Shown here: positions 1 to 64,000 of the stretch, piece after piece | Numbering within the stretch: the first letter of the stretch is position 1 | Layout of the letters: each line of letters starts with the position of its first letter | Source of the DNA: Desulfatitalea tepidiphila | GTDB lineage: Bacteria > Desulfobacterota > Desulfobacteria > Desulfobacterales > Desulfosarcinaceae | Direction: 5' to 3' | NCBI RefSeq assembly: GCF_001293685.1 | Contig: NZ_BCAG01000003.1 | Coordinates: forward strand, 434,001 to 498,000 | Length of the DNA stretch: 64,000 nt | The notes under the pieces: model-generated | Told to the model about the DNA's origin: nothing | What the model saw: only the letters and a program-made list of their open reading frames with translations | Database searches by the model: none | Translations under genes and position numbers: made by a program

Positions 1-789
1 TTAACCTCGTTGTCGCTTGTAGTCGTCATTCACGGTGCATTCGATACGGCCAGAGGCATTGAGAAAATTTCCGGATTCAGCCAGATCGCCGATCGGGAGA
101 CTTTTATTGTCCTTTATCCAGAGGGCATTGGGATTTTGGGCTATCTGCAACACTGGAATGCGGGACACTGTTGCGGAAAAGCCGCCAATGAGCAAATTGA
201 CGATGTGGGATATCTTGCCGAGGCTATAGAAGATGTATGCATGCGACTAACGGTGGATAGAAGCCGCGTTTATATGGTTGGTTTTTCAAACGGTGGCATG
301 ATGACTTATCGATTTGCAGCAGAACACCCCGATAAACTTGCTGCCGCTTGCGCCATCGCCGCAAGCATCGGTGGCCGTTCCAATGCGGCCGCACCATTAT
401 GGCGTATCCAAAAGCCCGATAAAAAGCTGCCCATCTTTATCATGCATGGCTTGAATGATGATGACATACCTTTCGCAGGTGGGCGATCGATGGTGCGAAA
501 GGGCGATCGAAGCTATCTTTCCGTCAGAGATTCGGTCCAGTTTTGGATTGACGCCAATGGTTGCAACGGCCCTCCGGTGATTTCGGATTTATGCGGCGGC
601 TGCGTACAGATCCAGACATGGCATGACAACACGAAAGCATCTGAAACGGTCTTGTGTGTGATCAAAAACTGGGGCCATATTTGGCCGGGACCCTATTTTA
701 CCGGCAAACTGGCCGACAATAATGCCCTGTATGGTTTTAATGCTGCCGAACTAATCTGGTCCTTCTTCAAGAAATTTCCTTGTACTTAA
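1..789 (+). CDS. PHB-depolymerase / feruloyl-esterase-like alpha/beta hydrolase (5' end outside window)
   Basis: The reading frame is open to the first base, so the N-terminus, probably with a secretion signal, lies upstream of the window. The visible part starts in the first beta strands of an alpha/beta hydrolase (VVVIHGAFDT, where HG is the usual oxyanion-hole region). A nucleophile elbow GFSNGG lies about 90 residues later, an acidic candidate in the HGLNDDDIPF segment, and a candidate catalytic His in NWGHIWPG near the C-terminus. This order fits the LpqC/PHB depolymerase/CE1 esterase group, which are mostly secreted enzymes cleaving polyester or ester-linked side chains. Pairs of Cys (HCC, CNG, CGGC) suggest disulfides and so export. 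Substrate cannot be told from sequence. The gene stands alone; the next gene is on the other strand. Confidence 0.75.
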   Translation, partial: LTSLSLVVVIHGAFDTARGIEKISGFSQIADRETFIVLYPEGIGILGYLQHWNAGHCCGKAANEQIDDVGYLAEAIEDVCMRLTVDRSRVYMVGFSNGGMMTYRFAAEHPDKLAAACAIAASIGGRSNAAAPLWRIQKPDKKLPIFIMHGLNDDDIPFAGGRSMVRKGDRSYLSVRDSVQFWIDANGCNGPPVISDLCGGCVQIQTWHDNTKASETVLCVIKNWGHIWPGPYFTGKLADNNALYGFNAAELIWSFFKKFPCT

Positions 790-1081
790 GCGCATCAAAA
801 AAGGTGGAACTCCCAAATGGCCAAGTCCTACCATATCAGCATTGTTCGAACAATTTTCTAAAGGCAATGTCCGATGAATCCTTGCGGTCACATTTTCCAC
901 GCACCCTGCCTGCCCCGCCGGGCGTTGGGGAGATCTCATCAAAAATAACCTACTATCGGACGTTTACTAACTACATAGGCGGCGCAGCTCAGGGTCACAC
1001 AACTCCCCCTGCGGTCCAAGTAGCGCATGTTTGAGGATGCCGCGATGTGGCTTGATTGGCTATGAACAGAAATAATAAATT

Positions 1082-1270
1082 TCAATCCTCTGAATCGACG
1101 ATCGAAAGTTGCCCTGCGTAACGGCCAACCACGTCACCATCAAAACAGTTCGCCAATTCGGTCTCACTGATACTTTTAACATCCCTTAGCTCATTCAGAG
1201 GGCATACAAATTCGTTTCCGGCCATGTCTTTCACTCTCACGTAAACATCTTCTTTATTTTTTGCGTTCAT
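1082..1270 (-). CDS. Small acidic protein of unknown function (62 aa)
   Basis: This is a 62-residue protein with no recognised domain. It is accepted as a gene because a strong ribosome-binding site (AAAGGAG, 8 bases before ATG) precedes it and the composition is protein-like and acidic (ends SIVDSED). It has one clear hydrophilic start, two cysteines and no membrane segment. The pattern of short beta-like stretches (DVYVRVKD, EFVCPLNELRDV) could fit a small single-domain fold. It is flanked by unrelated genes and has no operon partner. No function is proposed. Confidence 0.55.
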   Translation of the reverse strand: MNAKNKEDVYVRVKDMAGNEFVCPLNELRDVKSISETELANCFDGDVVGRYAGQLSIVDSED

Positions 1271-1504
1271 GGACCATTCTCCTTTCTTTTAACATTGCTT
1301 CTTATAATGCAATTCGTTTCCTCCCGATCGATCATCGCTCATAAAATGGTTCAAATATAAATCAACTCATACAGATGGCATCTTTACTACTGCAAATCAG
1401 CCTAAATGAAATGACGCAACCCCTTGATCCAGTATCTGAAAAACGTCAGACTCCCATGTCCGCCCCCAAGAGCCTTGCCGTGACCATTCCCGCAGCAATT
1501 GCCT

Positions 1505-2356
1505 CTAACTGAGAGGAGCATCTTCACGCGTTGTGAGCTGGGTTAGAATTTCCCGCTGGGTCGTCCTCGGTTCGACCTTTTCAAGAATCAGGTTGATCAG
1601 TCGATCATAATTTTCGCTATCTTTTCGAGTATCTATCGCACCCAGAAGCAGCACGGCCTGGCGAATCCGCTCCAGCCACTTTACCGATGCCTGGTAATCA
1701 GAGAAAAAGTGGCCTAAATCGCGCAGCAAGACGGTATCGAATGAAGTTTCCGTTGGGAACCAATCCTCCGGTCGGCCTTCCTCAATGCGTCGCCATCCCA
1801 GATAAGACCCGGCCACTTCGCTATAAACGCTTTCAATTCGATGCCGGACCGATATGGGCAGCCAGTTCAGGTCCCCCAGTTCGGAAGCCATTACAGCACG
1901 GATCCATTCGGTCACAGAGCCACTATCCGCATTTGGGCGGTTACCTCGCGAAATCGCCCCGATAGCCTTCAGCCGCTGTAGGATGCTTCGGTAAAACCTT
2001 ATCATCTCCTCTTCTGGAGTTGATGGTTGGCTGGACGAACGGTCCGAATCTGTGACTCCATCACCAATATTCAATCGCTGCATAATCTGCCGGAGTTGGT
2101 ACCATGTGGGCAGCCATACCAAACGGCTTTTTATTTGTTCGGCGTCCCCGAAAATCTTTAAAAAACGTTTCATGCTGAGAATGAAGTAGATCCTTTTGGG
2201 GAAGGGTGACGGATGGGATATGAACCCCTGATGATCCCATACGAAGCATCCGACCTGGGGTTCCCATGGGAGGCCGGCCAACTTCATTTCCAGTGCCAGA
2301 TCCAATAGCCGATCATCCATCGGAATCGGTGTCGGTGTATTGGTTGCCATCATCAT
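1505..2356 (-). CDS. Hypothetical protein, about 283 aa
   Basis: Protein of unknown function. The start is placed at the first of three consecutive ATG codons because AAGGAG lies 6 bases upstream; the frame extends 10 codons further to a TTG without a better site. The protein is soluble-looking and rich in Trp and Arg, with a Pro/Thr-rich start. Several amphipathic stretches in its second half (DRLINLILEKVE, MKRFLKIFGDAEQ) suggest a largely helical fold. No catalytic motif, transmembrane segment or known domain was recognised. It stands alone between two gaps and gives no context for a role. Confidence 0.6.
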   Translation of the reverse strand: MMMATNTPTPIPMDDRLLDLALEMKLAGLPWEPQVGCFVWDHQGFISHPSPFPKRIYFILSMKRFLKIFGDAEQIKSRLVWLPTWYQLRQIMQRLNIGDGVTDSDRSSSQPSTPEEEMIRFYRSILQRLKAIGAISRGNRPNADSGSVTEWIRAVMASELGDLNWLPISVRHRIESVYSEVAGSYLGWRRIEEGRPEDWFPTETSFDTVLLRDLGHFFSDYQASVKWLERIRQAVLLLGAIDTRKDSENYDRLINLILEKVEPRTTQREILTQLTTREDAPLS

Positions 2357-2759
2357 AACGATCTCCTTGGCGGATATGGGCGGCAATTTTTATCAGAAGC
2401 ATTTCCAGTTGCTGATTGATATCTAGAATTCAATTCTCGATTGTCAATGTCTGCAGCATGTTTTAGCGGTCAAAAAAATCAGCATGGCTGATTCTTGCTC
2501 AATCGATGCAATACAACACAGCCTCCTCAAGACCAGGACCTGAAAACACCCAGAGTTCAGTTCCCGATTATCCCGCATTTTGCCCGAATATTTTCGGTCC
2601 GGAACCCGTCTGTATCAGATCGAGCCGTTTATCAGCCTGAACCGCTTTCAGTTCACAGGGCGAAACTGAACCAGAAAAGAGTTTAAAGCACGCCCTTGCA
2701 GGCATTGTGATCCCTGTTCGTTGAAGCCGAAGGATCTGATACCATGCAGCAAATCTGGT
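2357..2759. other. Intergenic gap, no gene seen
   Basis: About 400 bases lie between the unknown protein gene and the truncated tolC copy. A short open frame at 2495-2686 has no ribosome-binding site and no protein-like composition. No RNA gene or clear terminator was found. Confidence 0.5.
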
Positions 2760-3467
2760 CTACTGCTTGGACGGTTGCACCGGTTCCCGTCCTGGTGCGG
2801 CGATGCCGCGGCGTTCGAGCAGCGAACCATCGAGGCGGTATAGATTGATCAGGGCCTTGATGTAGTTGACCAGGGCGCGCACCTCGGCGAGGCGGCTGGC
2901 CAGCAGATCGCGCTGGGCCTGGGCCACCAGGTAGCTGGTCGACCGGCCCACGCGCAATTTTTCGGTTTCGGTGCGCAGCTTCTCTTCGTCGAACCGGCGG
3001 GTGGCCGACGAGGCGCCGATCTGCTGCTGGGTGCGGTCGACCTCGATGTGGGCGGTTCGCACGTCGACCTCCACCAGCTGGGCCAGGTTGTTCATCGCCT
3101 TCTGGGTCTGTTCACGGGTGAGCTGCGCCCGGCGATGAAGCGCCTCGGATTGCCGGTTGAACAGGGGCAATTGAAGGGTGAGGCCGGCCTGGGCATCGTA
3201 ACTGTCACCGTCCAGGCGGTCGAAGGCATCGCCGAAGGCGTTGGCATAGCCGCTTTTGCCCAGGGTGACGAACAGGTCGAGCCTTGGCAGCAGTCCGTTG
3301 CGGGTCTTGACCAGTTCCAGTTCGCCGCGTTCGATCTCCAGGCGGGTCTGGTTGAGGATCGGGCGCATGCGCATGGCCACCGCCACATACTGGTCGACCG
3401 GTTCCAGCCGGATCTCGGGCAGGGTAGGCTCATAGATCAGCATCACGTCACGCTCCCAGATGCCCGG
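2760..3467 (-). pseudogene. Truncated second copy of the 3' part of the tolC-family gene
   Basis: Bases 2775-3467 align without gaps to 7546-8238 (constant offset of 4771) and are nearly identical, so this is a 693-bp duplicate of the last ~230 codons of the outer-membrane efflux gene at 7528-9171. It encodes the same C-terminal TolC repeat: coiled-coil helices with DLFVTLGKSGYANAFGD, LTREQTQKAMNNLAQLVEVD and the final VNYIKALINLYRLDGSL. Upstream of the junction at about 3467 the frame continues into unrelated sequence, so the signal peptide and first half of the barrel/tunnel are missing. A working channel cannot be made. It is probably a recombination scar; it could also serve as a gene-conversion donor for the full copy. 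Confidence 0.85.
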
Positions 3468-3485
3468 CTCTATCTGAAAACAGCT

Positions 3486-3647
3486 TTTATCATATTCGAG
3501 GGACTGCATTTCGGCAGCAAAGACATCAATCCGACCTCGGTCGCGGCCCCCTTCGGCGGCATGAAATAGAGCGGGCTGGGACGCGAGGGAGCCATCGAGG
3601 GCCTTGACAAGTATCTGGTGACCAGGCCTGGAGGTTTCTCCATTTGA
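3486..3647 (+). pseudogene. Fossil C-terminus of an aldehyde dehydrogenase (succinate-semialdehyde type)
   Basis: The plus-strand frame reads FEGLHFGSKDINPTSVAAPF, then GGMK, a TAG stop at 3567-3569, then SGLGREGAIEGLDKYLVTRP and ends at TGA 3645. The combination APFGGMK-(E)-SGLGREG, then a Leu/Tyr-rich tail, is the hallmark C-terminus of NAD(P)-dependent aldehyde dehydrogenases of the GabD group. The stop sits where the family has Glu, so one base change (GAG to TAG) explains it. Nothing of the catalytic domain remains upstream, because the duplicated tolC block starts immediately before. This is a relic, not an expressed gene. Confidence 0.7.
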
Positions 3648-4203
3648 AAACTCTGAGCGGTTTGCCACGATCGTCTCCTGAAAGACCCTCAAACCCATAC
3701 CCAGCAGCGCCGATCAGACCCTTTTCGGTTTTGGCCCACGAATTCGCAATGGTCTGCGCATGATGTTCTCCACGGATGATGAACGGGTTTATTGGTTCGT
3801 GCACCTGCCTCCGACGACGACCGGTTGAGATAGCACCCCCAGTGGAGTGGACCAGATGATTTTTCCAACATAGCTGCATTTGCAGCTTCGTCGTGACCAT
3901 ATCGTCGATCCCACAGTGTATCAACAGCCACCTTGAGCTGTCCGGGCTGGTGGCAAACAGATACTCCTGTGGTCGGTCATCACAGGACTTGGAGACCCAC
4001 AATTTTCTTGCGATGCTCTCAATTTATCACCATTCGTACCGAAAGGTTTAAAGTTATCATGCGAGTTGCCGATGTTTGAAAAGGGTCCCCCCCCATACTG
4101 ATTTTTAGGGATGTGGGATTGTCCCGGCACAATTTGATGAAGGCTAACATTTTTTGCAAATGGGACTAAAAACTGCTTTTTCGATTATTGGTGGAGGTTT
4201 TTC
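3648..4203. other. Degenerate region without an intact gene
   Basis: This ~550-base gap follows the aldehyde dehydrogenase relic. A plus-strand stretch around 3750-3828 reads NGLRMMFSTDDERVYWFVHL and ends in a stop. It weakly recalls the end of the FAD domain of aromatic-ring monooxygenases, but the match is too short to call. Minus-strand open frames here have no ribosome-binding site. The last ~150 bases are the leader of the PhnD-like gene; GGAGG stands 5 bases before its ATG. Confidence 0.4.
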
Positions 4204-5103
4204 ATGGAATGGAAATGGTTCAAATCGTTTTTATTATGTGTGGCAGTTGTATCACTTGCAAGTATTTCCAGCGCACAGGAAGTGGTAAAGATCGGCGTTC
4301 TCGCAAAAGACGGTCCTGCAAAGGCACTTTCGCAGTGGAAGTCAACCGGTGATTACCTGACTGCCAATGTAACTGGTGTTCAATTTGAGGTTGTTCCACT
4401 CGATTTTAAAGATGTCAATCCAGCTGTGAAAGAAGGAACTGTTGACTTCTTTCTCGTCAACTCATCCATGTTCGTCGAAACCAAGGTTAAGTATGGCGCT
4501 GTTGCGGTGGCGACGATGGTCAATTCGAGGCAAGGGAAACCCTTGAAGGCTTTCGGTGGAGTAGTCATTGCAACGGTGGGCAACGATCAAATCAACAATT
4601 TGAATGATTTAAAGGGAAAGAGCTTTATGGCTGTTTCTAAATCCTCCTTCGGCGGATGGCAGATGGCTTACAAAGAAATCCTTGACGCAGGCATCGATCC
4701 TTTTTCCGATTTTAGCAAATTGGAATTTGGCGGAAAGCATGAAAATGTCGTTCTGGCCGTGCTCAACGGAGCCGTCGATGCCGGAACAGTCAGGACAGAT
4801 ACCTTGGAGCGGATGGCAGCCAGCGGCAGCATTTTCCTGGATGACTTCAAAGTGATAGGAAAACAGTCCCATCCTGAATTCCCTTTTTTGTGCAGCACCG
4901 CGCTCTACCCTGAATGGCCATTGGCAAGGATTTCTTCGACGCCTGTGCAACTTTCGGATAAAGTAGTAGAGGCATTAATGAAGCTTAAACCTGAAGATCA
5001 GGCGGCAAAGGATGCTAAGGTGGTTGGCTGGTCGGCATCGCTTGATTATGGCCCTGTTGAAGAACTCCAGAAAAAACTAAAAATTGGGGCCTACGCCAAT
5101 TGA
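4204..5103 (+). CDS. PhnD-family periplasmic substrate-binding protein
   Basis: 299-residue exported binding protein of the phosphate/phosphite/phosphonate (PhnD, PF12974) family. Residues 1-25 form a signal peptide (hydrophobic FLLCVAVVSLASIS, cleavage after SSA). The mature protein starts with the family's VVKIGVLAKDGPAKALSQW strand-loop, has the second-lobe segment LNDLKGKSFMAVSKSSFGGW (loop that holds the anion) and VLAVLNGAVDAGTVRTDTLE. No ABC permease or ATPase gene is nearby. The next gene is a chemoreceptor 93 bases downstream on the same strand, so this protein may deliver ligand to a receptor rather than to a transporter. PhnD relatives such as AioX bind oxyanions including arsenite; which anion is bound here cannot be seen. 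AT content is higher than in the efflux genes downstream. Confidence 0.8.
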   Translation: MEWKWFKSFLLCVAVVSLASISSAQEVVKIGVLAKDGPAKALSQWKSTGDYLTANVTGVQFEVVPLDFKDVNPAVKEGTVDFFLVNSSMFVETKVKYGAVAVATMVNSRQGKPLKAFGGVVIATVGNDQINNLNDLKGKSFMAVSKSSFGGWQMAYKEILDAGIDPFSDFSKLEFGGKHENVVLAVLNGAVDAGTVRTDTLERMAASGSIFLDDFKVIGKQSHPEFPFLCSTALYPEWPLARISSTPVQLSDKVVEALMKLKPEDQAAKDAKVVGWSASLDYGPVEELQKKLKIGAYAN

Positions 5104-5196
5104 GTCAAATGCATTGCGCCGGATATTGTATTGACGATTTCATGATACAAAGTTCGAATGCACTGGGGGCTGGTCAGCAATAATAAAGGGCAAAAA

Positions 5197-7209
5197 ATGC
5201 TTAAAAAATCGAAATTAGGCTACGGCGCGGTTAATCTTGGCATTCGGGGCAAGCTTCTTATACCAACCTTAGGGACGCTGGTGATTGTTATTATCGGATT
5301 ATCTGCGGCCCTGGTATCCGTCCAACAGCGTTTGAGTGGAAATATGCGCCAGGACGTCGAAAAAACTATCGCCTCAGCCAATATTGAAATCAGCGGCGAT
5401 CTGGAAAAACTCCAGGACGACATTGAAAGATCACTCGGTGACATGTCCGAGTCCTCCAGCTTAGCATTGACCCAGGCCACTACGTACGCATTGAACAAGC
5501 AAAGATCCAAGGTTGAAAGCGACTGGGAAAAGATGATGATGGAAAGTGGCGAATCCATTGCGCTTTTGATGGCCCGTGTAGCCCCCAATGCCATTCTTGG
5601 AAAAGATTTTCAGGCCCTTAACAGTTATGTCAGCGCTGCCCTTCAAAACCCGAACGTGATTTATGCTTTCTATATACGCCCGGATGGAGGCCTGCTCACC
5701 CGTTACATCGACCAGAAAAATGAAAAAATTCAGGCCTACCTGAAAACCGATGGAGATAATCGTTACAACAAAATACTCGGTGCTGCAAAGAAAGACACAA
5801 GCGTTTTGATCGTGAACAAAAGTATCGAGTTTGAAGGTGAAGTGTTGGGCGCCGTTGAACTTTGCATCAGCAAGGCATCGGTGATGGAAAAGATCGGCGA
5901 CATGGAGAAGCAGTTTTCAGCATTGGTGGACAGCAACAAAATGCTTTCGTTTAAAGTGTTGCAGGAAGAATCTAATAAGGTTCAGAAAAACTTTAGTGCC
6001 ATCGTGGGTGGAATTATAGATAGAAACAAATCGACGGCCGCAGCGACGGCCGACGAGTTGAAATTTGCCAGCGCAGCCATGATACAAAAGACTAAATGGA
6101 TCAATCTGTCAGGGGGGTGCATCTGCATCCTGCTGGTAGCTGTCGTTCTGTTTTTCATCATTCAGCATGTTATGAAGCCATTGAACCAAACGCTTAGTGT
6201 AGTCAAGGATATTGCCGAGGGTGAAGGTGACCTGACCATACGACTCCAGCTTGCCAGCAACGATGAAATCGGAGAACTATCAAAGTGGTTCAACATATTC
6301 CTTGATAAGCTTCAGGGGATTATCGCCGACATTGCCGTTACCGCCGGGTCCCTGGGCACGTCTTCGACTTCACTGTCCGATCTCTCGGGCAATCTCGCTG
6401 AAGGTGCGCACAATATGTCTGGGCTGTCCTCGAGTGTAGCATCGGCCGCTGAGCAAATGAGCACCAACATGAATACTGTGGCCACATCCAGTAATGAGGC
6501 CGCAGCGAATGTAAACATGGTCGCTTCAGCGACGGAGGAGATGACGAATACGATCCAGGAGATTGCGATAAATTCTGAAAAAGCGCGCGCAATTTCCGAA
6601 GAGGCAGTCGCCCAGGCATGTGAGGCAACATCGCGCATGGAGAAATTGGGTGAGGCTGCTCAATCGATCGGCAAGGTTACTCAGGCCATATCAGATATCT
6701 CTGACCAGACGAATCTGCTGGCATTGAATGCAACCATAGAAGCTGCCCGGGCTGGCGATGTGGGAAAAGGTTTTGCGGTGGTTGCCAATGAAATTAAGGA
6801 ACTGGCCAAGCAAACTGCGTCTGCGACCCAGGAAATTCGAACCCAGATCGATGGAATCCAAGGATCTACATCTGATACTATCGATCAGATAGATAAGATT
6901 TCGAAGGTAATTCACAGCGTCAATGACCTTGTATCAACTATAGCTACGGCTGTTGAAGAGCAGTCTGTTACGACAAAAGAGATTGCAGGAAACGTTGCCC
7001 AAGCATCCCAGGGAATTCAGGAAGTTAACGCAAATGTGACTCAAAGCAGTACAGTATCCGGTGAAATCGCCAAAGAAATTGCCAGTGTCAATGGCATCTC
7101 TGCCCAACTAAGCGGAAATAGCAACCAAGTGAACCAAAACGCTGATGCATTGTATCGTCTATCGAATCAATTGAATGAGTTGGTTGGCAAATTCAAGTAT
7201 GCAAGTTAG
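5197..7209 (+). CDS. Methyl-accepting chemotaxis protein
   Basis: 670-residue transmembrane chemoreceptor. The start at 5197 ([10 protein letters not shown]) is preferred over an in-frame ATG 13 codons earlier because AAAGGG lies 6 bases before it. Order: TM1 at about 20-40 ([20 protein letters not shown]), a periplasmic sensing region of ~260 residues with Cache-like features ([32 protein letters not shown]), TM2 near 305-325, a HAMP domain ([20 protein letters not shown]) and the MCP signalling domain. The hairpin tip is recognisable as [19 protein letters not shown] followed by [15 protein letters not shown]. It signals to CheA/CheW at the cell pole. Its closeness to the PhnD-like gene suggests sensing of a ligand, direct or protein-bound; no che genes are in the window. 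Confidence 0.92.
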
Positions 7210-7270
7210 TGCGCATCCACAAATGGCCAATTTGCCCGATATCTGCGTTACGCGAAAAATTCAACCCTCG
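7208..7270. repeat. Dispersed repeat, copy 1 (partner at 52631)
   Basis: The stretch starting right at the chemoreceptor stop codon (AGTGCGCATCCACAAATG...) is about 85 percent identical over ~62 bases to 52631-52693, which also starts at a stop codon. Here only one half of the inverted repeat is present. The remaining bases to 7527 hold no gene that could be supported. Confidence 0.7.
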
Positions 7271-7527
7271 CCATTCTGAATAAGTGAATGGGAATGCAGG
7301 TTGCGGGTCGACCGGAGCGCATCTGAGTAGCACTTAAGCGAAATTGCCCGGGGATACAATCTATGCACTCGCCGGCAAACGGATCCCGAAAGTAGAATTG
7401 CAATATATGCAGCCTCGAATTTCCGCTAACACAGCCCCTCAAACAGGATCAGATGGCATCCAAAGATTCTGAAAACCCCAAGACCGTTGTTCTATGAACC
7501 GAAAGTGCCCAGTCCTGTCAAGCAGAC

Positions 7528-9171
7528 CTATTTCATTTTTTGCAATTGCACCGGTTCCCGTCCTGGTGCGGCGATGCCGCGGCGTTCGAGCAGCGAACCA
7601 TCGAGGCGGTATAGATCGATCAGGGCCTTGATGTAGTTGACCAGGGCGCGCACCTCGGCGAGGCGGCTGGCCAGCAGATCGCGCTGGGCCTGGGCCACCA
7701 GGTAGCTGGTCGACCGGCCCACGCGCAATTTTTCGGTTTCGGTGCGCAGCTTCTCTTCGTCGAACCGGCGGGTGGCCGACGAGGCGCCGATCTGCTGCTG
7801 GGTGCGGTCGACCTCGATGTGGGCGGTTCGCACGTCGACCTCCACCAGCTGGGCCAGGTTGTTCATCGCCTTCTGGGTCTGTTCACGGGTGAGCTGCGCC
7901 CGGCGATGAAGTGCTTCGGCTTCCCGGTTGAACAGGGGCAATTGAAAGGTGAGGCCGGCCTGGGCATCGTAACTGTCGCCGTCCAGGCGGTCGAAGGTAT
8001 CGCCGAAGGAATTGGCATAACCGCTTTTGCCCAGGGTGACGAACAGGTCGAGGCGCGGCAGCAGGCCGTTGCGGGTCTTTACCAGTTCCAGGTCGCCGCG
8101 TTCGATCTCCAGGCGGGTCTGGTTGAGGATCGGGCGCATGCGCATAGCCACCGCCACGTACTGTTCGACCGGTTCCAGGCGGATGTCGGGCAGGGTGGGT
8201 TCATAGATCAGCGTCACGTCGCGCTCCCAGATGCGCGGCCCGGGGGGATTGAGCAGGCGCAGCAGCCGCAGCCGCATGGATTCCCGGTTGGCCCGCGCTT
8301 CGATGCGGGCCTGTTCCTGGGCGGCCACCTCGGCCTGGACTGCGGCCAGTTCGGCCCGGGCCAGGCGGCCCACCTCGATCAGTTGTTCGGTTTCGTTGAG
8401 CTGCTGCCGGGCCACCTTGAGCGACTCTTCGACAATTTCGATCTGGCGCTGGGCCAGCGCGTAGTCCCAGTAGGTGTGCTCGACTTCGGCCACCAATGCT
8501 TCCGAAAAACCTCGCAGCTCGTATTCCGACATGCGCGTCTCCAAGCGTGCCTGGCGCAGGCGGACCAGGTTGACATCCCGGCCGAGGCCCCTGAGCAGGG
8601 CCTGGTTGACCGTCATGCCGAAGCGCGTTTCGTAGAAGCTGTCATCGTAGAGCGAAGAGTCGGTGTATTGCGTGTCGGCTTCCAAGGCCACCGTGGTGCC
8701 GGTGGGAAAGTATTGGGAGAGGGAGATGATCCCTTGGGCCTCGTCGTTGGTAAAGGATTCGGTCTCGGAACCGGACCTGGCCAGGCGTTCGCCCTCGGTC
8801 CGGCCGGCCGCGACATCGGCATTCAACGTGGGATCGAAGATGGCCGCCGCCTCCGTTTCCGAGGTCTGCCGGATGGCGGGATTCAACCGCTGCACGGCCA
8901 GCGAGGCGTTGTTCTCCAGGCAGATCAGGACCGCTTCGACCATGGTGATTTTAAGAGGCCCCGTCGCACCCACTATGCTTTGGAAACCGCCGGAGGAAGG
9001 TGCTGGGGCATTTTCGGCGGCGTGCAGTGCCGTACCGGCCGGGAAGAGCCCGAGCAGCAGGAGCCCGAGCAGCAGACGCCCGACAAGCAGACACCTGAAA
9101 AGCAGGCACCCGAAAAACAGACAATCGCTCGGAAAAATCGGCGCCAGGCGCCGGCAGGAGGTTTCCATCAT
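7528..9171 (-). CDS. TolC-family outer-membrane efflux protein
   Basis: 547-residue outer-membrane channel of tripartite efflux systems. It starts at the first of two ATGs with AAGGA 6 bases upstream. The signal peptide is long and Leu-rich (residues ~18-45) and is built from five 15-bp tandem repeats; the mature part begins near AAENAPAPSSGG. Two homologous OEP halves follow: first half with LQRLNPAIRQTSETEAAAIF and the barrel segment TVNQALLRGLGRDVNLVRLR, second half with RPILNQTRLEIERGDLELVK and LDLFVTLGKSGYANSFGDTF. The C-terminal helix pair (LREETEKLRVGRSTSY type) closes the tunnel. It is divergent from the adaptor and RND pump genes, with 131 bases between starts, so it very likely provides their outer-membrane exit. 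A partial copy lies at 2760-3467. Confidence 0.9.
   Translation of the reverse strand: MMETSCRRLAPIFPSDCLFFGCLLFRCLLVGRLLLGLLLLGLFPAGTALHAAENAPAPSSGGFQSIVGATGPLKITMVEAVLICLENNASLAVQRLNPAIRQTSETEAAAIFDPTLNADVAAGRTEGERLARSGSETESFTNDEAQGIISLSQYFPTGTTVALEADTQYTDSSLYDDSFYETRFGMTVNQALLRGLGRDVNLVRLRQARLETRMSEYELRGFSEALVAEVEHTYWDYALAQRQIEIVEESLKVARQQLNETEQLIEVGRLARAELAAVQAEVAAQEQARIEARANRESMRLRLLRLLNPPGPRIWERDVTLIYEPTLPDIRLEPVEQYVAVAMRMRPILNQTRLEIERGDLELVKTRNGLLPRLDLFVTLGKSGYANSFGDTFDRLDGDSYDAQAGLTFQLPLFNREAEALHRRAQLTREQTQKAMNNLAQLVEVDVRTAHIEVDRTQQQIGASSATRRFDEEKLRTETEKLRVGRSTSYLVAQAQRDLLASRLAEVRALVNYIKALIDLYRLDGSLLERRGIAAPGREPVQLQKMK
9046..9120. repeat. Five 15-bp tandem repeats inside the tolC signal-peptide coding region
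   Basis: Units begin at 9046, 9061, 9076, 9091 and 9106 on the plus strand: GAGCCCGAGCAGCAG twice exactly, then three diverged copies. On the coding (minus) strand they give the pentapeptides LLFRC, LLVGR, LLLGL, LLLGL of the hydrophobic core. Slippage would change signal-peptide length by five residues without a frameshift. Confidence 0.85.
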
Positions 9172-9302
9172 GGTCGATCCTTATGCTTTGTCTTGCAAGA
9201 TTCGTCTGAAACGTGCAAAATTTCCAATTTTGACAACCCCGTAAAAAATCGCAGAGGCGTCATCAATCTCAATACCGATAGACACGGAAGGATGTATTTA
9301 GC

Positions 9303-10526
9303 ATGAAACCGGGTGGTCCCAAAATCGTTATTCTGACGTTCGTCCTGCTGATCCTGGCCGCATTGGGGTGGTGGATGACCGGTTTGCTCCAGAAGGGGGG
9401 CGATGCGGGGCAGGACGACCTGGCCCTGCGGCCGGTGCCCGTGGCCGTGGCGCCGATCGAACGCGGCACGATCGCCTTGAAGCGCAGCTTCAGCGGGGAA
9501 TTGGAGGCCATGGCCGAATTCGTGGTGGCGCCCAAGGTGAGCGGCCGCGTGGAGAAAATGGCGGTGACCATCGCCGATGCAGTGGCCCGGGGACAGGTGG
9601 TGGCCGAGTTGGACAACGACGAATACGTGCAGGCCGTGGCCCAGGCCCAGGCCGACCTGGAAGTGGCCCTGGCCAAACAGTCCGAGGCCGAAAGCGCCCT
9701 GGAAATTGCGGCACGCGAGTTCAAGCGGACCGAGTCGCTGCTGAATCGCGGGATCGCTTCCGATTCCCAGTTCGACGCCGTCCGGCAGGAGCGATCGGCC
9801 CGCCAGGCCCAGCTCAAGGTGGCCGAGGCCCAGGTCGCCAGGGCGAGGGCGTCGCTGCAAACCGCCAATATTCGCCTGGGGTATACCCAGGTCACGGCCG
9901 GCTGGGCCGGTGGCGACGACTATCGCGTTGTGGGCGAACGTTACGTGGACGCCGGCCAGACCGTGGCGGCCAACACGCCCCTGCTGTTGATCGTGGAGCT
10001 CGATCCTATCGCGGGCATCATTCATGTCACCGAAAAGGATTATGCCTACCTGACGCCTGGTCAGCACGTCGCGCTGACCACGGATGCCTATCCGGGCGAA
10101 ACCTTCGTGGGCAAGATCGTGCGCATCGCGCCGGTCTTCAGCAAGTCCACCCGCCAGGCGCGGATCGAAATGAGTATCGACAATCCCTCGCATCGCCTCA
10201 AGCCGGGCATGTTCATCAGCGCGACGGTCGAACTGGAGCGGTTGGCCGATGCGACTATCGTTCCGGAGCAGGCCGTGACCCGGCGGGAAGACCGCTACGG
10301 TGTTTTCATCGTCAACGAAGAGGGCACGACGGTGGCCTGGCGGGAAGTCGGGGTGGGTATCCGCGAAGGCGACCGCGTGCAGGTGACCGGCGAGGGGTTG
10401 ACCGGCCGGGTTGTCACCCTGGGGCAGCAGATGGTCACGGACGGTGCGCGGATTTCCATCCCGAAAATTCCCCAGGTAACCCAGGCGACGCCCGCCAACG
10501 ACGGTTCGAGGGGTGACGCCCGATGA
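9303..10526 (+). CDS. RND efflux periplasmic adaptor (membrane fusion protein)
   Basis: 407-residue HlyD/MdtA-type adaptor that links the inner-membrane RND pump to TolC. An N-terminal membrane anchor ([18 protein letters not shown], residues 7-24) is followed by the barrel-sandwich half-motif ([20 protein letters not shown]), a coiled-coil hairpin of about 90 residues ([20 protein letters not shown] to [17 protein letters not shown]), the second lipoyl half ([20 protein letters not shown]) and a beta-barrel and membrane-proximal domain ([32 protein letters not shown]). ATG at 9303 overlaps no other gene. Its stop overlaps the start of the RND gene by four bases (ATGA), so the two are translationally coupled. 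Confidence 0.93.
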
Positions 10527-13500
10527 ATCTGCCCGATATCAGTGTCCGGCGTCCGATTTTAACCAGCATGGTGACCCTGATCCTTGTCATTCTCGGGGCG
10601 GTATCCCTGAGCCGCCTCCAGATCGACATGCTGCCCAACATCGAATTGCCCACCCTGACCATCCGCACCGAATACGAAGGCGCCAGTCCCGAAGTGATCG
10701 AGCGTCTGGTGACCCAGAACGTCGAAGAGATCGTGGCCACGGTGCCGGGCGTGGAGGAGATCTCCTCCACGTCATCCGAGGGGCGGAGCACGGTCCGCGT
10801 CAGCTTTTCCTGGGGCATCGACATCGACACGGCGGCCATCGACGTCCAGGGCAAGCTCGAGGACGAGATCAACGAACTGCCCGACGATATTATCCGGCCC
10901 CAGGTCCGCAAGTTCGACATCGCCAGTTTTCCGGTCGTCCTGCTGGGCGTCTCCAGCTCGCTAGATCCCGTGGAACTGACCGACCTCATCGAAAACCAGA
11001 TCCGCTACCGCTTCGCGCGTATTCCCGGGGTGGCCCAGGTGGACGTATGGGGCGGCTTCAATCGCGAGGTGCGCATCGAGCTGGATCCTGATCGAATCAA
11101 GGCGGTGGGATTGTCCATGGGCCAGGTGATAGCAGCCATCGAAGACGCCAACCTCGACCTGCCGGCCGGTAAGATCGAGCAGGGCAGTTTCGAGGTGATG
11201 CTGAGGGCGCCGGCCGAGTTCACCCATATCGATCAGATCCGCAACACGGTCCTCGTACGGCGCGACGGCGCCTTCGTAACTTTGGGCCAGATCGCCGACG
11301 TGAAGGACACCTACGAGAAGCTGACCCGCCTCGTGCGCGTCAACGGCGGGCGCGGTCTGCGAGTGGCCATCCGCAAACAGGCCGAGGCCAATACGGTCGA
11401 GGTGGCCAAGCGTGTACTGGCCGAAATCGACGAGGCCAATCGGGCCTATCCCCAGATCCGCATCGTCCCGGTCAGCAACCAGGGCAATTTCATCGAGCGC
11501 TCCATCGCCAACGTCGCCCGTTCGGTGCTCTACGGCGGCGGGCTGGCCATCGCCGTGCTGCTCTTCTTTCTGCGCAACATCCGTAGTACCCTGGTGATAT
11601 CCCTTTCCATCCCGATTTCAGTCGTCACCACCTTTGCCCTGATCTTTTTCGGCGGCCTGACCCTGAACCTGATGACCCTGGGCGGCCTGGCCCTGGGGGT
11701 GGGCATGATGGTCGACAGCAGCATCGTTGTGCTCGAAAACATCTTCCGCCGCTGCAGTGAACAGGGCGAGACACCCGTAGAAGGCGCGGTGGCCGGCACG
11801 ATGGAGGTGGGGCCGGCCATCGTGGCCAGCACGATCACTACCCTGGTCATTTTCCTGCCGCTGGTGTTCGTGCGCGGGGTCACCGGCATCCTTTTCAAGG
11901 AACTGGCCTACGTGATCATCTTCGCGCTGCTCTGTTCGCTGGGCCTTGCTTTGACGCTGGTGCCCATGCTGGCATCCCGGCTGCTCACCGTGAGCGGGGC
12001 CTGCGCCATCGAGCCGGCCGCCCGCAGCAACCGCTGGATCGCCGCCGCCGATCGCATGACCGGCCTGCTTCAAACCACCTACCTGGGCGTCCTGCGCAAG
12101 GCATTGGACCACCGTCTGGCTACGGTGCTGATCGCCGCCGGGCTGTTCGGCGTCAGCTTTCTATTGCTACCGTTCATCGGCAGCGAGTTGCTGCCCCCCA
12201 GCGACGAGGGCGAGGTGTATGTCAAAGGCAAGATGGCCATTGGCACCCGGCTCGACCTGGTCGATCAACAGACCCGCATCATGGAGGGGGTCGTCGGCCC
12301 GGCCGTTCCCGAAACCGTGGCCTCGGTGGTCAACGTGGGCGCCTATGGGTGGCGGCCCGATGCGGGCGCGGAAGGGCAGATCAACCTGTCGCTGGTGCCG
12401 CAGGCCCGGCGCAAACGCACCAACATAGAGATCGCCGACGATCTGCGGTGCCGTTTGGAAGGCCAGATCCCCGGTATGGAGATTCGTGTGCGGGCGCCCC
12501 AGGGACAATTCATCCTTCAGCGACTCCTGGGCGGCGACGAAGGGTTGACCGTAGAGATCCGCGGTCACGACCTGGCCACCCTCGACGCCCTGGCCGCCCA
12601 GGCAGCCGCCTCCATCGTGGACGTACCCGGTGTCACGGATGTGCAGACCAGCCTCGAGGCGGGCATCCCCCAGCAGAAGATCTTCGTGAATCGCGACAAA
12701 ATCGCCGACCTCGGGCTCAGCGTCCGCGACGTGACCGAACTCCTGCAGACCGCCGTGGCCGGTTCCAAGGCCGGCGAATACCGCACCGGCGGCGATTCGT
12801 ACCGCATCCTGGTCCAGCTCAAGGATGCCGAGAAGCGTTCCCTGAACGAGATCTTAGATTTGACCCTGACCACGGCCGCGGGTGAAAAGGTTTCCCTCCG
12901 CAACCTGGTCAATGCCGAGGCGAGCCGGGGACCGATCCTCATCGACCGCAAGGACCAGCAGCGCCTGGTCACGGTCAGGGCCAACGTGGCCGGACGCGAC
13001 GAAGGATCGGTGGCGCGCGACATACAGGCGCTGCTCGATTCGATTCCGCGCGCCGTGGGCTATGATCTGGCGGTGGCCGGGACCTTCGAAGAGCAACGCA
13101 AGGCATTTCGGGAGTTGATCGTTTCGCTTGTCCTGGCCCTGGTCCTGGTCTACATGGTACTGGCCTGCCAGTACGAATCCCTGCGCGATCCCCTGGTGGT
13201 CATGTTTTCCGTACCCCTGGCCGCCATCGGCGTTTTGGTGACCCTGTTCCTCACCGATACCACGCTCAACGTGCAATCCTACATCGGCTGCATCATGCTG
13301 GGCGGCATCGTGGTCAACAACGCGATCCTTCTGGTCGACCAGGCCGGCCGGCTGCTTCGCGACGGCATGGCGGTGCGCGACGCCCTGGTCGAGGCCGGCC
13401 GCCGGCGCCTGAGGCCGATTCTCATCACCACCCTGACCACCATCCTCGGCCTGATGCCCCTGGCATTGGGCATCGGCGAGGGTGCCGACGCCCAGGCACC

Positions 13501-13615
13501 GTTGGCCCGGGCGGTTGTCGGCGGCCTGGCCGCATCGACGTTGATCACCCTGGTGTTGATTCCCACGGTCTATTCCTTGTTCCATCGCGCCCCTGCGACT
13601 GCCCAAAGATCCTAA
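10523..13615 (+). CDS. RND superfamily efflux pump, inner-membrane subunit (HAE1/AcrB type)
   Basis: 1030-residue proton-driven exporter. TM1 comes right after [20 protein letters not shown], then the porter domain with [20 protein letters not shown]. The TM2-6 block includes [20 protein letters not shown], where the Asp of the GMMVDSS segment is in the TM4 proton-relay position of this superfamily. A second porter domain follows, then the TM8-12 block ([40 protein letters not shown]). Full length compares well with AcrB (~1050). The sequence is more like hydrophobic/amphiphilic exporters than CzcA metal pumps, since the typical CzcA charged TM4 motif is absent. Coupled to the adaptor upstream. 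No local repressor is visible unless the arsR downstream acts. Confidence 0.93.
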
Positions 13616-13624
13616 GAGTTAGCT

Positions 13625-13660
13625 TTCATGCCCGCTCGGGACGGTCCATCCCGGCATGAA
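13625..13660 (+). terminator. Hairpin after the RND operon
   Basis: TTCATGCC at 13625-13632 pairs perfectly with GGCATGAA at 13653-13660, with a smaller inner GGGA/TCCC pairing. It begins 10 bases after the pump stop. No T-run follows, so it may be a weak terminator or an RNA-stabilising stem. Confidence 0.5.
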
Positions 13661-13706
13661 CGATGCTGCTTGACAGGCAGGTAAGCGGCGCATATTATTT
13701 GCTTCG

Positions 13707-13727
13707 ATATTTCGACAAATGGCGAAT
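13707..13727. promoter_or_regulatory. Probable ArsR operator (site A)
   Basis: ATATTTCGACAAATGGCGAA, 14 bases before the arsR start codon, resembles sites 31719-31742 and 32111-32133, which precede the other ars genes. All share ATATT, then TCG or GCG, a short A/T-rich spacer and CGA-AT. ArsR proteins typically bind such dyads next to their own promoter. Confidence 0.5.
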
Positions 13728-13740
13728 CGTGAGGTATATA

Positions 13741-14103
13741 ATGCTTCAATTCATGAATCTCACCAAGGCCCTGTCCGACGAAAACCGGGTGCGGATTCTC
13801 ATGGCGCTGCATGCCAGGGGGGAGCTTTGTGTCTGTCATTTGAACGAACTGTTCACCCTGGCGCCTTCGACAGTTTCGAAGCATCTTTTCTTGTTGAAGA
13901 ATGCCCGGTTGCTGGTGGCGCGCAAGGATGGTCGCTGGATGTACTACCGACTCAACAACGGCGAAGATGCTCCCGGGTTTGTCGTGGCAGCGCTGGACTG
14001 GATCCTGAAAACCATCTCGGATGATCCGGTGGTCCAAGCGGATAGAGAGCGCCTGGAGAAGATTTTGTCGGCACCGATGCCCGCCGCGTGCGCGCGTCAT
14101 TGA
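13741..14103 (+). CDS. arsR: ArsR-family metalloregulator
   Basis: 120-residue winged-helix repressor. The start at 13741 (MLQFMNLTKALSDENR) is chosen because GTGAGG precedes it and the conserved LSDENRVRIL helix then lies at residues 11-20; an in-frame TTG further upstream would add an unrelated tail across the operator. The metal site is ELCVCHL (Cys30, Cys32) at the first DNA-recognition helix, the As(III)/Sb(III) site of classical ArsR. The recognition helix is LAPSTVSKHLFLLKNARL, the wing RKDGRWMYYRLN. It precedes arsM by 12 bases, so it most likely represses the arsM unit until arsenite binds. Confidence 0.9.
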   Translation: MLQFMNLTKALSDENRVRILMALHARGELCVCHLNELFTLAPSTVSKHLFLLKNARLLVARKDGRWMYYRLNNGEDAPGFVVAALDWILKTISDDPVVQADRERLEKILSAPMPAACARH

Positions 14104-14115
14104 AAGGAAACGAAT

Positions 14116-14970
14116 ATGAGTGCGAAATATGAAGATGAACAAAGGATTATGGTCAGGGAACGCTACGGTAAGATCGCCGGCGGCTCGTGCGGATGCCCGC
14201 CCACCGCGACAATGTCTTGCTGCTGTTCGTCCGGCGCCATTCTCGATTCCGTCAACCAGGTGATGGGGTATACCCAGGAGCAGCTCGGCGCAGTTGTCGA
14301 GGGCGCCAACCTGGGTCTGGGTTGCGGCAACCCTACAGCCATCGGCAAGCTGAAACCGGGGGAGACCGTCCTCGACCTGGGCAGCGGGGGCGGCTTTGAC
14401 TGCTTCCTGGCGGCCAGACAGGTCGGCGAAACAGGGCGGGTGATCGGCGTGGACATGACCCCGGAAATGCTGGCCCGGGCAAGGGAGAATGCCGGGAAGA
14501 TGGGGGCCGCCAATGTCGAGTTCCGGCTGGGTGAAATCGAACACCTACCGGTGGCCGACAACAGCGTGGATGTGATCATCTCCAATTGTGTCATCAACCT
14601 GGCACCGGACAAACGCAAGGTTTTTGCGGAGGCCCTGCGCGTATTGAAACCGGGGGGCCGCATCGCCGTCTCCGATGTGGTGGCCATTGCCGAGATGCCG
14701 GAGCATATGCGCCAACAGGCCGCTCTGCTGACCGGCTGCATCGCGGGCGCCGAGCACATCGACCGGCTGCGTGACATTTTATATGAGGTGGGTTTCCTGG
14801 AGGTCCGCATCGAGACCAAATCCTACAGCAAAGAGCTGGTCAGCGGATGGTTCCCCGGCAGCGGCGCCGAAAATGTTGTGGCTTCCGCCGATATCAAGGC
14901 AATGAAGCCGCTTCTCTCGTTCGATCTGGCACTGCCGGGGGAAGGTGCCGATGGCGCAAGCGATGGATAG
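14116..14970 (+). CDS. arsM: Arsenite S-adenosylmethionine methyltransferase
   Basis: 284-residue cytosolic enzyme that methylates As(III) with SAM and thiols to mono-, di- and trimethylated forms. The SAM-binding motif I is VLDLGSGGGFD (residues 85-95), followed by VIGVDMTPEMLARARENA. The As(III)-binding cysteines of the family can be placed: an N-terminal cluster (MSCCCSS, Cys35-37), Cys158 in ISNCVINL and Cys208 in LTGCIAGA. The C-terminal domain (SKELVSGWFPGSGAENVVAS) is the usual ArsM end. AAGGAAA precedes the ATG. Gene order arsR-arsM with 12-base spacing indicates arsenite-induced expression. Confidence 0.95.
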   Translation: MSAKYEDEQRIMVRERYGKIAGGSCGCPPTATMSCCCSSGAILDSVNQVMGYTQEQLGAVVEGANLGLGCGNPTAIGKLKPGETVLDLGSGGGFDCFLAARQVGETGRVIGVDMTPEMLARARENAGKMGAANVEFRLGEIEHLPVADNSVDVIISNCVINLAPDKRKVFAEALRVLKPGGRIAVSDVVAIAEMPEHMRQQAALLTGCIAGAEHIDRLRDILYEVGFLEVRIETKSYSKELVSGWFPGSGAENVVASADIKAMKPLLSFDLALPGEGADGASDG

Positions 14971-15026
14971 TGACTTGAGGTGATCCATCGAGGCGGGTGC
15001 AATGAATAAGAGGCGACCTTCATCAT

Positions 15027-15233
15027 TTGAAGTGGCTATCGCCGTTTCCGGCAAATGGGATCGTCTGTCTGGGTGCTCTGGTCATCCTGGCCACAGCAGT
15101 GGGCTGCAGCCTGGATGCCGATTACAAGCGGGTCGCCTTCACGCGAAAAGACGATGCCGTCGCATCGCAGCCGGTTTCCACCGATCGCGAGCTGCTGCGG
15201 ATGGCCTTGGCGGCTATGATCTCGTCCAGGTAG
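15027..15233 (+). pseudogene. N-terminal stub of a PhnD-like lipoprotein
   Basis: A TTG-started 68-codon frame has a lipoprotein signal (hydrophobic ALVILATAVGC, lipobox Cys at residue 27). It then continues DADYKRVAFTRKDD and RELLRMALAAMISSR before a stop. The last segment is the start of lobe 1 in PhnD-type binding lipoproteins, which normally go on for another ~250 residues. The gene is therefore cut after its first strand. An intact PhnD-like gene lies at 4204. Whether the stub makes a short lipoprotein is unknown; family assignment rests on a short stretch. Confidence 0.45.
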
Positions 15234-15777
15234 ACCCCCCTAAGAACTATCGGGAATCCGTGTTAAAGACGGTTTCTGATGTTAGATCTGCTGGGATTGC
15301 AATATTCCCAACATCTGACGGTCAGTTTGCTGCTTGGCTGTGCCAAAGGTCATTTTTTTCAATCGGGTTGAAATATTTCACTTTTCCATTAACCCCAATT
15401 TTTTGAGCTAAGCGCGTTTCGTTCCTCACACGGCGAATCAGTCTGTCCTGCTCATCACCCATCCCTTGATAGAACCAAAGTAGCAATAGCAGCCCTGATT
15501 TCATGGATTTTTTTGGTTTTTCTCCTCTTGGGGTGGATTGGGTCCGATACTGAGTCTGTTTCAAGTCGAGAACGCCCAAGTCTCCGGATAAAACCGGTTG
15601 CGACGGTTATGAGACCGGCCGCGATTCCTATGCCTGCGGCCCCCACCGGGCAAACCGGCTGCCCGAATCACAGACGATTCGATGTGCTGTTGAAAAATCC
15701 GAAAAATGCGGCCTATGGCAACAGGAACCGATTCATCATTTCTGGCAGGCGTCTGATGATTTGGCGAAACGGCAAGG
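15234..15777. other. Gene-poor debris between the lipoprotein stub and zur
   Basis: About 540 bases without a convincing gene. Short frames on both strands (for example 15322-15579 minus) lack ribosome-binding sites and recognisable domains. Together with the truncated lipoprotein it looks like decayed sequence. Confidence 0.5.
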
Positions 15778-16158
15778 TTACTCTGCCATCCCCATGCAAG
15801 TCGGGCAAACCCCGAATAAGAATATTTCGTGTTCTTCAACAACAAATCCGTCTGGTGCTGCTTCCTCTTCCTTCAGGGCGCAACCGGGAAGTTCAAAGGC
15901 GCGGTTGCACACGCGGCAGTGAAAGTGGTGGTGATGCCCTTTCCCGGTGCGTTCATACAGAGCCCCGAGAGACGGGTGGGAGATTCGTTTCAACCATCCG
16001 TCATCGATGAGTATCTTGAGATTCCGATAGACCGTTGCCTGATTGAGTGATGGCACGAGTCTACGGCCGTATGTAAGCACCTCCTCCACGCCCAACGGCC
16101 TTGCATGCTGCCTGAAGACCTGTTCGATGGCCATTCTCTGTGTCGTATTGCGCCTCAA
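15778..16158 (-). CDS. zur: Fur-family regulator, probable Zur
   Basis: 126-residue Fur/Zur repressor. The start is set at TTG 16158 because GGAGG lies 8 bases upstream; a GTG 5 codons earlier (16173) has no site. The N-terminal winged helix contains [12 protein letters not shown] and the recognition helix [13 protein letters not shown]. The metal/dimer domain has the His-rich [10 protein letters not shown] motif and two CxxC pairs (CRVC, CPTC) that form the structural zinc site. It diverges from the TonB receptor and zinc ABC genes, and the gap holds a perfect palindrome, so zinc-dependent repression of that operon is the likely job. Sequence alone does not separate Zur from Fur; context decides. 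Confidence 0.82.
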
Positions 16159-16201
16159 GGTCCGATCCTCCACTTTCAGGATTTTAGGTTGTTACCGCTT
16201 T

Positions 16202-16223
16202 TATTGCAATGACTTTCGCAATA
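16202..16223. promoter_or_regulatory. Second imperfect palindrome in the zur / receptor gap
   Basis: TATTGC at 16202-16207 and GCAATA at 16218-16223 form a dyad with a 10-base centre, between the zur start and the -35 box of the receptor promoter. It could be a weaker Zur site for autoregulation of zur. Confidence 0.4.
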
Positions 16224-16226
16224 GGC

Positions 16227-16255
16227 TTGACAAAACTTGGCCGCTTCGCTTAAAT
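16227..16255 (+). promoter_or_regulatory. Sigma-70-type promoter of the zinc operon
   Basis: TTGACA at 16227-16232, 17 bases, then TTAAAT at 16250-16255. The -10 box overlaps the left arm of the 28-bp palindrome, the geometry expected for a repressor blocking RNA polymerase. Confidence 0.6.
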
Positions 16256-16279
16256 GCAAATGCTTTTGCATTTGCATTT
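16252..16279. promoter_or_regulatory. Probable Zur operator, perfect palindrome
   Basis: AAATGCAAATGC (16252-16263), TTTT, GCATTTGCATTT (16268-16279): two perfect 12-base arms. It overlaps the -10 box of the receptor promoter and lies 31 bases before the receptor ATG. Assignment to Zur follows from the adjacent Fur-family gene and the zinc transport genes it would control. Confidence 0.75.
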
Positions 16280-16310
16280 TATTACTTTTAGTCCAAATTT
16301 GGGGGATAAA

Positions 16311-18401
16311 ATGAAAACTGTTGGCATTAAAATATCTTCTTTTATTGTGTTGATTCTGCTGGTGGTTTCCGGATTTTCGTACGCCCAAGAAAAAAAGGGT
16401 GATGAAAATTCTTCATCAGCTGATCCCCCTAAGGAAATATTTCAACTTGAGACCGTTGTCGTGACCGGAACCACATCTGATGATGAAAAACAGGAAATCG
16501 AAAGCCGGAAACTCAGATCGCATAAGGTGGTTGATTTGGCTGAAATCCTTTCGGATGAGTTGGTCGAAGTGCAGATGATACGCAAGAGCGGATACGGAAA
16601 CGAGGTTTCCATGCGCGGTTTCGGACAGGAGAATATTAAAGTCATGCTGGATGGCGGGATCCTTGAAGGAGCATGTGGCAGCCGTAAGGACCCCTCGCTT
16701 TCCCATATCAACATGCTGACTGTGCAAAAATTGACGTTGCAACAGGGGCCTTTTGACGTCACAAAGCCGGGATGTTTGGGCGGGTGCGTGGATGTAATCA
16801 CCAAAAAGCCCAAACCTGGTTTTGAGGGAGAGATACTTGGAAAAGGCGGAAGCTACGGTTTCCACAGCGGCGGTTTTACAACCAGCGGCGGCAGCGACAC
16901 AGTTCAAGGGCTTTTTGGGTACAATTTCTCCGAGTCCGATCAGTACGAAGACGGCTCCGGCGACCCCCTCTGGAAAGTAAGAGAAGGTCTGGCCGCTTCT
17001 TATAACGAAAAAGGACGTGACGCAAAGGCGTTTCAGAAACACGACACCTGGGGCAAACTGCAGTTCACGCCGAGCGAACGCCACAAAATCCTGCTGGAGC
17101 ACACCTACGGGAAGGCAGAAGACATTCTAACCCCCCGGGTTGCATTCGACACAGAAGAAGAGACTACCAACATGACCAAGGCGAGCTGGGAGATGCGCAA
17201 TCTTGGCAATCTGTCGAAAAAACTCACCCTTTCATTATACCGCAACGAAGTGGACCATCGCCCCTTCCAGGACTTACGCAATGTGCCCGTACCCAAAAAC
17301 AACGAGGTTGAGTCGGTAATCACGGGCGGCGCCATTCAAAATGTGACCAAAACCGATTTTGCTACGTTGACCTATGGGATCGATATGTACCACCGGGATT
17401 GGTGGGGGGACGTCTATAACAGTCTGACAGGCGTTAAGCTCAATGACAACCTCATCCCTTCCGTCCAATCATTAAACATTGGCGGATACATCCAAATGGA
17501 CAAGATTATCGATAAATGGACTGTTGGATTTGGCTTGAGGTACGATCGCTTCCAGCAGGAGGCTGATGAAGACCTGGTTTTTACTCGCGCCATTACTGAT
17601 GAAAATCGTCAGATTGATCACCTCTTCGGTGGATACGTCTCGGTCAAATATTTCCTAAATGAAAACGCGATGCTTTTCAGCGGTGTCGGACGCAGTTATC
17701 GAACGCCGACATCGTGTGAGCGATATATTCAGGGTAACCCCACTTTCTTCGGGAACCCCGATCTCAATCCCACGGCCAACAACGAGTTCGATTTGGGGTT
17801 TAAGTATGAACGCGGTCGATGGATGCTCCAGGCCAAGGGTTTTTATTCCAATCTTGAAGACTATATCTACCAGGAGAACAACCTTGCCGGTTATCAAAGC
17901 TACACGAACATTGATGCCCACATCTGGGGGGGAGACATCAAGGCTGGTTTCGATCTGGATTATGGGATTTCCCTTGAGGGAGGTCTCGCTTATCAGCGCG
18001 GCCGCAAGGATAGCCGCCCCGATAACAACGACGATGATGACCTCGGGCAGATAGCACCGCTAAAGGGCAGACTGGCGCTGAATTACAATAGCGATAAACC
18101 TCTGGATCAGAAAGACGTCGGCCTGTTCGGAACCGCCGAGTGGGTCCATTCCGAAGCGGCCAGGGACGTCGATGCGGATGCCGGCGAGAAGCAGCTTGCG
18201 GCGTGGGATATCATGAACCTGCGCATGGGTTACCAGTTTAAATCGTACACGCTCAATGTTGGTGTGGACAATGTGTTCGACCGAAAATACACGGTCGCGA
18301 ATTCCTATGAATGGGACGTGATCGGTGGTACCGGCGCAAATCCCGCTATCGTCAACGAGCCGGGAAGGTTCATCTATGCGACTTTAGGGTTTAATTGGTA
18401 G
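16311..18401 (+). CDS. TonB-dependent outer-membrane receptor, probable zinc uptake
   Basis: 696-residue receptor. The ATG at 16311 follows GGGGGAT and starts a clean signal peptide ([18 protein letters not shown]). Further upstream in-frame ATGs would overlap the operator and are rejected. The mature N-terminus has a TonB box ([10 protein letters not shown]) and a plug domain with [18 protein letters not shown]. The plug then has a Cys-containing loop ([18 protein letters not shown]), unusual for receptors and possibly metal related. The barrel runs to a C-terminal aromatic residue ([10 protein letters not shown]), the usual signal for outer-membrane insertion; the [12 protein letters not shown] strand is typical. 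Position ahead of znuA under a probable Zur operator suggests a ZnuD-like zinc or zincophore importer. Confidence 0.85.
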
Positions 18402-18486
18402 CTTTACAGTGAAATAAGGCCTTTCAACACCGGTGAAGCACAAAAGTGTTTGGTATTGGCAATGTCCATATAAAGGAGGAGAGGCG

Positions 18487-19929
18487 ATGAAAAGAAGACA
18501 ATTCCTGGTGATACTAACCAGTTGTATTGCTTTTGGATTGATAGTATCCCCGGCCTTTGGAAAGGCAAGCGCTGCCGAACAAACCGTGCTGGCGACTACC
18601 TTCCCCATCTACCAGATCATACGTAATGTTACCCAGGGGCGGGATGGGGTGAAGGTCGATCTCATGTTGCCGAGTCAAATGGGGTGCCCCCACGACTATG
18701 CCTTGACACCCCAGGACATGCAAAAGCTGGCCAAAGCCGACATCCTGGTAGTCAACGGTCTCGGCATGGAGGAGTTCCTTGGCGCGCCGGTGACAAAAGC
18801 AAATCCTATCATCCGTGTCATCGACAGCTCGACAGGCATCCAGGAAACCCTTCAATATTCCGAGGAGCAACAAAATGATCACGGTCATGGCCACGAGCCT
18901 GCGGAAACAGGACAACATGCCGAGGAGCAGCAACATGGCCATCACGGCGAGCACCCATTTGAATGGGCCGGAGCATTCAAGCTCGATCCCGGCGTCTATA
19001 AGTGGTCATTCGCCAAGGTCGACGGGAAATATGCCGACCCGGCCATGAAAATGATCTACGTTGCATCCGAACCCAAGGACCCCATCGAGCACGTGGAGGA
19101 AAAGGTCATGGACGTGTTCGAACAAAACGGACAGCCCCTGAAACAGGGCGGCCGTTTGCGCTCCGGTGAACTGCATCTCCTGCAATTCGACGAGGCCCGC
19201 AACACGACGGAATTTGAAATCAAGATCGACAAGGCCGGGACCTATGTTTTTTTCACCGAACATATGCCTTCTGAATTCGAAGCCGGGGAGCATTTCTTCA
19301 AAACCGCCGCTGTCAAAGACATTGAACCGGTGCTCCAGGAACCGGAATCCGGTCATGACCATCACCACGCGGAGGCGCATCACGAGCACGGTCATCATCC
19401 CCATCATGCCGGGGTGAATCCGCATCTCTTTGCCAGCCCCCGCATGACGGCCAAGCTGGCCATGAACATCGCCGCCGAATTGTCCAAGGCCGACCCGAAT
19501 GGTGCGGTCACCTATTTTAAAAACGCCCAGATCTATGCGGAAGCCATGAACAAGCTGGCTGATGACATGGCTGTCCTTGGCAAGCGCCTCAAAAACAATC
19601 GCATCGTCCAGCCGCACGGCGTATTTGATTACCTGGCCCGCGACATGGGACTTGAGATCGTCGCCGTCATGCAGGCCCACGGCCAGGAGCCTTCGGCTTC
19701 AGAGATGATGCAACTTGTCAAAATTATAAAAGAAAATGGTGTGGGAGCAATCTTCACCGAGCCGCAATATCCGGAAAAGATCGGCAGAGCCCTGTCGAGA
19801 GAAACCGGTGTCCCTGTCGCCGTGCTGGACCCAGTGGCCACCGGCCCCGAGAATGCGCCACTCACCTATTACGAAACGGTCATGCGCCAAAACATGAAAA
19901 CCCTTGAGTCGACACTGGGGGTCAAGTAA
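18487..19929 (+). CDS. znuA: Zinc ABC transporter substrate-binding protein with inserted domain
   Basis: 480-residue periplasmic zinc-binding protein. The start follows AAAGGAGG and gives a signal peptide (RRQFLVILTSCIAFGLI) ending near AFGKASA. Lobe 1 has QTVLATTFPIYQIIRNVTQG and the metal His in MGCPHDYALTPQDM. The metal ligands of lobe 2 are in HGVFDYLARDMGLEI and FTEPQYPEKIGRALSRETGV. It is about 170 residues longer than typical ZnuA (~310). The excess lies between two His-rich stretches (about residues 128-150 and 292-312) and includes a compact ~110-residue segment (HPFEWAGAFKLDPGVYKWSF ... FFTEHMPSEFEAGEHFF) that looks like a small beta-sandwich domain. Such His-rich loops are thought to collect zinc. 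znuC starts 2 bases after its stop. Confidence 0.9.
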   Translation: MKRRQFLVILTSCIAFGLIVSPAFGKASAAEQTVLATTFPIYQIIRNVTQGRDGVKVDLMLPSQMGCPHDYALTPQDMQKLAKADILVVNGLGMEEFLGAPVTKANPIIRVIDSSTGIQETLQYSEEQQNDHGHGHEPAETGQHAEEQQHGHHGEHPFEWAGAFKLDPGVYKWSFAKVDGKYADPAMKMIYVASEPKDPIEHVEEKVMDVFEQNGQPLKQGGRLRSGELHLLQFDEARNTTEFEIKIDKAGTYVFFTEHMPSEFEAGEHFFKTAAVKDIEPVLQEPESGHDHHHAEAHHEHGHHPHHAGVNPHLFASPRMTAKLAMNIAAELSKADPNGAVTYFKNAQIYAEAMNKLADDMAVLGKRLKNNRIVQPHGVFDYLARDMGLEIVAVMQAHGQEPSASEMMQLVKIIKENGVGAIFTEPQYPEKIGRALSRETGVPVAVLDPVATGPENAPLTYYETVMRQNMKTLESTLGVK

Positions 19930-19931
19930 GT

Positions 19932-20741
19932 ATGGCGAATCCGTGCCATGCCAATGGGGCCGCCGTGATGTTCGAGAACGTCACGGTTTCCCTTGGCGGA
20001 AATACCATCCTGGAAAATGTATCGGCCAAAATTCCCCAGGGAAGCTGCACCGCCATCGTCGGACCCAATGGCGCGGGAAAAACGACGATGCTGTTGGCCC
20101 TTCTGGGAGAAGTGCCCTTTTCAGGCGGCATCCGCGTCTCACGCGCGAAGGAGGGCCGGCGCTTGCGCATGGGCTATGTCCCGCAGCGGCTTCAATTCGA
20201 CCGGGGCATGCCGCTCACCGTGCTGGAGTTCATGGTCATGGGTTGGCAGAGAAGCCCTTTATGGTTTGGCGTCCGCCTAACATATCGTGACCGAGCACAA
20301 AAACTCCTGGCTTCCATCAAGATGGACGGGTTGGAAAAAAGAAGGATTGGAGCACTCTCGGGTGGGGAGATGCAGCGCGTGCTCCTGGCGCTGGCGCTCG
20401 GACAAGAGCCGGACCTGTTGGTCCTGGATGAGCCGGCATCCGGGGTGGATTTTCAAGGCGAACATGTTTTTTGCGAACTGCTGGATAAACTGCGCTGCGA
20501 GCATGGCTTCACCCAATTGATGGTCAGTCATGACCTTCCCACAGTGACGCACCACGCCACTCACGTGATTTGCCTTAACCGCAAGGTTGCGGCTGAAGGC
20601 TCCCCTCGCGAGGTGCTCACCGCGGAAACCCTCACGGCGATTTTCGGCCTGCACATGGGATTGGTGGACAGCCGGGTCTTGCCGGACGGTAGCCGCAGTT
20701 GTTCATCGCCGTGCTGCAGAGGAGCGGACCGCGATGCCTGA
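19932..20741 (+). CDS. znuC: Zinc ABC transporter ATP-binding protein
   Basis: 269-residue cytoplasmic ATPase that powers zinc import by ZnuAB. Walker A is GPNGAGKT (residues 44-51), the ABC signature LSGGEMQRV, Walker B LLVLDEPASGVD and the H-loop MVSHDLPTVTHHA. The Q-loop region is YVPQRLQFDRGMPLTVLEF. A Cys-containing tail (SCSSPCCRGADRDA) extends beyond the usual end and could bind metal. Start two bases after znuA; the end overlaps znuB by 8 bases, which indicates coupled translation. Confidence 0.93.
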   Translation: MANPCHANGAAVMFENVTVSLGGNTILENVSAKIPQGSCTAIVGPNGAGKTTMLLALLGEVPFSGGIRVSRAKEGRRLRMGYVPQRLQFDRGMPLTVLEFMVMGWQRSPLWFGVRLTYRDRAQKLLASIKMDGLEKRRIGALSGGEMQRVLLALALGQEPDLLVLDEPASGVDFQGEHVFCELLDKLRCEHGFTQLMVSHDLPTVTHHATHVICLNRKVAAEGSPREVLTAETLTAIFGLHMGLVDSRVLPDGSRSCSSPCCRGADRDA

Positions 20742-21603
20742 ACTGAGTGTCCTGTACGACCTCATTGCAAAACTGCTTCCCTTGGAATCCATGCAGATGC
20801 GCTTTATGCAGCAAGCGCTCGTGGGGCTTGTGCTGCTTGCGCCCATGGTGGCTTTGATGGGTGTTCAGGTGGTTAACTTCCGCATGGCCTTTTTCGCCGA
20901 TGCCATCAGCCATTCAGCCTTCACGGGCGTGGCACTGGGGCTCATTCTCGCCGTCAGCCCGCATTGGACCATGCCTATTTTTGGTCTCCTCGTAGGGCTT
21001 GCGATTATGGCCAGTCAGCGCCGAAGCGCTCTGTCGACCGACACCGTTATCGGCGTGTTCTTTTCCGGTGTGGTCGCATTCGGCCTTGCGGTTGTCAGCC
21101 GGGACAAGAATGTAGCCAGAGACATTCAACGGTTTCTGTACGGAGACATTCTGACCATCGGCAATAACGATATTTGGGCAATGATCGTGCTTCTCGCGGT
21201 GCTGATCTTCTTTCAGATCTACGGTTACAACCGGATGTTATATATCGGCCTCAACACAGTTGTCGCCAAAGTGCATGGTGTGCGGGTAGCCGCCTACCAG
21301 TATGTATATGCGGGGCTTTTGTCCTTTGTCGTGATTTTTTCGGTTTGGGCCGTCGGTGTTCTGCTGGTGACGGCCATGCTGATTGTACCGGCTGCTGCAG
21401 CGCGCAACCTCGCTCGAACGGCAGGCGGTATGGTGTGGTGGGCGCTTCTGGTCAGCACCACCTCGGCGGTTATCGGATTGCTGATCTCCGCGCAAGAATG
21501 GGCCCGCACGGCCACCGGTGCGACCGTGATTCTGGTCGCCTTCGTTTGGTTCCTGGTGAGCTCGGGGGTTGATCTTATTCGCGGAGAAGGTAGTGTCCGA
21601 TAA
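20734..21603 (+). CDS. znuB: Zinc ABC transporter permease
   Basis: 289-residue inner-membrane permease of the ABC-3 family. ATG 20734 is preceded by AGAGGAG and overlaps the end of znuC; longer in-frame starts lie inside znuC and read unrelated protein. About eight membrane segments are visible, beginning with ALVGLVLLAPMVALMGVQVV. The family's coupling region is FADAISHSAFTGVALGLIL, followed by STDTVIGVFFSGVVAFGLAV. The LVTAMLIVPAAAARNLAR stretch near the C-terminus is typical. Its last 11 bases overlap the GTG start of the next permease gene. Confidence 0.92.
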   Translation: MPELSVLYDLIAKLLPLESMQMRFMQQALVGLVLLAPMVALMGVQVVNFRMAFFADAISHSAFTGVALGLILAVSPHWTMPIFGLLVGLAIMASQRRSALSTDTVIGVFFSGVVAFGLAVVSRDKNVARDIQRFLYGDILTIGNNDIWAMIVLLAVLIFFQIYGYNRMLYIGLNTVVAKVHGVRVAAYQYVYAGLLSFVVIFSVWAVGVLLVTAMLIVPAAAARNLARTAGGMVWWALLVSTTSAVIGLLISAQEWARTATGATVILVAFVWFLVSSGVDLIRGEGSVR

Positions 21604-22744
21604 TCTTAAAACCGAATCTGAACCCCATAAAACACATCCCAACGAGCCTATACAAAGCAAGGTCGAATACCTTCCAGCTTTGTTCCTGGTGGCGGCCCTC
21701 TTCTTTCTTCCCAAGGAAACCGAAGCCGGTTCTTTAAATGCGTTGGCCATTGTTTTTGTCAGCATCGTCCTCGAAGCCATCCCGTTCATGTTGGTCGGTT
21801 CGCTTGTCGGCGGTTTCATCGAAGCCTTTATCAGCCGGGAACAAATGGCCACCCTCCTTCCCCGAAAAGGTTGGTTGACCGTGTGTATAGCGGCCGGAGC
21901 AGGGCTTGTTTTTCCGGTTTGCGAATGCGCGGTCGTGCCGGTGGTTCGACGTTTGACCGGCAAAGGTCTGCCTTTCTCCGCGGCCATCGCATATCTTCTC
22001 GGTGGCCCCATCGTGAATCCTATCGTAGCGGCCTCGACGGCTTTGGCCTATACATTCGACTGGCGCATTGTAGTCCTACGTTTGAGTTTGGGCTACGGTA
22101 TTGCAGTGGCAATCGGAATGCTCATGGGCAGGTTGTTCACCAGCGTCGAAGCCATCAAGAACAATGGGGCCACATTCAAAAACAACGCCTTATCCTGTGG
22201 CTGTCATCACCATGCGAATGGCGAGGCGTGTTCTGAAACACCGCAACCCTTTCCAATCATCACAAATCCGGCAGGCAATAACACGGTTTGTGGATGTGGC
22301 TGCAGTCATCCGGTTTCCGATGATTGGGTCGACAAGGCCGGGGCGGCCTTTACCCATGCCATGGATGATTTTTTGGCTGTGGGGCACTATCTCGTCATCG
22401 GCGCTTTCATCGCTGCGCTGGCGCAGACCTATATCGACCGTTCGAGCTTCTTGAGCTTGACGGCAACTCCGGTATTGTCCGTGGTATTGATGATGGCCTT
22501 GGCGGTCCTGCTCAACCTGTGCTCCGAGGCGGATGCTTTCATTGCCGCGTCTTTCCGAGGTTTGATGCCCATTCCGGCCCAAATGGCCTTTTTGTTGACC
22601 GGCCCCATGTTCGATCTCAAGCTTCTGCTCATGTATCAAAGCGTTTTCACGCGGAGAGCCATTGTTGTCCTTGCTTCACTCATTCTTGTGGCAGTTCTGG
22701 TGATTGCAGTCGGTCTTGAAATGCTGAATGGGGTACTCCAATGA
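21593..22744 (+). CDS. Permease of the DUF318 (YraQ/YcgR) family, Zur-operon member
   Basis: 383-residue membrane protein of PF03773. The start is placed at GTG 21593 because GGAGAAGG lies 3-10 bases upstream and the frame then overlaps the znuB stop; an upstream TTG at 21569 is less likely. Two blocks of four membrane helices are separated by a loop with a dense Cys/His cluster (CGCHHHANGEAC and VCGCGCSH), probably a metal site. The block-one motif GLVFPVCECAVVPVVRRL and GGPIVNPIVAASTAL, and block-two NLCSEADAFIAASF, are family hallmarks. Function is not proven; location suggests transport linked to zinc supply. Overlaps the next gene by 4 bases. Confidence 0.85.
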   Translation: MSDNLKTESEPHKTHPNEPIQSKVEYLPALFLVAALFFLPKETEAGSLNALAIVFVSIVLEAIPFMLVGSLVGGFIEAFISREQMATLLPRKGWLTVCIAAGAGLVFPVCECAVVPVVRRLTGKGLPFSAAIAYLLGGPIVNPIVAASTALAYTFDWRIVVLRLSLGYGIAVAIGMLMGRLFTSVEAIKNNGATFKNNALSCGCHHHANGEACSETPQPFPIITNPAGNNTVCGCGCSHPVSDDWVDKAGAAFTHAMDDFLAVGHYLVIGAFIAALAQTYIDRSSFLSLTATPVLSVVLMMALAVLLNLCSEADAFIAASFRGLMPIPAQMAFLLTGPMFDLKLLLMYQSVFTRRAIVVLASLILVAVLVIAVGLEMLNGVLQ

Positions 22745-23514
22745 GAACGCCGGAACAAACGATGAAACGGTGGCTGCATCCTGCCGTGTTCGCCACCTGG
22801 ACCGGGTTTCTGATCTATATCTTGGCCAGCCAGCGCTACGTGGCTTTCCTGCGGCCGGAATTTGGAACCCTCCTGGCACTGGCTCACTTTATCGCCATGG
22901 GCTTTATGCTTGCAGCCATGATTCGTCCAAAAGCTGCAGAGACGGACACATCCGCTGTTTTGCGTTCGTTGGTGCTGCTGGTCCCGGTTTTGTATTATGC
23001 GGCCATGCCGGAAGCCATGCTGGGTAATCAAGCGTTTAAGAAAAGATTCATTGGAACAAATAACGGAGCTATCAGTCGTCAATCACCCTTCATGCTTTCA
23101 CCTCAGGGATCAGAAAACGTTCCGGACATTGCGTCACCATCGAAAGAAATAGAAGGCACCCAGCAAGAAACGCCTCAAGAGCGAACGATCCTTGAGATTT
23201 TTCTCAACCCCAATTTTTACAAGGGTCAACGGGTGATTATCACGGGTATGATCCTGCGCGATGAGCAGCTCAAACCACATTTCGGGGGCAGGGACACGGC
23301 CGTATATCGCTTTCTGATTAACTGCTGTGCCGCGGACGCATTGCCTCTGGCGATTGCGCTGTATTGGGATCAGCCAGATGCTTTTGGTAACGACCAGTGG
23401 GTGCAAGTGGATGGGGTTTTCGATCTTCACCAGATCAAGGGCAAACCTGTACCAATGGTTTCAAAGCCCCGAATCAAACTGGTTGCAGCACCTGGAATTC
23501 CATACCTGTTCTGA
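22741..23514 (+). CDS. TIGR03943 / DUF1980 family partner of the permease
   Basis: 257-residue protein of the family that accompanies DUF318 permeases (YcgQ type). Two or three N-terminal membrane segments (VFATWTGFLIYILASQRYVA, AHFIAMGFMLAAMI, SLVLLVPVLYYAAM) precede a soluble domain that contains NPNFYKGQRVIITGMILRDE, RFLINCCAADALPLAI (Cys pair) and WVQVDGVFDLHQIKGKPVPM. ATG overlaps the permease stop (ATGA), so the two are made together. It is the last gene of the Zur-type operon. The molecular role is not known. Confidence 0.82.
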   Translation: MRTPEQTMKRWLHPAVFATWTGFLIYILASQRYVAFLRPEFGTLLALAHFIAMGFMLAAMIRPKAAETDTSAVLRSLVLLVPVLYYAAMPEAMLGNQAFKKRFIGTNNGAISRQSPFMLSPQGSENVPDIASPSKEIEGTQQETPQERTILEIFLNPNFYKGQRVIITGMILRDEQLKPHFGGRDTAVYRFLINCCAADALPLAIALYWDQPDAFGNDQWVQVDGVFDLHQIKGKPVPMVSKPRIKLVAAPGIPYLF

Positions 23515-23934
23515 ACAACAATAATAATATTATAGCATGGGGCGGGAAATCGGAGTTGACAACGCTTCTTTTAACAGCCGAACGAGGCGATTTCCAGAAA
23601 TTCGTCCGGTTGTAGCACCGCCCGATCAGCATGCAGCTTTGAAATTCGTTTCAGTTTTATTTTACGACAAGGACCGGTATTTTGGCGTTTCGTAAGAAAA
23701 TATCCTAGCTTTTAGACCTTTAATTAAATGATCGGTGGAGAGTTCCGCATGCTTCGCGATTTATTGATAATCTTTCAAATCATGCAATCATCCCAGCTCA
23801 TGGATTCTTACTGAGTGCGATTCACGTCGGGTTCAATGAATATCGTTCACTTAGAATCGCCCACATCTATCTTTTGTGCTTGCATTTCAGGTACCAGGCG
23901 GATAGACAATCAGAGACACGAATTCAAAAGCAAA
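23515..23934. other. Gap between zinc operon and fluoride riboswitch
   Basis: About 420 bases, AT-richer than the genes around it, with no gene supported. It should contain the end of the zinc transcript and the promoter for the riboswitch transcript; no convincing terminator or promoter boxes were picked out. Confidence 0.45.
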
Positions 23935-23984
23935 GGGGATGGGGTCCCCCTGATAACCGCCCGGGCCGGGCTGATGACTCCTAC
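23935..23984 (+). promoter_or_regulatory. Fluoride riboswitch (crcB motif)
   Basis: The sequence carries the conserved parts of the crcB aptamer in order: GGGGATGGGGTCCCCC, then TGATAACCGCC, a short GGGCCGGGC stem, and TGATGACTCCTAC at the end. Fluoride binding stabilises the pseudoknotted fold. Downstream, GGCGGTT (24027-24033), which runs directly into a T6 stretch (24032-24037), is exactly complementary to the aptamer bases AACCGCC (23955-23961). A fluoride-free terminator structure is therefore possible. CTACCG/CGGTAG (23981-23986 and 23998-24003) can form a further stem. It controls a transcript that includes crcB at 24768. Confidence 0.92.
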
Positions 23985-24082
23985 CGGAACCATGGTGCGG
24001 TAGGATGTTGCTGTGAACGGCCCGCAGGCGGTTTTTTCGTGGCCGCAGCGCATGGCTTTTCCCAAATGGAGCGCGTGGCGAA

Positions 24083-24727
24083 ATGGACGTTTACAAGACC
24101 TTCGGCGATCTCCAGCAGAACGAGCAGGAAGGCGCCGACTACCGCATCCGCTGGCGATCGGGCAGTTCGGGTATTGCCGTCTTGAGCATTCACGGCGGTG
24201 AGATCGAGCCGGGGACGACGCGCATCGCCAATGCCATCGCCGGGTGGGAGCACTCTTTTTATGCCTTTGAAGGCATCAAAAGTGCCGGAAACCTGGGCCT
24301 GCATATCACCAGCACCCAGTTCGACGAACCCAAGGCCATGGAGATGGTCTGCCGGTCCGACATCATCCTGTCGATCCACGGCAGCGCCGAGACTGCACCG
24401 CTGGTGCACATGGGGGGACTGGACGAAGCGTTGAAGGGTCGAATCATGGCGGAGCTGCGTTCGGCGGGGTTTGCCGTCCTGGAAAATGAAGATCTCTCTT
24501 ACGGCGGGACCGATCGGAAGAATATCTGCAACCTGTGCGGCCGTGGCATGGGCGTTCAGTTGGAAATCAGCCGCGGTTTGCGCGAGACCATGTTCCGGGA
24601 TCTCAGCCCGGAGGGGCGACGGCATCCCACGGCGGCATTCGGCCGTTTCGTCGATGCGGTGCGCAAGGCCATCGCGCCATTCGCGAGTGCGCAGGCCCAG
24701 GCCGAACCGCTGCGAAACACCGATTGA
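24083..24727 (+). CDS. Poly-gamma-glutamate hydrolase-family protein (DUF867)
   Basis: 214-residue protein of PF05908, related to phage poly-gamma-glutamate depolymerases (zinc peptidase fold). The likely zinc-binding HGG is in VLSIHGGEIEPGTT (residues 33-46), with a second His at ILSIHGSAETAPLVHMGG and the acidic ISRGLRETMF later. There is no signal peptide, so it acts in the cytoplasm unless exported otherwise. It is the first gene after the fluoride riboswitch and lies 40 bases before crcB, so it should be fluoride-induced. Why such a hydrolase would help against fluoride is not known; it may simply share the transcript. Confidence 0.75.
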   Translation: MDVYKTFGDLQQNEQEGADYRIRWRSGSSGIAVLSIHGGEIEPGTTRIANAIAGWEHSFYAFEGIKSAGNLGLHITSTQFDEPKAMEMVCRSDIILSIHGSAETAPLVHMGGLDEALKGRIMAELRSAGFAVLENEDLSYGGTDRKNICNLCGRGMGVQLEISRGLRETMFRDLSPEGRRHPTAAFGRFVDAVRKAIAPFASAQAQAEPLRNTD

Positions 24728-24767
24728 TCGTTCGGCGGATCGATTCAGACAAGGAGACACGCACATC

Positions 24768-25154
24768 ATGGGTGAGTGGTTCAAGGCAGTGGGCCTGGTC
24801 ATGCTCGGCGGGAGTTTGGGCGCGGCCAGCCGTTATGCCATCGGTCTACTGGCGGCCAAGGCCTGGGGGGTGCAATTCCCCTGGGGCACGCTGCTGGTCA
24901 ATCTATCGGGATGTTTTCTCATCGGCCTTCTCTTCGCCCTGGCCGATCGGGCCCGTCTGTTGACGCCCGAGATGCGTCTTTTACTGATCACCGGGTACCT
25001 GGGGGCGTTGACGACCTTTTCCTCGTTCACCCTGGAGACGGTCAATGCCGGTCGCGCCGGCCTGACGCTTCAACCCCTGGCCAACATTCTGGTCAACAAT
25101 ATCGGCGGCCTGGCCCTGACCATCCTCGGCATGCGTCTGGGCGGCCTGAATTAG
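24768..25154 (+). CDS. crcB: Fluoride exporter CrcB/Fluc
   Basis: 128-residue four-helix fluoride channel, dual-topology dimer in the inner membrane. AAGGAG lies 11 bases before ATG. Family motifs are visible: GGSLGAASRYAIG in helix 1, FPWGTLLVNLSGCFLIGLL around the conserved Asn of helix 2, and GYLGALTTFSSFTLET with the Phe and Thr/Ser residues lining the pore and sodium site. One copy only, as in homodimeric Flucs. Downstream of the fluoride riboswitch, which fits its role in fluoride export. Confidence 0.95.
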   Translation: MGEWFKAVGLVMLGGSLGAASRYAIGLLAAKAWGVQFPWGTLLVNLSGCFLIGLLFALADRARLLTPEMRLLLITGYLGALTTFSSFTLETVNAGRAGLTLQPLANILVNNIGGLALTILGMRLGGLN

Positions 25155-25162
25155 GGGGTGCG

Positions 25163-26449
25163 ATGCTGAACTACAAAGGAATCGAGATTTTCACCAGCGA
25201 GGCGGCCCGCTATAAGAAGAAGCCGCTGATCGACGCCGTCGTCGCTTATATTCATGGGCTGAAGATCGCCGCGCGCTGCGTCGTGACGCGCGGCATCGCC
25301 GGATGTTACGAAAGCGGGGAGGTGGCCACCGGGCGCCTGGAAGTTCTTTCCCACAACATGCCGATCCGGATCTACATCGTTCTGCCCGCCGCCGAGAGCG
25401 AAAAGGTCATCGACGGCCTGAACGGTATGATGGAAGAGGGTATCGTGGCCGTTCACGACCTGAACGTCCTCAGCCATCGGGCCGACAATGCCTTTTTTCC
25501 GCGCCAGTTGATGGTGCGGGATGTGATGACGCCCGATCCTGAGCGCATAGGACCGGCCACCCCATTGAGCGATGCCGTCCGCATGCTGCTGCCGTCGATC
25601 TTTTCGGGGCTCCCGGTGGTCGATGAAAGCGACCGTCCCATCGGCGTGGTCACCCAGGGGGATTTGATCCGCAAAGGCGGCATGCCGCTGCGCCTGGGGC
25701 TGTTGGCGGAATCCGACGAGGGCCGCAGGGATGCGGTGCTGGCCCAGCTGGCCGGCCGGCGTGCCGAGGCCGTCATGACGGCCCCGGCGGTAAAAATTTC
25801 CGAGGACCGGCCGTTGAGCGAAGCGGTGGAACTCATGTTGAACAAGAAGGTGAAGCGTCTTCCGGTGGTGGATGCCCGTGGACGGCTGACCGGCATGCTG
25901 TCGCGGCTGGATATCTTCCGCACGGTGATGCGCGAAGCTCCGGACTGGAATGCCTTCCGGGCCCAGAAGGTCGAGGTGGCGCGGTTGCGGCGGGTTGCGG
26001 ATATCGTGCGCCGGGATACACAGACCGTCACCGCTGAGACCCCGCTCGAAGAGGTGGTTCGCATCATCGACCGCAACGATCTGCAGAGGGTGGCCGTGCT
26101 GGATAAAGAAGAAAAACTGCTGGGACTGATCTCGGATCGCGACTTGCTGCGCTTCTTCAAGCCGGCCCAGGAGGGCATTTGGGGGCTTCTGGCCAGGATG
26201 AAACAGCCCTTTATGCAAGACGCCTGTCAAAGCGGCGACCTTCAGAGATGTCTGAGCGAAACCCGGGCGGGCGATGTCATGACCACGGACCTGATCACCG
26301 TGCGCGAAGAGATGCTGATCGAGGAGGCCATCGGGCGGATGATCGAAAAGGGACTCAAGCGTCTGCCGGTGATCGATGCCGAGGGCCGCTTCAAGGGTAT
26401 GATCAGCCGCGATTCGCTGCTGCGCACCGGCTTTGGAGAACCTGCCTGA
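25163..26449 (+). CDS. DUF190 - multi-CBS domain protein
   Basis: 428-residue cytosolic protein. The ATG at 25163 follows GGGGG and starts the DUF190 domain (residues 1-100: GIEIFTSEAARYKKKPLIDA, ARCVVTRGIAGCYESGEVAT), a PII-like fold often encoded next to crcB. Four CBS units follow: VRDVMTPDPERIGPATPLSD, EAVMTAPAVKISEDRPLSEA, RVADIVRRDTQTVTAETPLE and AGDVMTTDLITVREEMLIEE, each ending in a GLPVVDESDR- or RLPVVDARGR-like strand. CBS pairs bind adenine nucleotides. It probably tunes the neighbouring channel or another process in response to nucleotides; this is inference. Confidence 0.88.
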   Translation: MLNYKGIEIFTSEAARYKKKPLIDAVVAYIHGLKIAARCVVTRGIAGCYESGEVATGRLEVLSHNMPIRIYIVLPAAESEKVIDGLNGMMEEGIVAVHDLNVLSHRADNAFFPRQLMVRDVMTPDPERIGPATPLSDAVRMLLPSIFSGLPVVDESDRPIGVVTQGDLIRKGGMPLRLGLLAESDEGRRDAVLAQLAGRRAEAVMTAPAVKISEDRPLSEAVELMLNKKVKRLPVVDARGRLTGMLSRLDIFRTVMREAPDWNAFRAQKVEVARLRRVADIVRRDTQTVTAETPLEEVVRIIDRNDLQRVAVLDKEEKLLGLISDRDLLRFFKPAQEGIWGLLARMKQPFMQDACQSGDLQRCLSETRAGDVMTTDLITVREEMLIEEAIGRMIEKGLKRLPVIDAEGRFKGMISRDSLLRTGFGEPA

Positions 26450-26462
26450 GGGGAAAGCAGCC

Positions 26463-27500
26463 ATGTTGGCATTCAAGCAGGAGACGTTTCATTCCCGGAT
26501 CATACTGCCCAGCGGTGAGGCGGTCGAACGTCCTGTCGAGGTCCGCACCAATCCGATTACCGGCCGCACCTGCCGGATCACTTACAGCCGGGGAGAAGAG
26601 CGCGAGCCCGGGGCAGAGGGCCTGCCCGAACCGCCGCCGTTTGCGCACGAGATGGAGAGGTGCCCTTTCTGCCAGGCGCAAATGGCCGCCCGAACCCCCC
26701 GTCTCGCATCCGAGCTGTGGCCTCCGGGCCGCATGACCCGGGGGAGTTCCACCCTTTTCCCCAACCTCTTTCCCTACGGGCGCTATTCGGCGGTGAGCCT
26801 GTTCGACGACCGGCATTATGTCGAGATCGGCACGGCCCGCCTTCAATCCTACGCGGACAGTTTCCTGAACTGCCGAAACTACCTGCTGCGGGTGCTCGCC
26901 CACGACCCGGAGGCTGTTTACATGGCCATCACCCAGAACCATCTGCCATCGGCCGGCGGCTCCCTGCTCCATCCCCATCTGCAGGTGCAGGCCGACCGCA
27001 TCCCGGCTAACCACCAGCGTTTTTTAAGCTCCCGTGCCGCCAAACATCGAAAAAAAAACGGTACGCGTCTGTTCGGCGACTATCTGACCTTGGAAAGAGG
27101 TGCCGGACTGCGCTGGATCGGCGAAACAGGCCCCTGGCTGTGGTTGGCCGCATTTGCGCCCGAGGGTTTTTTCGAAATCTGGGGCATCCTGCCGGGCATC
27201 ACCACTCTGCGTCACACCACGGACGACCATTGGGCGGGCCTGGCGAAGGGGGTCTTGAACACCCAACGGTTTTACCGCAGCCTGGGCCGCAACGGCTACA
27301 ACCTCGGCCTGCTTCTGCTGGAAGATGGCGCTGACGATCTGGAGCTGCGGGTCGTGCTCACGGTGCGCGGTAACTATGCGCCCTGGGTGCGCAGTGATTT
27401 CACCGGCTTCGAGGTGATGTTGGGCGACATGGCGACTTTTTCGGCGCCCGAATCGACGGCCGAGCGCGCGCGCCCCTTCTGGGCCGACGACCCCCATTGA
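26463..27500 (+). CDS. Galactose-1-phosphate uridylyltransferase-like protein (HIT superfamily)
   Basis: 345-residue GalT-like nucleotidyltransferase. ATG 26463 is chosen over a TTG 30 bases earlier because GAGGGG lies 9 bases upstream; the earlier start overlaps the CBS gene. Hallmarks: a CPFC pair (EMERCPFCQAQM) in the usual zinc-binding position, NLFPYGRYSAVSLFDDRHYV strand, and the active-site motif HPHLQVQADRIP, where the second His would be the uridylylated nucleophile (HxHxQ). The C-terminal half (GRNGYNLGLLLLEDGADDLE, LRVVLTVRGNYAPWVRSD) fits. Being beside crcB and not galactose genes, its true sugar or nucleotide substrate is open. Confidence 0.8.
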   Translation: MLAFKQETFHSRIILPSGEAVERPVEVRTNPITGRTCRITYSRGEEREPGAEGLPEPPPFAHEMERCPFCQAQMAARTPRLASELWPPGRMTRGSSTLFPNLFPYGRYSAVSLFDDRHYVEIGTARLQSYADSFLNCRNYLLRVLAHDPEAVYMAITQNHLPSAGGSLLHPHLQVQADRIPANHQRFLSSRAAKHRKKNGTRLFGDYLTLERGAGLRWIGETGPWLWLAAFAPEGFFEIWGILPGITTLRHTTDDHWAGLAKGVLNTQRFYRSLGRNGYNLGLLLLEDGADDLELRVVLTVRGNYAPWVRSDFTGFEVMLGDMATFSAPESTAERARPFWADDPH

Positions 27501-27624
27501 GCAATATCAGAGTACGCAACCGGCAGTATAATAATCCAATGACCGGCATTTCGCTCCTACGCGGGCCTCCCGCTTTCGCAGTAATAACGGCGCGAGTGCA
27601 TTTTATTGCTGCGTTGTTAGCGCA

Positions 27625-28986
27625 TTATCCTGACTGCCGGATCATTCCGAGCCATTGCATGGCCGCCATCTGCACCGGGTCCCAGGGGCTGGAGAGCGGC
27701 GGTGTGTAAGACAGGTCCAGGTCACACAGTGCACCGATGCGCATTTCATTGTACAGGGCCGCGGCCACGATATCGATGCGTTTGGAGACTTCTGCGTTCC
27801 GGTGCCCCACCATCTGCGCGCCGAGAAGTCTTCCGGTGTGCCGGTCCCCGGTCAGTCGGATGTGCAGTTGCTTGGCGCCCGGATAGTAAACCTTGTGATC
27901 CCATGTGGTGAGGGCTACTGTGATCGGATCGAATCCCGCCGCACGCGCTTCGTTGTCCCGCAGGCCGGTGCGGGCCGCCACGCTGTCGAAGACTTTGACC
28001 ACCTGGGTGCCCAGGCTGCCCTGAAACTGGCACCGGCCGCCGAGCATGTTTTCGCCGGCCACCCGGCCTTGTTTGTGGGCCGTGGTGCCCAGGGGCATGT
28101 AGACGTAGCGGCCCAGGATGCGATGCCAGGTGTGAACGCAATCCCCGGCCGCCCAGATATCCGCAAGCCGAGTGGCCATGGTGCGGTCCACCTCGATGGC
28201 CCCGCCGACGCCGAGGTCGATGCCGGCGGTATTAGCCAGTTCGACGGACGGTTTGGCCCCGGCGGCGACCACGACCATGTCCGCGGCCACGGCTTGGCCG
28301 GAGGCGACGCGCACGAGAAGCCTGCCATCCGAACGTTCGATGCGCTCGACGGCATGGCCTGTCAAGATTTCTACACCCCTGGAGCCGAGTTCGGCATGGA
28401 TCAGTCGCCCCAGTTCCGGATCTAAAGTGGTGAGCACCTGCGGGGCAAATTCGATCAGGGTCACCCGCACGCCTTTATGCGTCAGCGCATCGGCCATCTC
28501 CAGGCCGATATAGCCGCCGCCGATCACTACCGCCGTTTTTGGGTTGTGGTCCTCCATGAATCGTTTGACGGAGAAACTGTCCGCCATCCAGCGCAGGAAA
28601 AAGACCCCGGGAAGATCGATCCCTGCAATGGGTGGCCGCGCCGATTCAGCGCCGGTGCCGATAAGAAGTTTACTGTAAGGGATCCGCATCGAGGCGCCCT
28701 GGGATGACTGCACGCCCACCGTCTTTGTCTTCGGATCGATGTCCAGCGCGCGGTGGTCCAGAAGCAGGTCGATGCCGTGTTGGGCGATCTCCTCGGCTGT
28801 GCGGTGGGCCAAGGTTCGCCAGTCGGCCACTTCGCCGCTCAGATAGAACGGCAGGCCGCAAATGCTGAAGTTGGGGTAGGCGTCGGCCACGACCACGGTC
28901 ACGTCGGCCCGGCCGTCGATCTCTTTAATGCGCAGGGCGGCGCTGATGCCCGCGTCGCTGCCGCCGATGATGAGCAGTTTGTTCAT
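27625..28986 (-). CDS. FAD-dependent pyridine nucleotide-disulfide oxidoreductase (CoA-disulfide reductase-like), ars operon
   Basis: 453-residue flavoprotein. ATG 28986 follows AAAGGATGGGAA and directly gives the FAD-binding KLLIIGGSDAGISAALRI. The redox-active Cys43 is in YPNFSICGLPFYLSG; NADH-binding motif TAVVIGGGYIGLEMADAL; second FAD motif DIWAAGDCVHTWH; the C-terminal dimerisation domain is complete. Single-Cys enzymes of this group (CoADR, NADH oxidase/persulfide reductase) act on CoA disulfides, peroxide, sulfane sulfur or O2. It is the last gene of the arsR-permease-trx-acr3 cluster, 11 bases after acr3, so a thiol-redox role in arsenic resistance is likely. It is a paralogue of the probable selenoprotein at 51286, whose UGA aligns with Cys43. 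Confidence 0.88.
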   Translation of the reverse strand: MNKLLIIGGSDAGISAALRIKEIDGRADVTVVVADAYPNFSICGLPFYLSGEVADWRTLAHRTAEEIAQHGIDLLLDHRALDIDPKTKTVGVQSSQGASMRIPYSKLLIGTGAESARPPIAGIDLPGVFFLRWMADSFSVKRFMEDHNPKTAVVIGGGYIGLEMADALTHKGVRVTLIEFAPQVLTTLDPELGRLIHAELGSRGVEILTGHAVERIERSDGRLLVRVASGQAVAADMVVVAAGAKPSVELANTAGIDLGVGGAIEVDRTMATRLADIWAAGDCVHTWHRILGRYVYMPLGTTAHKQGRVAGENMLGGRCQFQGSLGTQVVKVFDSVAARTGLRDNEARAAGFDPITVALTTWDHKVYYPGAKQLHIRLTGDRHTGRLLGAQMVGHRNAEVSKRIDIVAAALYNEMRIGALCDLDLSYTPPLSSPWDPVQMAAMQWLGMIRQSG

Positions 28987-28997
28987 TTCCCATCCTT

Positions 28998-30188
28998 TCA
29001 CTGCGGTTGCCCGAACCATGCCTGGGTGCCCAGGCATATTTTTACCAGCATCAACATCACCGGCACTTCGATGAGCACCCCCACCACCGTGGCCAGGGCC
29101 GCTCCCGACGAGAGACCGAAGAGCATCGTGGCCGTGGCGATGGCGACCTCGAAATGGTTGGATGCGCCGATCATGGCCGCAGGCGCCGCGTCCGCATAGC
29201 GGAGCTTCAACAGGCGCGCCAGCCCATAGGCCAGCCAGAAGATGAGCATGGTCTGGATGAACAGGGGAATGGCGATCCACAGGATGGTGAGGGGATTGGC
29301 CACGATCACCTCGCCCTTGAAGGAGAAGAGCAACACCAGGGTGATGAGCAGGGCGATGATGGTAATGGGCGTGAGCACATGCAGGAACTTCTCCTTGAAC
29401 CACTTTTCACCCTTGGCGGCGATGATCCAACGGCGCGACAGGTATCCGGCCACCAGGGGCAGGGCCACGTAGATGGCGATGGAGAGCAGCAAGGCCTGCC
29501 AGGGGACCGGCAGACGCCCCACGCCCAGCAGGAAACCGCCCAGCAGGCCGTAGAGCAGCAGCATGGTGAGCGAGTTGATGGCCACCATGACCAAGGTCAG
29601 GCCGTCGTTGCCCTTGGACAGGAACCCCCACACCAGCACCATGGCCGTGCAGGGCGCGACGCCCAGCAGGATGCAGCCGGCCAGGTAGCTGCGCCACAGG
29701 GGAACCTCCAGCATCTTGATCCCCTCGATCAGCACAACTCTGCCGGCCCCGTGATTGGCGCCCACCGGCAAATCGAGGCCGAAGGGCATTTTCACGTGAT
29801 CCACGGCATCGGGGCCGATGAACCCGTAAAAGAGGGTCCCCAGGAAAAAGAGGGCGATGCCGTACATGGTGAACGGTTTGACAGCCCAATTGACGAAGAG
29901 GGTCAGGAAGACCGGCTTGCCGCTCTTGCCGGCCTTGATCACCTCGGCAAAGTCGATCTTGACCATGATGGGATACATCATAAAGAAGAGGCAGACCGCA
30001 ATGGGGATGGAGATGACGGGCGCCCCGTTGACCGAAATGGCCAGGCTGTCCAGGTAGCGGGCCACACCGGGTGCTACCTTGCCCAGCGCGATGCCGGCGA
30101 TGATGCAAAGCACCACCCAGACCGAGAGGAATCGTTCGAAGACGCCGGTCATTTTACGTTGATCGTCGAAAGGCTTTTTCGCATTCAT
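28998..30188 (-). CDS. acr3: ACR3-family arsenite efflux transporter
   Basis: 396-residue, ten-helix inner-membrane exporter of As(III) of the BART superfamily. Start at ATG 30188 with AAGAGGA upstream. Diagnostic parts: [18 protein letters not shown] in TM3, the TM4 substrate Cys region [20 protein letters not shown] with its Cys pair, and the Glu-containing [18 protein letters not shown] near TM9. The family is driven by proton exchange. Located between the mini-thioredoxin and the FAD oxidoreductase genes in an arsenic operon started by arsR. Confidence 0.95.
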
Positions 30189-30206
30189 CGCTATCCGGTC
30201 CTCTTT

Positions 30207-30446
30207 TCAGGAAGTTTTGCCGATCCAGGCTTTGACATCCGCCTTGCTGGGGATTTTTCCCACGCACTTCACTTGGCCGTCGACGATCACCGCCGGTGTG
30301 CCGAAAACGCCGTATCCGGCGATCTTCATCACATCGGTCACCTTTTCCACATCGGCCGTGACGCCGGATTCGGCGACGGCTTCCCTGACCACTTTTTCCG
30401 CCTGCTTACATTTCGGGCAGCCAGGGCCCAATACTTTAATTTCCAT
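30207..30446 (-). CDS. Small thioredoxin-fold protein (mini-thioredoxin)
   Basis: 79-residue protein of the TM0996/MTH895 glutaredoxin-like family. The redox motif is CPKC (Cys10, Cys13) in LGPGCPKCKQAEK; cis-Pro region FGTPAVIVDGQV; no signal peptide. ATG follows GAAAGGAG. These mini-thioredoxins are common beside ArsP/DUF318 permeases. It may reduce As(V) or a transport-linked disulfide; no direct proof. 44 bases separate it from the permease upstream and 18 from acr3. Confidence 0.88.
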   Translation of the reverse strand: MEIKVLGPGCPKCKQAEKVVREAVAESGVTADVEKVTDVMKIAGYGVFGTPAVIVDGQVKCVGKIPSKADVKAWIGKTS

Positions 30447-30490
30447 GGAATTTCTCCTTTCAAGGTTTCAAGTCGTTGTTAGCCGGATGT

Positions 30491-31663
30491 CTACCCGTAA
30501 AAGGCGCCGTAAAGCATCCCGGCGATGGTCGACATCACCACGATGAGGCCGCAGAAGGTGGCCGTCTTCTTCACCCCCATGACGCTGCCGATCACCAGCA
30601 TGTTGGGCAGCGACAGGGCCGGGCCGGCCAGCAGCAGGGCCAATGCCGGCCCCTGACCCATGCCGGAACCCAGAAGCCCTTGCAGGATCGGCACTTCGGT
30701 CAGGGTGGCGAAATACATCAACGCACCGGCCAGGGCGGCGATGAAGTTGGCCTGCAGCGAGTTGCCGCCCAGCAGCGAGGCGATCCACTGCTCGGGAATC
30801 AAGGCCGGATGGCCGGGACGGCCCAGCATGAAGCCGGCCACCAGCACGCCGCCGGCCAGCAGCGGAAAGATCTGCTTCATGAAACCCCAGGTGGATTCGA
30901 TCCAGCTCTTGCGTTCCTCGCCGGTGAACCAGGCCTTGACCATGAAGGTTAGTACGACCAGCAGCGCGGCCGTGATGTACCACTTGGCCGCGAAGATCGC
31001 CGGCCACAGCCCGGTGGCGCCGGGAGCCGGTTTGGCGAACGCGGCGAAGATCAGGATTAGCACCATGGTGCCGATGTACAGGGCGTCCTGCAGCAGGGTG
31101 CGTTCCCTGGCTTCCTCGTCGGGGACATAGATCTGGCCGATAGTGCGCGCCGCATCGTCCTTGCGGAAGATCAGCGCCATGAGCAGGCCGGTCACGATGG
31201 CGAAGAGGATCGCGCCCACGGCCCGGGCAACGCCCAGTTGCCAACCGAGAATCTTGGCCGTCAGGGTGATGGCCAGCACATTGATGGCCGGTCCGGAGTA
31301 GAGAAACGCCGTGGCCGGACCGATGCCCGCGCCCCGGGTATAAATGCCGGCGAACAGGGGCAGTACGGTGCAGGAACAGACGGCCAGGATGGTGCCTGAG
31401 ACCGAGGCCACAGAGTAGGACAGGAACTTGCCGGCCTGGGCCCCGAAATACTTGAGTACCGACGCCTGGGAGACGAACACGGCAATGGCGCCGGCAATGA
31501 AAAAGGCAGGGATCAGGCAGGTGAGCACATGCTCGCGGGCATACTCCTGCAGCATGAGAAATGCTTCGAGACCCGATTGGCGGATGACCGGATGGGTCCA
31601 GGGGATATAGTAGGCTGCAATGAATACGCCCACGATCAACACCAGCTTGTTGCGTTCCTTCAT
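30491..31663 (-). CDS. DUF318-family permease, ArsP-like
   Basis: 390-residue membrane protein, second DUF318 member of the window. Start ATG 31663 with AAAGGAA. It has about ten helices in two blocks. Block one contains SGTILAVCSCTVLPLFAGIY, the cysteine motif of ArsP-like methylarsenite permeases, and SGPAINVLAITLTAKILG; block two has LAGALMYFATLTEVPILQGL. Context in an arsR-trx-acr3 operon points to arsenic; an efflux role for organoarsenicals such as trivalent methylarsenicals, the products of ArsM at 14116, is possible. Unlike the zinc-operon copy, it lacks the Cys/His loop. Confidence 0.85.
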   Translation of the reverse strand: MKERNKLVLIVGVFIAAYYIPWTHPVIRQSGLEAFLMLQEYAREHVLTCLIPAFFIAGAIAVFVSQASVLKYFGAQAGKFLSYSVASVSGTILAVCSCTVLPLFAGIYTRGAGIGPATAFLYSGPAINVLAITLTAKILGWQLGVARAVGAILFAIVTGLLMALIFRKDDAARTIGQIYVPDEEARERTLLQDALYIGTMVLILIFAAFAKPAPGATGLWPAIFAAKWYITAALLVVLTFMVKAWFTGEERKSWIESTWGFMKQIFPLLAGGVLVAGFMLGRPGHPALIPEQWIASLLGGNSLQANFIAALAGALMYFATLTEVPILQGLLGSGMGQGPALALLLAGPALSLPNMLVIGSVMGVKKTATFCGLIVVMSTIAGMLYGAFYG

Positions 31664-31718
31664 GATTTCCTTTCTGTACCGATCGCTTCACGTTGTATAA
31701 AGGAGGTGGCAATCAATT

Positions 31719-31742
31719 TATATTTCGCCATTTAGCGATATA
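31719..31742. promoter_or_regulatory. Probable ArsR operator (site B)
   Basis: TATATTTCGCCATTTAGCG plus ATATA, between arsR and the permease, is an imperfect inverted repeat similar to sites 13707 and 32111. It may allow separate or boosted regulation of the permease-acr3 part. Confidence 0.5.
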
Positions 31743-31757
31743 ATAAGGTCAAAAAAA

Positions 31758-32102
31758 TTATGTGCCGCAAATGGTTTCCCGCCGGATTTCGGGCAGGCGG
31801 GCCACCAGGGCGGCCACCTGGGGGTCCTCTTCAAGCCAGTGGCGCAGGTTTCCGAGCAGGCTCGATACGTAGGGATTCATGCCGCCGTCGGCCAAACGGT
31901 AGTTGACCCACAGTCCCTCTTTGGCATAGGTGATCAGGCCGGCCTCCTCCAGGATCTTCAAATGTTTGCTGGCGGTGGACTGGGCCAGGCCCAGGGCCGC
32001 CTGGATCTCGCAGACGCACATGACCCGGCGCTGGAGCAGTTTGATCATCTTCACCCGATTGGGATCGGAGAGGGCCTTCATGACTTTGATGAAATCGCGC
32101 AT
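31758..32102 (-). CDS. arsR: ArsR-family metalloregulator
   Basis: 114-residue winged-helix repressor. GGAGG stands 4 bases before ATG. The As(III) site MCVCEIQ (Cys29, Cys31) lies in the alpha3 helix, recognition helix LAQSTASKHLKILEEAGL, wing AKEGLWVNYRLA. A third Cys (Cys112 in RRETICGT) near the C-terminus could join the site. First gene of the minus-strand ars operon; it would bind its own promoter at 32111-32133 and perhaps 31719-31742. Confidence 0.92.
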   Translation of the reverse strand: MRDFIKVMKALSDPNRVKMIKLLQRRVMCVCEIQAALGLAQSTASKHLKILEEAGLITYAKEGLWVNYRLADGGMNPYVSSLLGNLRHWLEEDPQVAALVARLPEIRRETICGT

Positions 32103-32110
32103 AACGCCTC

Positions 32111-32133
32111 CATATCGATGAATCGCAATATAG
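32111..32133. promoter_or_regulatory. Probable ArsR operator (site C)
   Basis: CATATCGATGAATCGCAATA plus TAG is a dyad (ATATcGAT / ATCGcaATAT) just upstream of arsR on the minus strand. On that strand it reads TATATTGCGATTCATCGATA, comparable with sites A and B. Confidence 0.5.
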
Positions 32134-32198
32134 TAGGATAAAAGGGGCGTGTCAACCCCGGTTTCGATTATTTTCAGTCATGGAGAAATGGATGGACC

Positions 32199-32560
32199 AA
32201 TATTGACGGCACCGTAAAAAGTCCGGAACTCGCTTTTCCCGTCATCCCGGTGGAAGCCGGGATCCAGTATTTCCAATATGTTCTGGATGCCGGCGTTCGC
32301 CGGCATGACGTTTTAAGGTTTTATCAATATTGACAGGCTCGTAAAAAGCGGCTCACCCCGGCTCGCGGTGAAACATTTGATCCCAGGAAACGGCCCACAA
32401 TAATGACGCTTCCTTAGAAGTCGTCGCGGGACGGCGGCGTAACAAGTTCAAGATCAAGGCGCGCGAAATTCCGCGTCCTGAGGCGAACTTGTCGCACGCC
32501 GCAAGGACAACGGGATGAGCGCAACGCAGATATTGGGCTTCTCACGGTGCCGTCAGTATT
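32199..32560. repeat. MITE-like repeat element with inverted ends
   Basis: The ends AATATTGACGGCACCGT (32199) and, on the other strand, AATACTGACGGCACCGT (to 32560) match at 16 of 17 bases, so this is a ~360-bp element bounded by inverted repeats. Inside are a 71-bp hairpin at 32240-32310 (arms start CGTCATCCCGG / end CCGGCATGACG) and a segment at 32464-32533 that recurs at 37815-37882. It has no coding capacity. Its right end supplies the stop codon of the histidine kinase gene. A related end motif appears at 47088. Confidence 0.75.
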
Positions 32561-35500
32561 AGGTCGCCGGGCAGGATACGGCCAGCACCTCTCGAATGAT
32601 GTTGGCCAGGTCGGCCTCCACGATGGGTTTCTGAACAAAGGCCTTGATGCCGATTTGCCTGGCCCTCTCGGCGGATATGCTGGCACTGTATCCGGTGCAC
32701 AAAATGATGGGAAGATCGGGCCGGATCTTGAGCAGTTCGATGGCCAGGCGATCGCCGGTCATCTTGGGCATGGTCATGTCGGTCAATACCAGGTCGATGG
32801 TATCCGATGAATCGCGAAACAGTTCCAAGGCCGCAGGACCGCTTGCGGCCGTGGTGACGCGGTAGCCCAGATTTTCCAGTATTTGACGCCAGACATCGAC
32901 CAGGATCGGTTCGTCGTCCACCAGCAGGATATGCTCATGGCCGCCGGGCAGGGTCTGCTGCCCCTGGGATGGGACATCGACGTGCCCTTCAATGGCCGGC
33001 AGGTAGATATTGAATGTCGTGCCGACGCCGGGTTCGCTGTATACGTTGATGGCGCCGCCATACCCCTTGACGATGCCGTGTACTAAGGACAGGCCCAGGC
33101 CGGTGCCTTTGCCCTTGGGTTTCGTGGTGAAGTAAGGGTCATATATTTTGGGGATATTTTCCGAAGAGATGCCGGTGCCGGTGTCCTGTACGCTCAGTTT
33201 TACATAGTCGCCGGGTTGGAGCCCCGGATGCAGATGCACGTCCCGGTTCGAGAGTTTGACTTGCGTCAATGTCACATCGAGATGCCCGCCTTTGTCTTCC
33301 ATGGCATGGGCGGCATTGGTGCACAAATTCATGATGATCCGGTGAATCTGGGTCGGGTCGGCCATCGTGCTGGACAGATCCTCGGCGATTTGGGTGGATA
33401 TCTCGATGGTCGCGGGTAGCGACGAGCGAATCAACTTGAGTGCTTCCTTGACCAGGGGGGCGATCTGCAGGGGTTGCAGCCGCCGCTCATCCTGCCGGCT
33501 GAAGGTAAGGATTTGTTCGACCAGGTCCCGGGCGCGCAACCCGGCGGCAAGGATCTTCCTGAGGTTCTGGTAGACCGGGGAATCCGGAGCGATCTTCCAC
33601 AGCGACAACTCCGCAAAACCGATCACGCCGGCCAGAATGTTGTTGAAGTCATGGGCGATGCCGCCGGCCAGGGTCCCGATGGCTTCCATTTTCTGGGCTT
33701 GGAGCAGAGCGGCTTCCAGGCGTTTGGCCTCTGATTCGGCACGCTTACGGTCGCTGATATCCTGCACGAAGGCCATGTGGAACGCCTGGCCCTCGAACAC
33801 CAGGACGTTGCTCTCGATCTGTACCGGAATGACATGGCCGTCCTTGTGGCGGTGCAAGGTTTCGAAGGTGAGCTGGCCCACTGCCTGCAAGGGTTCGACC
33901 TGGTCGGGCCGGATTCTTGGGTCGATATCGAATACCGTCATGTGGCAAAGCTCTTCACGCGTATATCCCAGGCTGCGGCAGGCCTGTTCGTTGACATCGC
34001 GGATCTGGCCCTGTTCACCCATGAGGAAAATGCCGATGGATGCCTTTTCGAAGCAGAAACGGGCGATGCGCTGGGACGCTTCCAACTGCTTGCGCCGGGT
34101 GATGTCCATCAGGACCCCGTAGAAGACGATCTCATTGCCGATCTCATGGGGTGTGGCATGTGCGGAGAACCAGATCTCTTCGCCATCCGGCTTGATGAAC
34201 CGTCCTTCATAATGCCATGGTTCGACCATATCCACGGCTTCTTCGATCGACGTGAGGAAACGCCTCTTATCTTCGTGGGGGATCCGGGTATGAAAATGCT
34301 CGTGAAAAGTCTTCGGGTTGGCGTCGAGTCCGAATATTTCGGTGGCTTTCACGCTGACAAAGACATTTTCATAGATATGATCTCGGGTGCTGCGAAACTG
34401 GTAGACCACCCCGGGAACATTGGCGGTGAGGTCCTTGAGCAGTTTTTCGTTCTGCCGGATCTTTCGTTCCCGGTCATAGCTTTCGGTCACATCCCGAAAT
34501 ACCAGCACCACGCCCACGATCGTCCCATCCGAATGGCGTATGGGGGCGCCGCTGTCGGCGATCTGGTACCTTCGGCCGTCTTTGGCGATCAGTACGGTGT
34601 CGTTGGCCAGGCCGATAATCTCACCCTTGGCCAAAACTTTTTCCACCGGGTTGGCCATCGTCTCACCGGTGAGCGCGTTGACGATGCGAAACACCCGGTC
34701 AAGCGGTTGCCCGACCGCTTCGTCGACCGGCCAGGCGGTCAATTTCGCAGCCATGGGATTCATGCGGGTGACCAGGCCCTCGGCATCGGTGGCGATGACG
34801 GCGTCCCCGATGGAATCCAGGGTGATGCGCATGTGGGTTTCGGCAGCCACGAGCTGACGCTCCCGCCGGCTGATGGTACGGGCCATGTAATCGAGATTCT
34901 CCACCAGGTTCTGGAATTCCAGGGTCTTGGACGGCGGCCATGTCAAGTCGTAATGGCCGTGAGCGATGGATTTGGACAATTCCGTGTATCGCCGAAATAT
35001 TTGGGAGAGATTGCCCGCGCGTGCCCACGCCAGGGCAAAAGAGAGGAAGAGGGCGACCACCAGCACCAGGCCGATGAGGAAGATCGCCGCCCGCAGGGGC
35101 GCATAGGCGCGTTCAGACGACTGGGCCACCAGCACCTTCCATCCCAGCGATTCGATGGCCACCACGGTGCCGAGAAGCTTCCGGCCGTCGAGTTCGAAAG
35201 TGGCCGCACTGAAGTCGGTTCCACCCGCTTCGGCACTGTGCCGCAAGTCGGGCGGCAGGCGCGTGAGGTCGAATTGTTGGCCTTCCATCTGGTTCTGGGA
35301 GTCGGCGACGATCCGGCCCTTGCAGTCCAGCACGATGGTCAGCAGGCCGGCACCGGCCGGGATGTGGCCGATGAAACGGGCGATCTGGCCGAGGGTGATC
35401 TCGCCGATGATCACGTGTTCGGTCATGGGTATGGCCAGGGCCACCGCCTGCCGGCTGCTGGCCGTGGAAAGAAACGTCTCCGACCAGAAGGCTTTGCCGG

Positions 35501-35936
35501 CAGTGCGTGCGCTGTTCACGATGTCGCGGCCGGACAGGTCCAGGCCCATCAGGTCGTCCCGCCGTGATCGGCCGGCGCGCGAGAGTCCGACCAGGCGAAT
35601 GGTTTCATCCTGTCCGGATGTGATGTAAATGGTTTCGAAGAGCTCGCCCTCGCCGCACTGGGCGTCGAGCAGGGTGATCACGTTGGCCGGTGTGGCGATG
35701 CCCCGGATTCTCAAGTAATCAGCCAGGGCGGTCAACTGCCGCTGCCCCCCCATGAGGTGGGCGGAGATCTGTCCGGCAATGGCCCGGGCGATCGCCTGGT
35801 GTTGCATGCCGATATGGACGCGGATCTTCGGTGTCAAGATAAGCCATACCAGCAAAGCGACCATGACCAGCGGCAGGCCGGCGATCAGGACGAATTGCAG
35901 CGAGAGATAACGCCTCAGGGGCCAGGGGGATTTCAT
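32559..35936 (-). CDS. Hybrid sensor histidine kinase with PAS domains and receiver
   Basis: 1125-residue membrane sensor. ATG 35936 follows GGAG and directly follows the stop of the lipoprotein gene; an in-frame ATG 30 codons earlier lies inside that gene. Order: TM1 (LQFVLIAGLPLVMVALLVWL), a ~270-residue extracytoplasmic double-Cache-like sensor (ALADYLRIRGIATPANVITL), TM2 (AIFLIGLVLVVALFLSFALA), a HAMP-like linker, three PAS/PAC units (TLDSIGDAVIATDAEGLVTR; ANVPGVVYQFRSTRDHIYEN; GIFLMGEQGQIRDVNEQACR), HisKA with phospho-His in GGIAHDFNNILAGV, an HATPase (NLCTNAAHAMEDKGG; DTGTGISSENIPKIY; GKGTGLGLSLVHGIVKGYGG) and a C-terminal receiver with phospho-Asp in VLTDMTMPKMTG. Couples to the ligand-binding lipoprotein upstream. 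No cognate output gene is nearby. Confidence 0.92.
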   Translation of the reverse strand: MKSPWPLRRYLSLQFVLIAGLPLVMVALLVWLILTPKIRVHIGMQHQAIARAIAGQISAHLMGGQRQLTALADYLRIRGIATPANVITLLDAQCGEGELFETIYITSGQDETIRLVGLSRAGRSRRDDLMGLDLSGRDIVNSARTAGKAFWSETFLSTASSRQAVALAIPMTEHVIIGEITLGQIARFIGHIPAGAGLLTIVLDCKGRIVADSQNQMEGQQFDLTRLPPDLRHSAEAGGTDFSAATFELDGRKLLGTVVAIESLGWKVLVAQSSERAYAPLRAAIFLIGLVLVVALFLSFALAWARAGNLSQIFRRYTELSKSIAHGHYDLTWPPSKTLEFQNLVENLDYMARTISRRERQLVAAETHMRITLDSIGDAVIATDAEGLVTRMNPMAAKLTAWPVDEAVGQPLDRVFRIVNALTGETMANPVEKVLAKGEIIGLANDTVLIAKDGRRYQIADSGAPIRHSDGTIVGVVLVFRDVTESYDRERKIRQNEKLLKDLTANVPGVVYQFRSTRDHIYENVFVSVKATEIFGLDANPKTFHEHFHTRIPHEDKRRFLTSIEEAVDMVEPWHYEGRFIKPDGEEIWFSAHATPHEIGNEIVFYGVLMDITRRKQLEASQRIARFCFEKASIGIFLMGEQGQIRDVNEQACRSLGYTREELCHMTVFDIDPRIRPDQVEPLQAVGQLTFETLHRHKDGHVIPVQIESNVLVFEGQAFHMAFVQDISDRKRAESEAKRLEAALLQAQKMEAIGTLAGGIAHDFNNILAGVIGFAELSLWKIAPDSPVYQNLRKILAAGLRARDLVEQILTFSRQDERRLQPLQIAPLVKEALKLIRSSLPATIEISTQIAEDLSSTMADPTQIHRIIMNLCTNAAHAMEDKGGHLDVTLTQVKLSNRDVHLHPGLQPGDYVKLSVQDTGTGISSENIPKIYDPYFTTKPKGKGTGLGLSLVHGIVKGYGGAINVYSEPGVGTTFNIYLPAIEGHVDVPSQGQQTLPGGHEHILLVDDEPILVDVWRQILENLGYRVTTAASGPAALELFRDSSDTIDLVLTDMTMPKMTGDRLAIELLKIRPDLPIILCTGYSASISAERARQIGIKAFVQKPIVEADLANIIREVLAVSCPAT

Positions 35937-35940
35937 CGGG

Positions 35941-37077
35941 TCACTCCAGAACGACAAACGACTGGTTGCGGACCACACTGATGGAGGCTTCCTTCCGGTC
36001 CACATCGCCGAACGGATCGAATTCAAATTCGCCCTGCAATCCGGCGAATCGCCGTAAGGTGAGGATGGTCTCTTTCAGACCGGTTCCCCTTTTCTGCGCC
36101 TTCAAGGCGGTCAATACCACTTGCAGGGCATCATAGGTGTTCACTCCCGGGAATCCGGGTTCCCTGCGATAGCGTTCGAGGAAAGCCTGGCGAAAGGCCT
36201 TGTATCCGGGGGCCTCGCTGTCGCGGTCGAAGGTCTGCACAACGGTCACCCCCTCGACCGCCTTGCCGCCCAGTTCGAGCAGCCGTTCGGTGGCGCCCCA
36301 ATCGGCGAGGGTGATGGGCACGGCCGTATCGAGCTTGCGGATCTGCTGGCACAGCAGCGCGGAATCCATGGAATTGGCGACGATGAGGATGCCGTCGGGT
36401 TCGGCGGCCAGCAGGTCGCGGGCAATCTGTAAAAAGGTGGCGGGCTGGTTGGTATTGAAACCGATGGTGTGGATCACCGCTCTGTCCGAGGCGGTGAACG
36501 CGGCCCTGAAATTGTAGAGCCATTTTTCACCAAACGAACGGTTGCCCGTATCGTAGGCGGCCGCGATGCGCCGCATGGTGCCGTTCTGGATGTGATAGTG
36601 TGCGCTTTTGTTGGCGAAGGCGCGGGTCGTGGAGGTGACCCGGAAAAAGAAATCGTCGAGGCCTGAAAGTTCTTCGGTGGTCGCCGTCGGGCTCACCGTG
36701 ACGAGCCGGGCTTCATTCAAAAGGGGGGCCACGGCCACGGCCATGTCGCTGGTCATGGGCCCGATCACGGCCAGTACGCCCGCTGCAATGAGTTCCCGCA
36801 CCACCTTCCGGGCGGTATCGGGATCCTGGTGATCATCTTTGGCGATCAGTTGGACCGGCCGGCCCCGGATGCCGCCCTCTTGATTGCACTTCTCTACGGC
36901 CAATTGGGCCGCATCCAGTCCGGTCACGCCAAGATCGGCCACGCGGCCCAAGGTGCCTGCGACAAATCCAATCTGGAGAGGTTCTTTTGACTCGCATGCA
37001 GCCAGCAACAGGACAACGGCAACCACTGCCAAAGTACATGGCCCCAAGCATTTCCTTGAACGGGCGATCTCTTTCAT
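35941..37077 (-). CDS. Leu/Ile/Val-type periplasmic binding lipoprotein
   Basis: 378-residue substrate-binding lipoprotein of the Peripla_BP_6 (LivJ/urea/amide) family. ATG 37077 follows AGGAGAAACGATACG; the signal ends with a lipobox (VVLLLAAC, Cys28). Mature lobe 1 starts LQIGFVAGTLGRVADLGVTG and has VQLIAKDDHQDPDTARKVVR and the ligand loop VIGPMTSDMAVAVAPLLNEA; lobe 2 has AYDTGNRSFGEKWLYNFRAA and VNTYDALQVVLTALKAQKRG. No permease or ATPase genes follow. Instead a hybrid histidine kinase follows with 4 bases between, so this protein probably acts as an extracytoplasmic ligand sensor for the kinase. Ligand unknown. Confidence 0.88.
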   Translation of the reverse strand: MKEIARSRKCLGPCTLAVVAVVLLLAACESKEPLQIGFVAGTLGRVADLGVTGLDAAQLAVEKCNQEGGIRGRPVQLIAKDDHQDPDTARKVVRELIAAGVLAVIGPMTSDMAVAVAPLLNEARLVTVSPTATTEELSGLDDFFFRVTSTTRAFANKSAHYHIQNGTMRRIAAAYDTGNRSFGEKWLYNFRAAFTASDRAVIHTIGFNTNQPATFLQIARDLLAAEPDGILIVANSMDSALLCQQIRKLDTAVPITLADWGATERLLELGGKAVEGVTVVQTFDRDSEAPGYKAFRQAFLERYRREPGFPGVNTYDALQVVLTALKAQKRGTGLKETILTLRRFAGLQGEFEFDPFGDVDRKEASISVVRNQSFVVLE

Positions 37078-37378
37078 CGTATCGTTTCTCCTGCCGTGCG
37101 GTCTGCCGGGAAACTGGCTCAGAAGAGGTCGCACGGCACGAAAAGAGTGGCCGTCCCAAAATGTCAGCAGGTTTTCATGTTTTTGATTTTAGGGCAGCCG
37201 GCCTCTACAGGCAAGAAAAAACAGGGCGTTGCAGCACATCTTTTCTATCGCCGGAAAAAGAAGGATTCTTATCGAAAGAAAATGCATGCGGGAACTTGAA
37301 TCTTGGGTGTATGGTTTTATATATTCTTGGCGTTGGGACTGGCTTGGGCTTTAACAGGGGTAAAGGAGCATCCATACC
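37078..37378. other. Divergent gap between binding lipoprotein and psiE-like gene
   Basis: About 300 bases between two gene starts facing away from each other, so it should contain both promoters. No clear -35/-10 pair or operator was picked out, and small frames in it have no ribosome-binding site. Confidence 0.45.
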
Positions 37379-37807
37379 ATGGGCGGGTTTTTGAGAAAAT
37401 TCGAGCATGCCGTCATTGTCTCCCTGATCGGGATGATGATCGTCGTGGTGCTGATATCGACGGTCGAACTGGCTTACCTGATCGTCAAAGATATCATTTC
37501 ACCGCCGTTCTTCTGGCTGGAAATCGATGAGCTGTTGGACATATTCGGATTTTTCCTGTTGATTCTCATCGGGGTGGAGCTGCTCGAAACCATCAAGGCC
37601 TATCTGGCCGACAAGGTGGTCCATTCCGAAGTGGTGCTGGAGGTGGCCCTGATCGCCATCGCCCGCAAGGTCATCATCCTGGACGTCAAGGAGTATTCAG
37701 GCCTGACCATTGTGGGTATAGCCGCCCTGATCGTTGCCATGGGATTGGCCTACTACCTGATGAAGCGGTGCCTGGACCAGCGCAGAGGGGATCGAACGGC
37801 CCCGTAA
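37379..37807 (+). CDS. PsiE-like phosphate-starvation-inducible membrane protein
   Basis: 142-residue inner-membrane protein with four helices (IVSLIGMMIVVVLISTVELA, LLDIFGFFLLILIGVELLET, VVLEVALIAIARKVIILD, LTIVGIAALIVAMGLAYYLM). The GVELLETIKAYL and ALIAIARKVIILD segments are typical of the PsiE family. ATG follows AAAGGAG. Function in bacteria is not known; it is named after phosphate-starvation induction in E. coli. A repeat copy and then an antiporter gene follow on the same strand. Confidence 0.8.
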   Translation: MGGFLRKFEHAVIVSLIGMMIVVVLISTVELAYLIVKDIISPPFFWLEIDELLDIFGFFLLILIGVELLETIKAYLADKVVHSEVVLEVALIAIARKVIILDVKEYSGLTIVGIAALIVAMGLAYYLMKRCLDQRRGDRTAP

Positions 37808-37814
37808 AGGGTTC

Positions 37815-37882
37815 ATATCTGCGTTGCGCATCCCGTCGTCCTTGCGGCGTGCGATCCGTACGCCTCAGGACACGCAATTTCG
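37815..37882. repeat. Dispersed repeat, second copy of the 32464-32533 segment
   Basis: The stretch from ATATCTGCGTTGCGC to CGCCTCAGGACACGCAATTT matches the reverse complement of 32464-32533 at roughly 85 percent. It separates the psiE-like gene from the antiporter gene. Confidence 0.75.
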
Positions 37883-37974
37883 TTCGCAGCGTTCCTGAAC
37901 TTTTCACGGCGCAGCCCGCCAAAAAAGCGTTACCGACACCATCGAGCACCATCAAGTGTGATGAAGGGGAGGAG

Positions 37975-39801
37975 ATGAACAGCGTGTTGAGCCGATCCAA
38001 ATGTGGGATGGTTGTTTTTTGCCTGTTGCTTGAAGTGATCCTCTGGGCCGGCGCGGCCTGGGCCGCGGCACCGGCCGAAGGTGTCGTGGATTTCCCTCCC
38101 GCCCTGGACAGTTACGGCGATCAGGACATGACGAGTATCCTGGAGATTCTCAAACACCGTATCCGGCAGCAGCCGTTCAACCTGGTGGCCACCCTCATCT
38201 TCTTCTGTGCCATCGTTCACACGTTTTTGAGCAGCAAGTTCATGCAGGTGGCCCACAAATGGGAGCATGAACACGAGGAGAAAATCCGGCAGGGCCGTGC
38301 CGATAAGTACTCGGTCCACCACGGTGCCGAACTGTTCCACTTCTTCGGCGAGGTGGAGGTGGTGTTCGGTCTGTGGGCCGCGGTTCTCGTGATCGCCGTC
38401 GTCTCTTTTTTCGATTGGCAGACCACGGTCTATTATATCGGTTACCGGGTGAACTATGTGGAGCCGATGTTTGTCGTCACCATCATGATCCTGGCGGCCA
38501 CCCGTCCCATTCTCAAGCTGGCCGAGGCGATGATGCAGAAGATCGCCAACCTGTTGGGCGGCACTCTCATTGCATGGTGGTTTACGGTCCTGACGCTGGG
38601 CCCCACCCTGGGTTCGCTCATCACCGAACCGGCCGCCATGACCATCTCCGCGTTACTTCTCAGCACCAAGTTTTACTCTTTGAAGCCGAGTACGGGCTTC
38701 AAATACGCCACGCTGGGTCTTCTGTTCGTCAACATCTCGGTGGGCGGGACCTTGACGAATTTCGCGGCGCCTCCGGTATTGATGGTCGCCGGCCCGTGGG
38801 ATTGGAGCACGCTCTTCATGCTGACCCATTTCGGTTGGAAGGAGCTGATTGGCATGCTTCTGAGCAACGGCATCTATTATCTTATCTTCCGCAAGGAACT
38901 GAACGGCATGCAACATGACTTTGCGGTGGAGGAGCTCAAGCACGGGATCCAGAAGGAGTTGATCAAACGTACCGATCTGGAGGCCGAATTCGACAAAATC
39001 AGGCCCATGGTCACCCAGGAGATCGATTTCGGCAAGACAGTGGGAAGCAAGACCAAGGAGGTCATCGACAATGTGAAGATCCGTTTGGAAGCGTCCTATC
39101 TGCCCGGTCTTCAAGGCAAGGGTGTGGACCCCGAATTGGTCAAAGAGGCTTTTGACAAGCGGTTCGATGAAATCAAGCTCAAGAAGCTGCGCGAATTCTT
39201 TCCCGGACTGCTGCCCAGGGAGCAGCGGGCCGAATTTTTCGATCCCGACTGGGACGAGCGCGACGATCCGGTGCCGACCTGGGTCACTGTCGGACATGTC
39301 CTGTTCATGGCCTGGACCATCTTCAATGCCCACCATCCCACGCTGTTCGTGCCGGGCCTTTTCTTCTTTCTCGGCTTCGCCCAGGTGACGCTGCCTTTCC
39401 AGAATCGCATCGATTTGAGGCCGCCGCTGCTGGTCGGTTTTTTCCTCGGTGGCCTGGTGATTCACGGCGGATTGCAAGGCTGGTGGATCGAGCCGGTGCT
39501 GGGCAGACTCGGGGAAATACCGCTGATGGTGGCGGCGACCATCCTGACCGCGTTTAACGACAATGCCGCGATCACCTATCTGTGTACCCTGGTACCGGCA
39601 TTCCCGGACGGATGCAAATACGCGGTGGTGGCCGGAGCGGTGGCCGGGGGCGGGTTGACCGTGATTGCCAACGCGCCCAACCCGGCCGGCCAGTCCCTGC
39701 TGAAGAAGCACTTCGACGATGCCGTCTCACCGATAGGACTGCTCAAGGGCGCCTTGCTGCCCACCGTCATTCTGTGGCTTTGCTTTGCGCTGTTCCGATA
39801 G
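37975..39801 (+). CDS. Putative Na+/H+ antiporter (PF07399 family)
   Basis: 608-residue membrane protein. ATG 37975 is preceded by AGGGGAGG and starts a signal-like segment (VVFCLLLEVILWAGAAWAAA); an upstream in-frame start runs through the repeat and is rejected. At least ten helices are visible, with LGGTLIAWWFTVLTLGPTLG, SLITEPAAMTISALLLSTKF, NISVGGTLTNFAAPPVLMVA and the C-terminal LTAFNDNAAITYLCTLVPAF. The EPAAM and NDNAA segments resemble the half-helix ion sites of the ion transporter (ArsB/NhaD) superfamily. A ~130-residue charged soluble insert lies in the middle (HDFAVEELKHGIQKELIKRT). Its last 75 bases overlap the end of the convergent acyl-CoA synthetase gene. Confidence 0.82.
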   Translation: MNSVLSRSKCGMVVFCLLLEVILWAGAAWAAAPAEGVVDFPPALDSYGDQDMTSILEILKHRIRQQPFNLVATLIFFCAIVHTFLSSKFMQVAHKWEHEHEEKIRQGRADKYSVHHGAELFHFFGEVEVVFGLWAAVLVIAVVSFFDWQTTVYYIGYRVNYVEPMFVVTIMILAATRPILKLAEAMMQKIANLLGGTLIAWWFTVLTLGPTLGSLITEPAAMTISALLLSTKFYSLKPSTGFKYATLGLLFVNISVGGTLTNFAAPPVLMVAGPWDWSTLFMLTHFGWKELIGMLLSNGIYYLIFRKELNGMQHDFAVEELKHGIQKELIKRTDLEAEFDKIRPMVTQEIDFGKTVGSKTKEVIDNVKIRLEASYLPGLQGKGVDPELVKEAFDKRFDEIKLKKLREFFPGLLPREQRAEFFDPDWDERDDPVPTWVTVGHVLFMAWTIFNAHHPTLFVPGLFFFLGFAQVTLPFQNRIDLRPPLLVGFFLGGLVIHGGLQGWWIEPVLGRLGEIPLMVAATILTAFNDNAAITYLCTLVPAFPDGCKYAVVAGAVAGGGLTVIANAPNPAGQSLLKKHFDDAVSPIGLLKGALLPTVILWLCFALFR

Positions 39802-41895
39802 GCCGCGCGCTCCAGTCATTTGCTCGAGCACAATATTGGCGTCCACGGCCAGGGGCACTCCATTTTTGACCACCAGGGGGTTGATGTCGATCTGCTGAAT
39901 TTGAGGATGGGCCGCTCCGAGTTCTGCCAGTTGAACCAGCAATTGGGCCGTGGCGACCTCATCCAGGGGCGTCATACCGCGAAACCCTTGCAGCAATCGC
40001 CGATTCCGCAGGCTGCGGACGAGCTGGACGGCTTTGGTTTCGGTGAGCGGCGCCAGGGCGAACATCACATCCGGTTGCAGTTCGGCCAGGATGCCGCCCA
40101 GCCCGAACATGACGCACGGACCGAATTGCGCGTCCTGGAGAAAACCGGCGATCAATTCGTAGTCATACGAAACCTGCTGCTGGACCAGGATGCGGCCTTT
40201 GCCGCCCAGTTGCGTCTGGAGTCGGGCAAACATTTCGAATAGCCGGGGCCGGTCCGAAATGCCCAATTTGACGAGGCCGTGTTCGGTCTTGTGCGCTTTG
40301 TCCGGGGCCAGCCCTTTGAGCACCACCGGCAGTCCCACCTGTTCGGCAAAGGCCCACGCTGCCTCGGGTGTTGCGGCGATCTGCTCTTGGACCACCGGTA
40401 TGCGCCATTCATCGAGAAGGCGTTTGCTGTCGAATTCATCGAGGATCTTCGTCGCGTCGGGCAGTTCCAGGCGCCTAGCCTCGGGAATCGGCGGCAACCG
40501 GTATTCGGCTTCGTCCCCGGCGCGTTTCCGGTGGGCATTGAAATGGGCGACGGCCGCCAGACATTCGGCCAGCCGGGTGCCGTCCGAATGAACGGCGATG
40601 CCTGCGGACCGTGCGCTTTCCCTGAACCGGCGTTTGGCTTCGGCCAGGCCCATGAGCCAGAAGAGGACCGTTTTGCCCGCTTGATCGGCCCGCTCTTTCA
40701 GATTCGCCAGATGTTCGGACATGGCCTCGTCGAGGCCGGCGACAAAATGGATGACTACCGCATCGATTTGCGGATCTTCCAGGACGGCCGAGAGCGAATC
40801 CATGAACGCGACGGTGCGGCCGCGCACGGATACGGCGGGAAAGAGGTCGATGGGATTGGCCGGCGGCATCCAGGGTGGAAAAACCGCCTCCAGCTTCTTT
40901 TTCGTCTCCGCGGAGAGGGTGGCGATGGTCAGGCCGCTGCGCGCCAGGGCATCGCAGGCCAGAATGCCGGCCCCGCCGCTCAAGGTCATGATGGCGATGC
41001 GGCAGGCCGGGTTGAGCGTGGGAATGGCGGTCAGGGTGTGGGCCATGTCCATCATCTGGAAAACGCTGTCGGCCATGACGACACCGGCGCCGGACAGCAC
41101 GCCGATCGCCAGGCGCGAGTTGCCCGACAGGCTGCTGGTGTGACTCATGGCCGCCTGGGCGCCCGCTACGCTCTGGCCCCCTTTGAGCAGCACGATGGGC
41201 TTGGTCGAGGCCGCGGCCAGTTCAGCGAAGCGCCGGCCGCGGGGGATCGATTCGAGGTAGAGCGCGATGACATCGGTGTCGGCGTCCTTTTCCAGGTATG
41301 CCAACAGATCGCATTCGTCCACGTCGGCGCGGTTGCCGATGGAACAGGCTTTGGCCACGCCGATGCCCTTGCGGGCGAGTTCGGCCAGGAATACAGCGGA
41401 CATCATACCGCTCTGCACGATGAGCGAGATACGCCCGGGCAAAAGTCCCGACGTGCGGATACGCGGATGCATGAAGGTAAAGAAGTACTGCCTGGGAACG
41501 TCGACGATCCCCATGCAATTGGGGCCCCACAATCGGATTTGGTTTTGCCGGGCGATCTCGTCGCATCGGGCCTGCAGGGTGCGGCCCGCGTCGCCGGTTT
41601 CGGAAAAACCGGCGCTTTCGATGATCACCCGGCGCGCGCCTTTCCGGGCGCACGCTTCCAGTACGGCGGGCACGGCCTTGGCCGGTACCAGCACGATAGC
41701 CAGGTCCACATGGCCGGGGATGGCGTCGATGGATGGAAAGCAGCGCAGCCCTTCAATTTCGTCATAGTTGGGGTTGATCGGATAGATATCCCCATCGAAA
41801 CCGGCCTTGAGGTTTTTCACCACATGGTTGCCCAGGTTCTCTTTCTGACTGGCGCCGGCCACGGCCACCGATCGCGGATTGAAAAAGGTCTCCAT
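39727..41895 (-). CDS. ADP-forming acetyl/acyl-CoA synthetase
   Basis: 722-residue NDP-forming acyl-CoA synthetase, fused alpha and beta subunits. The N-terminal CoA-binding Rossmann domain starts FNPRSVAVAGASQKENLGNH; ligase-CoA domain with IRLWGPNCMGIVDV and the presumed phospho-His in AAMSHTSSLSGNS; the C-terminal half is an ATP-grasp (LPVVLKGLAPDKAHKTEHGL, GPCVMFGLGGILAELQPDVM, QQIDINPLVVKNGVPLAVDA). It converts acyl-CoA, ADP and phosphate into acid, CoA and ATP, or the reverse. Start ATG 41895 with AAGGAGA. Just downstream of valS on the same strand. Tail-to-tail overlap of 75 bases with the antiporter gene means the last 24 codons share DNA. Confidence 0.9.
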   Translation of the reverse strand: METFFNPRSVAVAGASQKENLGNHVVKNLKAGFDGDIYPINPNYDEIEGLRCFPSIDAIPGHVDLAIVLVPAKAVPAVLEACARKGARRVIIESAGFSETGDAGRTLQARCDEIARQNQIRLWGPNCMGIVDVPRQYFFTFMHPRIRTSGLLPGRISLIVQSGMMSAVFLAELARKGIGVAKACSIGNRADVDECDLLAYLEKDADTDVIALYLESIPRGRRFAELAAASTKPIVLLKGGQSVAGAQAAMSHTSSLSGNSRLAIGVLSGAGVVMADSVFQMMDMAHTLTAIPTLNPACRIAIMTLSGGAGILACDALARSGLTIATLSAETKKKLEAVFPPWMPPANPIDLFPAVSVRGRTVAFMDSLSAVLEDPQIDAVVIHFVAGLDEAMSEHLANLKERADQAGKTVLFWLMGLAEAKRRFRESARSAGIAVHSDGTRLAECLAAVAHFNAHRKRAGDEAEYRLPPIPEARRLELPDATKILDEFDSKRLLDEWRIPVVQEQIAATPEAAWAFAEQVGLPVVLKGLAPDKAHKTEHGLVKLGISDRPRLFEMFARLQTQLGGKGRILVQQQVSYDYELIAGFLQDAQFGPCVMFGLGGILAELQPDVMFALAPLTETKAVQLVRSLRNRRLLQGFRGMTPLDEVATAQLLVQLAELGAAHPQIQQIDINPLVVKNGVPLAVDANIVLEQMTGARGLSEQRKAKPQNDGGQQGALEQSYR

Positions 41896-41926
41896 GCTTC
41901 TCCTTGTCTGATCCAGAAGGTGATGC

Positions 41927-44548
41927 TCAGTCGCTGTCCGGCACCTTCATGTCGGAAAGCTCGACCTGTCCGTCTTCCAAGTGATCGGCGATATGCCAGA
42001 CGATGCGGTCGCAGCGCGTCGCCGCCTGGATATCGTCTTGGATCATTTCGGCAATGGCTTTGGTCCTGGCGTTGAGATGCACGCCGATGGAGGACAACTG
42101 GCGACCGATGGAGAGCTGGTTATCCGTTTTTTGCTTGTTGACGGCGTAAAAAATGGTGGTGGCCAGATCGAAACTCTGCGGCGCTTGCGGCGGCGCGATA
42201 CCGTCGAAATCGCTCTGCCTGGGCCAGGGGGCGACGCACACGCTGGCGATGCCCCGCTTTTGGGCGAAACGCCACGACCAGACCTCCTCGCAGATGTAGG
42301 GCATGTAGGGGGCGAACATCTTGGTCAGGGTTTCGAGGCCCAACTGCAGAGCGGCCAGGGCCGATCCCTGGTCCCCGGCGTCTCCGCCTTGATCCCCCCA
42401 GGCCCGTTTTTTGCTGAACTCCAGGTAGGTATCGGTAAACGAGTTCCAGAAGAAGCTCTCGATGGCGGCCAGCGCGGTGGAGAAATCGAATTGGGCCAGA
42501 TGGTGCTCGGCCTTCTGCACCATGGCTTTCAGTCGATGGATGAAGGCGCGGTCCAGTTCGCAGGTGATGGGACCGGGCTCGCCCTGCTGGGAGAGAACGA
42601 ATTTGGCGGCGTTGTAGAGCTTGGTCACCAGGCGTTTGCCGATCTTGACGACCTTTTCGTCGTAGGCCGTGTCCACGCCCAGGCGGGCGCTGCCGGCCCA
42701 GTAGCGCAGGGTATCGGAGCTGTATTTCTCCATCAGCTCGGTGGGCACCACCACATTGCCCTTGCTCTTGGACATCTTCTTGCGGTCCGGGTCGAGCACC
42801 CAGCCCGAAATGGTGACGTTTTTCCAGGGGATGGTGTCTTCGTGCAGCATAGCCTTGACGATGGTGTAAAAGGCCCAGGTGCGAATGATCTCGTGGCTCT
42901 GGGGCCGCAGATCCATGGGGAAGAGGCGTTGATGGCGCTCTTTCTCCAGCAGCCAGTGAGAGCCGATCTGGGGGCTGAGGGAGCTGGTGAACCAGGTGTC
43001 GAACACGTCGTTTTCTCCGATGAATCCGTTCGGCACGCCGCGCTGGGCCTCCTGGTAGCCGGACGGGAAGGAGATCGATGGATCCACGGGCAGTTGCTTT
43101 TCGTCGGCGATGATCGGCCGGGCGTAATCCGGCTCTCCCATGGCATCCAACGGATACCAGACCGGAAACGGTACGCCGAAATAACGTTGGCGGCTGATAC
43201 ACCAGTCGAAACTCAGGTTCTGGGTCCAGTCCAGATAGCGGTTGCGCATGAAGCCCGGGTACCAGTTGATCTGGTTGCCCTTTTCCATGAGCTGCGCTTT
43301 CTTGTCGAGGATGCGCACGAACCACTGGCGGGTGGAGATGAACTCCAGGGGTTTGTCGCCCTTCTCGTAAAAACGCACCGCGTGCTGTATCGCTTTGGGG
43401 TCGTCGACCAGTGGTGCGTCGGTGCCGGCGGCCGCGCCGCGGGGATCCCGGAGCATGTCGGCGATCGCCGTCTTGGCCTGGGCCACCTTGAGTCCTTTCA
43501 GCTGGCCGTAAAAGTGGTTGGCCGTTTCCGGATCGCGGCTCTCCCATCCCGGTTGGCCGAAGGTGATGTCGGCCAGGCGCCCGTTCTTCATGACGATTTG
43601 CCGCAGTGCGAGTTTGTGCTCGCGCCACCACTGCACATCGGTCTGGTCGCCGAACGTACACACCATCAGAATGCCGGTCCCCTTTTCGGGATCCACCAGC
43701 TTGCTGGGAAAGCAGGGGACTTCGGCGAAGAACAGCGGGGTGACGGCCTTTTTGCCGTCCAGGTGGCGGTAACGCGCGTCATCGGGATGAAACGTCACGC
43801 CCACGCAGGCCGCCAGCAGTTCGGGTCGGGTTGTGGCGATGACGAAGCTCTCATCCGAGTCGGCCACGCCGAAGCGGACGTCGTGGAAGGCGCCCGCCGT
43901 TTCTCGGTCTTCGACCTCGGCCTGGGCGATGGCGGTTTGGAAATCCACGTCCCACATGGTCGGGCTTTCGGTGCTGTAGACATGCCCCTTGCGGAAGAGA
44001 TCGATAAAGCTCAACTGGGCCAGAGTGCGGCAGTGCTTGTCGATGGTGGAGTATTCCAGGCTCCAGTCCACGGAAAGTCCCAGCCGCTGCCACAAATCCT
44101 TGAAGACCTGCTCGTCTTCGCGGGTCAGCTGGACGCACAGGTCCAGAAAGTTGGGCCGCGACAGGATGCGGGGCGGGCTCTTGCGATCCTTTGCACTGGC
44201 CTGCTGCAATTCGACGCCCGCCTCATAGGCCACGGACGGATCGCAGCGAACATGGAAGTAGTTTTGGACGCGGCGCTCGGTGGGCAACCCGTTGTCGTCC
44301 CAACCCATGGGGTAGAAGATGTTTTTGCCGAGCATGCGCTGGTATCGCACGATGATATCCGTATGGGTGTAGCTGAAGACGTGGCCCACATGCAGCGAGC
44401 CCGACACCGTGGGGGGCGGGGTGTCCACGATAAAGGTCTCTTCTCGGGTGCGGCCGGGGTCGTAGCGGTAAATACCCAGGTCGTTCCACAGGGCTTGATA
44501 CTTGTCTTCGGCCGCATTGGCGTCGAAGTGTTTGGGCAGCTGTTGCAT
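41927..44548 (-). CDS. valS: Valyl-tRNA synthetase
   Basis: 873-residue class I aminoacyl-tRNA synthetase charging tRNA-Val. The start ATG 44548 (MQQLPKHFDANAAEDKYQ) is used because AAGAG precedes it; an ATG 11 codons upstream (44581) is the alternative. HIGH-type motif SLHVGHVFSYTHTD at residues 51-64, the CP1 editing domain (SFVIATTRPELLAACVGVTF), DTWFTSSLSPQIGSHW, and the KMSKSKGN loop. The C-terminal anticodon domain is present. It lacks the long C-terminal coiled-coil seen in E. coli ValS (951 aa), as in the shorter archaeal-like forms. No T-box or leader is visible. The acyl-CoA synthetase gene follows after 31 bases. Confidence 0.93.
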   Translation of the reverse strand: MQQLPKHFDANAAEDKYQALWNDLGIYRYDPGRTREETFIVDTPPPTVSGSLHVGHVFSYTHTDIIVRYQRMLGKNIFYPMGWDDNGLPTERRVQNYFHVRCDPSVAYEAGVELQQASAKDRKSPPRILSRPNFLDLCVQLTREDEQVFKDLWQRLGLSVDWSLEYSTIDKHCRTLAQLSFIDLFRKGHVYSTESPTMWDVDFQTAIAQAEVEDRETAGAFHDVRFGVADSDESFVIATTRPELLAACVGVTFHPDDARYRHLDGKKAVTPLFFAEVPCFPSKLVDPEKGTGILMVCTFGDQTDVQWWREHKLALRQIVMKNGRLADITFGQPGWESRDPETANHFYGQLKGLKVAQAKTAIADMLRDPRGAAAGTDAPLVDDPKAIQHAVRFYEKGDKPLEFISTRQWFVRILDKKAQLMEKGNQINWYPGFMRNRYLDWTQNLSFDWCISRQRYFGVPFPVWYPLDAMGEPDYARPIIADEKQLPVDPSISFPSGYQEAQRGVPNGFIGENDVFDTWFTSSLSPQIGSHWLLEKERHQRLFPMDLRPQSHEIIRTWAFYTIVKAMLHEDTIPWKNVTISGWVLDPDRKKMSKSKGNVVVPTELMEKYSSDTLRYWAGSARLGVDTAYDEKVVKIGKRLVTKLYNAAKFVLSQQGEPGPITCELDRAFIHRLKAMVQKAEHHLAQFDFSTALAAIESFFWNSFTDTYLEFSKKRAWGDQGGDAGDQGSALAALQLGLETLTKMFAPYMPYICEEVWSWRFAQKRGIASVCVAPWPRQSDFDGIAPPQAPQSFDLATTIFYAVNKQKTDNQLSIGRQLSSIGVHLNARTKAIAEMIQDDIQAATRCDRIVWHIADHLEDGQVELSDMKVPDSD

Positions 44549-44884
44549 GTCGATCTCTTGGTGGCTTTTATCAGATGTCATCTTGTCCGCTCAATCGATA
44601 TTGGGTTGATGCGTGTTCGTGGGGCGGTGATCGTTCGTGTTGCCCCGGGCCCCTTTTCGGCATCCGTGCTTATGTCATGACCGACCGGTGGTGTCAACAC
44701 GGACACGGCAGCGGGGCTGGCCGTCGATCTTCCATAACTCCTTGTAAGAAATGTTTTATTCGTCGCGCCGGGTCTTGCGGGCATATCGGCAAGCCATCAA
44801 TTCTAACTGAATGTGATTCATCCTGAAGTGCCTGCTCTCCAGGCGTTGTTTGATATAAGAATTCGCATGGCATCGGTTATGGCA

Positions 44885-45067
44885 GGCCCGGATGGGGCAG
44901 GTGGCCAGGGCCACGTGAGCCTGCGGTCAATAGTGCCGGTTGAATGCAAACGGCGGACAAGCGGCCCAGACTGTTTGAGCGCAGCGAGTTTCTGGGCCGC
45001 CCGCCGTGCATTTTACCGGCACTTGACCGCTTGGCGTGTGGCATCGGCCACCTGTCCCATCCGGGCC
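44885..45067. repeat. Long nested palindromic element
   Basis: The outer arms 44885-44906 and 45046-45067 are complementary at 21 of 22 bases (GGCCCGGATGGGGCAGGTGG...). Inside are further pairs: TGCGGTCAA with TTGACCGC, AGTGCCGGT with ACCGGCACT, and a central hairpin GCGGCCCAGA ... TCTGGGCCGC at 44961-45000 with loop GTTTGAGCGCAGCGAG. The whole 183 bases can fold as one long stem with side bulges. It may be a mobile palindromic repeat or a structured RNA end. Confidence 0.85.
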
Positions 45068-45123
45068 GGATCTAATGAATGGCGTTCATTAAAAATCGCT
45101 GTCGACAAGCTATCTATTTCCGA

Positions 45124-45157
45124 TGTGGGCCCGGTGTGGGCCCGGTGTGGGCCCCGG
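45124..45157. repeat. Three 11-bp tandem repeats
   Basis: TGTGGGCCCGG is repeated at 45124, 45135 and 45146, the last with one extra C. Purely a short direct repeat; no function seen. Confidence 0.85.
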
Positions 45158-45219
45158 TGAGGACGGCGGGGTAGTCCGTTGTCCTCGCCGCAGGCGATCG
45201 ATCCACTGCCGCAGGCAGG

Positions 45220-46878
45220 CTATCCGTGGCCGAACTGTTTGCGCAGCTCCTTTTTGTTCAGCTTGCCGACGCTCGTCTTGGCGATGGCATCGACGATGAG
45301 GATGCGTTTGGGAATGCCGTACTTAGGGATGACCCCCTCATCCACGAAACGCTTGTAGAAATCTTTGAGTTCGTCCTCGGTGATCTTGTCGACAAACGCC
45401 GGCTTGGGGACCACCAGGGCCATGGGGCTTTCCCCCCACTTGGGGTCGGGAACGCCGATGACCGCGGCTTCGCTGACCGCGGGGTGCTGGCTGATGATAT
45501 CCTCCAACTCCAGCGAAGAGACCCATTCTCCGCCGGTCTTGATGACGTCCTTGAGGCGATCGGTCACCTGCAGGTACCCTTCCTTGTCGAAGTAGCCGAT
45601 GTCGCCGGTGTGCAGCCAGCCGTTATGCCATAGTTGCTCGCTCTTTTCCGCGTCTTTGAGGTATCCCTGGGTCAACCAGGGGGTGCGCACCACCACCTCC
45701 CCTGTACTGACGCCGTCATGGGGCTGGGGGTTGCCGTCGGGGTCCACGACCTGAACGTAGGCGCCGGGGACCGGCAGACCGGTGCGGACGCGCACATTGA
45801 GCTGCTTCTCCATATCCCAGCCGAGCATCTTGGGCTTGAGATTGGCCACCGTGAGAACCGGGCAGGTTTCGGACATGCCGTAACCGGCGTAGACATTGAT
45901 CCCCATCTCCAGGGCGGTCTTGGCCAGTCCCCTGGGCAGGGCGGATCCGCCGATGATCACCTTCCAGCCTCTCAAATCCACGCTCTTGGCCGCCGGGGAG
46001 GTCAGCAGCATGTGCAGGATCGTGGGCACGCAGTGGGAAAAGGTGACCCTCTCCTTGGCATAGAGCTTGAGCAGCAGCTCCGGTTCATACCGGCCGGGAT
46101 AGACCTGTTTGTTGCCCATCAGCGTGACCATGTAGGGCACCCCCCAGGCATGCACGTGGAACATGGGGGTGATGGGCATGTAAACGTCGGCGGAGTTGAG
46201 ATTGGCCTGGCTCTTGTAGGCGCAGTAGGTGGCTAAAATGGCGTAGGTATGCAAAACGAGCTGCCGGTGGCTGAAAAAGACCCCCTTGGGCAGTCCGGTT
46301 GTACCGGTGGTGTAGAACGTGGTGGCAATGCTGTTCTCGTCGAAATCGGGGAAGTCGTAGCTGTCCGCGCTTTCGGCCAGAAGGGTTTCGTATTCGGCGT
46401 CGATGGTCAGGGCCGTCTCGGCCGAAGGGCCTTCATCGGAGAGCAGGACGATCTTCCTGACTTTCTCGAAGCGTCCCTTGACGGCCTCGAGCATGGGCAG
46501 AAACTCTTTGTTGACCAGAATGATGTCGTCTTCCGCATGGTTGATGGTGTAGATAAGCTGCTCGGGCGTCAGGCGGATATTGATGGTGTGCAGAACGGCC
46601 CCCATCATGGGAACGGCGAAGAAACACTCCAGATAGCGGTGGCTGTCCCAATCCATGACGGCGACGGTATCGCCGGGTTTGACGCCGATGCGGGTCAGGG
46701 CATTGGCCAGCCGGGCCACCCGTTTGCCGAGCTCGGTGTAGGTGTAGCGCTTGACGTCGCGATAGACGATTTCCTGGTTCGGCGAATAGATGAGCGGCGT
46801 GGTCAACAGGTGTTTGATCAACAGTTGATAATTGTAAGCGGACGGCGTGGGCTTAAGAATCTTGGTCGTTACTGCCAT
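45220..46878 (-). CDS. AMP-forming fatty acyl-CoA synthetase
   Basis: 552-residue ANL-superfamily ligase. ATG 46878 follows GGGGGG, and the upstream in-frame ATGs have no site. The ATP/AMP motif is FYTTGTTGLPKGVFFSHR (P-loop-like A3), the A5 motif is YGMSETCPV, and A7/A8 HTGDIGYFDKEGYLQVTDRL then KDVIKTGGEWVSSLELEDII. The catalytic Lys is in SVGKLNKKELR near the C-terminus. Medium- or long-chain fatty acids are the likely substrates by overall similarity to FadD-like enzymes from anaerobic bacteria; exact chain length is unknown. Stands alone. Confidence 0.9.
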   Translation of the reverse strand: MAVTTKILKPTPSAYNYQLLIKHLLTTPLIYSPNQEIVYRDVKRYTYTELGKRVARLANALTRIGVKPGDTVAVMDWDSHRYLECFFAVPMMGAVLHTINIRLTPEQLIYTINHAEDDIILVNKEFLPMLEAVKGRFEKVRKIVLLSDEGPSAETALTIDAEYETLLAESADSYDFPDFDENSIATTFYTTGTTGLPKGVFFSHRQLVLHTYAILATYCAYKSQANLNSADVYMPITPMFHVHAWGVPYMVTLMGNKQVYPGRYEPELLLKLYAKERVTFSHCVPTILHMLLTSPAAKSVDLRGWKVIIGGSALPRGLAKTALEMGINVYAGYGMSETCPVLTVANLKPKMLGWDMEKQLNVRVRTGLPVPGAYVQVVDPDGNPQPHDGVSTGEVVVRTPWLTQGYLKDAEKSEQLWHNGWLHTGDIGYFDKEGYLQVTDRLKDVIKTGGEWVSSLELEDIISQHPAVSEAAVIGVPDPKWGESPMALVVPKPAFVDKITEDELKDFYKRFVDEGVIPKYGIPKRILIVDAIAKTSVGKLNKKELRKQFGHG

Positions 46879-47144
46879 GTTCCCCCCTGGTAAGTTGTAT
46901 GTTGACATAAGGGCATTGTTTGAACATTGACGCAAATACCCGTCTATCTGGAAATGCGCTCACCGGTTCTTTGGGTAGGCGTTGAATATGCCGCCGGTCA
47001 GCTATCGGAATGCTGCAAGTTGTGGTTCCTGCGAAACACCGTTTGCCATTGTGGAACGTGAAAAACTTACACCATCCCCGCTCGGATTTCAATATTTGAC
47101 GGCGCCGTCCAGAGATTCCAATTGAACGCGATGTATTAAATCGG

Positions 47145-50100
47145 CTACACCATCCCTTCGACCTGTTTGAACAGGGCGTCGAGACGCTTTTCGGAAACCG
47201 GCTGGCTGGTTTTGATCTCCTGGGCGAAAATAGAGATTTTAAACTCTTCGAGCACCCATACCAGGGTTTCCAGGAGGTGCCGCTTCTCGGCGCTGGTCTG
47301 AGGTGTCAGGCCGGCGATCGCGTTCTGCAGGCGCGTTTCGTAAGGTGCGAGGCGTTTGGCCTTGGCGCGATCCTTCTCAAGGTCCAGGACGCCGCGCTGG
47401 GCACGCAGGGAAACGGCCTTGAGATAGCGGGGCAGGTGCTGCAGGCGGTCGGTGTCGTAGAGGGTGATGAAATTGTCCGGCACGAGGTGCTGCAGGGCCT
47501 GGAGCTGGGACTCCAGGAATTCCTGGAGCATGGGCTTGCCCCGATGACGCTGTTCGATATCACCCAGTTGCGCGCGCAGACCCTGATAGGCCTCCAGGAT
47601 GTCGATGACCAGGGATTTTTCGGTCTGCCCCCAGCCGGCGATGCCCGCTGTGTGCAGCGTTTCGCAAAAATCATCGAATGCCTTCTTCGTCCGGATGTCG
47701 ATGCACAGGTGATGATCCAGGACCTGGTCGACCAGTTGTTCTTCCAGGACCCGGCGCCCTCCGAAATAGCGGCATTGGGCCTCGCAATGATAGGGCAGGG
47801 CCAGGTTTTTGCGCAAAAACTTGATATCGGCGCCGAGCTGCCGGACGAGCAGGGCCTTCACTCCCAGAAGATGATTGCGGGTGGCGGTGGCCCTGTCCGC
47901 GAAGACGGTCAATACCACCATGGCGGCGCGTGGCATTAACGCCGGGTAGGCGGTCCAGCGCCGTCCACCGGGCCCTTTCAGGGCAATCTCGTCCGGCAGG
48001 TCCCCCACATCTTCCCATCGTTCGATGGGGCTTTTTTCCCATCGCCGCTGGGCCTCCCTGAAATCGTCGATGGCGCTTCCGGTGGAGACGCGCTGGAGGA
48101 TGCCGGGGTCGCGCGCGGTTCGTACGACTTTGCCCTTGGCGTCGGTGACGGCGATGCGCATGCGCAAATGGTCGGGCAACTGGCCTTCGTCCCATGCGGC
48201 CGGCGGGATCTCCACGTTCCAGCGCGCCTTGACGAAGCGGCTCAAGGCGGTGCTCAACCCCATCCGGCGTTGGATCGGCATGTCCCGGGCGATGGTGGCG
48301 ACGGTGTCGGCGACAGGCACCAGTTGCTTGCGCAACTCCTTGGGCAACGCCTTGATCATGGCCGCGATTTTTTCTTTGAGCAAGCCGGGAACCAGCCACT
48401 GAAATGTCTCCGGGGCTACGCCGGCGGCCGACGGGACGGGTACGTGCACGGTAACGCCATCGTGCTCTTTTCCGGGGTCGAATCGATACTCGCAACGCAG
48501 CTGCACGCCTTCGGCGTCGATGCGCTCCGGATACAGGGAAAGTTCATCGGCATCCGGATGACTGGCGAGCAGCTCCTCACGCCGCAGCCGCAAGAATCCA
48601 TCGTCGCCCCGTTGGCTGATCGTTTTTTGGAGGGTGCGCATGTCATAGACATGGCCCAGGCGTTCTGCATAGAAGGCCATGAGGAACTGTTCGTCCACGA
48701 GCAGGTCCCGACGGCGCAGCCGGTCCTGCATTTCGTCTATCTGCTCGACCAGTTGCAGATTATGGGTCATGAAGGGCAAGGGCCGCCGCACATCGCCCTG
48801 GATCAGGGCATGGCGGATAAAGATCTCCGCGGCTTCGGCGGGGTTGATCGGTCCATAGGGCCTGGTGCGGCGATCGATGATCAGCCCATACAGCGTGACC
48901 TGTTCGGTCGCCACCACCGCCTCGCGTTTGCGCTCCCAGTGGGGATCGAGATGGGCATATCGGCACTGGGCCCGGCCGATGGGTTCGATCCAGACCGGAT
49001 CGATGGCGGCCGCGCAGCGGGCGAACAGGCGCGAGGTCTCCACCATTTCGGCGGCCACGATCCACTGCCCCGGGTTCTTGAATATCCCCGAGCCCGGAAA
49101 CACCATGGCTTCGCGCTGGTGGGCGGCCTGGAAGACCTGCTTCTCTTTTTTCAGGGCGATGTTGGAGAGGAAACCGCTGAGGATCGATCGGTGAACTGAA
49201 GCATACCAACTGTCGGCGATGTCGCCGGGTTCGTCGGATAGTTTCGTCGGCGCCTTGGCCCGGATGCCGTGCTCGTTGAGTTGGCCGAGGATCTGGTGCA
49301 ACACCTCGCGCCATTCGCGCATGCGGCGAAACGATAAAAAATTCTCGCGGCAGAACTGCTTGACCTGCTGCCAGCTGGTGCGCTTGGTGGTGACCTGGCG
49401 GTAGCGGTTCCAGATGCGCAGCAGGGTGATGAAATCCGAGGTCGGGTCGGCGAAGCGGGCGTGGGCCTGGTCGGCTTCGGCCTGGCGCTCGGCCGGTCGC
49501 TCCCGGGGATCCTGGATGCTCAGCGCCGCGGCGATGATGGCTACATCGGCCAGGCAGCCTTGCCGGTCGGCCTCGATCAGCATGCAGGCCAGGCGCGGGT
49601 CCAGGGGGAGCCTGGCCATGAGCCGACCCTTTTCGGTGAGCCGGTATCGGCCGCCGGAGCGATGGCCGGTGCCGGCCGGTTCGATGGCGCCCAGTTCGAG
49701 CAGCAGGCTGTAGCCGTCCTGGATACTGCGCGGCGCAGGCGGGTCGATGAAGGGAAAGGCCGTTACGTCCCCGAGGCCCAATGCAATCATGCGCAGGATG
49801 ACTTCCGCCAGATTGGCGCGCAGAATTTCGGGCAGAGTGTAGCGCGGCCGCTGGAGATAATCCTCCTCGCTGTACAAACGGATGCAGATCCCGTCGGCCA
49901 CGCGGCCACAGCGTCCCATGCGCTGATCCGCGCTGCTCTGGGAGATGGGCACCACGGGCAGGGTGTTGGTGCGCGAGCGGGGCGTGTATTGGGAGATGCG
50001 GGCCAGGCCGGTGTCGATCACATAGCGGATGCCTGGGATGGTGACGGCGGTTTCGGCCACGTTGGTGGCCACAATGATCTTCAGGCCGTGGGCCGGCTGG

Positions 50101-51116
50101 AAGACCCGCTGCTGGTCGGCGGTGGAGAGCCGTGCGAAGAGGGGAATCACCTCTGTGGCGGGATAGCGCCGGCCGCGAAGGATTTCGCAGGTGTCACGGA
50201 TGTCCTGTTCGGTGGGCATGAAGACGAGCACATCGCCCTTGAGTCGGCCGCGATGGAGTTGATCCAGGGCGCCGGCCGCCTGTTCGATATGGGTGGCGTC
50301 GTCTCCGTTTTGGGAGCGTGCGTCGGCATACCTGATTTCGACCGGATACATGCGGCCCGAGACCTCGATCACCGGCGCGTCGCCGAAGGCGCGGGCGAAT
50401 TTTTCGGTGTCGATGGTGGCCGAGGTGATGATCAGCTTGAGGTCCTTGCGCCGGTCGAGCAATTGCTTGAGCATGCCCAGGATGAAATCGATGTTCAGGC
50501 TCCGTTCATGGGCTTCATCGACGATCAGGGTGTCATAGCGGTTGAGGAAGCGATCCGATTGGGCCTCGGCCAGCAGGATGCCGTCGGTCATCAGCTTGAT
50601 GCGGGTCTCTTCGCCGGTGTGGTCCTGGAAACGGATTTTGACCCCCACGGTCTGGCCCAGGGTTTCGTGCATCTCTTCGGCAATGCGCCGCCCCACGGTG
50701 AGCGCCGCGATGCGGCGCGGCTGGGTGACGCCGATAACGCCGTCCACGCCGCGACCGGCCGCCAGACAGAGCTTGGGCAACTGGGTCGATTTGCCCGAGC
50801 CGGTCTCGCCGGCCACAATCAACACCTGATGATCGCGAATAGCGGCCAGCAGCGCTTCTTTTTTGGCGCAGATCGGCAGGTCGGGATCGAAGTCCAGAGC
50901 GGGTTGGCTTTCCAAACGCCGCTGCCGGACGATGATCGAAGCCGAAACGCGTTGATCCAGGCGTTCACAGCGCGCGCAAAGCTGGTCGTCCGAAGCGCGC
51001 CCTTTGGCCATTGCCCGGATGGCGCCTAATTCCCGACGGGCTGCCATGCGATCCGCAAGCAGGGCGTGGGACAGTTTTGCCTGGATGGCATTTATCAAGC
51101 TACGTGTTGACGTCAC
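47145..51116 (-). CDS. hrpA: DEAH-box ATP-dependent RNA helicase HrpA
   Basis: 1323-residue helicase close to E. coli HrpA length (~1300). Walker A GETGSGKST (residues 103-111), DEAH box in TLIVDEAHERSLNIDFIL, SAT motif LIITSATIDTEKFARAF, domain 2 with VIPLFARLSTADQQRVFQ, IIVATNVAETAVTIPGIRYV and QRMGRCGRVADG (motif VI). The HA2 and OB-fold domain follow, and the long C-terminal DUF3418 region (PIERWEDVGDLPDEI, RTKKAFDDFCETLHTAGIAG) is specific to HrpA. It unwinds RNA and helps process mRNA or rescue stalled ribosomes. No associated gene. Confidence 0.95.
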   Translation of the reverse strand: MTSTRSLINAIQAKLSHALLADRMAARRELGAIRAMAKGRASDDQLCARCERLDQRVSASIIVRQRRLESQPALDFDPDLPICAKKEALLAAIRDHQVLIVAGETGSGKSTQLPKLCLAAGRGVDGVIGVTQPRRIAALTVGRRIAEEMHETLGQTVGVKIRFQDHTGEETRIKLMTDGILLAEAQSDRFLNRYDTLIVDEAHERSLNIDFILGMLKQLLDRRKDLKLIITSATIDTEKFARAFGDAPVIEVSGRMYPVEIRYADARSQNGDDATHIEQAAGALDQLHRGRLKGDVLVFMPTEQDIRDTCEILRGRRYPATEVIPLFARLSTADQQRVFQPAHGLKIIVATNVAETAVTIPGIRYVIDTGLARISQYTPRSRTNTLPVVPISQSSADQRMGRCGRVADGICIRLYSEEDYLQRPRYTLPEILRANLAEVILRMIALGLGDVTAFPFIDPPAPRSIQDGYSLLLELGAIEPAGTGHRSGGRYRLTEKGRLMARLPLDPRLACMLIEADRQGCLADVAIIAAALSIQDPRERPAERQAEADQAHARFADPTSDFITLLRIWNRYRQVTTKRTSWQQVKQFCRENFLSFRRMREWREVLHQILGQLNEHGIRAKAPTKLSDEPGDIADSWYASVHRSILSGFLSNIALKKEKQVFQAAHQREAMVFPGSGIFKNPGQWIVAAEMVETSRLFARCAAAIDPVWIEPIGRAQCRYAHLDPHWERKREAVVATEQVTLYGLIIDRRTRPYGPINPAEAAEIFIRHALIQGDVRRPLPFMTHNLQLVEQIDEMQDRLRRRDLLVDEQFLMAFYAERLGHVYDMRTLQKTISQRGDDGFLRLRREELLASHPDADELSLYPERIDAEGVQLRCEYRFDPGKEHDGVTVHVPVPSAAGVAPETFQWLVPGLLKEKIAAMIKALPKELRKQLVPVADTVATIARDMPIQRRMGLSTALSRFVKARWNVEIPPAAWDEGQLPDHLRMRIAVTDAKGKVVRTARDPGILQRVSTGSAIDDFREAQRRWEKSPIERWEDVGDLPDEIALKGPGGRRWTAYPALMPRAAMVVLTVFADRATATRNHLLGVKALLVRQLGADIKFLRKNLALPYHCEAQCRYFGGRRVLEEQLVDQVLDHHLCIDIRTKKAFDDFCETLHTAGIAGWGQTEKSLVIDILEAYQGLRAQLGDIEQRHRGKPMLQEFLESQLQALQHLVPDNFITLYDTDRLQHLPRYLKAVSLRAQRGVLDLEKDRAKAKRLAPYETRLQNAIAGLTPQTSAEKRHLLETLVWVLEEFKISIFAQEIKTSQPVSEKRLDALFKQVEGMV

Positions 51117-51285
51117 CTGTGACCTGCGATAATCCCTTCATATCATTGACCGGGCATCATTATCATGCCTGGCGGCTTTTTTGAACCATTCCCCAACGGT
51201 TGGATGAAGATCCTGATACGCGGGCGGATGCGCCGGTCAGGGAATCGGATCGGTCAGGGCGTTGAATGGAAAAATGGGAGGTCTT

Positions 51286-52632
51286 ATGAAATTCGTGGTC
51301 ATCGGCGGCGATGCCGCCGGCATGAGTGCGGCCAGCCGAGCAAAGCGCAACGATGCGGGTCTGGAGGTGACTGTCCTGGAGCGCAGCACGACCGTCTCCT
51401 ACAGCGCCTGAGGCATTCCGTACAATATTTCCGACCCCCGGCGGGCGGTCGCAGATTTGGTGGTCAGAACAGCCGACGTATTTCGTAAAAAATCGGGCAT
51501 CGACGTGCGGACCGAACATCAGGTCGAGCACATCGACCTGTCGGAAGGTCTCGTGAGCGGGCAAACCCGCGAGGGCAAAAGGTTCGAGCTGCCGTTCGAT
51601 CGTCTATTGATCGCCACAGGCGCGGATCCCATCGTTCCGGCCCGGCCCGGTTTCGATTTGCCCGGCGTGATGGTGGTGAAAACCCTTGACGATGCCCAGG
51701 CGATCAAAGAGCGCATCACTTCACACCCGGTCAAGCGTGCGGTGATACTGGGCATGGGCTACATCGCCATGGAGATGGCCGAGGCCTTGCGGGAACGCGG
51801 CATCGAGGTGGCCATGGCCAAGCCGCGTGCCCGGTTGTTGCCCTGGCTGCCCGAAGAACTGGCCCAGCGTGTCGGCGAGGAGTTGGCGGCCCACCAGGTG
51901 GCCCGCCACACCGACTTTTCCGTGGATCACATCGAGGAACGCGGCAACCATCTGGCGGCCGTAAGTGCATCCGGTGATAGGTTGGAGGCCGACCTGGTGG
52001 TCGTGGCCATCGGCGTGACCCCCAACAGCCGGCTGGCCAGGGATGCCGGTCTGGCATTGGGTCCGTCCGATGCCATTGCCGTGGATCGGCAGATGCGCAC
52101 CTCGGACGATCGGATCTATGCGGCCGGTGATTGCGCCGACGCTTTTCATGTGGTCACCGGGGGGCGCGTCTGGATCCCGTTGGCGTTGCGTGCCAATCGC
52201 GCTGGATGGGCCGTGGCGGACCACCTGTGCGGCCGCGAGGTGTCGCTTCAGGGGGTTGTCGGCAGCGCCGTCTTCAAGGTGTTCGATCTCGAAGTGGCGC
52301 GCACCGGCCTGACCGCAGCCGAGGCGGCCGAGGCCGGCTTTGACCCGGCCACCGTCACCATCAAGGCCTCCTCAAAAGCCCATGCCATGCCGGGCGCATC
52401 GCCGATCCTGGTCCACATGGTCGGTGATCGACGCAGCGGCCGGCTGTTGGGCGCTCAGATGGTCGGCCGCGAGGGGGCGGCCCACCGCATCAATACAGCG
52501 GCCGTGGCCCTGCATGCCGCGATGACCGTGGCGCAGTTCTGCGAATCGGATCTGGCCTACGCACCCCCCTTCGGCCCCACCTGGGATCCGCTGCTGGTGG
52601 CGGCCAATCAATTGATTAAGGCCATGAAGTAG
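51286..52632 (+). CDS. Probable selenocysteine-containing FAD disulfide oxidoreductase (CoADR/NADH oxidase-like)
   Basis: The frame starts at ATG 51286 (GGGAGG 5 bases upstream) with the FAD motif KFVVIGGDAAGMSAASRAKR, then reads TTVSYSA, in-frame TGA (51409-51411, codon 42), GIPYNISDPRRA and continues uninterrupted to 52632: 448 residues if TGA is read as Sec. The family's single redox-active Cys stands in SxxCGxPY, exactly at the TGA, and aligns with Cys43 of the paralogue at 27625. NAD motif RAVILGMGYIAMEMAEALRE, second FAD motif RIYAAGDCADAFH and the dimerisation domain are all intact. Function: NAD(P)H-dependent reduction of disulfide, persulfide or peroxide. Starting at the downstream GTG/ATG would delete the FAD-binding motif and active site. 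Alternative: a fresh nonsense mutation. Confidence 0.85.
51409..51450 (+). promoter_or_regulatory. Sec UGA codon with possible bacterial SECIS hairpin
   Basis: Downstream of the TGA, GACC (51433-51436) pairs with GGTC (51447-51450), then after one mismatch CC pairs with GG, closing a GGCG loop at 51440-51443. The loop is 28 bases after the TGA, within the usual range for bacterial SECIS, and has a G-containing apex. The fit is by eye; bSECIS elements are loosely conserved. Confidence 0.55.
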
Positions 52633-52772
52633 TGCCCATCCACAAATGTCCAATTTGCCCGATATCGGCGTTGCACGAAAAATTTCATCCTCGGAATATC
52701 CGTCATATGCCTGCGGTTAAATTTTTCGTGCGCCTTGATCTCGACCCAATTTGCCTATTTGTGGGCGGGCAC
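52631..52772. repeat. Dispersed repeat, copy 2, with inverted ends
   Basis: Starts at the stop codon of the selenoprotein gene. The left end GTGCCCATCCACAAATGTCC is mirrored by the right end (reverse strand GTGCCCGCCCACAAATAGGC), giving a ~140-bp element. Its first ~62 bases match 7208-7270. It ends 25 bases before the disrupted yjbQ. Confidence 0.75.
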
Positions 52773-52797
52773 GAATTACCTTGCGAAAGGAGCGAAG

Positions 52798-52932
52798 ATG
52801 AAAAGCTATCGGCAAGAACTGTGGTTTGAAGTGCCGACACGGCGTGCCTTCATCAATATCACACCCCAAGTCGAGGCGTGCCTGCGGGAAAGCGGGATAC
52901 AGGAGGGGCTCGTGCTTTGCAAGGCCAAGTAA
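52798..52932 (+). pseudogene. yjbQ: 5' fragment of host yjbQ, interrupted by the element
   Basis: AAAGGAG precedes ATG; the frame reads [18 protein letters not shown] and is about 90 percent identical to the first 41 codons of the intact copy at 59539. At LCN the host sequence stops (after AA at 52921-52922) and element sequence gives LCKAK and a TAA. YjbQ (UPF0047) proteins have secondary thiamin-phosphate-synthase activity; this fragment lacks all the His-containing part and should not work. Its missing 3' part is at 61619-61910. Confidence 0.92.
52921..52922. other. attL core (AA)
   Basis: Host yjbQ reads CTTTGCAA up to here, then element sequence GGCCAAGTAA follows. The inferred empty site is CTTTGCAACGCCATG. 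Confidence 0.75.
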
Positions 52933-53208
52933 ACGTACTTTTTTTTGAAATGACCGAGACCGCATAGGCTCGCCGCCAGGCTTTTTCCCGTACCAGAATT
53001 ACTTCTTCACCACACCCACCAAAAAACAAAATCCATAAATAAAACAAGGGAATACAGAAATGTGTTCCTTTGTTTTTTTAATTTAGAGCGATTTATTTAA
53101 TTTTTTATTTAAATAAAACAATAGGTTATACTATTTTTCTACTTGACTATTGGTGCAATTGATTTTATTAGTTTGTTAAAAACCAATAACCGAAAAAGGA
53201 TAACAACA

Positions 53209-53463
53209 ATGACAACCCCCAATGAAATCGGACGCTTGAAGGCTGAGGAAGAAATCGAAATGGCACTCGCGAAGTACGGAAAAACCGAAAAACGGATCAC
53301 AACCATAGCAATCGACAAGCAGCTCTGGACACTTTTCCGGGCCAAGTGTCTAATGGAAGACAAGACCGCGACCGCTGTGATCAGCGGATTGGTTACAGAC
53401 TACCTCAAGAAAGGAACGCAAAAAAATGTTGCGAATCCTCAATTTCGCCGCCTCAAGTCCTGA
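53209..53463 (+). CDS. Small ribbon-helix-helix-like DNA-binding protein
   Basis: 84-residue protein. ATG 53209 is preceded by AAAGGATAACAACA; an upstream in-frame ATG at 53143 has no site. The central TTIAIDKQLWTLFRAKCLME followed by a second helix TATAVISGLVTDYLK is the strand-helix-helix pattern of RHH repressors and plasmid partition/copy-control proteins. First gene of the element; its stop overlaps the protease gene by 38 bases. Could repress the element's own genes or the adjacent att region. Assignment by pattern only. Confidence 0.6.
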   Translation: MTTPNEIGRLKAEEEIEMALAKYGKTEKRITTIAIDKQLWTLFRAKCLMEDKTATAVISGLVTDYLKKGTQKNVANPQFRRLKS

Positions 53464-54514
53464 CCGCCCTAAGTGGACAAAGACCGCAGAGGGCTGGCTG
53501 CGCTGCCGCGCACGTATTTTGGCCGAAAGGGTGATGCCATACACAGCCGACGAGCTTGTTGGCGCACTTCCCCCCAATTTCCCAACCGATGAAATTCTAA
53601 TGGCCGTAACAAGACAGGCCATGACCGATCCCGATGCACTACGCAGCCTTGAAGGTGTTCCATTAGTGGGCGGGGACCATCATTGGCTCGACGAAAATAA
53701 TGTGAAGCAGTTCGCTATCGGTGCCGTAGCTGGCACACCCAAATTGGACGGCGATTACCTTGTTTGTGATCTCCTCGTTACATTTCCCGAAGCAATTCGT
53801 GCCATAGAAGCCGGTGAACTTGGAGAGATCAGCGCCGCATACGTGGCCGAAACAACGTATGAACCGGGCATCCTCAATGGGCAACGATTTGATGCAATTC
53901 AGCAGCAACTGCGATTCAATCACCTTGCTATCATTCCTCCCGGCTACGGCAGGGCGGGTGAAGATGTTCGAATTTTTAATTTGAAAGGAGTACGACCAAT
54001 GAATTCCGAAGCATTTGAAAACGGACGCAACAAAGCCTTGTCCGAAATCCAGGCTAAGTTGGACGCAGCCAAGAGAAAAAAACTCTCCAACTACGATTTT
54101 GACCAGGAAGAAGCCGACGAACTGGCCCTCGCCAATATCACCAACAGCGACCCCCAGGCCACCCTTCGACGAATTATGAACCAGCGCCGCACCAATCGCT
54201 TTGGCACGCCCCACTTCACGCCTGCCGATGTCCGGCGCATGATGAATGCCAGGGACCGGGAGGATGCCTCGTTTGCCGATGTGCGAGCAATGAATCGCAC
54301 TATTGCCCTTGCCAAAATGGGTGTGATGAATGCCGGTGAAGCCCTTGAATCCATCGAGGAATTGCGTGCCAAGGCTGGATTACGAAAGATTCGGCGAAGC
54401 AAAGTCGGCAACCTGCCGACCGCTGCCGAGGCATTGGAAGTTGGCTACAAGAAGTATAAAAATCGTCGAGACCCGTTGGAGAAGATGGGTTTCAAGGGTC
54501 GGAAAGAGGATTAG
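53426..54514 (+). CDS. DUF2213-type phage prohead protease-like protein
   Basis: 362-residue protein whose first ~190 residues resemble DUF2213 phage proteins, a prohead-protease-like group: GVPLVGGDHHWLDENNVKQF (His candidate), YLVCDLLVTFPEAIRAIEAG and GELGEISAAYVAETTY (catalytic Ser candidate), then QLRFNHLAIIPPGYGRAGED, where the LxFNHLA(I/L) segment is characteristic. The C-terminal 170 residues are charged and helical (FENGRNKALSEIQAKLDAAK) like a scaffold. In full phages such proteins mature the capsid; here no capsid gene was seen. Overlaps the preceding gene; next gene follows after 2 bases. Confidence 0.65.
   Translation: MLRILNFAASSPDRPKWTKTAEGWLRCRARILAERVMPYTADELVGALPPNFPTDEILMAVTRQAMTDPDALRSLEGVPLVGGDHHWLDENNVKQFAIGAVAGTPKLDGDYLVCDLLVTFPEAIRAIEAGELGEISAAYVAETTYEPGILNGQRFDAIQQQLRFNHLAIIPPGYGRAGEDVRIFNLKGVRPMNSEAFENGRNKALSEIQAKLDAAKRKKLSNYDFDQEEADELALANITNSDPQATLRRIMNQRRTNRFGTPHFTPADVRRMMNARDREDASFADVRAMNRTIALAKMGVMNAGEALESIEELRAKAGLRKIRRSKVGNLPTAAEALEVGYKKYKNRRDPLEKMGFKGRKED
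53999..54514 (+). CDS. Nested in-frame scaffold-like product of the protease gene
   Basis: Inside the protease frame, ATG 53999 (MNSEAFENGRNKALSEI) is preceded by GAAAGGAG, 7 bases away, the best ribosome-binding site in the gene. It would make a 171-residue charged, helical protein, the same layout as lambda C/Nu3, where a scaffold is translated from within the protease gene. Inference from the site and domain layout. Confidence 0.5.
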   Translation: MNSEAFENGRNKALSEIQAKLDAAKRKKLSNYDFDQEEADELALANITNSDPQATLRRIMNQRRTNRFGTPHFTPADVRRMMNARDREDASFADVRAMNRTIALAKMGVMNAGEALESIEELRAKAGLRKIRRSKVGNLPTAAEALEVGYKKYKNRRDPLEKMGFKGRKED

Positions 54515-54516
54515 AA

Positions 54517-54819
54517 ATGGCAACGAAACCCACAGGAAATGGAACGATTTTTCGCCGGAATGTGACGTCCCCCAATACTCCACCCGGGGGGTCTTCCCCG
54601 GCGAAGAATAACCGGCTCAACTCCATCAAATCGGTGCGCCAATATTTAGCTTCGTTGATTCACCGCCTTGAGGAACGACATGGTGGTGTTCTGGATTCGG
54701 CCCTGGCCGGACGGTTGGCCTACATTTCGAATATTTTGTTGGGTGCTATCAAGGATGCAGACCTCGAGAAACGCGTGGCCGAATTGGAACGCAGGCTTAA
54801 GGAAAGGGGGCTTCTATGA
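54517..54819 (+). CDS. Small protein with C-terminal coiled coil, unknown
   Basis: 100-residue protein, two bases after the protease gene. The N-terminus is Pro/Gly/Ser-rich and basic (KPTGNGTIFRRNVTSPNTPP); the C-terminus is helical with a heptad pattern (LEKRVAELERRLKERGLL). Its start NGTIFR also occurs in the 109-aa protein at 58397. The stop overlaps the next start (ATGA), so it is translated with it. Position after a protease/scaffold gene suggests a packaging or regulatory role, but no family was recognised. Confidence 0.55.
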   Translation: MATKPTGNGTIFRRNVTSPNTPPGGSSPAKNNRLNSIKSVRQYLASLIHRLEERHGGVLDSALAGRLAYISNILLGAIKDADLEKRVAELERRLKERGLL

Positions 54820-55121
54820 GAGCAATCGAACGTAAAATTTTCCAATTGGAGCAGATCGCACGGCCTGGAGAAGATACTGCTGCCGCCAAGGCCATGGCCG
54901 AACTGACCATTGCCTTGATGAAGGAATCGCTTCGCGAAAACCCAGACCATCCCTGCCAGGAGGCCATGGCCGAACAGAAGGCCATCATCAAGGCGATTGA
55001 AAGTGGTAATTATCGCCAAAAAACGTATCAGTTTTTTATGGACCGCGACGAACGGGCCGCATCGGTAGTTGCCGAGCTGCGGGATGTCTTGGCCCAGGAA
55101 CCAGCACAAACAGAGTTTTAG
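54816..55121 (+). CDS. Small helical protein of unknown function
   Basis: 101-residue acidic, Ala/Glu-rich protein predicted to be almost all helix (AAAKAMAELTIALMKESLRE; RAASVVAELRDVLAQEPAQT). No Cys, no membrane segment, no known motif. Translationally coupled to the preceding gene by a four-base overlap. About 215 bases without a supported gene follow. Confidence 0.55.
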   Translation: MRAIERKIFQLEQIARPGEDTAAAKAMAELTIALMKESLRENPDHPCQEAMAEQKAIIKAIESGNYRQKTYQFFMDRDERAASVVAELRDVLAQEPAQTEF

Positions 55122-55337
55122 CGTAAGGCGTGGGCTGTCCCTCACACAGCTCGCCGGCCAGGCGTGGCCGTAGGGCCTCTCCTCCCAACGCCCGGACCAG
55201 CCAGCGGTGTCCGAAAAAACACTGGCAAGCCGTCCGCAGCGGGACATTGCCCTACCTGACGGGCGGATCAACCCCCAGGAGGACATGGGCCGTGTCCACC
55301 CATGTCCTCCATCCCCAAAATAATTCAGAGGTGAGTT

Positions 55338-56237
55338 ATGACGGATACCTTACCATATAGACGCAGAGTGCGTGTCTTGATCGGCCCATTAGAAGAATGG
55401 AGAGGTGGTGGAAACGAAAAACTCTCCGTTGCCCTTGATGGCGATGGAACTCAATCGGGTTTGCGGATAAAATTTCAGGTGCACCAGCATGTTGTTAGTA
55501 CAGCAACCCCTACTGTCATCCAAATCTACAACCTGAGCAAAGAGCTTCGAAACGAACTACAAAAACCAGCCATCCAGATTGCTTTGTGGGTTGGTTGGTA
55601 TGATACCGATTTGGTGTTGCTCTACACTGGAAGTCTTTTGCAGGCGACGAATTATCGCCACGGACCGGATATCGTAACAACCCTTCTCACAAATGCCGCG
55701 TTTGGTGGGTTAAGTAGAACAGTCTTGGCACAGACTTTTGCCGGTGGTTCGAAGTTACGAGATATTGTTTTGAACATTGCCAAGAGGATACCGGGGGTTG
55801 TGGTAGACCCAAAGAATGTAAATATCAACACCACCAAGAGAATTGGAAACCAAGGCCTAAGTTTTGCTCTTCCAATCAATGAAGCATTAGATGGCTTATC
55901 ACGTGTCTACGGTTTCAGTTGGAGAGTGGAGAATAAAATTTTTTATGCTATTGTTGATGGCACTTATCTCGGCACAAATAAGCCTGTCATTAGTCACAGG
56001 AACGGTTTTCTTCTTCGGTGTGAACCGATGCTGACCGGCGCTTTCCAGCAGCAAAGAGGCGTCATTATTAATTCCATTCTAAACCCATATGTTAAGGCGG
56101 GTGGCCTGGTCGCGTTGGACAGCGCCGTCAATCCCCAACTGAATAGGGACTATGTTGTGCATGAATTATTTCACAACGGTGACACCCACGCCTCGACCTG
56201 GGAATCTCACGTCCATTCATTTATCCAGGTTGGATGA
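55338..56237 (+). CDS. Phage baseplate-hub-like protein
   Basis: 299-residue protein. GAGGTG stands before ATG. It resembles contractile-tail hub/gp27-like proteins: SGLRIKFQVHQHVVSTATPT, VIQIYNLSKELRNELQKP, ALWVGWYDTDLVLLYTGSLL, NYRHGPDIVTTLLTNAAFGG, and a second barrel with SRVYGFSWRVENKIFYAIVD and RNGFLLRCEPMLTGAFQQQR. The protein lacks the tail-spike and lysozyme parts. Alone it cannot make a tail, so it may belong to a helper-dependent element or a relic of a larger phage. No other tail gene is present. Confidence 0.6.
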   Translation: MTDTLPYRRRVRVLIGPLEEWRGGGNEKLSVALDGDGTQSGLRIKFQVHQHVVSTATPTVIQIYNLSKELRNELQKPAIQIALWVGWYDTDLVLLYTGSLLQATNYRHGPDIVTTLLTNAAFGGLSRTVLAQTFAGGSKLRDIVLNIAKRIPGVVVDPKNVNINTTKRIGNQGLSFALPINEALDGLSRVYGFSWRVENKIFYAIVDGTYLGTNKPVISHRNGFLLRCEPMLTGAFQQQRGVIINSILNPYVKAGGLVALDSAVNPQLNRDYVVHELFHNGDTHASTWESHVHSFIQVG

Positions 56238-56529
56238 TAAAGTTTTATTTCCAGTTTTATGCCGATATTTAGCCCGTAAATCGTCATTCAAGCACCTACC
56301 AAACCGTCCTAACTGAATAGATTACGGCAAATTTATTTTTAGTTCTACGGAAAAATTCAACGTCCAAACTGTAAAATAAAATAACAGGTTCCCGACCAAT
56401 CGGCCTGACGGCCACGTGGCGGTGAACACAACCGGGGATAGGGTCGCTCCCGAAAAGTGGTTGGCCAACTCCCTCCACCACTTTCCCCGGCTTCTTCAAT
56501 TGGGAGAAATTGAAAAGGAGGGATTCAAA

Positions 56530-57942
56530 ATGTCACAAATCTTGTTTAGACGCACGAAGTCTGCACCCACCCCGTCAACACCTACTCGTTTGGCCAACCC
56601 CAAAAAAAGTGTTTCGTTGAATTTCAAAAATGAAATTACTCGTCCAAGTCCTTTTTTGATCAGTGATGAAGAACTCAACCCCCAGGGCTACATCGAAAAG
56701 AAGTACGGCGAAAACACAATTCGTGTCCATGGCAAGCTGAGAGAAAAAGACCGCCAAACGCTAATCACGCTTTTGGCCATCTACAAGACTTCCGGCAAAC
56801 ACCCACTAAATCTAAAAATTTCGGATATTGCCAAGGCTGGAAATATCAAAAATCCCTACAATGAATCTACTCTCCAACCGATTAGGGAAAGTATTGACAG
56901 GCTGAAATTGGCACGGATTGAAATAAACCCTGGCCCATCCAGGCTAAAAAGAAACTCGGCCACCTTCATCTTTTTACACGGCTGGCGTCGGGATGACGAT
57001 ACCTGTCAACTATTCTTGGCAGATTACTTAAATACCGCTTTGAATTTTGGTATCGGTTTTTACATCCAACCGGCGATCTACTACGAGTTGAGTAGTGATA
57101 TCGCTAAGGCACTTTTTTGTTTTCTCCAAAGTCAACGCATGCCCTACACAATTCGTCTGGCAAAGCTTTGCGAGTTCATAAATTATGACCCCGCTGGCCA
57201 ACCTTGGAAGAAAATTTGGCAAACCGTTGACAAGGCCCTTAAGCAACTATTGGCCAAGGGCATCATTGGTAAGTATACTCGTGACGGTGCTAAACTAAAG
57301 GAGGATGGGGGTCTTATCACCATCGAAGGCCCAGGCCGGAAGACGTTGGACGTAGCAAATCCTTACGTTGACATGGCCAACCGTCTGGCGGAAGTTCTCC
57401 AAAAAGCAAAGGGTATCAAAACAGAACAGCGCAAAGTAAATTTTTGGGCAAACAATATCAAATCCCTGGTCGAAGACAAAGGTGTCGTTATTGGCCGAAT
57501 CGAAGCTGCGCTGTTGTGGTACGAAGAATTCCACAACAGAGAATTTACTCCCCAAATCGCATCTGGTAAAGATTTGCTGGAGAAATTTCCAAACCTTGAG
57601 GATGCTGTACAACGACACAAAAAAGAGCTGTGGCGTTCCAACCAAATTGATCCGGATAGAGAATCTTTCGTAGTATTCCTCCCTGACGAGGTTCATGCAT
57701 TCGCCAGCAAATACGAATACAGCGAACCCACCCCGCCAAAGCCTAAGTCACCACCAAAGCCGCAACCGGCCCCGCCTCCTGCAAAAAAAGCAGAACAACA
57801 ATCCAGCCGATGCCCATTTGGTGGCGCCTTTGGGGAAGACTGCAACGGCTTGGAGAACTGTGATTCTTGTCCGGCCGAGATTTGGAAACAATGCCAGGAC
57901 GAATATGACAGGAAAAATTACACTCACCTATTTACCGAGTAG
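56530..57942 (+). CDS. rep: Plasmid-type replication initiator
   Basis: 470-residue protein. ATG 56530 follows AAAAGGAGGGA; an upstream in-frame start reads a nonsense tail. The core (HGKLREKDRQTLITLLAIYK, PLNLKISDIAKAGNIKNPYN, PIRESIDRLKLARIEINPGP; then ALFCFLQSQRMPYTIRLAKL, WKKIWQTVDKALKQLLAKGI) has the two winged-helix layout of iteron-binding initiators of the RepA type. A Pro-rich linker (SEPTPPKPKSPPKPQPAPPP) leads to a C-terminal Cys-rich patch (CPFGGAFGEDCNGLENCDSC), a possible zinc site, unusual in Reps. The gene's last codons lie in the first iteron copy. It should bind the downstream 22-bp repeats and start replication of the circular element. Confidence 0.75.
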   Translation: MSQILFRRTKSAPTPSTPTRLANPKKSVSLNFKNEITRPSPFLISDEELNPQGYIEKKYGENTIRVHGKLREKDRQTLITLLAIYKTSGKHPLNLKISDIAKAGNIKNPYNESTLQPIRESIDRLKLARIEINPGPSRLKRNSATFIFLHGWRRDDDTCQLFLADYLNTALNFGIGFYIQPAIYYELSSDIAKALFCFLQSQRMPYTIRLAKLCEFINYDPAGQPWKKIWQTVDKALKQLLAKGIIGKYTRDGAKLKEDGGLITIEGPGRKTLDVANPYVDMANRLAEVLQKAKGIKTEQRKVNFWANNIKSLVEDKGVVIGRIEAALLWYEEFHNREFTPQIASGKDLLEKFPNLEDAVQRHKKELWRSNQIDPDRESFVVFLPDEVHAFASKYEYSEPTPPKPKSPPKPQPAPPPAKKAEQQSSRCPFGGAFGEDCNGLENCDSCPAEIWKQCQDEYDRKNYTHLFTE

Positions 57943-58148
57943 GTGATAACTATGTTGCGAACATAAAAAACCATGGAACCTATTGAAAAAACACAAAATC
58001 CCAATACCGTAGGGTGGGGGTTTGGTGTTCTCTTCTTTTTTAACCTATTTACCAAGTACCAGATACCTATTTACCGAGTACCAAAAACCTATTTACCGAG
58101 TACCCGAAACCTATTTACCGAGTACCAAAAACCTATTTACCGAGTACC
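57926..58148. repeat. Iteron array, replication origin
   Basis: ACCTATTTACCGAGTACC-type repeats begin at 58043, 58065, 58087, 58109 and 58131, spaced exactly 22 bases, i.e. about two DNA turns, so the Rep sites face the same side. A sixth, shorter copy (57926-57941) overlaps the end of rep, which could let Rep autoregulate. One iteron (58043) reads CAAG instead of CGAG. This is the classical design of iteron-type plasmid origins. Confidence 0.92.
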
Positions 58149-58192
58149 AAAAACCATGGAAGGTATTGAAATAACACAAAATCCCAATACCG

Positions 58193-58300
58193 TAGGGTCT
58201 TTTTAGGGTCTTTTTAGGGTCTTTTTAGGGTTTATATACAGGGGGTCCCTGGACATATTTTTCTTTTCTTTTTTATTTTTTATTTTTTTTTTGGAGAGCT
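58193..58300. repeat. 11-bp repeats and AT/pyrimidine-rich DNA-unwinding region
   Basis: TAGGGTCTTTT is repeated at 58193, 58204 and 58215, then 58226 starts a partial copy. From ~58255 a T-rich stretch of ~40 bases follows (CTTTTCTTTTTTATTTTTTA). Repeats next to an AT-rich block beside iterons are typical of the melting region of a plasmid origin. The phrase AACACAAAATCCCAATACCG occurs on both sides of the iteron array (57988 and 58174). Confidence 0.75.
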
Positions 58301-58303
58301 AAC

Positions 58304-58400
58304 ATGTCCAAAGAAATTTAAGCATGGATGAAATACTTCCAATGAAAAACATGCCCAAAGAAAATTTTAGAGTAATACTTCCAATGAAAACAAAAAATGC
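58304..58400. repeat. Triplicated translation-start region
   Basis: ATGTCCAAAGAAA at 58304, ATGCCCAAAGAAA at 58351 and ATGCCCAAAGA at 58397 recur every 46-47 bases, and ATACTTCCAATGAAAA is duplicated between them. The first copy is preceded by GGAGAG but reads only five codons to a stop. Only the third copy opens the 109-codon gene. Confidence 0.7.
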
Positions 58401-58726
58401 CCAAAGACATCAAAACCAAATTACCGTCCAAAGCATCTATCACCAACGGCCACGCGCTACCACGCCATGCCAAGGTGATGATGGCAGGGGTGCCGCGCCC
58501 AATGTCTAAACTGCCCAAAAACGGTACTATTTTTCGTGATAAAATAGGGGGGTCGGTAGGGGTACCTACCCCCAAAGGTTTTCCACCGCAAATTTTGGCG
58601 CTACGGCCGGTTTTTTGCGGTTTTAATAACCGGGACGTACCACCAAAAAACGGTCCCTTAAACCCCAAACCACCCAAACCCAAAAAACAGGCCATGACCT
58701 GCCATTTTTTGCCATCAAAAAGATGA
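58397..58726 (+). CDS. Small, very basic protein of unknown function
   Basis: 109-residue Lys/Pro-rich protein (DIKTKLPSKASITNGHALPR; NGPLNPKPPKPKKQAMTCHF) from the third copy of a repeated start sequence, but without a strong ribosome-binding site. No motif or membrane segment was seen. It shares NGTIFR with the 100-aa protein at 54517. High basicity suggests nucleic-acid binding; reality of the gene is uncertain. Confidence 0.35.
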   Translation: MPKDIKTKLPSKASITNGHALPRHAKVMMAGVPRPMSKLPKNGTIFRDKIGGSVGVPTPKGFPPQILALRPVFCGFNNRDVPPKNGPLNPKPPKPKKQAMTCHFLPSKR

Positions 58727-58840
58727 AACAAATTAGGGATTTTCCTTTGAGTTCGGATGGTTGAAGGCCCATTTTGCCTTGATTTTAGACACCGGACCTG
58801 TCGATAAACTCAATATAAAACTTTTAACGGAGGGCAAAAA

Positions 58841-59518
58841 ATGGAAAAACTTGTGCAATTCCCAAACAAAACAGGCGCAAAGACCAAAAAATCCAGGCCA
58901 CGAAACACCGATGGCCCAAAATATTTCACCGCCCAACAGATTAAGGCCCTGCGGCGAACTGCCCGGGATGCGGCCGCGCTGGCCCAGGACAAGGGCAGGG
59001 TGACCGGCATCCGCGATTGGATGGTGATTGATTTATTGACCTCGACCGGCCTACGGGTTAGCGAAGCTGCCGATTTGCGCTGCGGCGATGTGATGGCGGG
59101 CTATGGCGAATCGGCGATATGGATTCGAAGTGGGAAAGGCTCCGTTAGCGGGACCGTGATAATACCTGAAGGGTTGAAACGTCATTTGAAGTGGTACATT
59201 AATTGGAAAGAGGACCGCAACGAACCCACCGGACCTGATGACCACATTTTTATCGGGCAGCGAGGTCCGATGACCGCCCAGGCTTTGCAACAAATTGTGA
59301 AAAAGTTCCTGAAACGCCTTGGATTGTACCAGCGCGGAAAGAGCACACATGCGCTTCGGCATAGTTACGCAGTCGAATTATATTCGCGAGAGCGGGACTT
59401 AAGAGCCGTTCAAAAGCAGCTTAGACATGTGTCCATTCAAAGCACATTGGTGTACGCTGATGTTACGAAAGAAAAAATCGCGGACCAAGTTAAAAATCTT
59501 TGGGGAGGCAACTCATAA
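58841..59518 (+). CDS. Tyrosine recombinase, short XerC/D-like form
   Basis: 225-residue catalytic-domain enzyme, with GGAGGG before the ATG. All six catalytic positions can be placed: Arg72 ([11 protein letters not shown]), Lys99 (RSGKGSVSG), His170 and Arg173 ([10 protein letters not shown]), His196 (LRHVSIQ) and the nucleophile Tyr205 (TLVYADVT). It has only a short N-terminal arm instead of a full core-binding domain, as in resolvases that act on plasmid dimers. Given that the junctions have the 2-bp core of a serine integrase, its role is likely dimer resolution rather than integration. yjbQ starts 20 bases downstream. Confidence 0.88.
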
Positions 59519-59538
59519 CAGAGGGAGGGAGGCAAAAA

Positions 59539-59955
59539 ATGAAATCCTATCGCAAAGAACTTTGGTTCGAGGTGCCCACGCGGAGGGCTTTTATCAATAT
59601 CACGCCACAGGTCGAGGCATGCCTACGTGAAAGCCAAATTCAAGAGGGCCTTCTACTTTGCAATGCGATGCACATCACAGCCTCGGTATTTATCAATGAC
59701 GACGAAAGCGGCCTGCACCACGATTATGACCAATGGTTGGAAAAGCTGGCCCCCCATGCGCCCGTTGGCCAATACCAACACAACGTCGGCGAGGACAACG
59801 CCGACGCCCACATGAAGCGTCAAATCATGGGCCGGGAGGTTGTCTGTGCCATAACAGAGGGGAAGTTGGATTTCGGGACCTGGGAACAAATATTTTATGG
59901 CGAATTTGACGGCAGACGGCGAAAGCGAGTCCTGGTTAAAATCATCGGCGAATAA
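59539..59955 (+). CDS. yjbQ: Element-borne intact YjbQ (UPF0047)
   Basis: 138-residue full-length YjbQ, same length as the gene the element splits. GGGAGG precedes the start. Family signatures: [20 protein letters not shown] (His metal-type residues), [20 protein letters not shown] and [20 protein letters not shown]. It is about 90 percent identical to the rejoined host protein but its DNA differs at many third positions, including around the attachment core (AATGCGATGCAC instead of AACGCCATGCAT). It would restore the function lost by insertion. YjbQ has secondary thiamin-phosphate synthase activity in E. coli; the true role is unsettled. Confidence 0.93.
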
Positions 59956-59962
59956 GGGGGCC

Positions 59963-61654
59963 ATGATGAACGCAAAATTGTCAAAACCGATTATTTTCGC
60001 CCCCCTGGTTCGTGTGTCCACAGAGGGCCAGGCCAAGAAGGGCGAAAGCCTACGCACCCAAAAACAGCAAATTATGCGGGCCGTTGAGCATTTGGGCGGC
60101 ATCCTGATGGATGACCCATGGCGGTATAGTGGCCAGGAGCATGCAACGGAAAATTTCGAACGGAAAAAGCTGAACCAGCTATTAGCCGATTCGGCCAAGG
60201 GCATCTTCGATGCCGTAATCGTGGCCGACGCCTCACGGTGGAGCCGGGACAACTTAAAAAATGAAGAGGGGTTGCGCATCCTGCAAAAAAATGGGGTGAG
60301 ATTTTTCGTCGGCACCACCGAACACAACCTTTTTGACCCTACGGCCCGCATGTTTTTGGCCATGGCCGCAGTGATTAACCAATACCAGGCCCGCCTTCAG
60401 AACCAAAAATCCATAGACAACCGTATTGAACGGGCAAAGCGAGGCCTCCCAACCAGTGGAAAACTACCGCACGGACGCACTTTTGACAGATCAACCGGCA
60501 AATGGGGAATCGATAAGGACAAACAACAAAAGATAATTTGGGCTGCGGAGCAATACCTTTCGGGCGAACCGTTGCCGAAGCTGGCCAAAATCCTTGGAAT
60601 GAACCATGCCAGCCTTTGGAAAACTCTAACCCGCCGCAGCGGTGACACATGGGAAACGCATTACCGTTCCAAGGAGTTGGGAGTGGATGAAACCGTTAAG
60701 ATAAAAATCCCACCCCTGCTGCCACCAAAAACCATCGAGCAAATTTTAAAACGGGCGGCATCGAACAAAACTTATACGCACGGCCATCAAAAGTATAAGT
60801 ATCTGCTGGCGCGGGTGGTTTTTTGTGACGAGTGTGGATATGCGATGTTCGGCCAAACAAACATGCATAGCAATAAAAACCGCTACTATCGCCACCCCCG
60901 TGAACGAGAACGAGTGAAACAATGCAGCCAAGGCCCCGGCCTTTGGGTGCGGGCTGACGAATTGGACAAGGCGGTATTCAACAAACTTTTTGCCCTGGTC
61001 GGTGATGTGGCCGGCCTGGAAAAAGCCATGCTCAAGGCGCTGCCGGACACGACCAAGCTTGATGACCTGCTGGCCCAAAAAGCCACTTTTGAAAAAGAGT
61101 TGGCCCAAATCCAGACAGCGAAACAAAACCTGATTGGTGCCATCGCCAAAGGCATTTTAACGGACGAGGACGCCAAGGGCCAAATGGCCGATTTGAAATG
61201 TAGCGAGCAGGGCATAAAAAAGGCCATCGAAAACATTGACGGCCAGTGCCAAGGCATCCCTTCCCGTGAACAACTTCGCAGCAAGGCACAACTCATCACG
61301 CACACCCTAAAATGGGTCTTTAGACAATGGCATCGGGTCGACAAAATGAGCTGGACCGAACGCCGGAAATTGGTCGAAAAATTTTTTGATGGGGTGGACG
61401 CAGATGGACGTAGACTGGGCGTTTACGTAAGACGGGATGCCGCAAACGCTTTACGGTACACGATCCGCGGCACGTTGTATGCGTTCGATGGTGTTTTGGA
61501 CCCTGAAAGCGACCCGGACGACCAGGGGAATGAACCGCTCGAACATACTGAAATGTTTGTGAATAATGACTTCAACGAGGTGCCGTCAAACGGTGTTAAA
61601 CAAGATATGTCTGGCAAACGCCATGCATATCACGGCATCCGTCTTTATCAATGA
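59963..61654 (+). CDS. Large serine recombinase (integrase)
   Basis: 563-residue enzyme; ATG 59963 follows AAGGGGG, and a frame extension upstream overlaps yjbQ. Resolvase domain with nucleophile Ser19 in [40 protein letters not shown], then a recombinase domain ([40 protein letters not shown]) and a zinc ribbon ([20 protein letters not shown] with a later Cys in [12 protein letters not shown]), then a coiled coil ([20 protein letters not shown]). The gene runs across attR: the last ~12 codons (after SGK) come from host yjbQ in another frame. In the excised circle it would instead end SGKAK and TAA, the same codons that close the left yjbQ stub. Confidence 0.92.
61617..61618. other. attR core (AA)
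   Basis: Element sequence ...ATGTCTGGCAAA joins host CGCCATGCATATC. Only AA is common to both junctions and the target reading TGCAACGCC. Confidence 0.75.
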
Positions 61655-61910
61655 CGATGAAAGCGGCCTCCATCACGATTACGACCAGTGGTTGGAACGT
61701 CTCGCCCCGCATGCTCCAGTGTCCCAGTACCATCACAATGTGGGCGAGGACAATGCCGATGCCCACATGAAGCGTCAGATCATGGGGCGGGAGGTCCTGG
61801 TCGCCGTGACCGAGGGCAAACTCGATTTCGGAACTTGGGAGCAGATTTTTTACGGTGAGTTCGACGGCCGCAGACGCAAGCGTGTCCTGGTGAAAATCAT
61901 CGGCGAGTAA
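61619..61910 (+). pseudogene. yjbQ: 3' fragment of host yjbQ
   Basis: Continues the host gene from CGCCATGCAT (…[20 protein letters not shown]) to the end VLVKIIGE with TAA at 61908. Fused in frame to 17 element-encoded codons from an ATG at 61566 ([17 protein letters not shown]), so a chimeric product is possible but without the real N-terminus. The distance and match to 52798-52922 define the insertion. Confidence 0.92.
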
Positions 61911-62047
61911 GCCGTTGCACCGGTCCTGCCGCCGATGGTCTTTTGAGGCAAGACCTCCCATCCACATCCGACTCCATCCATCGATAGGTTCAGACAATCG
62001 ACTTCTCGCTTTTTTATTTTTCGTTGACAGATACGAGTGGCGTCAAT

Positions 62048-62075
62048 ATATGAACAAATAATCATATGTTCATAT
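62048..62075. promoter_or_regulatory. SmtB/CadC-type operator
   Basis: ATATGAAC (62048-62055), 12 bases, GTTCATAT (62068-62075): the 12-2-12-like dyad bound by zinc/cadmium sensors of the ArsR/SmtB family. It lies 22 bases before the regulator start codon and after TTGACA (62024-62029), which would be the -35 box. Confidence 0.75.
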
Positions 62076-62097
62076 GTTTTGAAAAAGGAGCCCACCC

Positions 62098-62472
62098 ATG
62101 TCCGTCCGACACATTTCTTCCGACGTCGATGTCTGCGAAACCAACTGTATTCATGCCGACATCGTCGCACATGTGGCCCGCAATCTACCCCACGGCCGGT
62201 GGTTCGATCCCCTGGCCGATTTTTTCAAGCTCTTTGGCGACGGCACGCGGATTCGGATTCTCTGGGCGCTCAGCGAATCGGAGATGTGCGTGTGTGATTT
62301 GTGCGCATTGTTGAGCATGCAGCAATCGGCCGTCTCCCACCAATTGAAGAATTTGAAACAGTCCACGGTGGTGAAATCGCGCCGCGAGGGAAAAATCGTC
62401 TACTACTCCCTGGACGACGATCACATCCGCCGCCTCTTGGACCTCGGGATGGCGCATCTCCAGGAGTCGTAA
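62098..62472 (+). CDS. CadC/SmtB-type metal-sensing repressor
   Basis: 124-residue ArsR/SmtB regulator, GAAAAAGGAG upstream. The alpha3 site is EMCVCDLC (Cys64, Cys66, Cys69) and the N-terminal arm adds CETNC (Cys13, Cys17), together the thiolate-rich alpha3N site of Cd/Pb/Bi sensors such as CadC. Recognition helix MQQSAVSHQLKNLKQSTV, wing SRREGKIVYYSLDDDH. The C-terminus has further acidic/His residues. It sits before a metal-exporting ATPase and its own operator, so it should release the operon when Cd(II), Pb(II) or Zn(II) bind. Confidence 0.9.
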   Translation: MSVRHISSDVDVCETNCIHADIVAHVARNLPHGRWFDPLADFFKLFGDGTRIRILWALSESEMCVCDLCALLSMQQSAVSHQLKNLKQSTVVKSRREGKIVYYSLDDDHIRRLLDLGMAHLQES

Positions 62473-62482
62473 CAGGGAGTCG

Positions 62483-64000
62483 ATGGGACACATGGAAACG
62501 GCAGGCATTGAAAAATATCGGATCGATCACCTCGATTGCGCCGCTTGCGCGGCCCGGATCGAAGCGCGAATCCGGCAACTGGAAGGCGTGGCGTATGCCG
62601 CCATAGATTTTGCGACCCAGACGTTGCGAGTCCAAACGGATGATATGGAAAACGTCGTGGCGCACGTGCGCGCCATCGAACCTTCCATCGAATTGACACC
62701 GATGGCCCAATTGGCCGGAAGCGAGACGGCCGGAAAAGCACACTCGGATTATCCCATCGGCAGAGAGCTCGCCATCCTCTGCGCCTCGGTGTTGTTTTTC
62801 GCCGGTGCGCTTCTCATCGAATATCGTTTCTCAGATCACACCCTGGCCGCTTTTTTCCTGCCGTTCGTCATGGCGGCCTACTTTCTGGCCGGCTGGAATG
62901 TCTTCGCCGCCGCATGGCGCACCCTGCGCCGGGGCGGATTCTTTGATGAGAACCTGCTCATGGTCATCGCCACCGGCGGCGCCATGGCCATCTCCGCCTA
63001 TGACGAGGCCGTGGCGGTGATGCTGTTCTATAAAGTGGGAGAAATGCTTCAGTCCATGGCCGTGTCCGGTTCGCGACGGTCCATCCGGGCGCTTTTAGAC
63101 GCCAAGCCCGACAGGGCCTGGCTGCAAACCGAAGAGGGGCTGCGGCAACTATCCCCGGAAGCGGTACCCGTGGGCGCGTCCATCGTGGTGCGTCCAGGAG
63201 AGAAGATTCCATTGGACGGCAAGGTGATCGAGGGGCGTTCTTTGGTGGACAGCGCCGCCTTGACGGGCGAATCCGTGCCTTTATCCGTGGGGGTGGGAGA
63301 TGAGGTACTGGCAGGCCAGATCTGCCAAACCGGTGCACTGACCCTGAAGGTCGTGCGTCCGTTTGCCAGCTCGTCCATCGCCAAAGTGATGACCCTGGTG
63401 GAAGACGCCACGGCGCGCAAGGCGAAAACCGAACGGTTCATCACCACCTTCGCCCGATACTACACGCCGGCCGTGGTGGTGTCGGCGGCCGCTATTGCCG
63501 CGATTCCTCCGCTGTTGACCGGGGATGCCTTTACCGTCTGGCTCTATCGTGCCCTGGTGTTGCTGGTGATCTCGTGCCCATGCGCCCTGGTGGTGAGCAT
63601 TCCCCTGGGCTATTTTGGTGGCATCGGTCGCGCTTCGCGGCGCGGTATCCTGGTCAAAGGCGCCAATTTTCTCGATTCCCTGGCAGCAGTGACACAGGTG
63701 GTGTTCGATAAAACCGGGACCCTCACCCAAGGCGTGTTCGCCATCAGGGAGGTGGTGAGCCTGAACGGTTATTCCCGGTCGCAGTTGCTGGAGATGGCCG
63801 CTGCGGCCGAATGCCGTTCCAACCACCCCATCGCCGGGGCCATTGTGGCTGCCTATGAAAAGAGCGGCGGGCGCATCGCATCCCTGGCGTCCGCCGAACA
63901 TGCCGAACAGCCGGGCAGGGGAGTGATCGCAACATTTAAGAACAGACGGGTCCTGGTCGGAAGCGACACCTTGATGCACCAACATGCCATCGCTCACCCC
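62483..64000 (+). CDS. Zn/Cd/Pb-exporting P1B-type ATPase (3' end outside window)
   Basis: 506 codons are visible and the frame is still open at the last base. ATG 62483 (GGGAG 3 bases before) or ATG 62492 can start it. An N-terminal HMA domain has HLDCAACAARIEARIRQLEG (CxxC with preceding Asp). The membrane part holds ENLLMVIATGGAMAISAYDE and the ion-site motif VLLVISCPCALVVSIPLGYF (CPC), as in ZntA/CadA. Phosphorylation site DKTGTLTQGVF; TGES motif in AALTGESVPLSVG. The His-Pro dipeptide of P1B ATPases is in RSNHPIAGAIVAAY. It exports divalent soft metals using ATP and is paired with the CadC-type repressor 10 bases upstream. Confidence 0.93.
   Translation, partial: MGHMETAGIEKYRIDHLDCAACAARIEARIRQLEGVAYAAIDFATQTLRVQTDDMENVVAHVRAIEPSIELTPMAQLAGSETAGKAHSDYPIGRELAILCASVLFFAGALLIEYRFSDHTLAAFFLPFVMAAYFLAGWNVFAAAWRTLRRGGFFDENLLMVIATGGAMAISAYDEAVAVMLFYKVGEMLQSMAVSGSRRSIRALLDAKPDRAWLQTEEGLRQLSPEAVPVGASIVVRPGEKIPLDGKVIEGRSLVDSAALTGESVPLSVGVGDEVLAGQICQTGALTLKVVRPFASSSIAKVMTLVEDATARKAKTERFITTFARYYTPAVVVSAAAIAAIPPLLTGDAFTVWLYRALVLLVISCPCALVVSIPLGYFGGIGRASRRGILVKGANFLDSLAAVTQVVFDKTGTLTQGVFAIREVVSLNGYSRSQLLEMAAAAECRSNHPIAGAIVAAYEKSGGRIASLASAEHAEQPGRGVIATFKNRRVLVGSDTLMHQHAIAHP

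Follow-up and report, generated by a model that had tools for sequence, protein, structure and literature searches.

Since 2006, lists of bacterial selenoprotein families have included a FAD-dependent oxidoreductase related to CoA-disulfide reductase and NADH oxidase (COG0446/TIGR03385), with the motif UGxP, which was named 'NADH oxidase' in that year; its example protein is WP_011365774.1 of Geobacter metallireducens (PMC1794560, PMC9312934, PMC13188914). Characterised relatives that have a single Cys use NAD(P)H to reduce per-, poly-, and disulfides, and their Cys enters a mixed disulfide with CoA (PMC6026696, PMC7969121). The bacterial SECIS (bSECIS) model describes a hairpin with a stem of 4–16 bp, a loop of 3–9 nt with G in the first two positions, a distance of 16–37 nt between the UGA and the loop, and a minimum free energy (MFE) of at most -7.5 kcal/mol (PMC13188914).

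The window analysed here, a 64,000-nucleotide stretch of Desulfatitalea tepidiphila contig NZ_BCAG01000003.1, contains a gene of this type with a TGA codon at the redox-Cys position, and a Cys-containing paralogue:

51286..52632, forward strand: predicted selenoprotein gene for a 448-aa FAD/NAD(P)H-dependent CoA-disulfide-reductase/NADH-oxidase-like protein (Pfam, TIGR03385, PDB relatives)
51409..51411, forward strand: in-frame UGA, codon 42, very probably read as selenocysteine (matches, in alignments, the redox Cys of PDB relatives and the Cys of 98 orthologues)
51276..51281, forward strand: ribosome-binding-site-like GGGAGG (read directly from the sequence)
27625..28980, reverse strand: Cys paralogue with a CoA-disulfide-reductase-like domain, 39% identical (profile and sequence comparison)

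Reading of the frame bore out the earlier description of 448 codons broken solely by the TGA at codon 42 (context SYSA-U-GIPY); the frame ends in TAG, holds no second stop, and GGGAGG sits just 5' of its ATG. In alignments with the PDB relatives 6ruz and 3kd9, residue 42 coincides with their redox Cys (VSYGACGLPY, VSHAPCGIPY), in agreement with the proposal that the TGA occupies the active-Cys position of the family. The alignment with Cys-43 of the paralogue could also be reproduced, provided that residues of the paralogue frame (27625–29403, reverse strand) are counted from its internal Met (context NFSI-C-GLPF).

The assembly containing the gene (5.6 Mb, 98% complete) encodes all of the components sought, namely SelA, SelB, SelD, and a tRNA-Sec (73 bits, UCA anticodon). 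SelD itself has a single in-frame TGA (KGAG-U-ASKL) at the N-terminal position where it is usually found, followed by a hairpin, CCAGG-GGA-CCTGG, whose GGA triloop lies 20 nt past the UGA. Because SelA, SelB, tRNA-Sec, and a TGA-containing SelD are all present in the genome, we conclude that the organism decodes Sec.

To follow codon 42 among relatives, we used 60 related genomes plus further fetched loci and counted distinct orthologues by their codon 42 state; the sequences share ancestry, and the counts are therefore non-independent. Within the Desulfatitalea-like genus, 9 of 11 genomes, that of the window included, have the TGA form, and the remaining two lack an orthologue. Across the fetched loci, TGA occurs in 21 distinct orthologues from several genera (57–100% identical) and TGC or TGT in 98; the first set of 84 Cys orthologues comprised 65 with TGC and 19 with TGT. 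Residue 42 is thus Cys or Sec in 119/119 orthologues. Outside the genus, all six listed members of the g13/f8 genus have TGA, while another genus mixes the Sec form (G178, L165) with the Cys form (G153, L166). U-containing homologues therefore exist, and close relatives keep TGA rather than the TGC or TGT that the earlier note had named as contrary evidence.

The remainder of the gene appears undecayed, as previously claimed: none of the 21 distinct TGA orthologues, the window gene and 20 others, has a second stop. In six pairs, dN/dS was 0.10–0.27 on the 3' side of the TGA and 0.03–0.17 on the 5' side, and the downstream values indicate that this part is a working protein; by this sequence measure, the readthrough part is under purifying selection. 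If the TGA were instead a true stop, the locus would be a pseudogene or encode a 41-residue peptide, perhaps alongside a shorter product initiated internally. A TTG-started internal ORF is indeed present at 51457–52632, and TGA is also used as a terminator in orthologues of the group (L045, L046, L059). Initiation there, however, would drop the conserved N-terminal FAD-binding strand, and the occurrence of the same TGA in intact frames down to 57% identity, together with the dN/dS values, makes a genuine stop very improbable. A misread TGC, only one base away from TGA, is more improbable still and can practically be neglected, as the same TGA occurs in independent assemblies of many species and is followed by lineage-specific hairpins. 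The stop, pseudogene, and sequencing-error accounts were consequently rejected on the basis of the 21 TGA orthologues, the dN/dS ratios, and the independent assemblies. Correct annotation matters for these sulfate reducers, since gene prediction with UGA counted as a stop would truncate the enzyme or miss its N-terminal part.

Two further observations concern UGA and UAG codons in related genes. A second UGA-containing paralogue (L123, G000:C1:910801-912129, complement) lies in the same genome; it is 31% identical, has the context FIVR-U-ALPHVVAG, and carries a hairpin with a GGTCT loop 21 nt past the UGA. At least eight other related genomes have this UGA form as well, while G006 and G009 have IPCAIPY. 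The Cys orthologue L142 has an in-frame TAG at codon 187, away from the active site. Pyrrolysine was considered for this codon and rejected: the position is off the active site and the gene retains its Cys, and the codon was left as a lesion or an error.

Downstream of codon 42, comparison with the published bSECIS model identified one further feature:

51432..51451, forward strand: putative bacterial SECIS hairpin CGACC-CCC-GGC-GGG-c-GGTCG, with a GGC triloop at 51440-51442 (published bSECIS model and comparison)

This hairpin begins 20 nt past the TGA, and its apical GGC triloop is located 28 nt past the UGA; the 8 bp consist of 5 bp and 3 bp separated by one bulged C, with a folding energy of -11 to -13 kcal/mol. 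In these values (GGC loop, 28 nt, 8 bp, energy) it satisfies the published bSECIS model. The earlier note was right that a hairpin exists here, although it starts at 20 nt and not 22, and a GGC triloop fits better than the 4-base loop described. An Rfam scan of the window returned no SECIS match, the only hits being an int-alpA RNA and, elsewhere, a fluoride riboswitch (23926–23990, 61 bits).

Strength alone was ruled out as proof for the hairpin, because dinucleotide shuffles of the window sequence fold equally well (z about 0). Against synonymous recodings the hairpin shows only mild strength: an equally good fold is reached by 14% of recodings of the window gene, by 3–18% for most orthologues, and by 73% for L071, a weak case with only 4 bp. 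The MFE threshold of -7.5 kcal/mol is reached in 12 of the 21 TGA orthologues. The significance of the hairpin lies rather in the fact that it is conserved and almost never seen in Cys orthologues. A GG-loop hairpin (3–4 nt loop starting with GG, at least 6 bp) was found in 20/21 TGA orthologues compared with 3/98 Cys orthologues, and the best SECIS-model energies averaged -8.5 and -3.5 kcal/mol, respectively (Mann-Whitney p 6e-8, uncorrected for kinship). Covariation in the stem is modest; two of the four lower-stem pairs show double substitutions, with both sides changed, and the covariation score was matched by 11 of 500 shuffles. The distance from the UGA to the loop depends on the lineage: it is 28 nt for Desulfatitalea, L067, and L159, 27 nt (GGTC) for L059, L085, and L071, and 20 nt (TCTGGC-GGN-GCCRGA) for L165 and the g13 group.

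Another possibility is SelB-independent readthrough of UGA, with insertion of an amino acid other than Sec. The orthologues, however, have only Cys at this place, the Sec machinery of the genome is complete, and the SECIS-like hairpin is tied to the TGA forms, so that such readthrough is highly unlikely. We are therefore nearly certain that the gene encodes a selenoprotein with Sec inserted at UGA-42, as judged from sequence comparison. In the proposed mechanism, SelB with Sec-tRNA(Sec) would recognize the hairpin 20 nt 3' of UGA-42, and Sec would be placed where the CoA-disulfide-reductase/persulfide-reductase branch has its single flavin-facing Cys. The assignment of Sec to the redox-Cys position, which the earlier note had proposed, is strongly supported by the Sec machinery, the conservation of the TGA, the Cys orthologues, purifying selection, and the SECIS-like hairpin, and none of the contrary findings named in that note was borne out. 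We infer Sec insertion itself, as well as the substrate and the catalytic gain.

To examine the Cys/Sec exchange, an orthologue tree was built from which the Sec site and the SECIS codons had been left out. In this tree, the Sec forms appear at five places among the Cys forms; parsimony requires five changes, of which at least two are forced by well-supported branches. Constraining the Sec forms to one clade cost 83 log-likelihood units, with an AU test p of 0.055, and a single Sec origin in the subfamily is thus neither shown nor firmly rejected. Cys predominates among the orthologues, so the simplest reading is that Cys changed to Sec repeatedly, although some Sec-to-Cys reversals or transfer are possible. 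A more specific version, in which each independent Cys-to-Sec change was accompanied by a GG-loop SECIS arising at a position within the coding sequence that is particular to the lineage (28, 27, or 20 nt) and altering conserved residues (IADPxR to ISDPRR or LAAPER), is one that we consider evenly balanced. If true, the subfamily would represent a natural replicate experiment on the conversion of a Cys codon to a Sec codon. The residue two positions after residue 42 is Met in 84/84 first-set Cys forms and Ile in 10/14 Sec forms. Speculatively, re-initiation might be avoided by losing an AUG that lies three bases past the UGA.

The domain composition of the 448-aa protein places it among the pyridine nucleotide-disulfide oxidoreductases, with Pfam PF07992, PF00070, and PF02852, i.e., two nucleotide-binding domains and a dimerisation domain. 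It combines the attributes of CoADR/Npsr-type single-Cys enzymes, with FAD/NAD domains, the dimerisation domain, and, at the CGxP position, a single redox residue; a Pfam search gave no match to a rhodanese domain in the protein, which ends at residue 448. The best curated profile was TIGR03385, CoA-disulfide reductase, at 410 bits; since this falls below the equivalog cut-off of 578.8 bits, we do not claim membership among the true CoA-disulfide reductases. The best solved relatives are 6ruz, an NADH oxidase, and 3kd9/4fx9, the Pyrococcus CoA-disulfide reductase. Tyr-425 is present in 119/119 orthologues; this residue and the YAPPF motif show little or no variation in the subfamily. The HYYPG motif of characterised relatives corresponds to RAHAHPG in most of the subfamily ([RK]AH[ASG]HPG-like) and to KAHAMPG in the window gene.

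These similarities suggest that the enzyme likely catalyses NAD(P)H-dependent reduction of a persulfide, polysulfide, or disulfide, and Sec-42 can be expected to perform the same chemistry as the Cys of the characterised relatives. By homology, NAD(P)H would reduce the FAD, and the flavin would hold Sec-42 as a selenolate. The target of the selenolate would be a small disulfide, persulfide, or polysulfide, perhaps bound through CoA, and the attack would give a selenenylsulfide that the flavin would then reduce. It is possible, though we lean away from it, that the selenoprotein does not act on sulfur substrates and is an NADH oxidase/peroxidase or another reductase with a substrate of its own. 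The name of the best PDB relative, 6ruz, the score under the CoA-disulfide reductase cut-off, and the replacement of HYYPG by RAHAHPG in the subfamily are compatible with such a role, and the neighbouring genes point to no pathway. Nevertheless, the CoA-disulfide reductase profile scores highest, 410 bits compared with 249 bits for the H2O-forming NADH oxidase profile, and the relatives of the hosts are sulfate reducers, for which sulfur substrates seem plausible. A sulfur-substrate reductase is hence the function we favour.

The neighbourhood gave no clue to the substrate, with a divergent hrpA-like helicase gene upstream and yjbQ downstream recurring in the Sec loci. In the window, the yjbQ gene 3' of the selenoprotein gene is split. 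Its 5' fragment (codons 1–43) lies at 52798–52926 and is followed by about 6.6 kb of mobile-element-like DNA (DUF2213, a phage baseplate-like gene, and the int-alpA RNA at 56431), which includes an array of 22-bp direct repeats (ACCTATTTACCGAGTACCAAAA-like) at 58042–58177. Beyond this stretch are a complete yjbQ copy at 59539–59952 and then the 3' fragment (codons 38–138) at 61605–61907. This arrangement resembles the outcome of one or two integration events near codon 42 of yjbQ.

Compared with known systems, the earlier proposal of a probable new selenoprotein holds as far as the selenoprotein is concerned; a new family is unsupported, because the UGxP CoA-disulfide reductase/NADH oxidase family has been listed since 2006. 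The window gene shares with that family (WP_011365774.1) the fold family, the Sec motif (UGIP in the window gene), and a deltaproteobacterial host, but it sits in a subfamily that is mostly Cys. A separate, more uniformly Sec-containing branch of the flavoenzyme family, about 40–41% identical to the window protein (L125, L126, L169–L178; SYSA-U-G[IV]PYY) is widespread in the phylum, with TGA in 16 of its 18 best matches. In the Pyrococcus horikoshii CoA-disulfide/CoA-persulfide reductase (3kd9, 4fx9; PMC6026696), the single flavin-facing Cys aligns with Sec-42; both proteins have the same domains and the C-terminal YAPPF motif, and neither has a rhodanese domain. The window protein differs in having Sec instead of Cys and KAHAMPG instead of HYYPG, and in scoring below the NCBIfam equivalog cut-off. 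The NADH-dependent persulfide reductase (Npsr) of Archaeoglobus fulgidus (6pfz) and Shewanella loihica (3ntd; PMC7969121) has a homologous FAD domain with its active-site Cys at the Sec position, whereas its C-terminal rhodanese domain is missing from the 448-aa window protein. The 21 Sec and 98 Cys orthologues of the subfamily differ little in length, and some share a genus (Sec in G178, Cys in G153); they form a good comparison set, suited to asking how Sec benefits a one-thiol flavin reductase and how a SECIS originates within coding sequence. The window gene is thus a well-supported new member of a known selenoprotein family, and what is newly found here is a mostly-Cys subfamily with Sec at five separate places in the tree and lineage-specific hairpins.

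Follow-up and report, generated by a model that had tools for sequence, protein, structure and literature searches.

An integrated element in the yjbQ gene

The window, a stretch of 64,000 nucleotides from Desulfatitalea tepidiphila, contains an element of 8,696 bp (52923-61618) whose insertion has split the chromosomal yjbQ gene (UPF0047). Coordinates are those of the window, and the genes, RNA and repeats located by them lie on the forward strand. The 5' part of host yjbQ (52798..52922) has 89% identity to residues 1-44, and the 3' part (61619..61910) 88% to residues 35-138, of a full-length yjbQ copy carried by the element itself (59539..59955; PF01894, 2e-36), which appears to replace the interrupted gene. 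The ends given by an earlier sequence-only reading proved exact when the junctions were compared with an empty site. The attL sequence reads CTTTGC/AA/GGCCAAG, with its AA at 52921..52922 within host yjbQ, and attR reads TCTGGCA/AA/CGCCATG, with its AA at 61617..61618 forming the end of the element; in another genome of the genus (G007, L025) the site is unbroken and reads CTTTGC/AA/CGCCATG (CTTTGCAACGCCATG), with flanks that otherwise match. This comparison places the crossover at a 2-bp AA, which, judged from these junctions, is as expected for a serine integrase.

The large serine integrase that had been recognized in the element lies at this att site (59963..61654) and has both resolvase (1e-15) and Zn-ribbon (7e-9) domains. 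Its gene overruns attR into host DNA, so that by our reading its last codons would differ between the integrated and circular forms. Upstream of yjbQ is a gene for an Xer-like tyrosine recombinase of 225 amino acids (58841..59518; PF00589, 2.5e-27), a candidate dimer resolvase that is 59-68% identical across seven loci. At the left end of the element, a small ribbon-helix-helix (Arc/ParG-like) protein (53209..53463) is a candidate regulator with weak family matches (phrog_582, Arc-like, E 0.004; ParG, E 0.03) and a 34% match in a related element of Desulfosarcina widdelii PP31 (NZ_AP021875, L016). Two further small proteins are encoded at 54517..54819, with 43% identity over 65 amino acids to the same D. 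widdelii element, and at 54816..55121, an ORF without a family match. No relaxase or mobilisation gene was recognized among the element genes scanned. The assembly, which consists of 7 contigs, holds a single integrated copy of the element, and no circular contig was found in it.

A divergent initiator and its iteron origin

The rep gene runs from an ATG at 56530 to a stop codon ending at 57942 (56530..57942) and encodes a protein of 470 amino acids that we classify as a divergent TrfA/RPA-type initiator. By itself, Rep has no match in Pfam, PHROG, NCBIfam, PDB, or plasmid or phage records, and no direct homologue in plasmids, phages, IMG/VR, or 96 other relatives. A search of 389 genomes of the class returned a single clear distant relative, in Desulfobacteraceae bacterium Eth-SRB1 (a MAG of a different genus; RPGP01000001; G150, loci L014/L017), and a profile made from the two sequences recovered only the window Rep itself from 395 genomes of the phylum. 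Two weak matches of the Rep search were set aside, one (L005) as unrelated and the other (L004) as a different Rep_3-like protein without repeats.

Direct searches returned none of the plasmid-borne Rep homologues whose absence was to count against the sequence-only reading, but a distant homology to plasmid TrfA emerges when profiles are compared. With an alignment of three TrfA sequences, hhalign matched residues 33-252 of Rep over 204 columns at an E value of 2.9e-5, and Rep combined with its Eth-SRB1 homologue at 2.5e-14; the best of 100 Rep shuffles reached 0.023, and values of 0.11-0.88 were obtained against TrfA for the C-terminal part of Rep and for five further proteins of the element. 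This profile-level similarity extends over both DNA-binding domains and supports a distant homology of Rep to plasmid TrfA. We file Rep as a distant relative of TrfA/RPA/Rep_3, and hence not as a curated member, in keeping with its lack of a curated family match.

Structure prediction bears unequally on the two winged-helix-like halves that had been ascribed to Rep. A single-sequence AF2 model was useless (pLDDT 36), and a two-sequence model was poor overall (pLDDT 44), with residues 181-270 averaging 55-84 per block. In the two-sequence model, residues 176-275 align with RepE54 at Z 9-10.4 (VIA-align), where unrelated rows reach about 6, and the second winged helix aligns with the TrfA-DNA structure at Z 6.6 (VIA-align). 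Foldseek placed nine plasmid-initiator chains among the top 32 of 350,542, with no match of any kind passing E 0.001. The model supports a resemblance of the second winged helix to RepE54, whereas the first would be located by the alignment together with a low-confidence model. Toward the C-terminus of Rep (57808-57900) is a cysteine cluster (CPFGG..DCNGLENCDSCP...QC) that perhaps binds metal.

Beyond rep lie five iterons (ACCTATTTACCGAGTACCAAAA; 58042..58151), which start at 58042, 58064, 58086, 58108, and 58130, a spacing of exactly 22 bases, and the last bases of a sixth (57926..57941) are those of the rep stop codon. This is the number and spacing claimed earlier: with 0-1 mismatches allowed, the iteron 15-mer occurs at just these six sites in the 5.6-Mb genome, and the period-22 score (81 of 88 bases) is the highest for any period of 10-60 in the 64 kb, compared with a maximum of 46 in 200 dinucleotide shuffles of the region. 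A degenerate seventh iteron can be read at 57947. The 17-base motif AAATCCCAATACCGTAG occurs at 57996..58012 and again at 58179..58195, where it leads into four 11-mers (TAGGGTCTTTT three times and TAGGGTTTATA; 58193..58236) of the kind that make up a DNA unwinding element. A T-rich melting stretch follows (58256..58292), and the 80-mer at 58256 is, at 79% AT, the second most AT-rich in the window. Direct repeats at helical spacing thus adjoin rep, and the 11-bp repeats and T-rich region described from the sequence are present as an AT-rich unwinding region with short repeats (58193-58292). The stretch 57926-58015 recurs at 58109-58198 with 82% identity, each 90-base copy ending in the 17-base motif, and the origin therefore seems to be a partial tandem duplication, with an amplified array in its second half.

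The replicon had also been called complete, but a DnaA box could not be detected. A search with the E. coli consensus only, which a diverged box could escape, detected none in the origin and none above chance in the window (9 sites with 1 mismatch, one of them at 58799, versus 8.8 expected). A sigma-70 promoter scan was at chance level.

The Eth-SRB1 element provides a second occurrence of this layout. Its Rep (544 amino acids) matches PF10134 (Replication initiator protein A, 3e-8) and plasmid TrfA, and has 26% identity to the window Rep. Directly after its rep come seven iterons at exactly 22 bp, then AAAATCCCAATTCCGTAG, four repeats starting with TAG, and A/T-rich DNA, the motif AAATCCCAATWCCGTAG standing in the same register to the TAG repeats as its counterpart in the window does to the 11-mers. 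The origin motifs match at 17 of 18 positions (at most 14 in 20 shuffles), and the 17-base motif is present in 2 of the 389 genomes, that of the window and Eth-SRB1, solely within these origins. With Rep identity at just 26%, the noncoding DNA conserved in both origins therefore points to function. The element, of about 8.7 kb, also resembles that of the window in having an int-alpA-like RNA before rep, a tyrosine recombinase 66% identical to the Xer-like one, and a serine integrase as its boundary within a split gene, but this integrase is only distantly similar, the target is a response regulator/cyclase gene, and the cargo is different. At the level of sequence, the Eth-SRB1 element is an independent repeat of the same replicon layout. 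The 17-base motif also turns up, apparently by chance, in two contigs of IMG/VR (L060, L061), which have neither iterons nor Rep.

A winged-helix fold is by itself no proof of an initiator, and for a protein without a family match one could imagine that Rep is a transcription factor and that the repeats serve as operators, either of rep or of a different regulator. That the 22-bp period, the position after rep, the motif, the four unwinding-type repeats, and the T-rich tract all recur in Eth-SRB1, next to a Rep with PF10134 and TrfA matches, makes such a role highly improbable. The iteron-type replicon that had been proposed inside this integrated element is, in our view, well supported by its anatomy, by the resemblance of Rep to plasmid TrfA at the profile level, and by the recurrence of the layout in an independent element.

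A putative int-alpA leader and a probable exchange of replication modules

An int-alpA RNA (RF02996; 56431..56505) ends 25 nt before rep and scores 37.8 bits (gathering cut-off 35.8; E 4e-5). In the D. widdelii element, an int-alpA RNA (L016:6439-6506; 45.5 bits) lies about 20 nt before an unrelated rep-like gene, and just before the Eth-SRB1 rep is an int-alpA-like sequence (L014:9604-9677) that, at 33.5 bits, falls below the cut-off of 35.8. The sequences of these three RNAs differ and their stems are kept, and an alignment of ten int-alpA sequences has compensatory changes in 8 of 14 pairs. The stem-loop pattern was found in 59 IMG/VR contigs, many of them with an ORF starting about 24 nt past the RNA, and all of the pattern-matched contigs checked by Rfam (9/9) proved to be int-alpA. 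The D. tepidiphila genome has two further int-alpA RNAs (L135, G000:C3:2838865; L136, G000:C3:1165370), each just before a tyrosine integrase.

Rfam files int-alpA as an sRNA. Its position suggests a 5' leader, and it would seem to serve the genes of mobile elements in general in this way, not to act as a free sRNA. Its presence just before three different rep genes offers a concrete, testable role for an uncharacterised RNA. Elsewhere, int-alpA precedes integrases or DUF6387 genes. Rfam gave no match in L018, L021, L072, L074, or L075; an E. coli island (L137) was rejected as a carrier with a score under the cut-off, and L099 and L107 were kept.

The D. widdelii element, the closest sister, shares with that of the window its yjbQ target and the int-alpA RNA before a rep-like gene, as well as the serine integrase (57% identity), recombinase (68%), and head protease (47%). 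Both carry a complete, intact copy of the yjbQ that they interrupt. A GT crossover was considered for D. widdelii; AA suits both elements if the native site read GTAAAT. The sister element differs in its other cargo, in having no 22-bp iterons, and in its rep-like gene, which encodes a winged-helix protein of 290 amino acids with a weak O-like helix-turn-helix match; this protein is not TrfA-like. Target, integrase, recombinase, and protease are common to the two elements but rep is not, and replication modules have therefore probably been exchanged on a shared chassis, as is reported of SGI1-like islands and PLEs. Given a closest sister without it, the iteron module of the window element may be dispensable or swapped. 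In a more distant integrase relative (G091, L075), a rep-like gene is related to that of D. widdelii (28% over 193 amino acids). At another locus (L020:8682-8707), a homologous tyrosine recombinase is preceded by TTGCTACCCTA 11-mers (TAGGGTAGCAA when read from the opposite strand) that recall the TAGGGT 11-mers of the window.

The relatives also bear on whether the element is alive. An active origin inside a chromosome is expected to be harmful, and the single copy and the lack of a circular form in the assembly would fit a dead relic whose replicon is non-functional when integrated and which never leaves. We judge this improbable: the ORFs of rep, integrase, and recombinase show no damage, the iterons are nearly identical, the att cores are intact, and related integrases sit at yjbQ in three further genomes (D. 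widdelii, G335, and G153, judged by adjacent yjbQ remnants).

Mode of spread and known systems

Two genes of the element encode virion proteins. The first is a DUF2213 phage head-maturation protease with a C-terminal extension (53426..54514; PF09979, 7e-28; phrog_530, 3e-35), and the second a phage baseplate hub protein (55338..56237; PF22759, 1e-14; phrog_196, 5e-35) that is 57% identical to a hub from the baseplate cluster of a myophage (L054). Both stand alone, the rest of the phage structural cluster being absent from the element, and the phage-like genes noted earlier amount to these two but to nothing beyond them. By reading, the candidate H, S, and NH positions of the protease agree with the D. 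widdelii copy. IMG/VR searches with protease, hub, and integrase gave just three matches, all to the hub, and neither Rep nor the integrase was found there. In the absence of a recognized mobilisation gene, lone virion genes make phage-mediated transfer plausible.

The element could be a phage satellite that is silent until a helper infects or is induced, whereupon it leaves the chromosome, multiplies from its iteron origin, and enters the particles of the helper, whose heads or tails would be the targets of the protease and hub. This is compatible with an iteron replicon, the difference being the mode of spread, and it would fit the intact lone virion genes, the protease shared with the D. 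widdelii sister at 47%, the lack of a relaxase among the scanned genes, and the size of 8.7-9.2 kb. A lone HK97-type major head protein in the more distant integrase relative (L075:5305-6705; phrog_10, 7e-68) points the same way, as does an int-alpA in a 14.9-kb contig (L099) with integrase, primase, major head protein, protease, portal, connectors, and terminase. We take this gene order to be the capsid-forming-PICI layout. Against this, Pfam and PHROGs identified no terminase small subunit, primase-rep, or PICI-type or other known satellite regulator among the element genes, in this same genome int-alpA is likewise found ahead of ordinary tyrosine integrases, no helper is known, and IMG/VR searches returned neither Rep nor the integrase. 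In a PICI-style origin, iterons would stand in two sets, one on either side of an AT-rich region; here they lie on one side only. On balance we hold the satellite life style to be a real but minority possibility.

Slightly better odds, which still fall short of even, go to a plain integrative plasmid, itself carried passively, that acquired its serine integrase and phage genes by chance, the latter being without function. Rep, iterons, Xer-like recombinase, and integrase amount to a full maintenance kit, and the remaining cargo varies among elements; however, the protease block has stayed open at 47% identity in two species at the same site, which argues for selection, and a mobilisation gene is lacking. 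More speculative, and in our view unlikely, is a Desulfobacterales family of phage satellites of about 9 kb, built from a TrfA-type iteron replicon, a serine integrase, and lone virion genes, with int-alpA as a 5' switch on the initiator. If true, this would be the first sight of such a family, and the orphan int-alpA would turn replication on upon mobilisation of the element.

Our preferred explanation, to which we give a probability of roughly 0.7, is that the element is integrative and brings an iteron replicon of its own, a replication module used after excision, as in SGI1; once out of the chromosome, it can probably replicate in circular form, much as the earlier reading supposed when it had the element exist as a plasmid too. 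While it is integrated, its own yjbQ copy would cover for the broken gene. The serine integrase would recombine attL with attR at AA, freeing a circle and restoring yjbQ, and Rep production could be controlled by the int-alpA leader RNA, perhaps also by the ribbon-helix-helix protein. Rep is predicted to bind the 22-bp iterons with both of its winged helices, open the 11-mer and T-rich region, and recruit the host replisome. The array and the iteron that overlaps the end of rep might provide copy control in the style of TrfA and RepE. Dimers would be resolved by the Xer-like recombinase, and the integrase would return the circle into yjbQ. Plasmid tools are scarce for this group of bacteria, and the 400-bp ori with rep is also a candidate vector backbone.

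Among plasmids, the closest parallels are RK2 TrfA/oriV and F RepE/oriS, which have in common with the window element iterons adjoining rep and four short T-rich repeats, and whose initiators are of the two-winged-helix type that Rep probably shares, its first winged helix being putative. The unwinding region of RK2 oriV has four 13-mers and that of F four 8-mers, TTTTTA[G/T]A (PMC4081077); the four 11-mers of the window contain TTTTTAG. Unlike these systems, the window has a Rep below Pfam detection with a long C-terminal part and cysteine cluster, an origin without a detected DnaA box, an iteron over the rep stop codon, and a location in an integrated element. Iterons at 22 bp also occur in an RPA-type plasmid from Rubrobacter (L064; NZ_CP031116.1 103856-107578). 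There they contain CTAT and lie upstream of the gene for an RPA/TrfA initiator with a DnaA_N-like C-terminal domain.

Among integrated elements, PLE of Vibrio cholerae (PMC8263062) and the PICIs (PMC6092414) are satellites that likewise bring an initiator of their own, together with iterons and a modular replicon. They differ in their RepA_N or primase-type initiators and known helper phages, and their hallmark regulators and terminases were not found among the genes of the window element. SGI1 is likewise integrated, has rep with an iteron oriV downstream, replicates after excision, and exists in variants that swap the replication module (PMC7433901); particular to it are 17-bp iterons with a DnaA box, mobilisation by IncC plasmids under AcaCD control, a larger size, and other genes. 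Integrated elements with their own iteron replicon are therefore already known from SGI1, and what is new here is the serine integrase chassis, the divergent Rep, the int-alpA leader, and the lone virion genes. To the short list of self-replicating integrated elements (SGI1, PLE, and PICIs), the D. tepidiphila element adds an iteron replicon whose initiator is missed by family searches.
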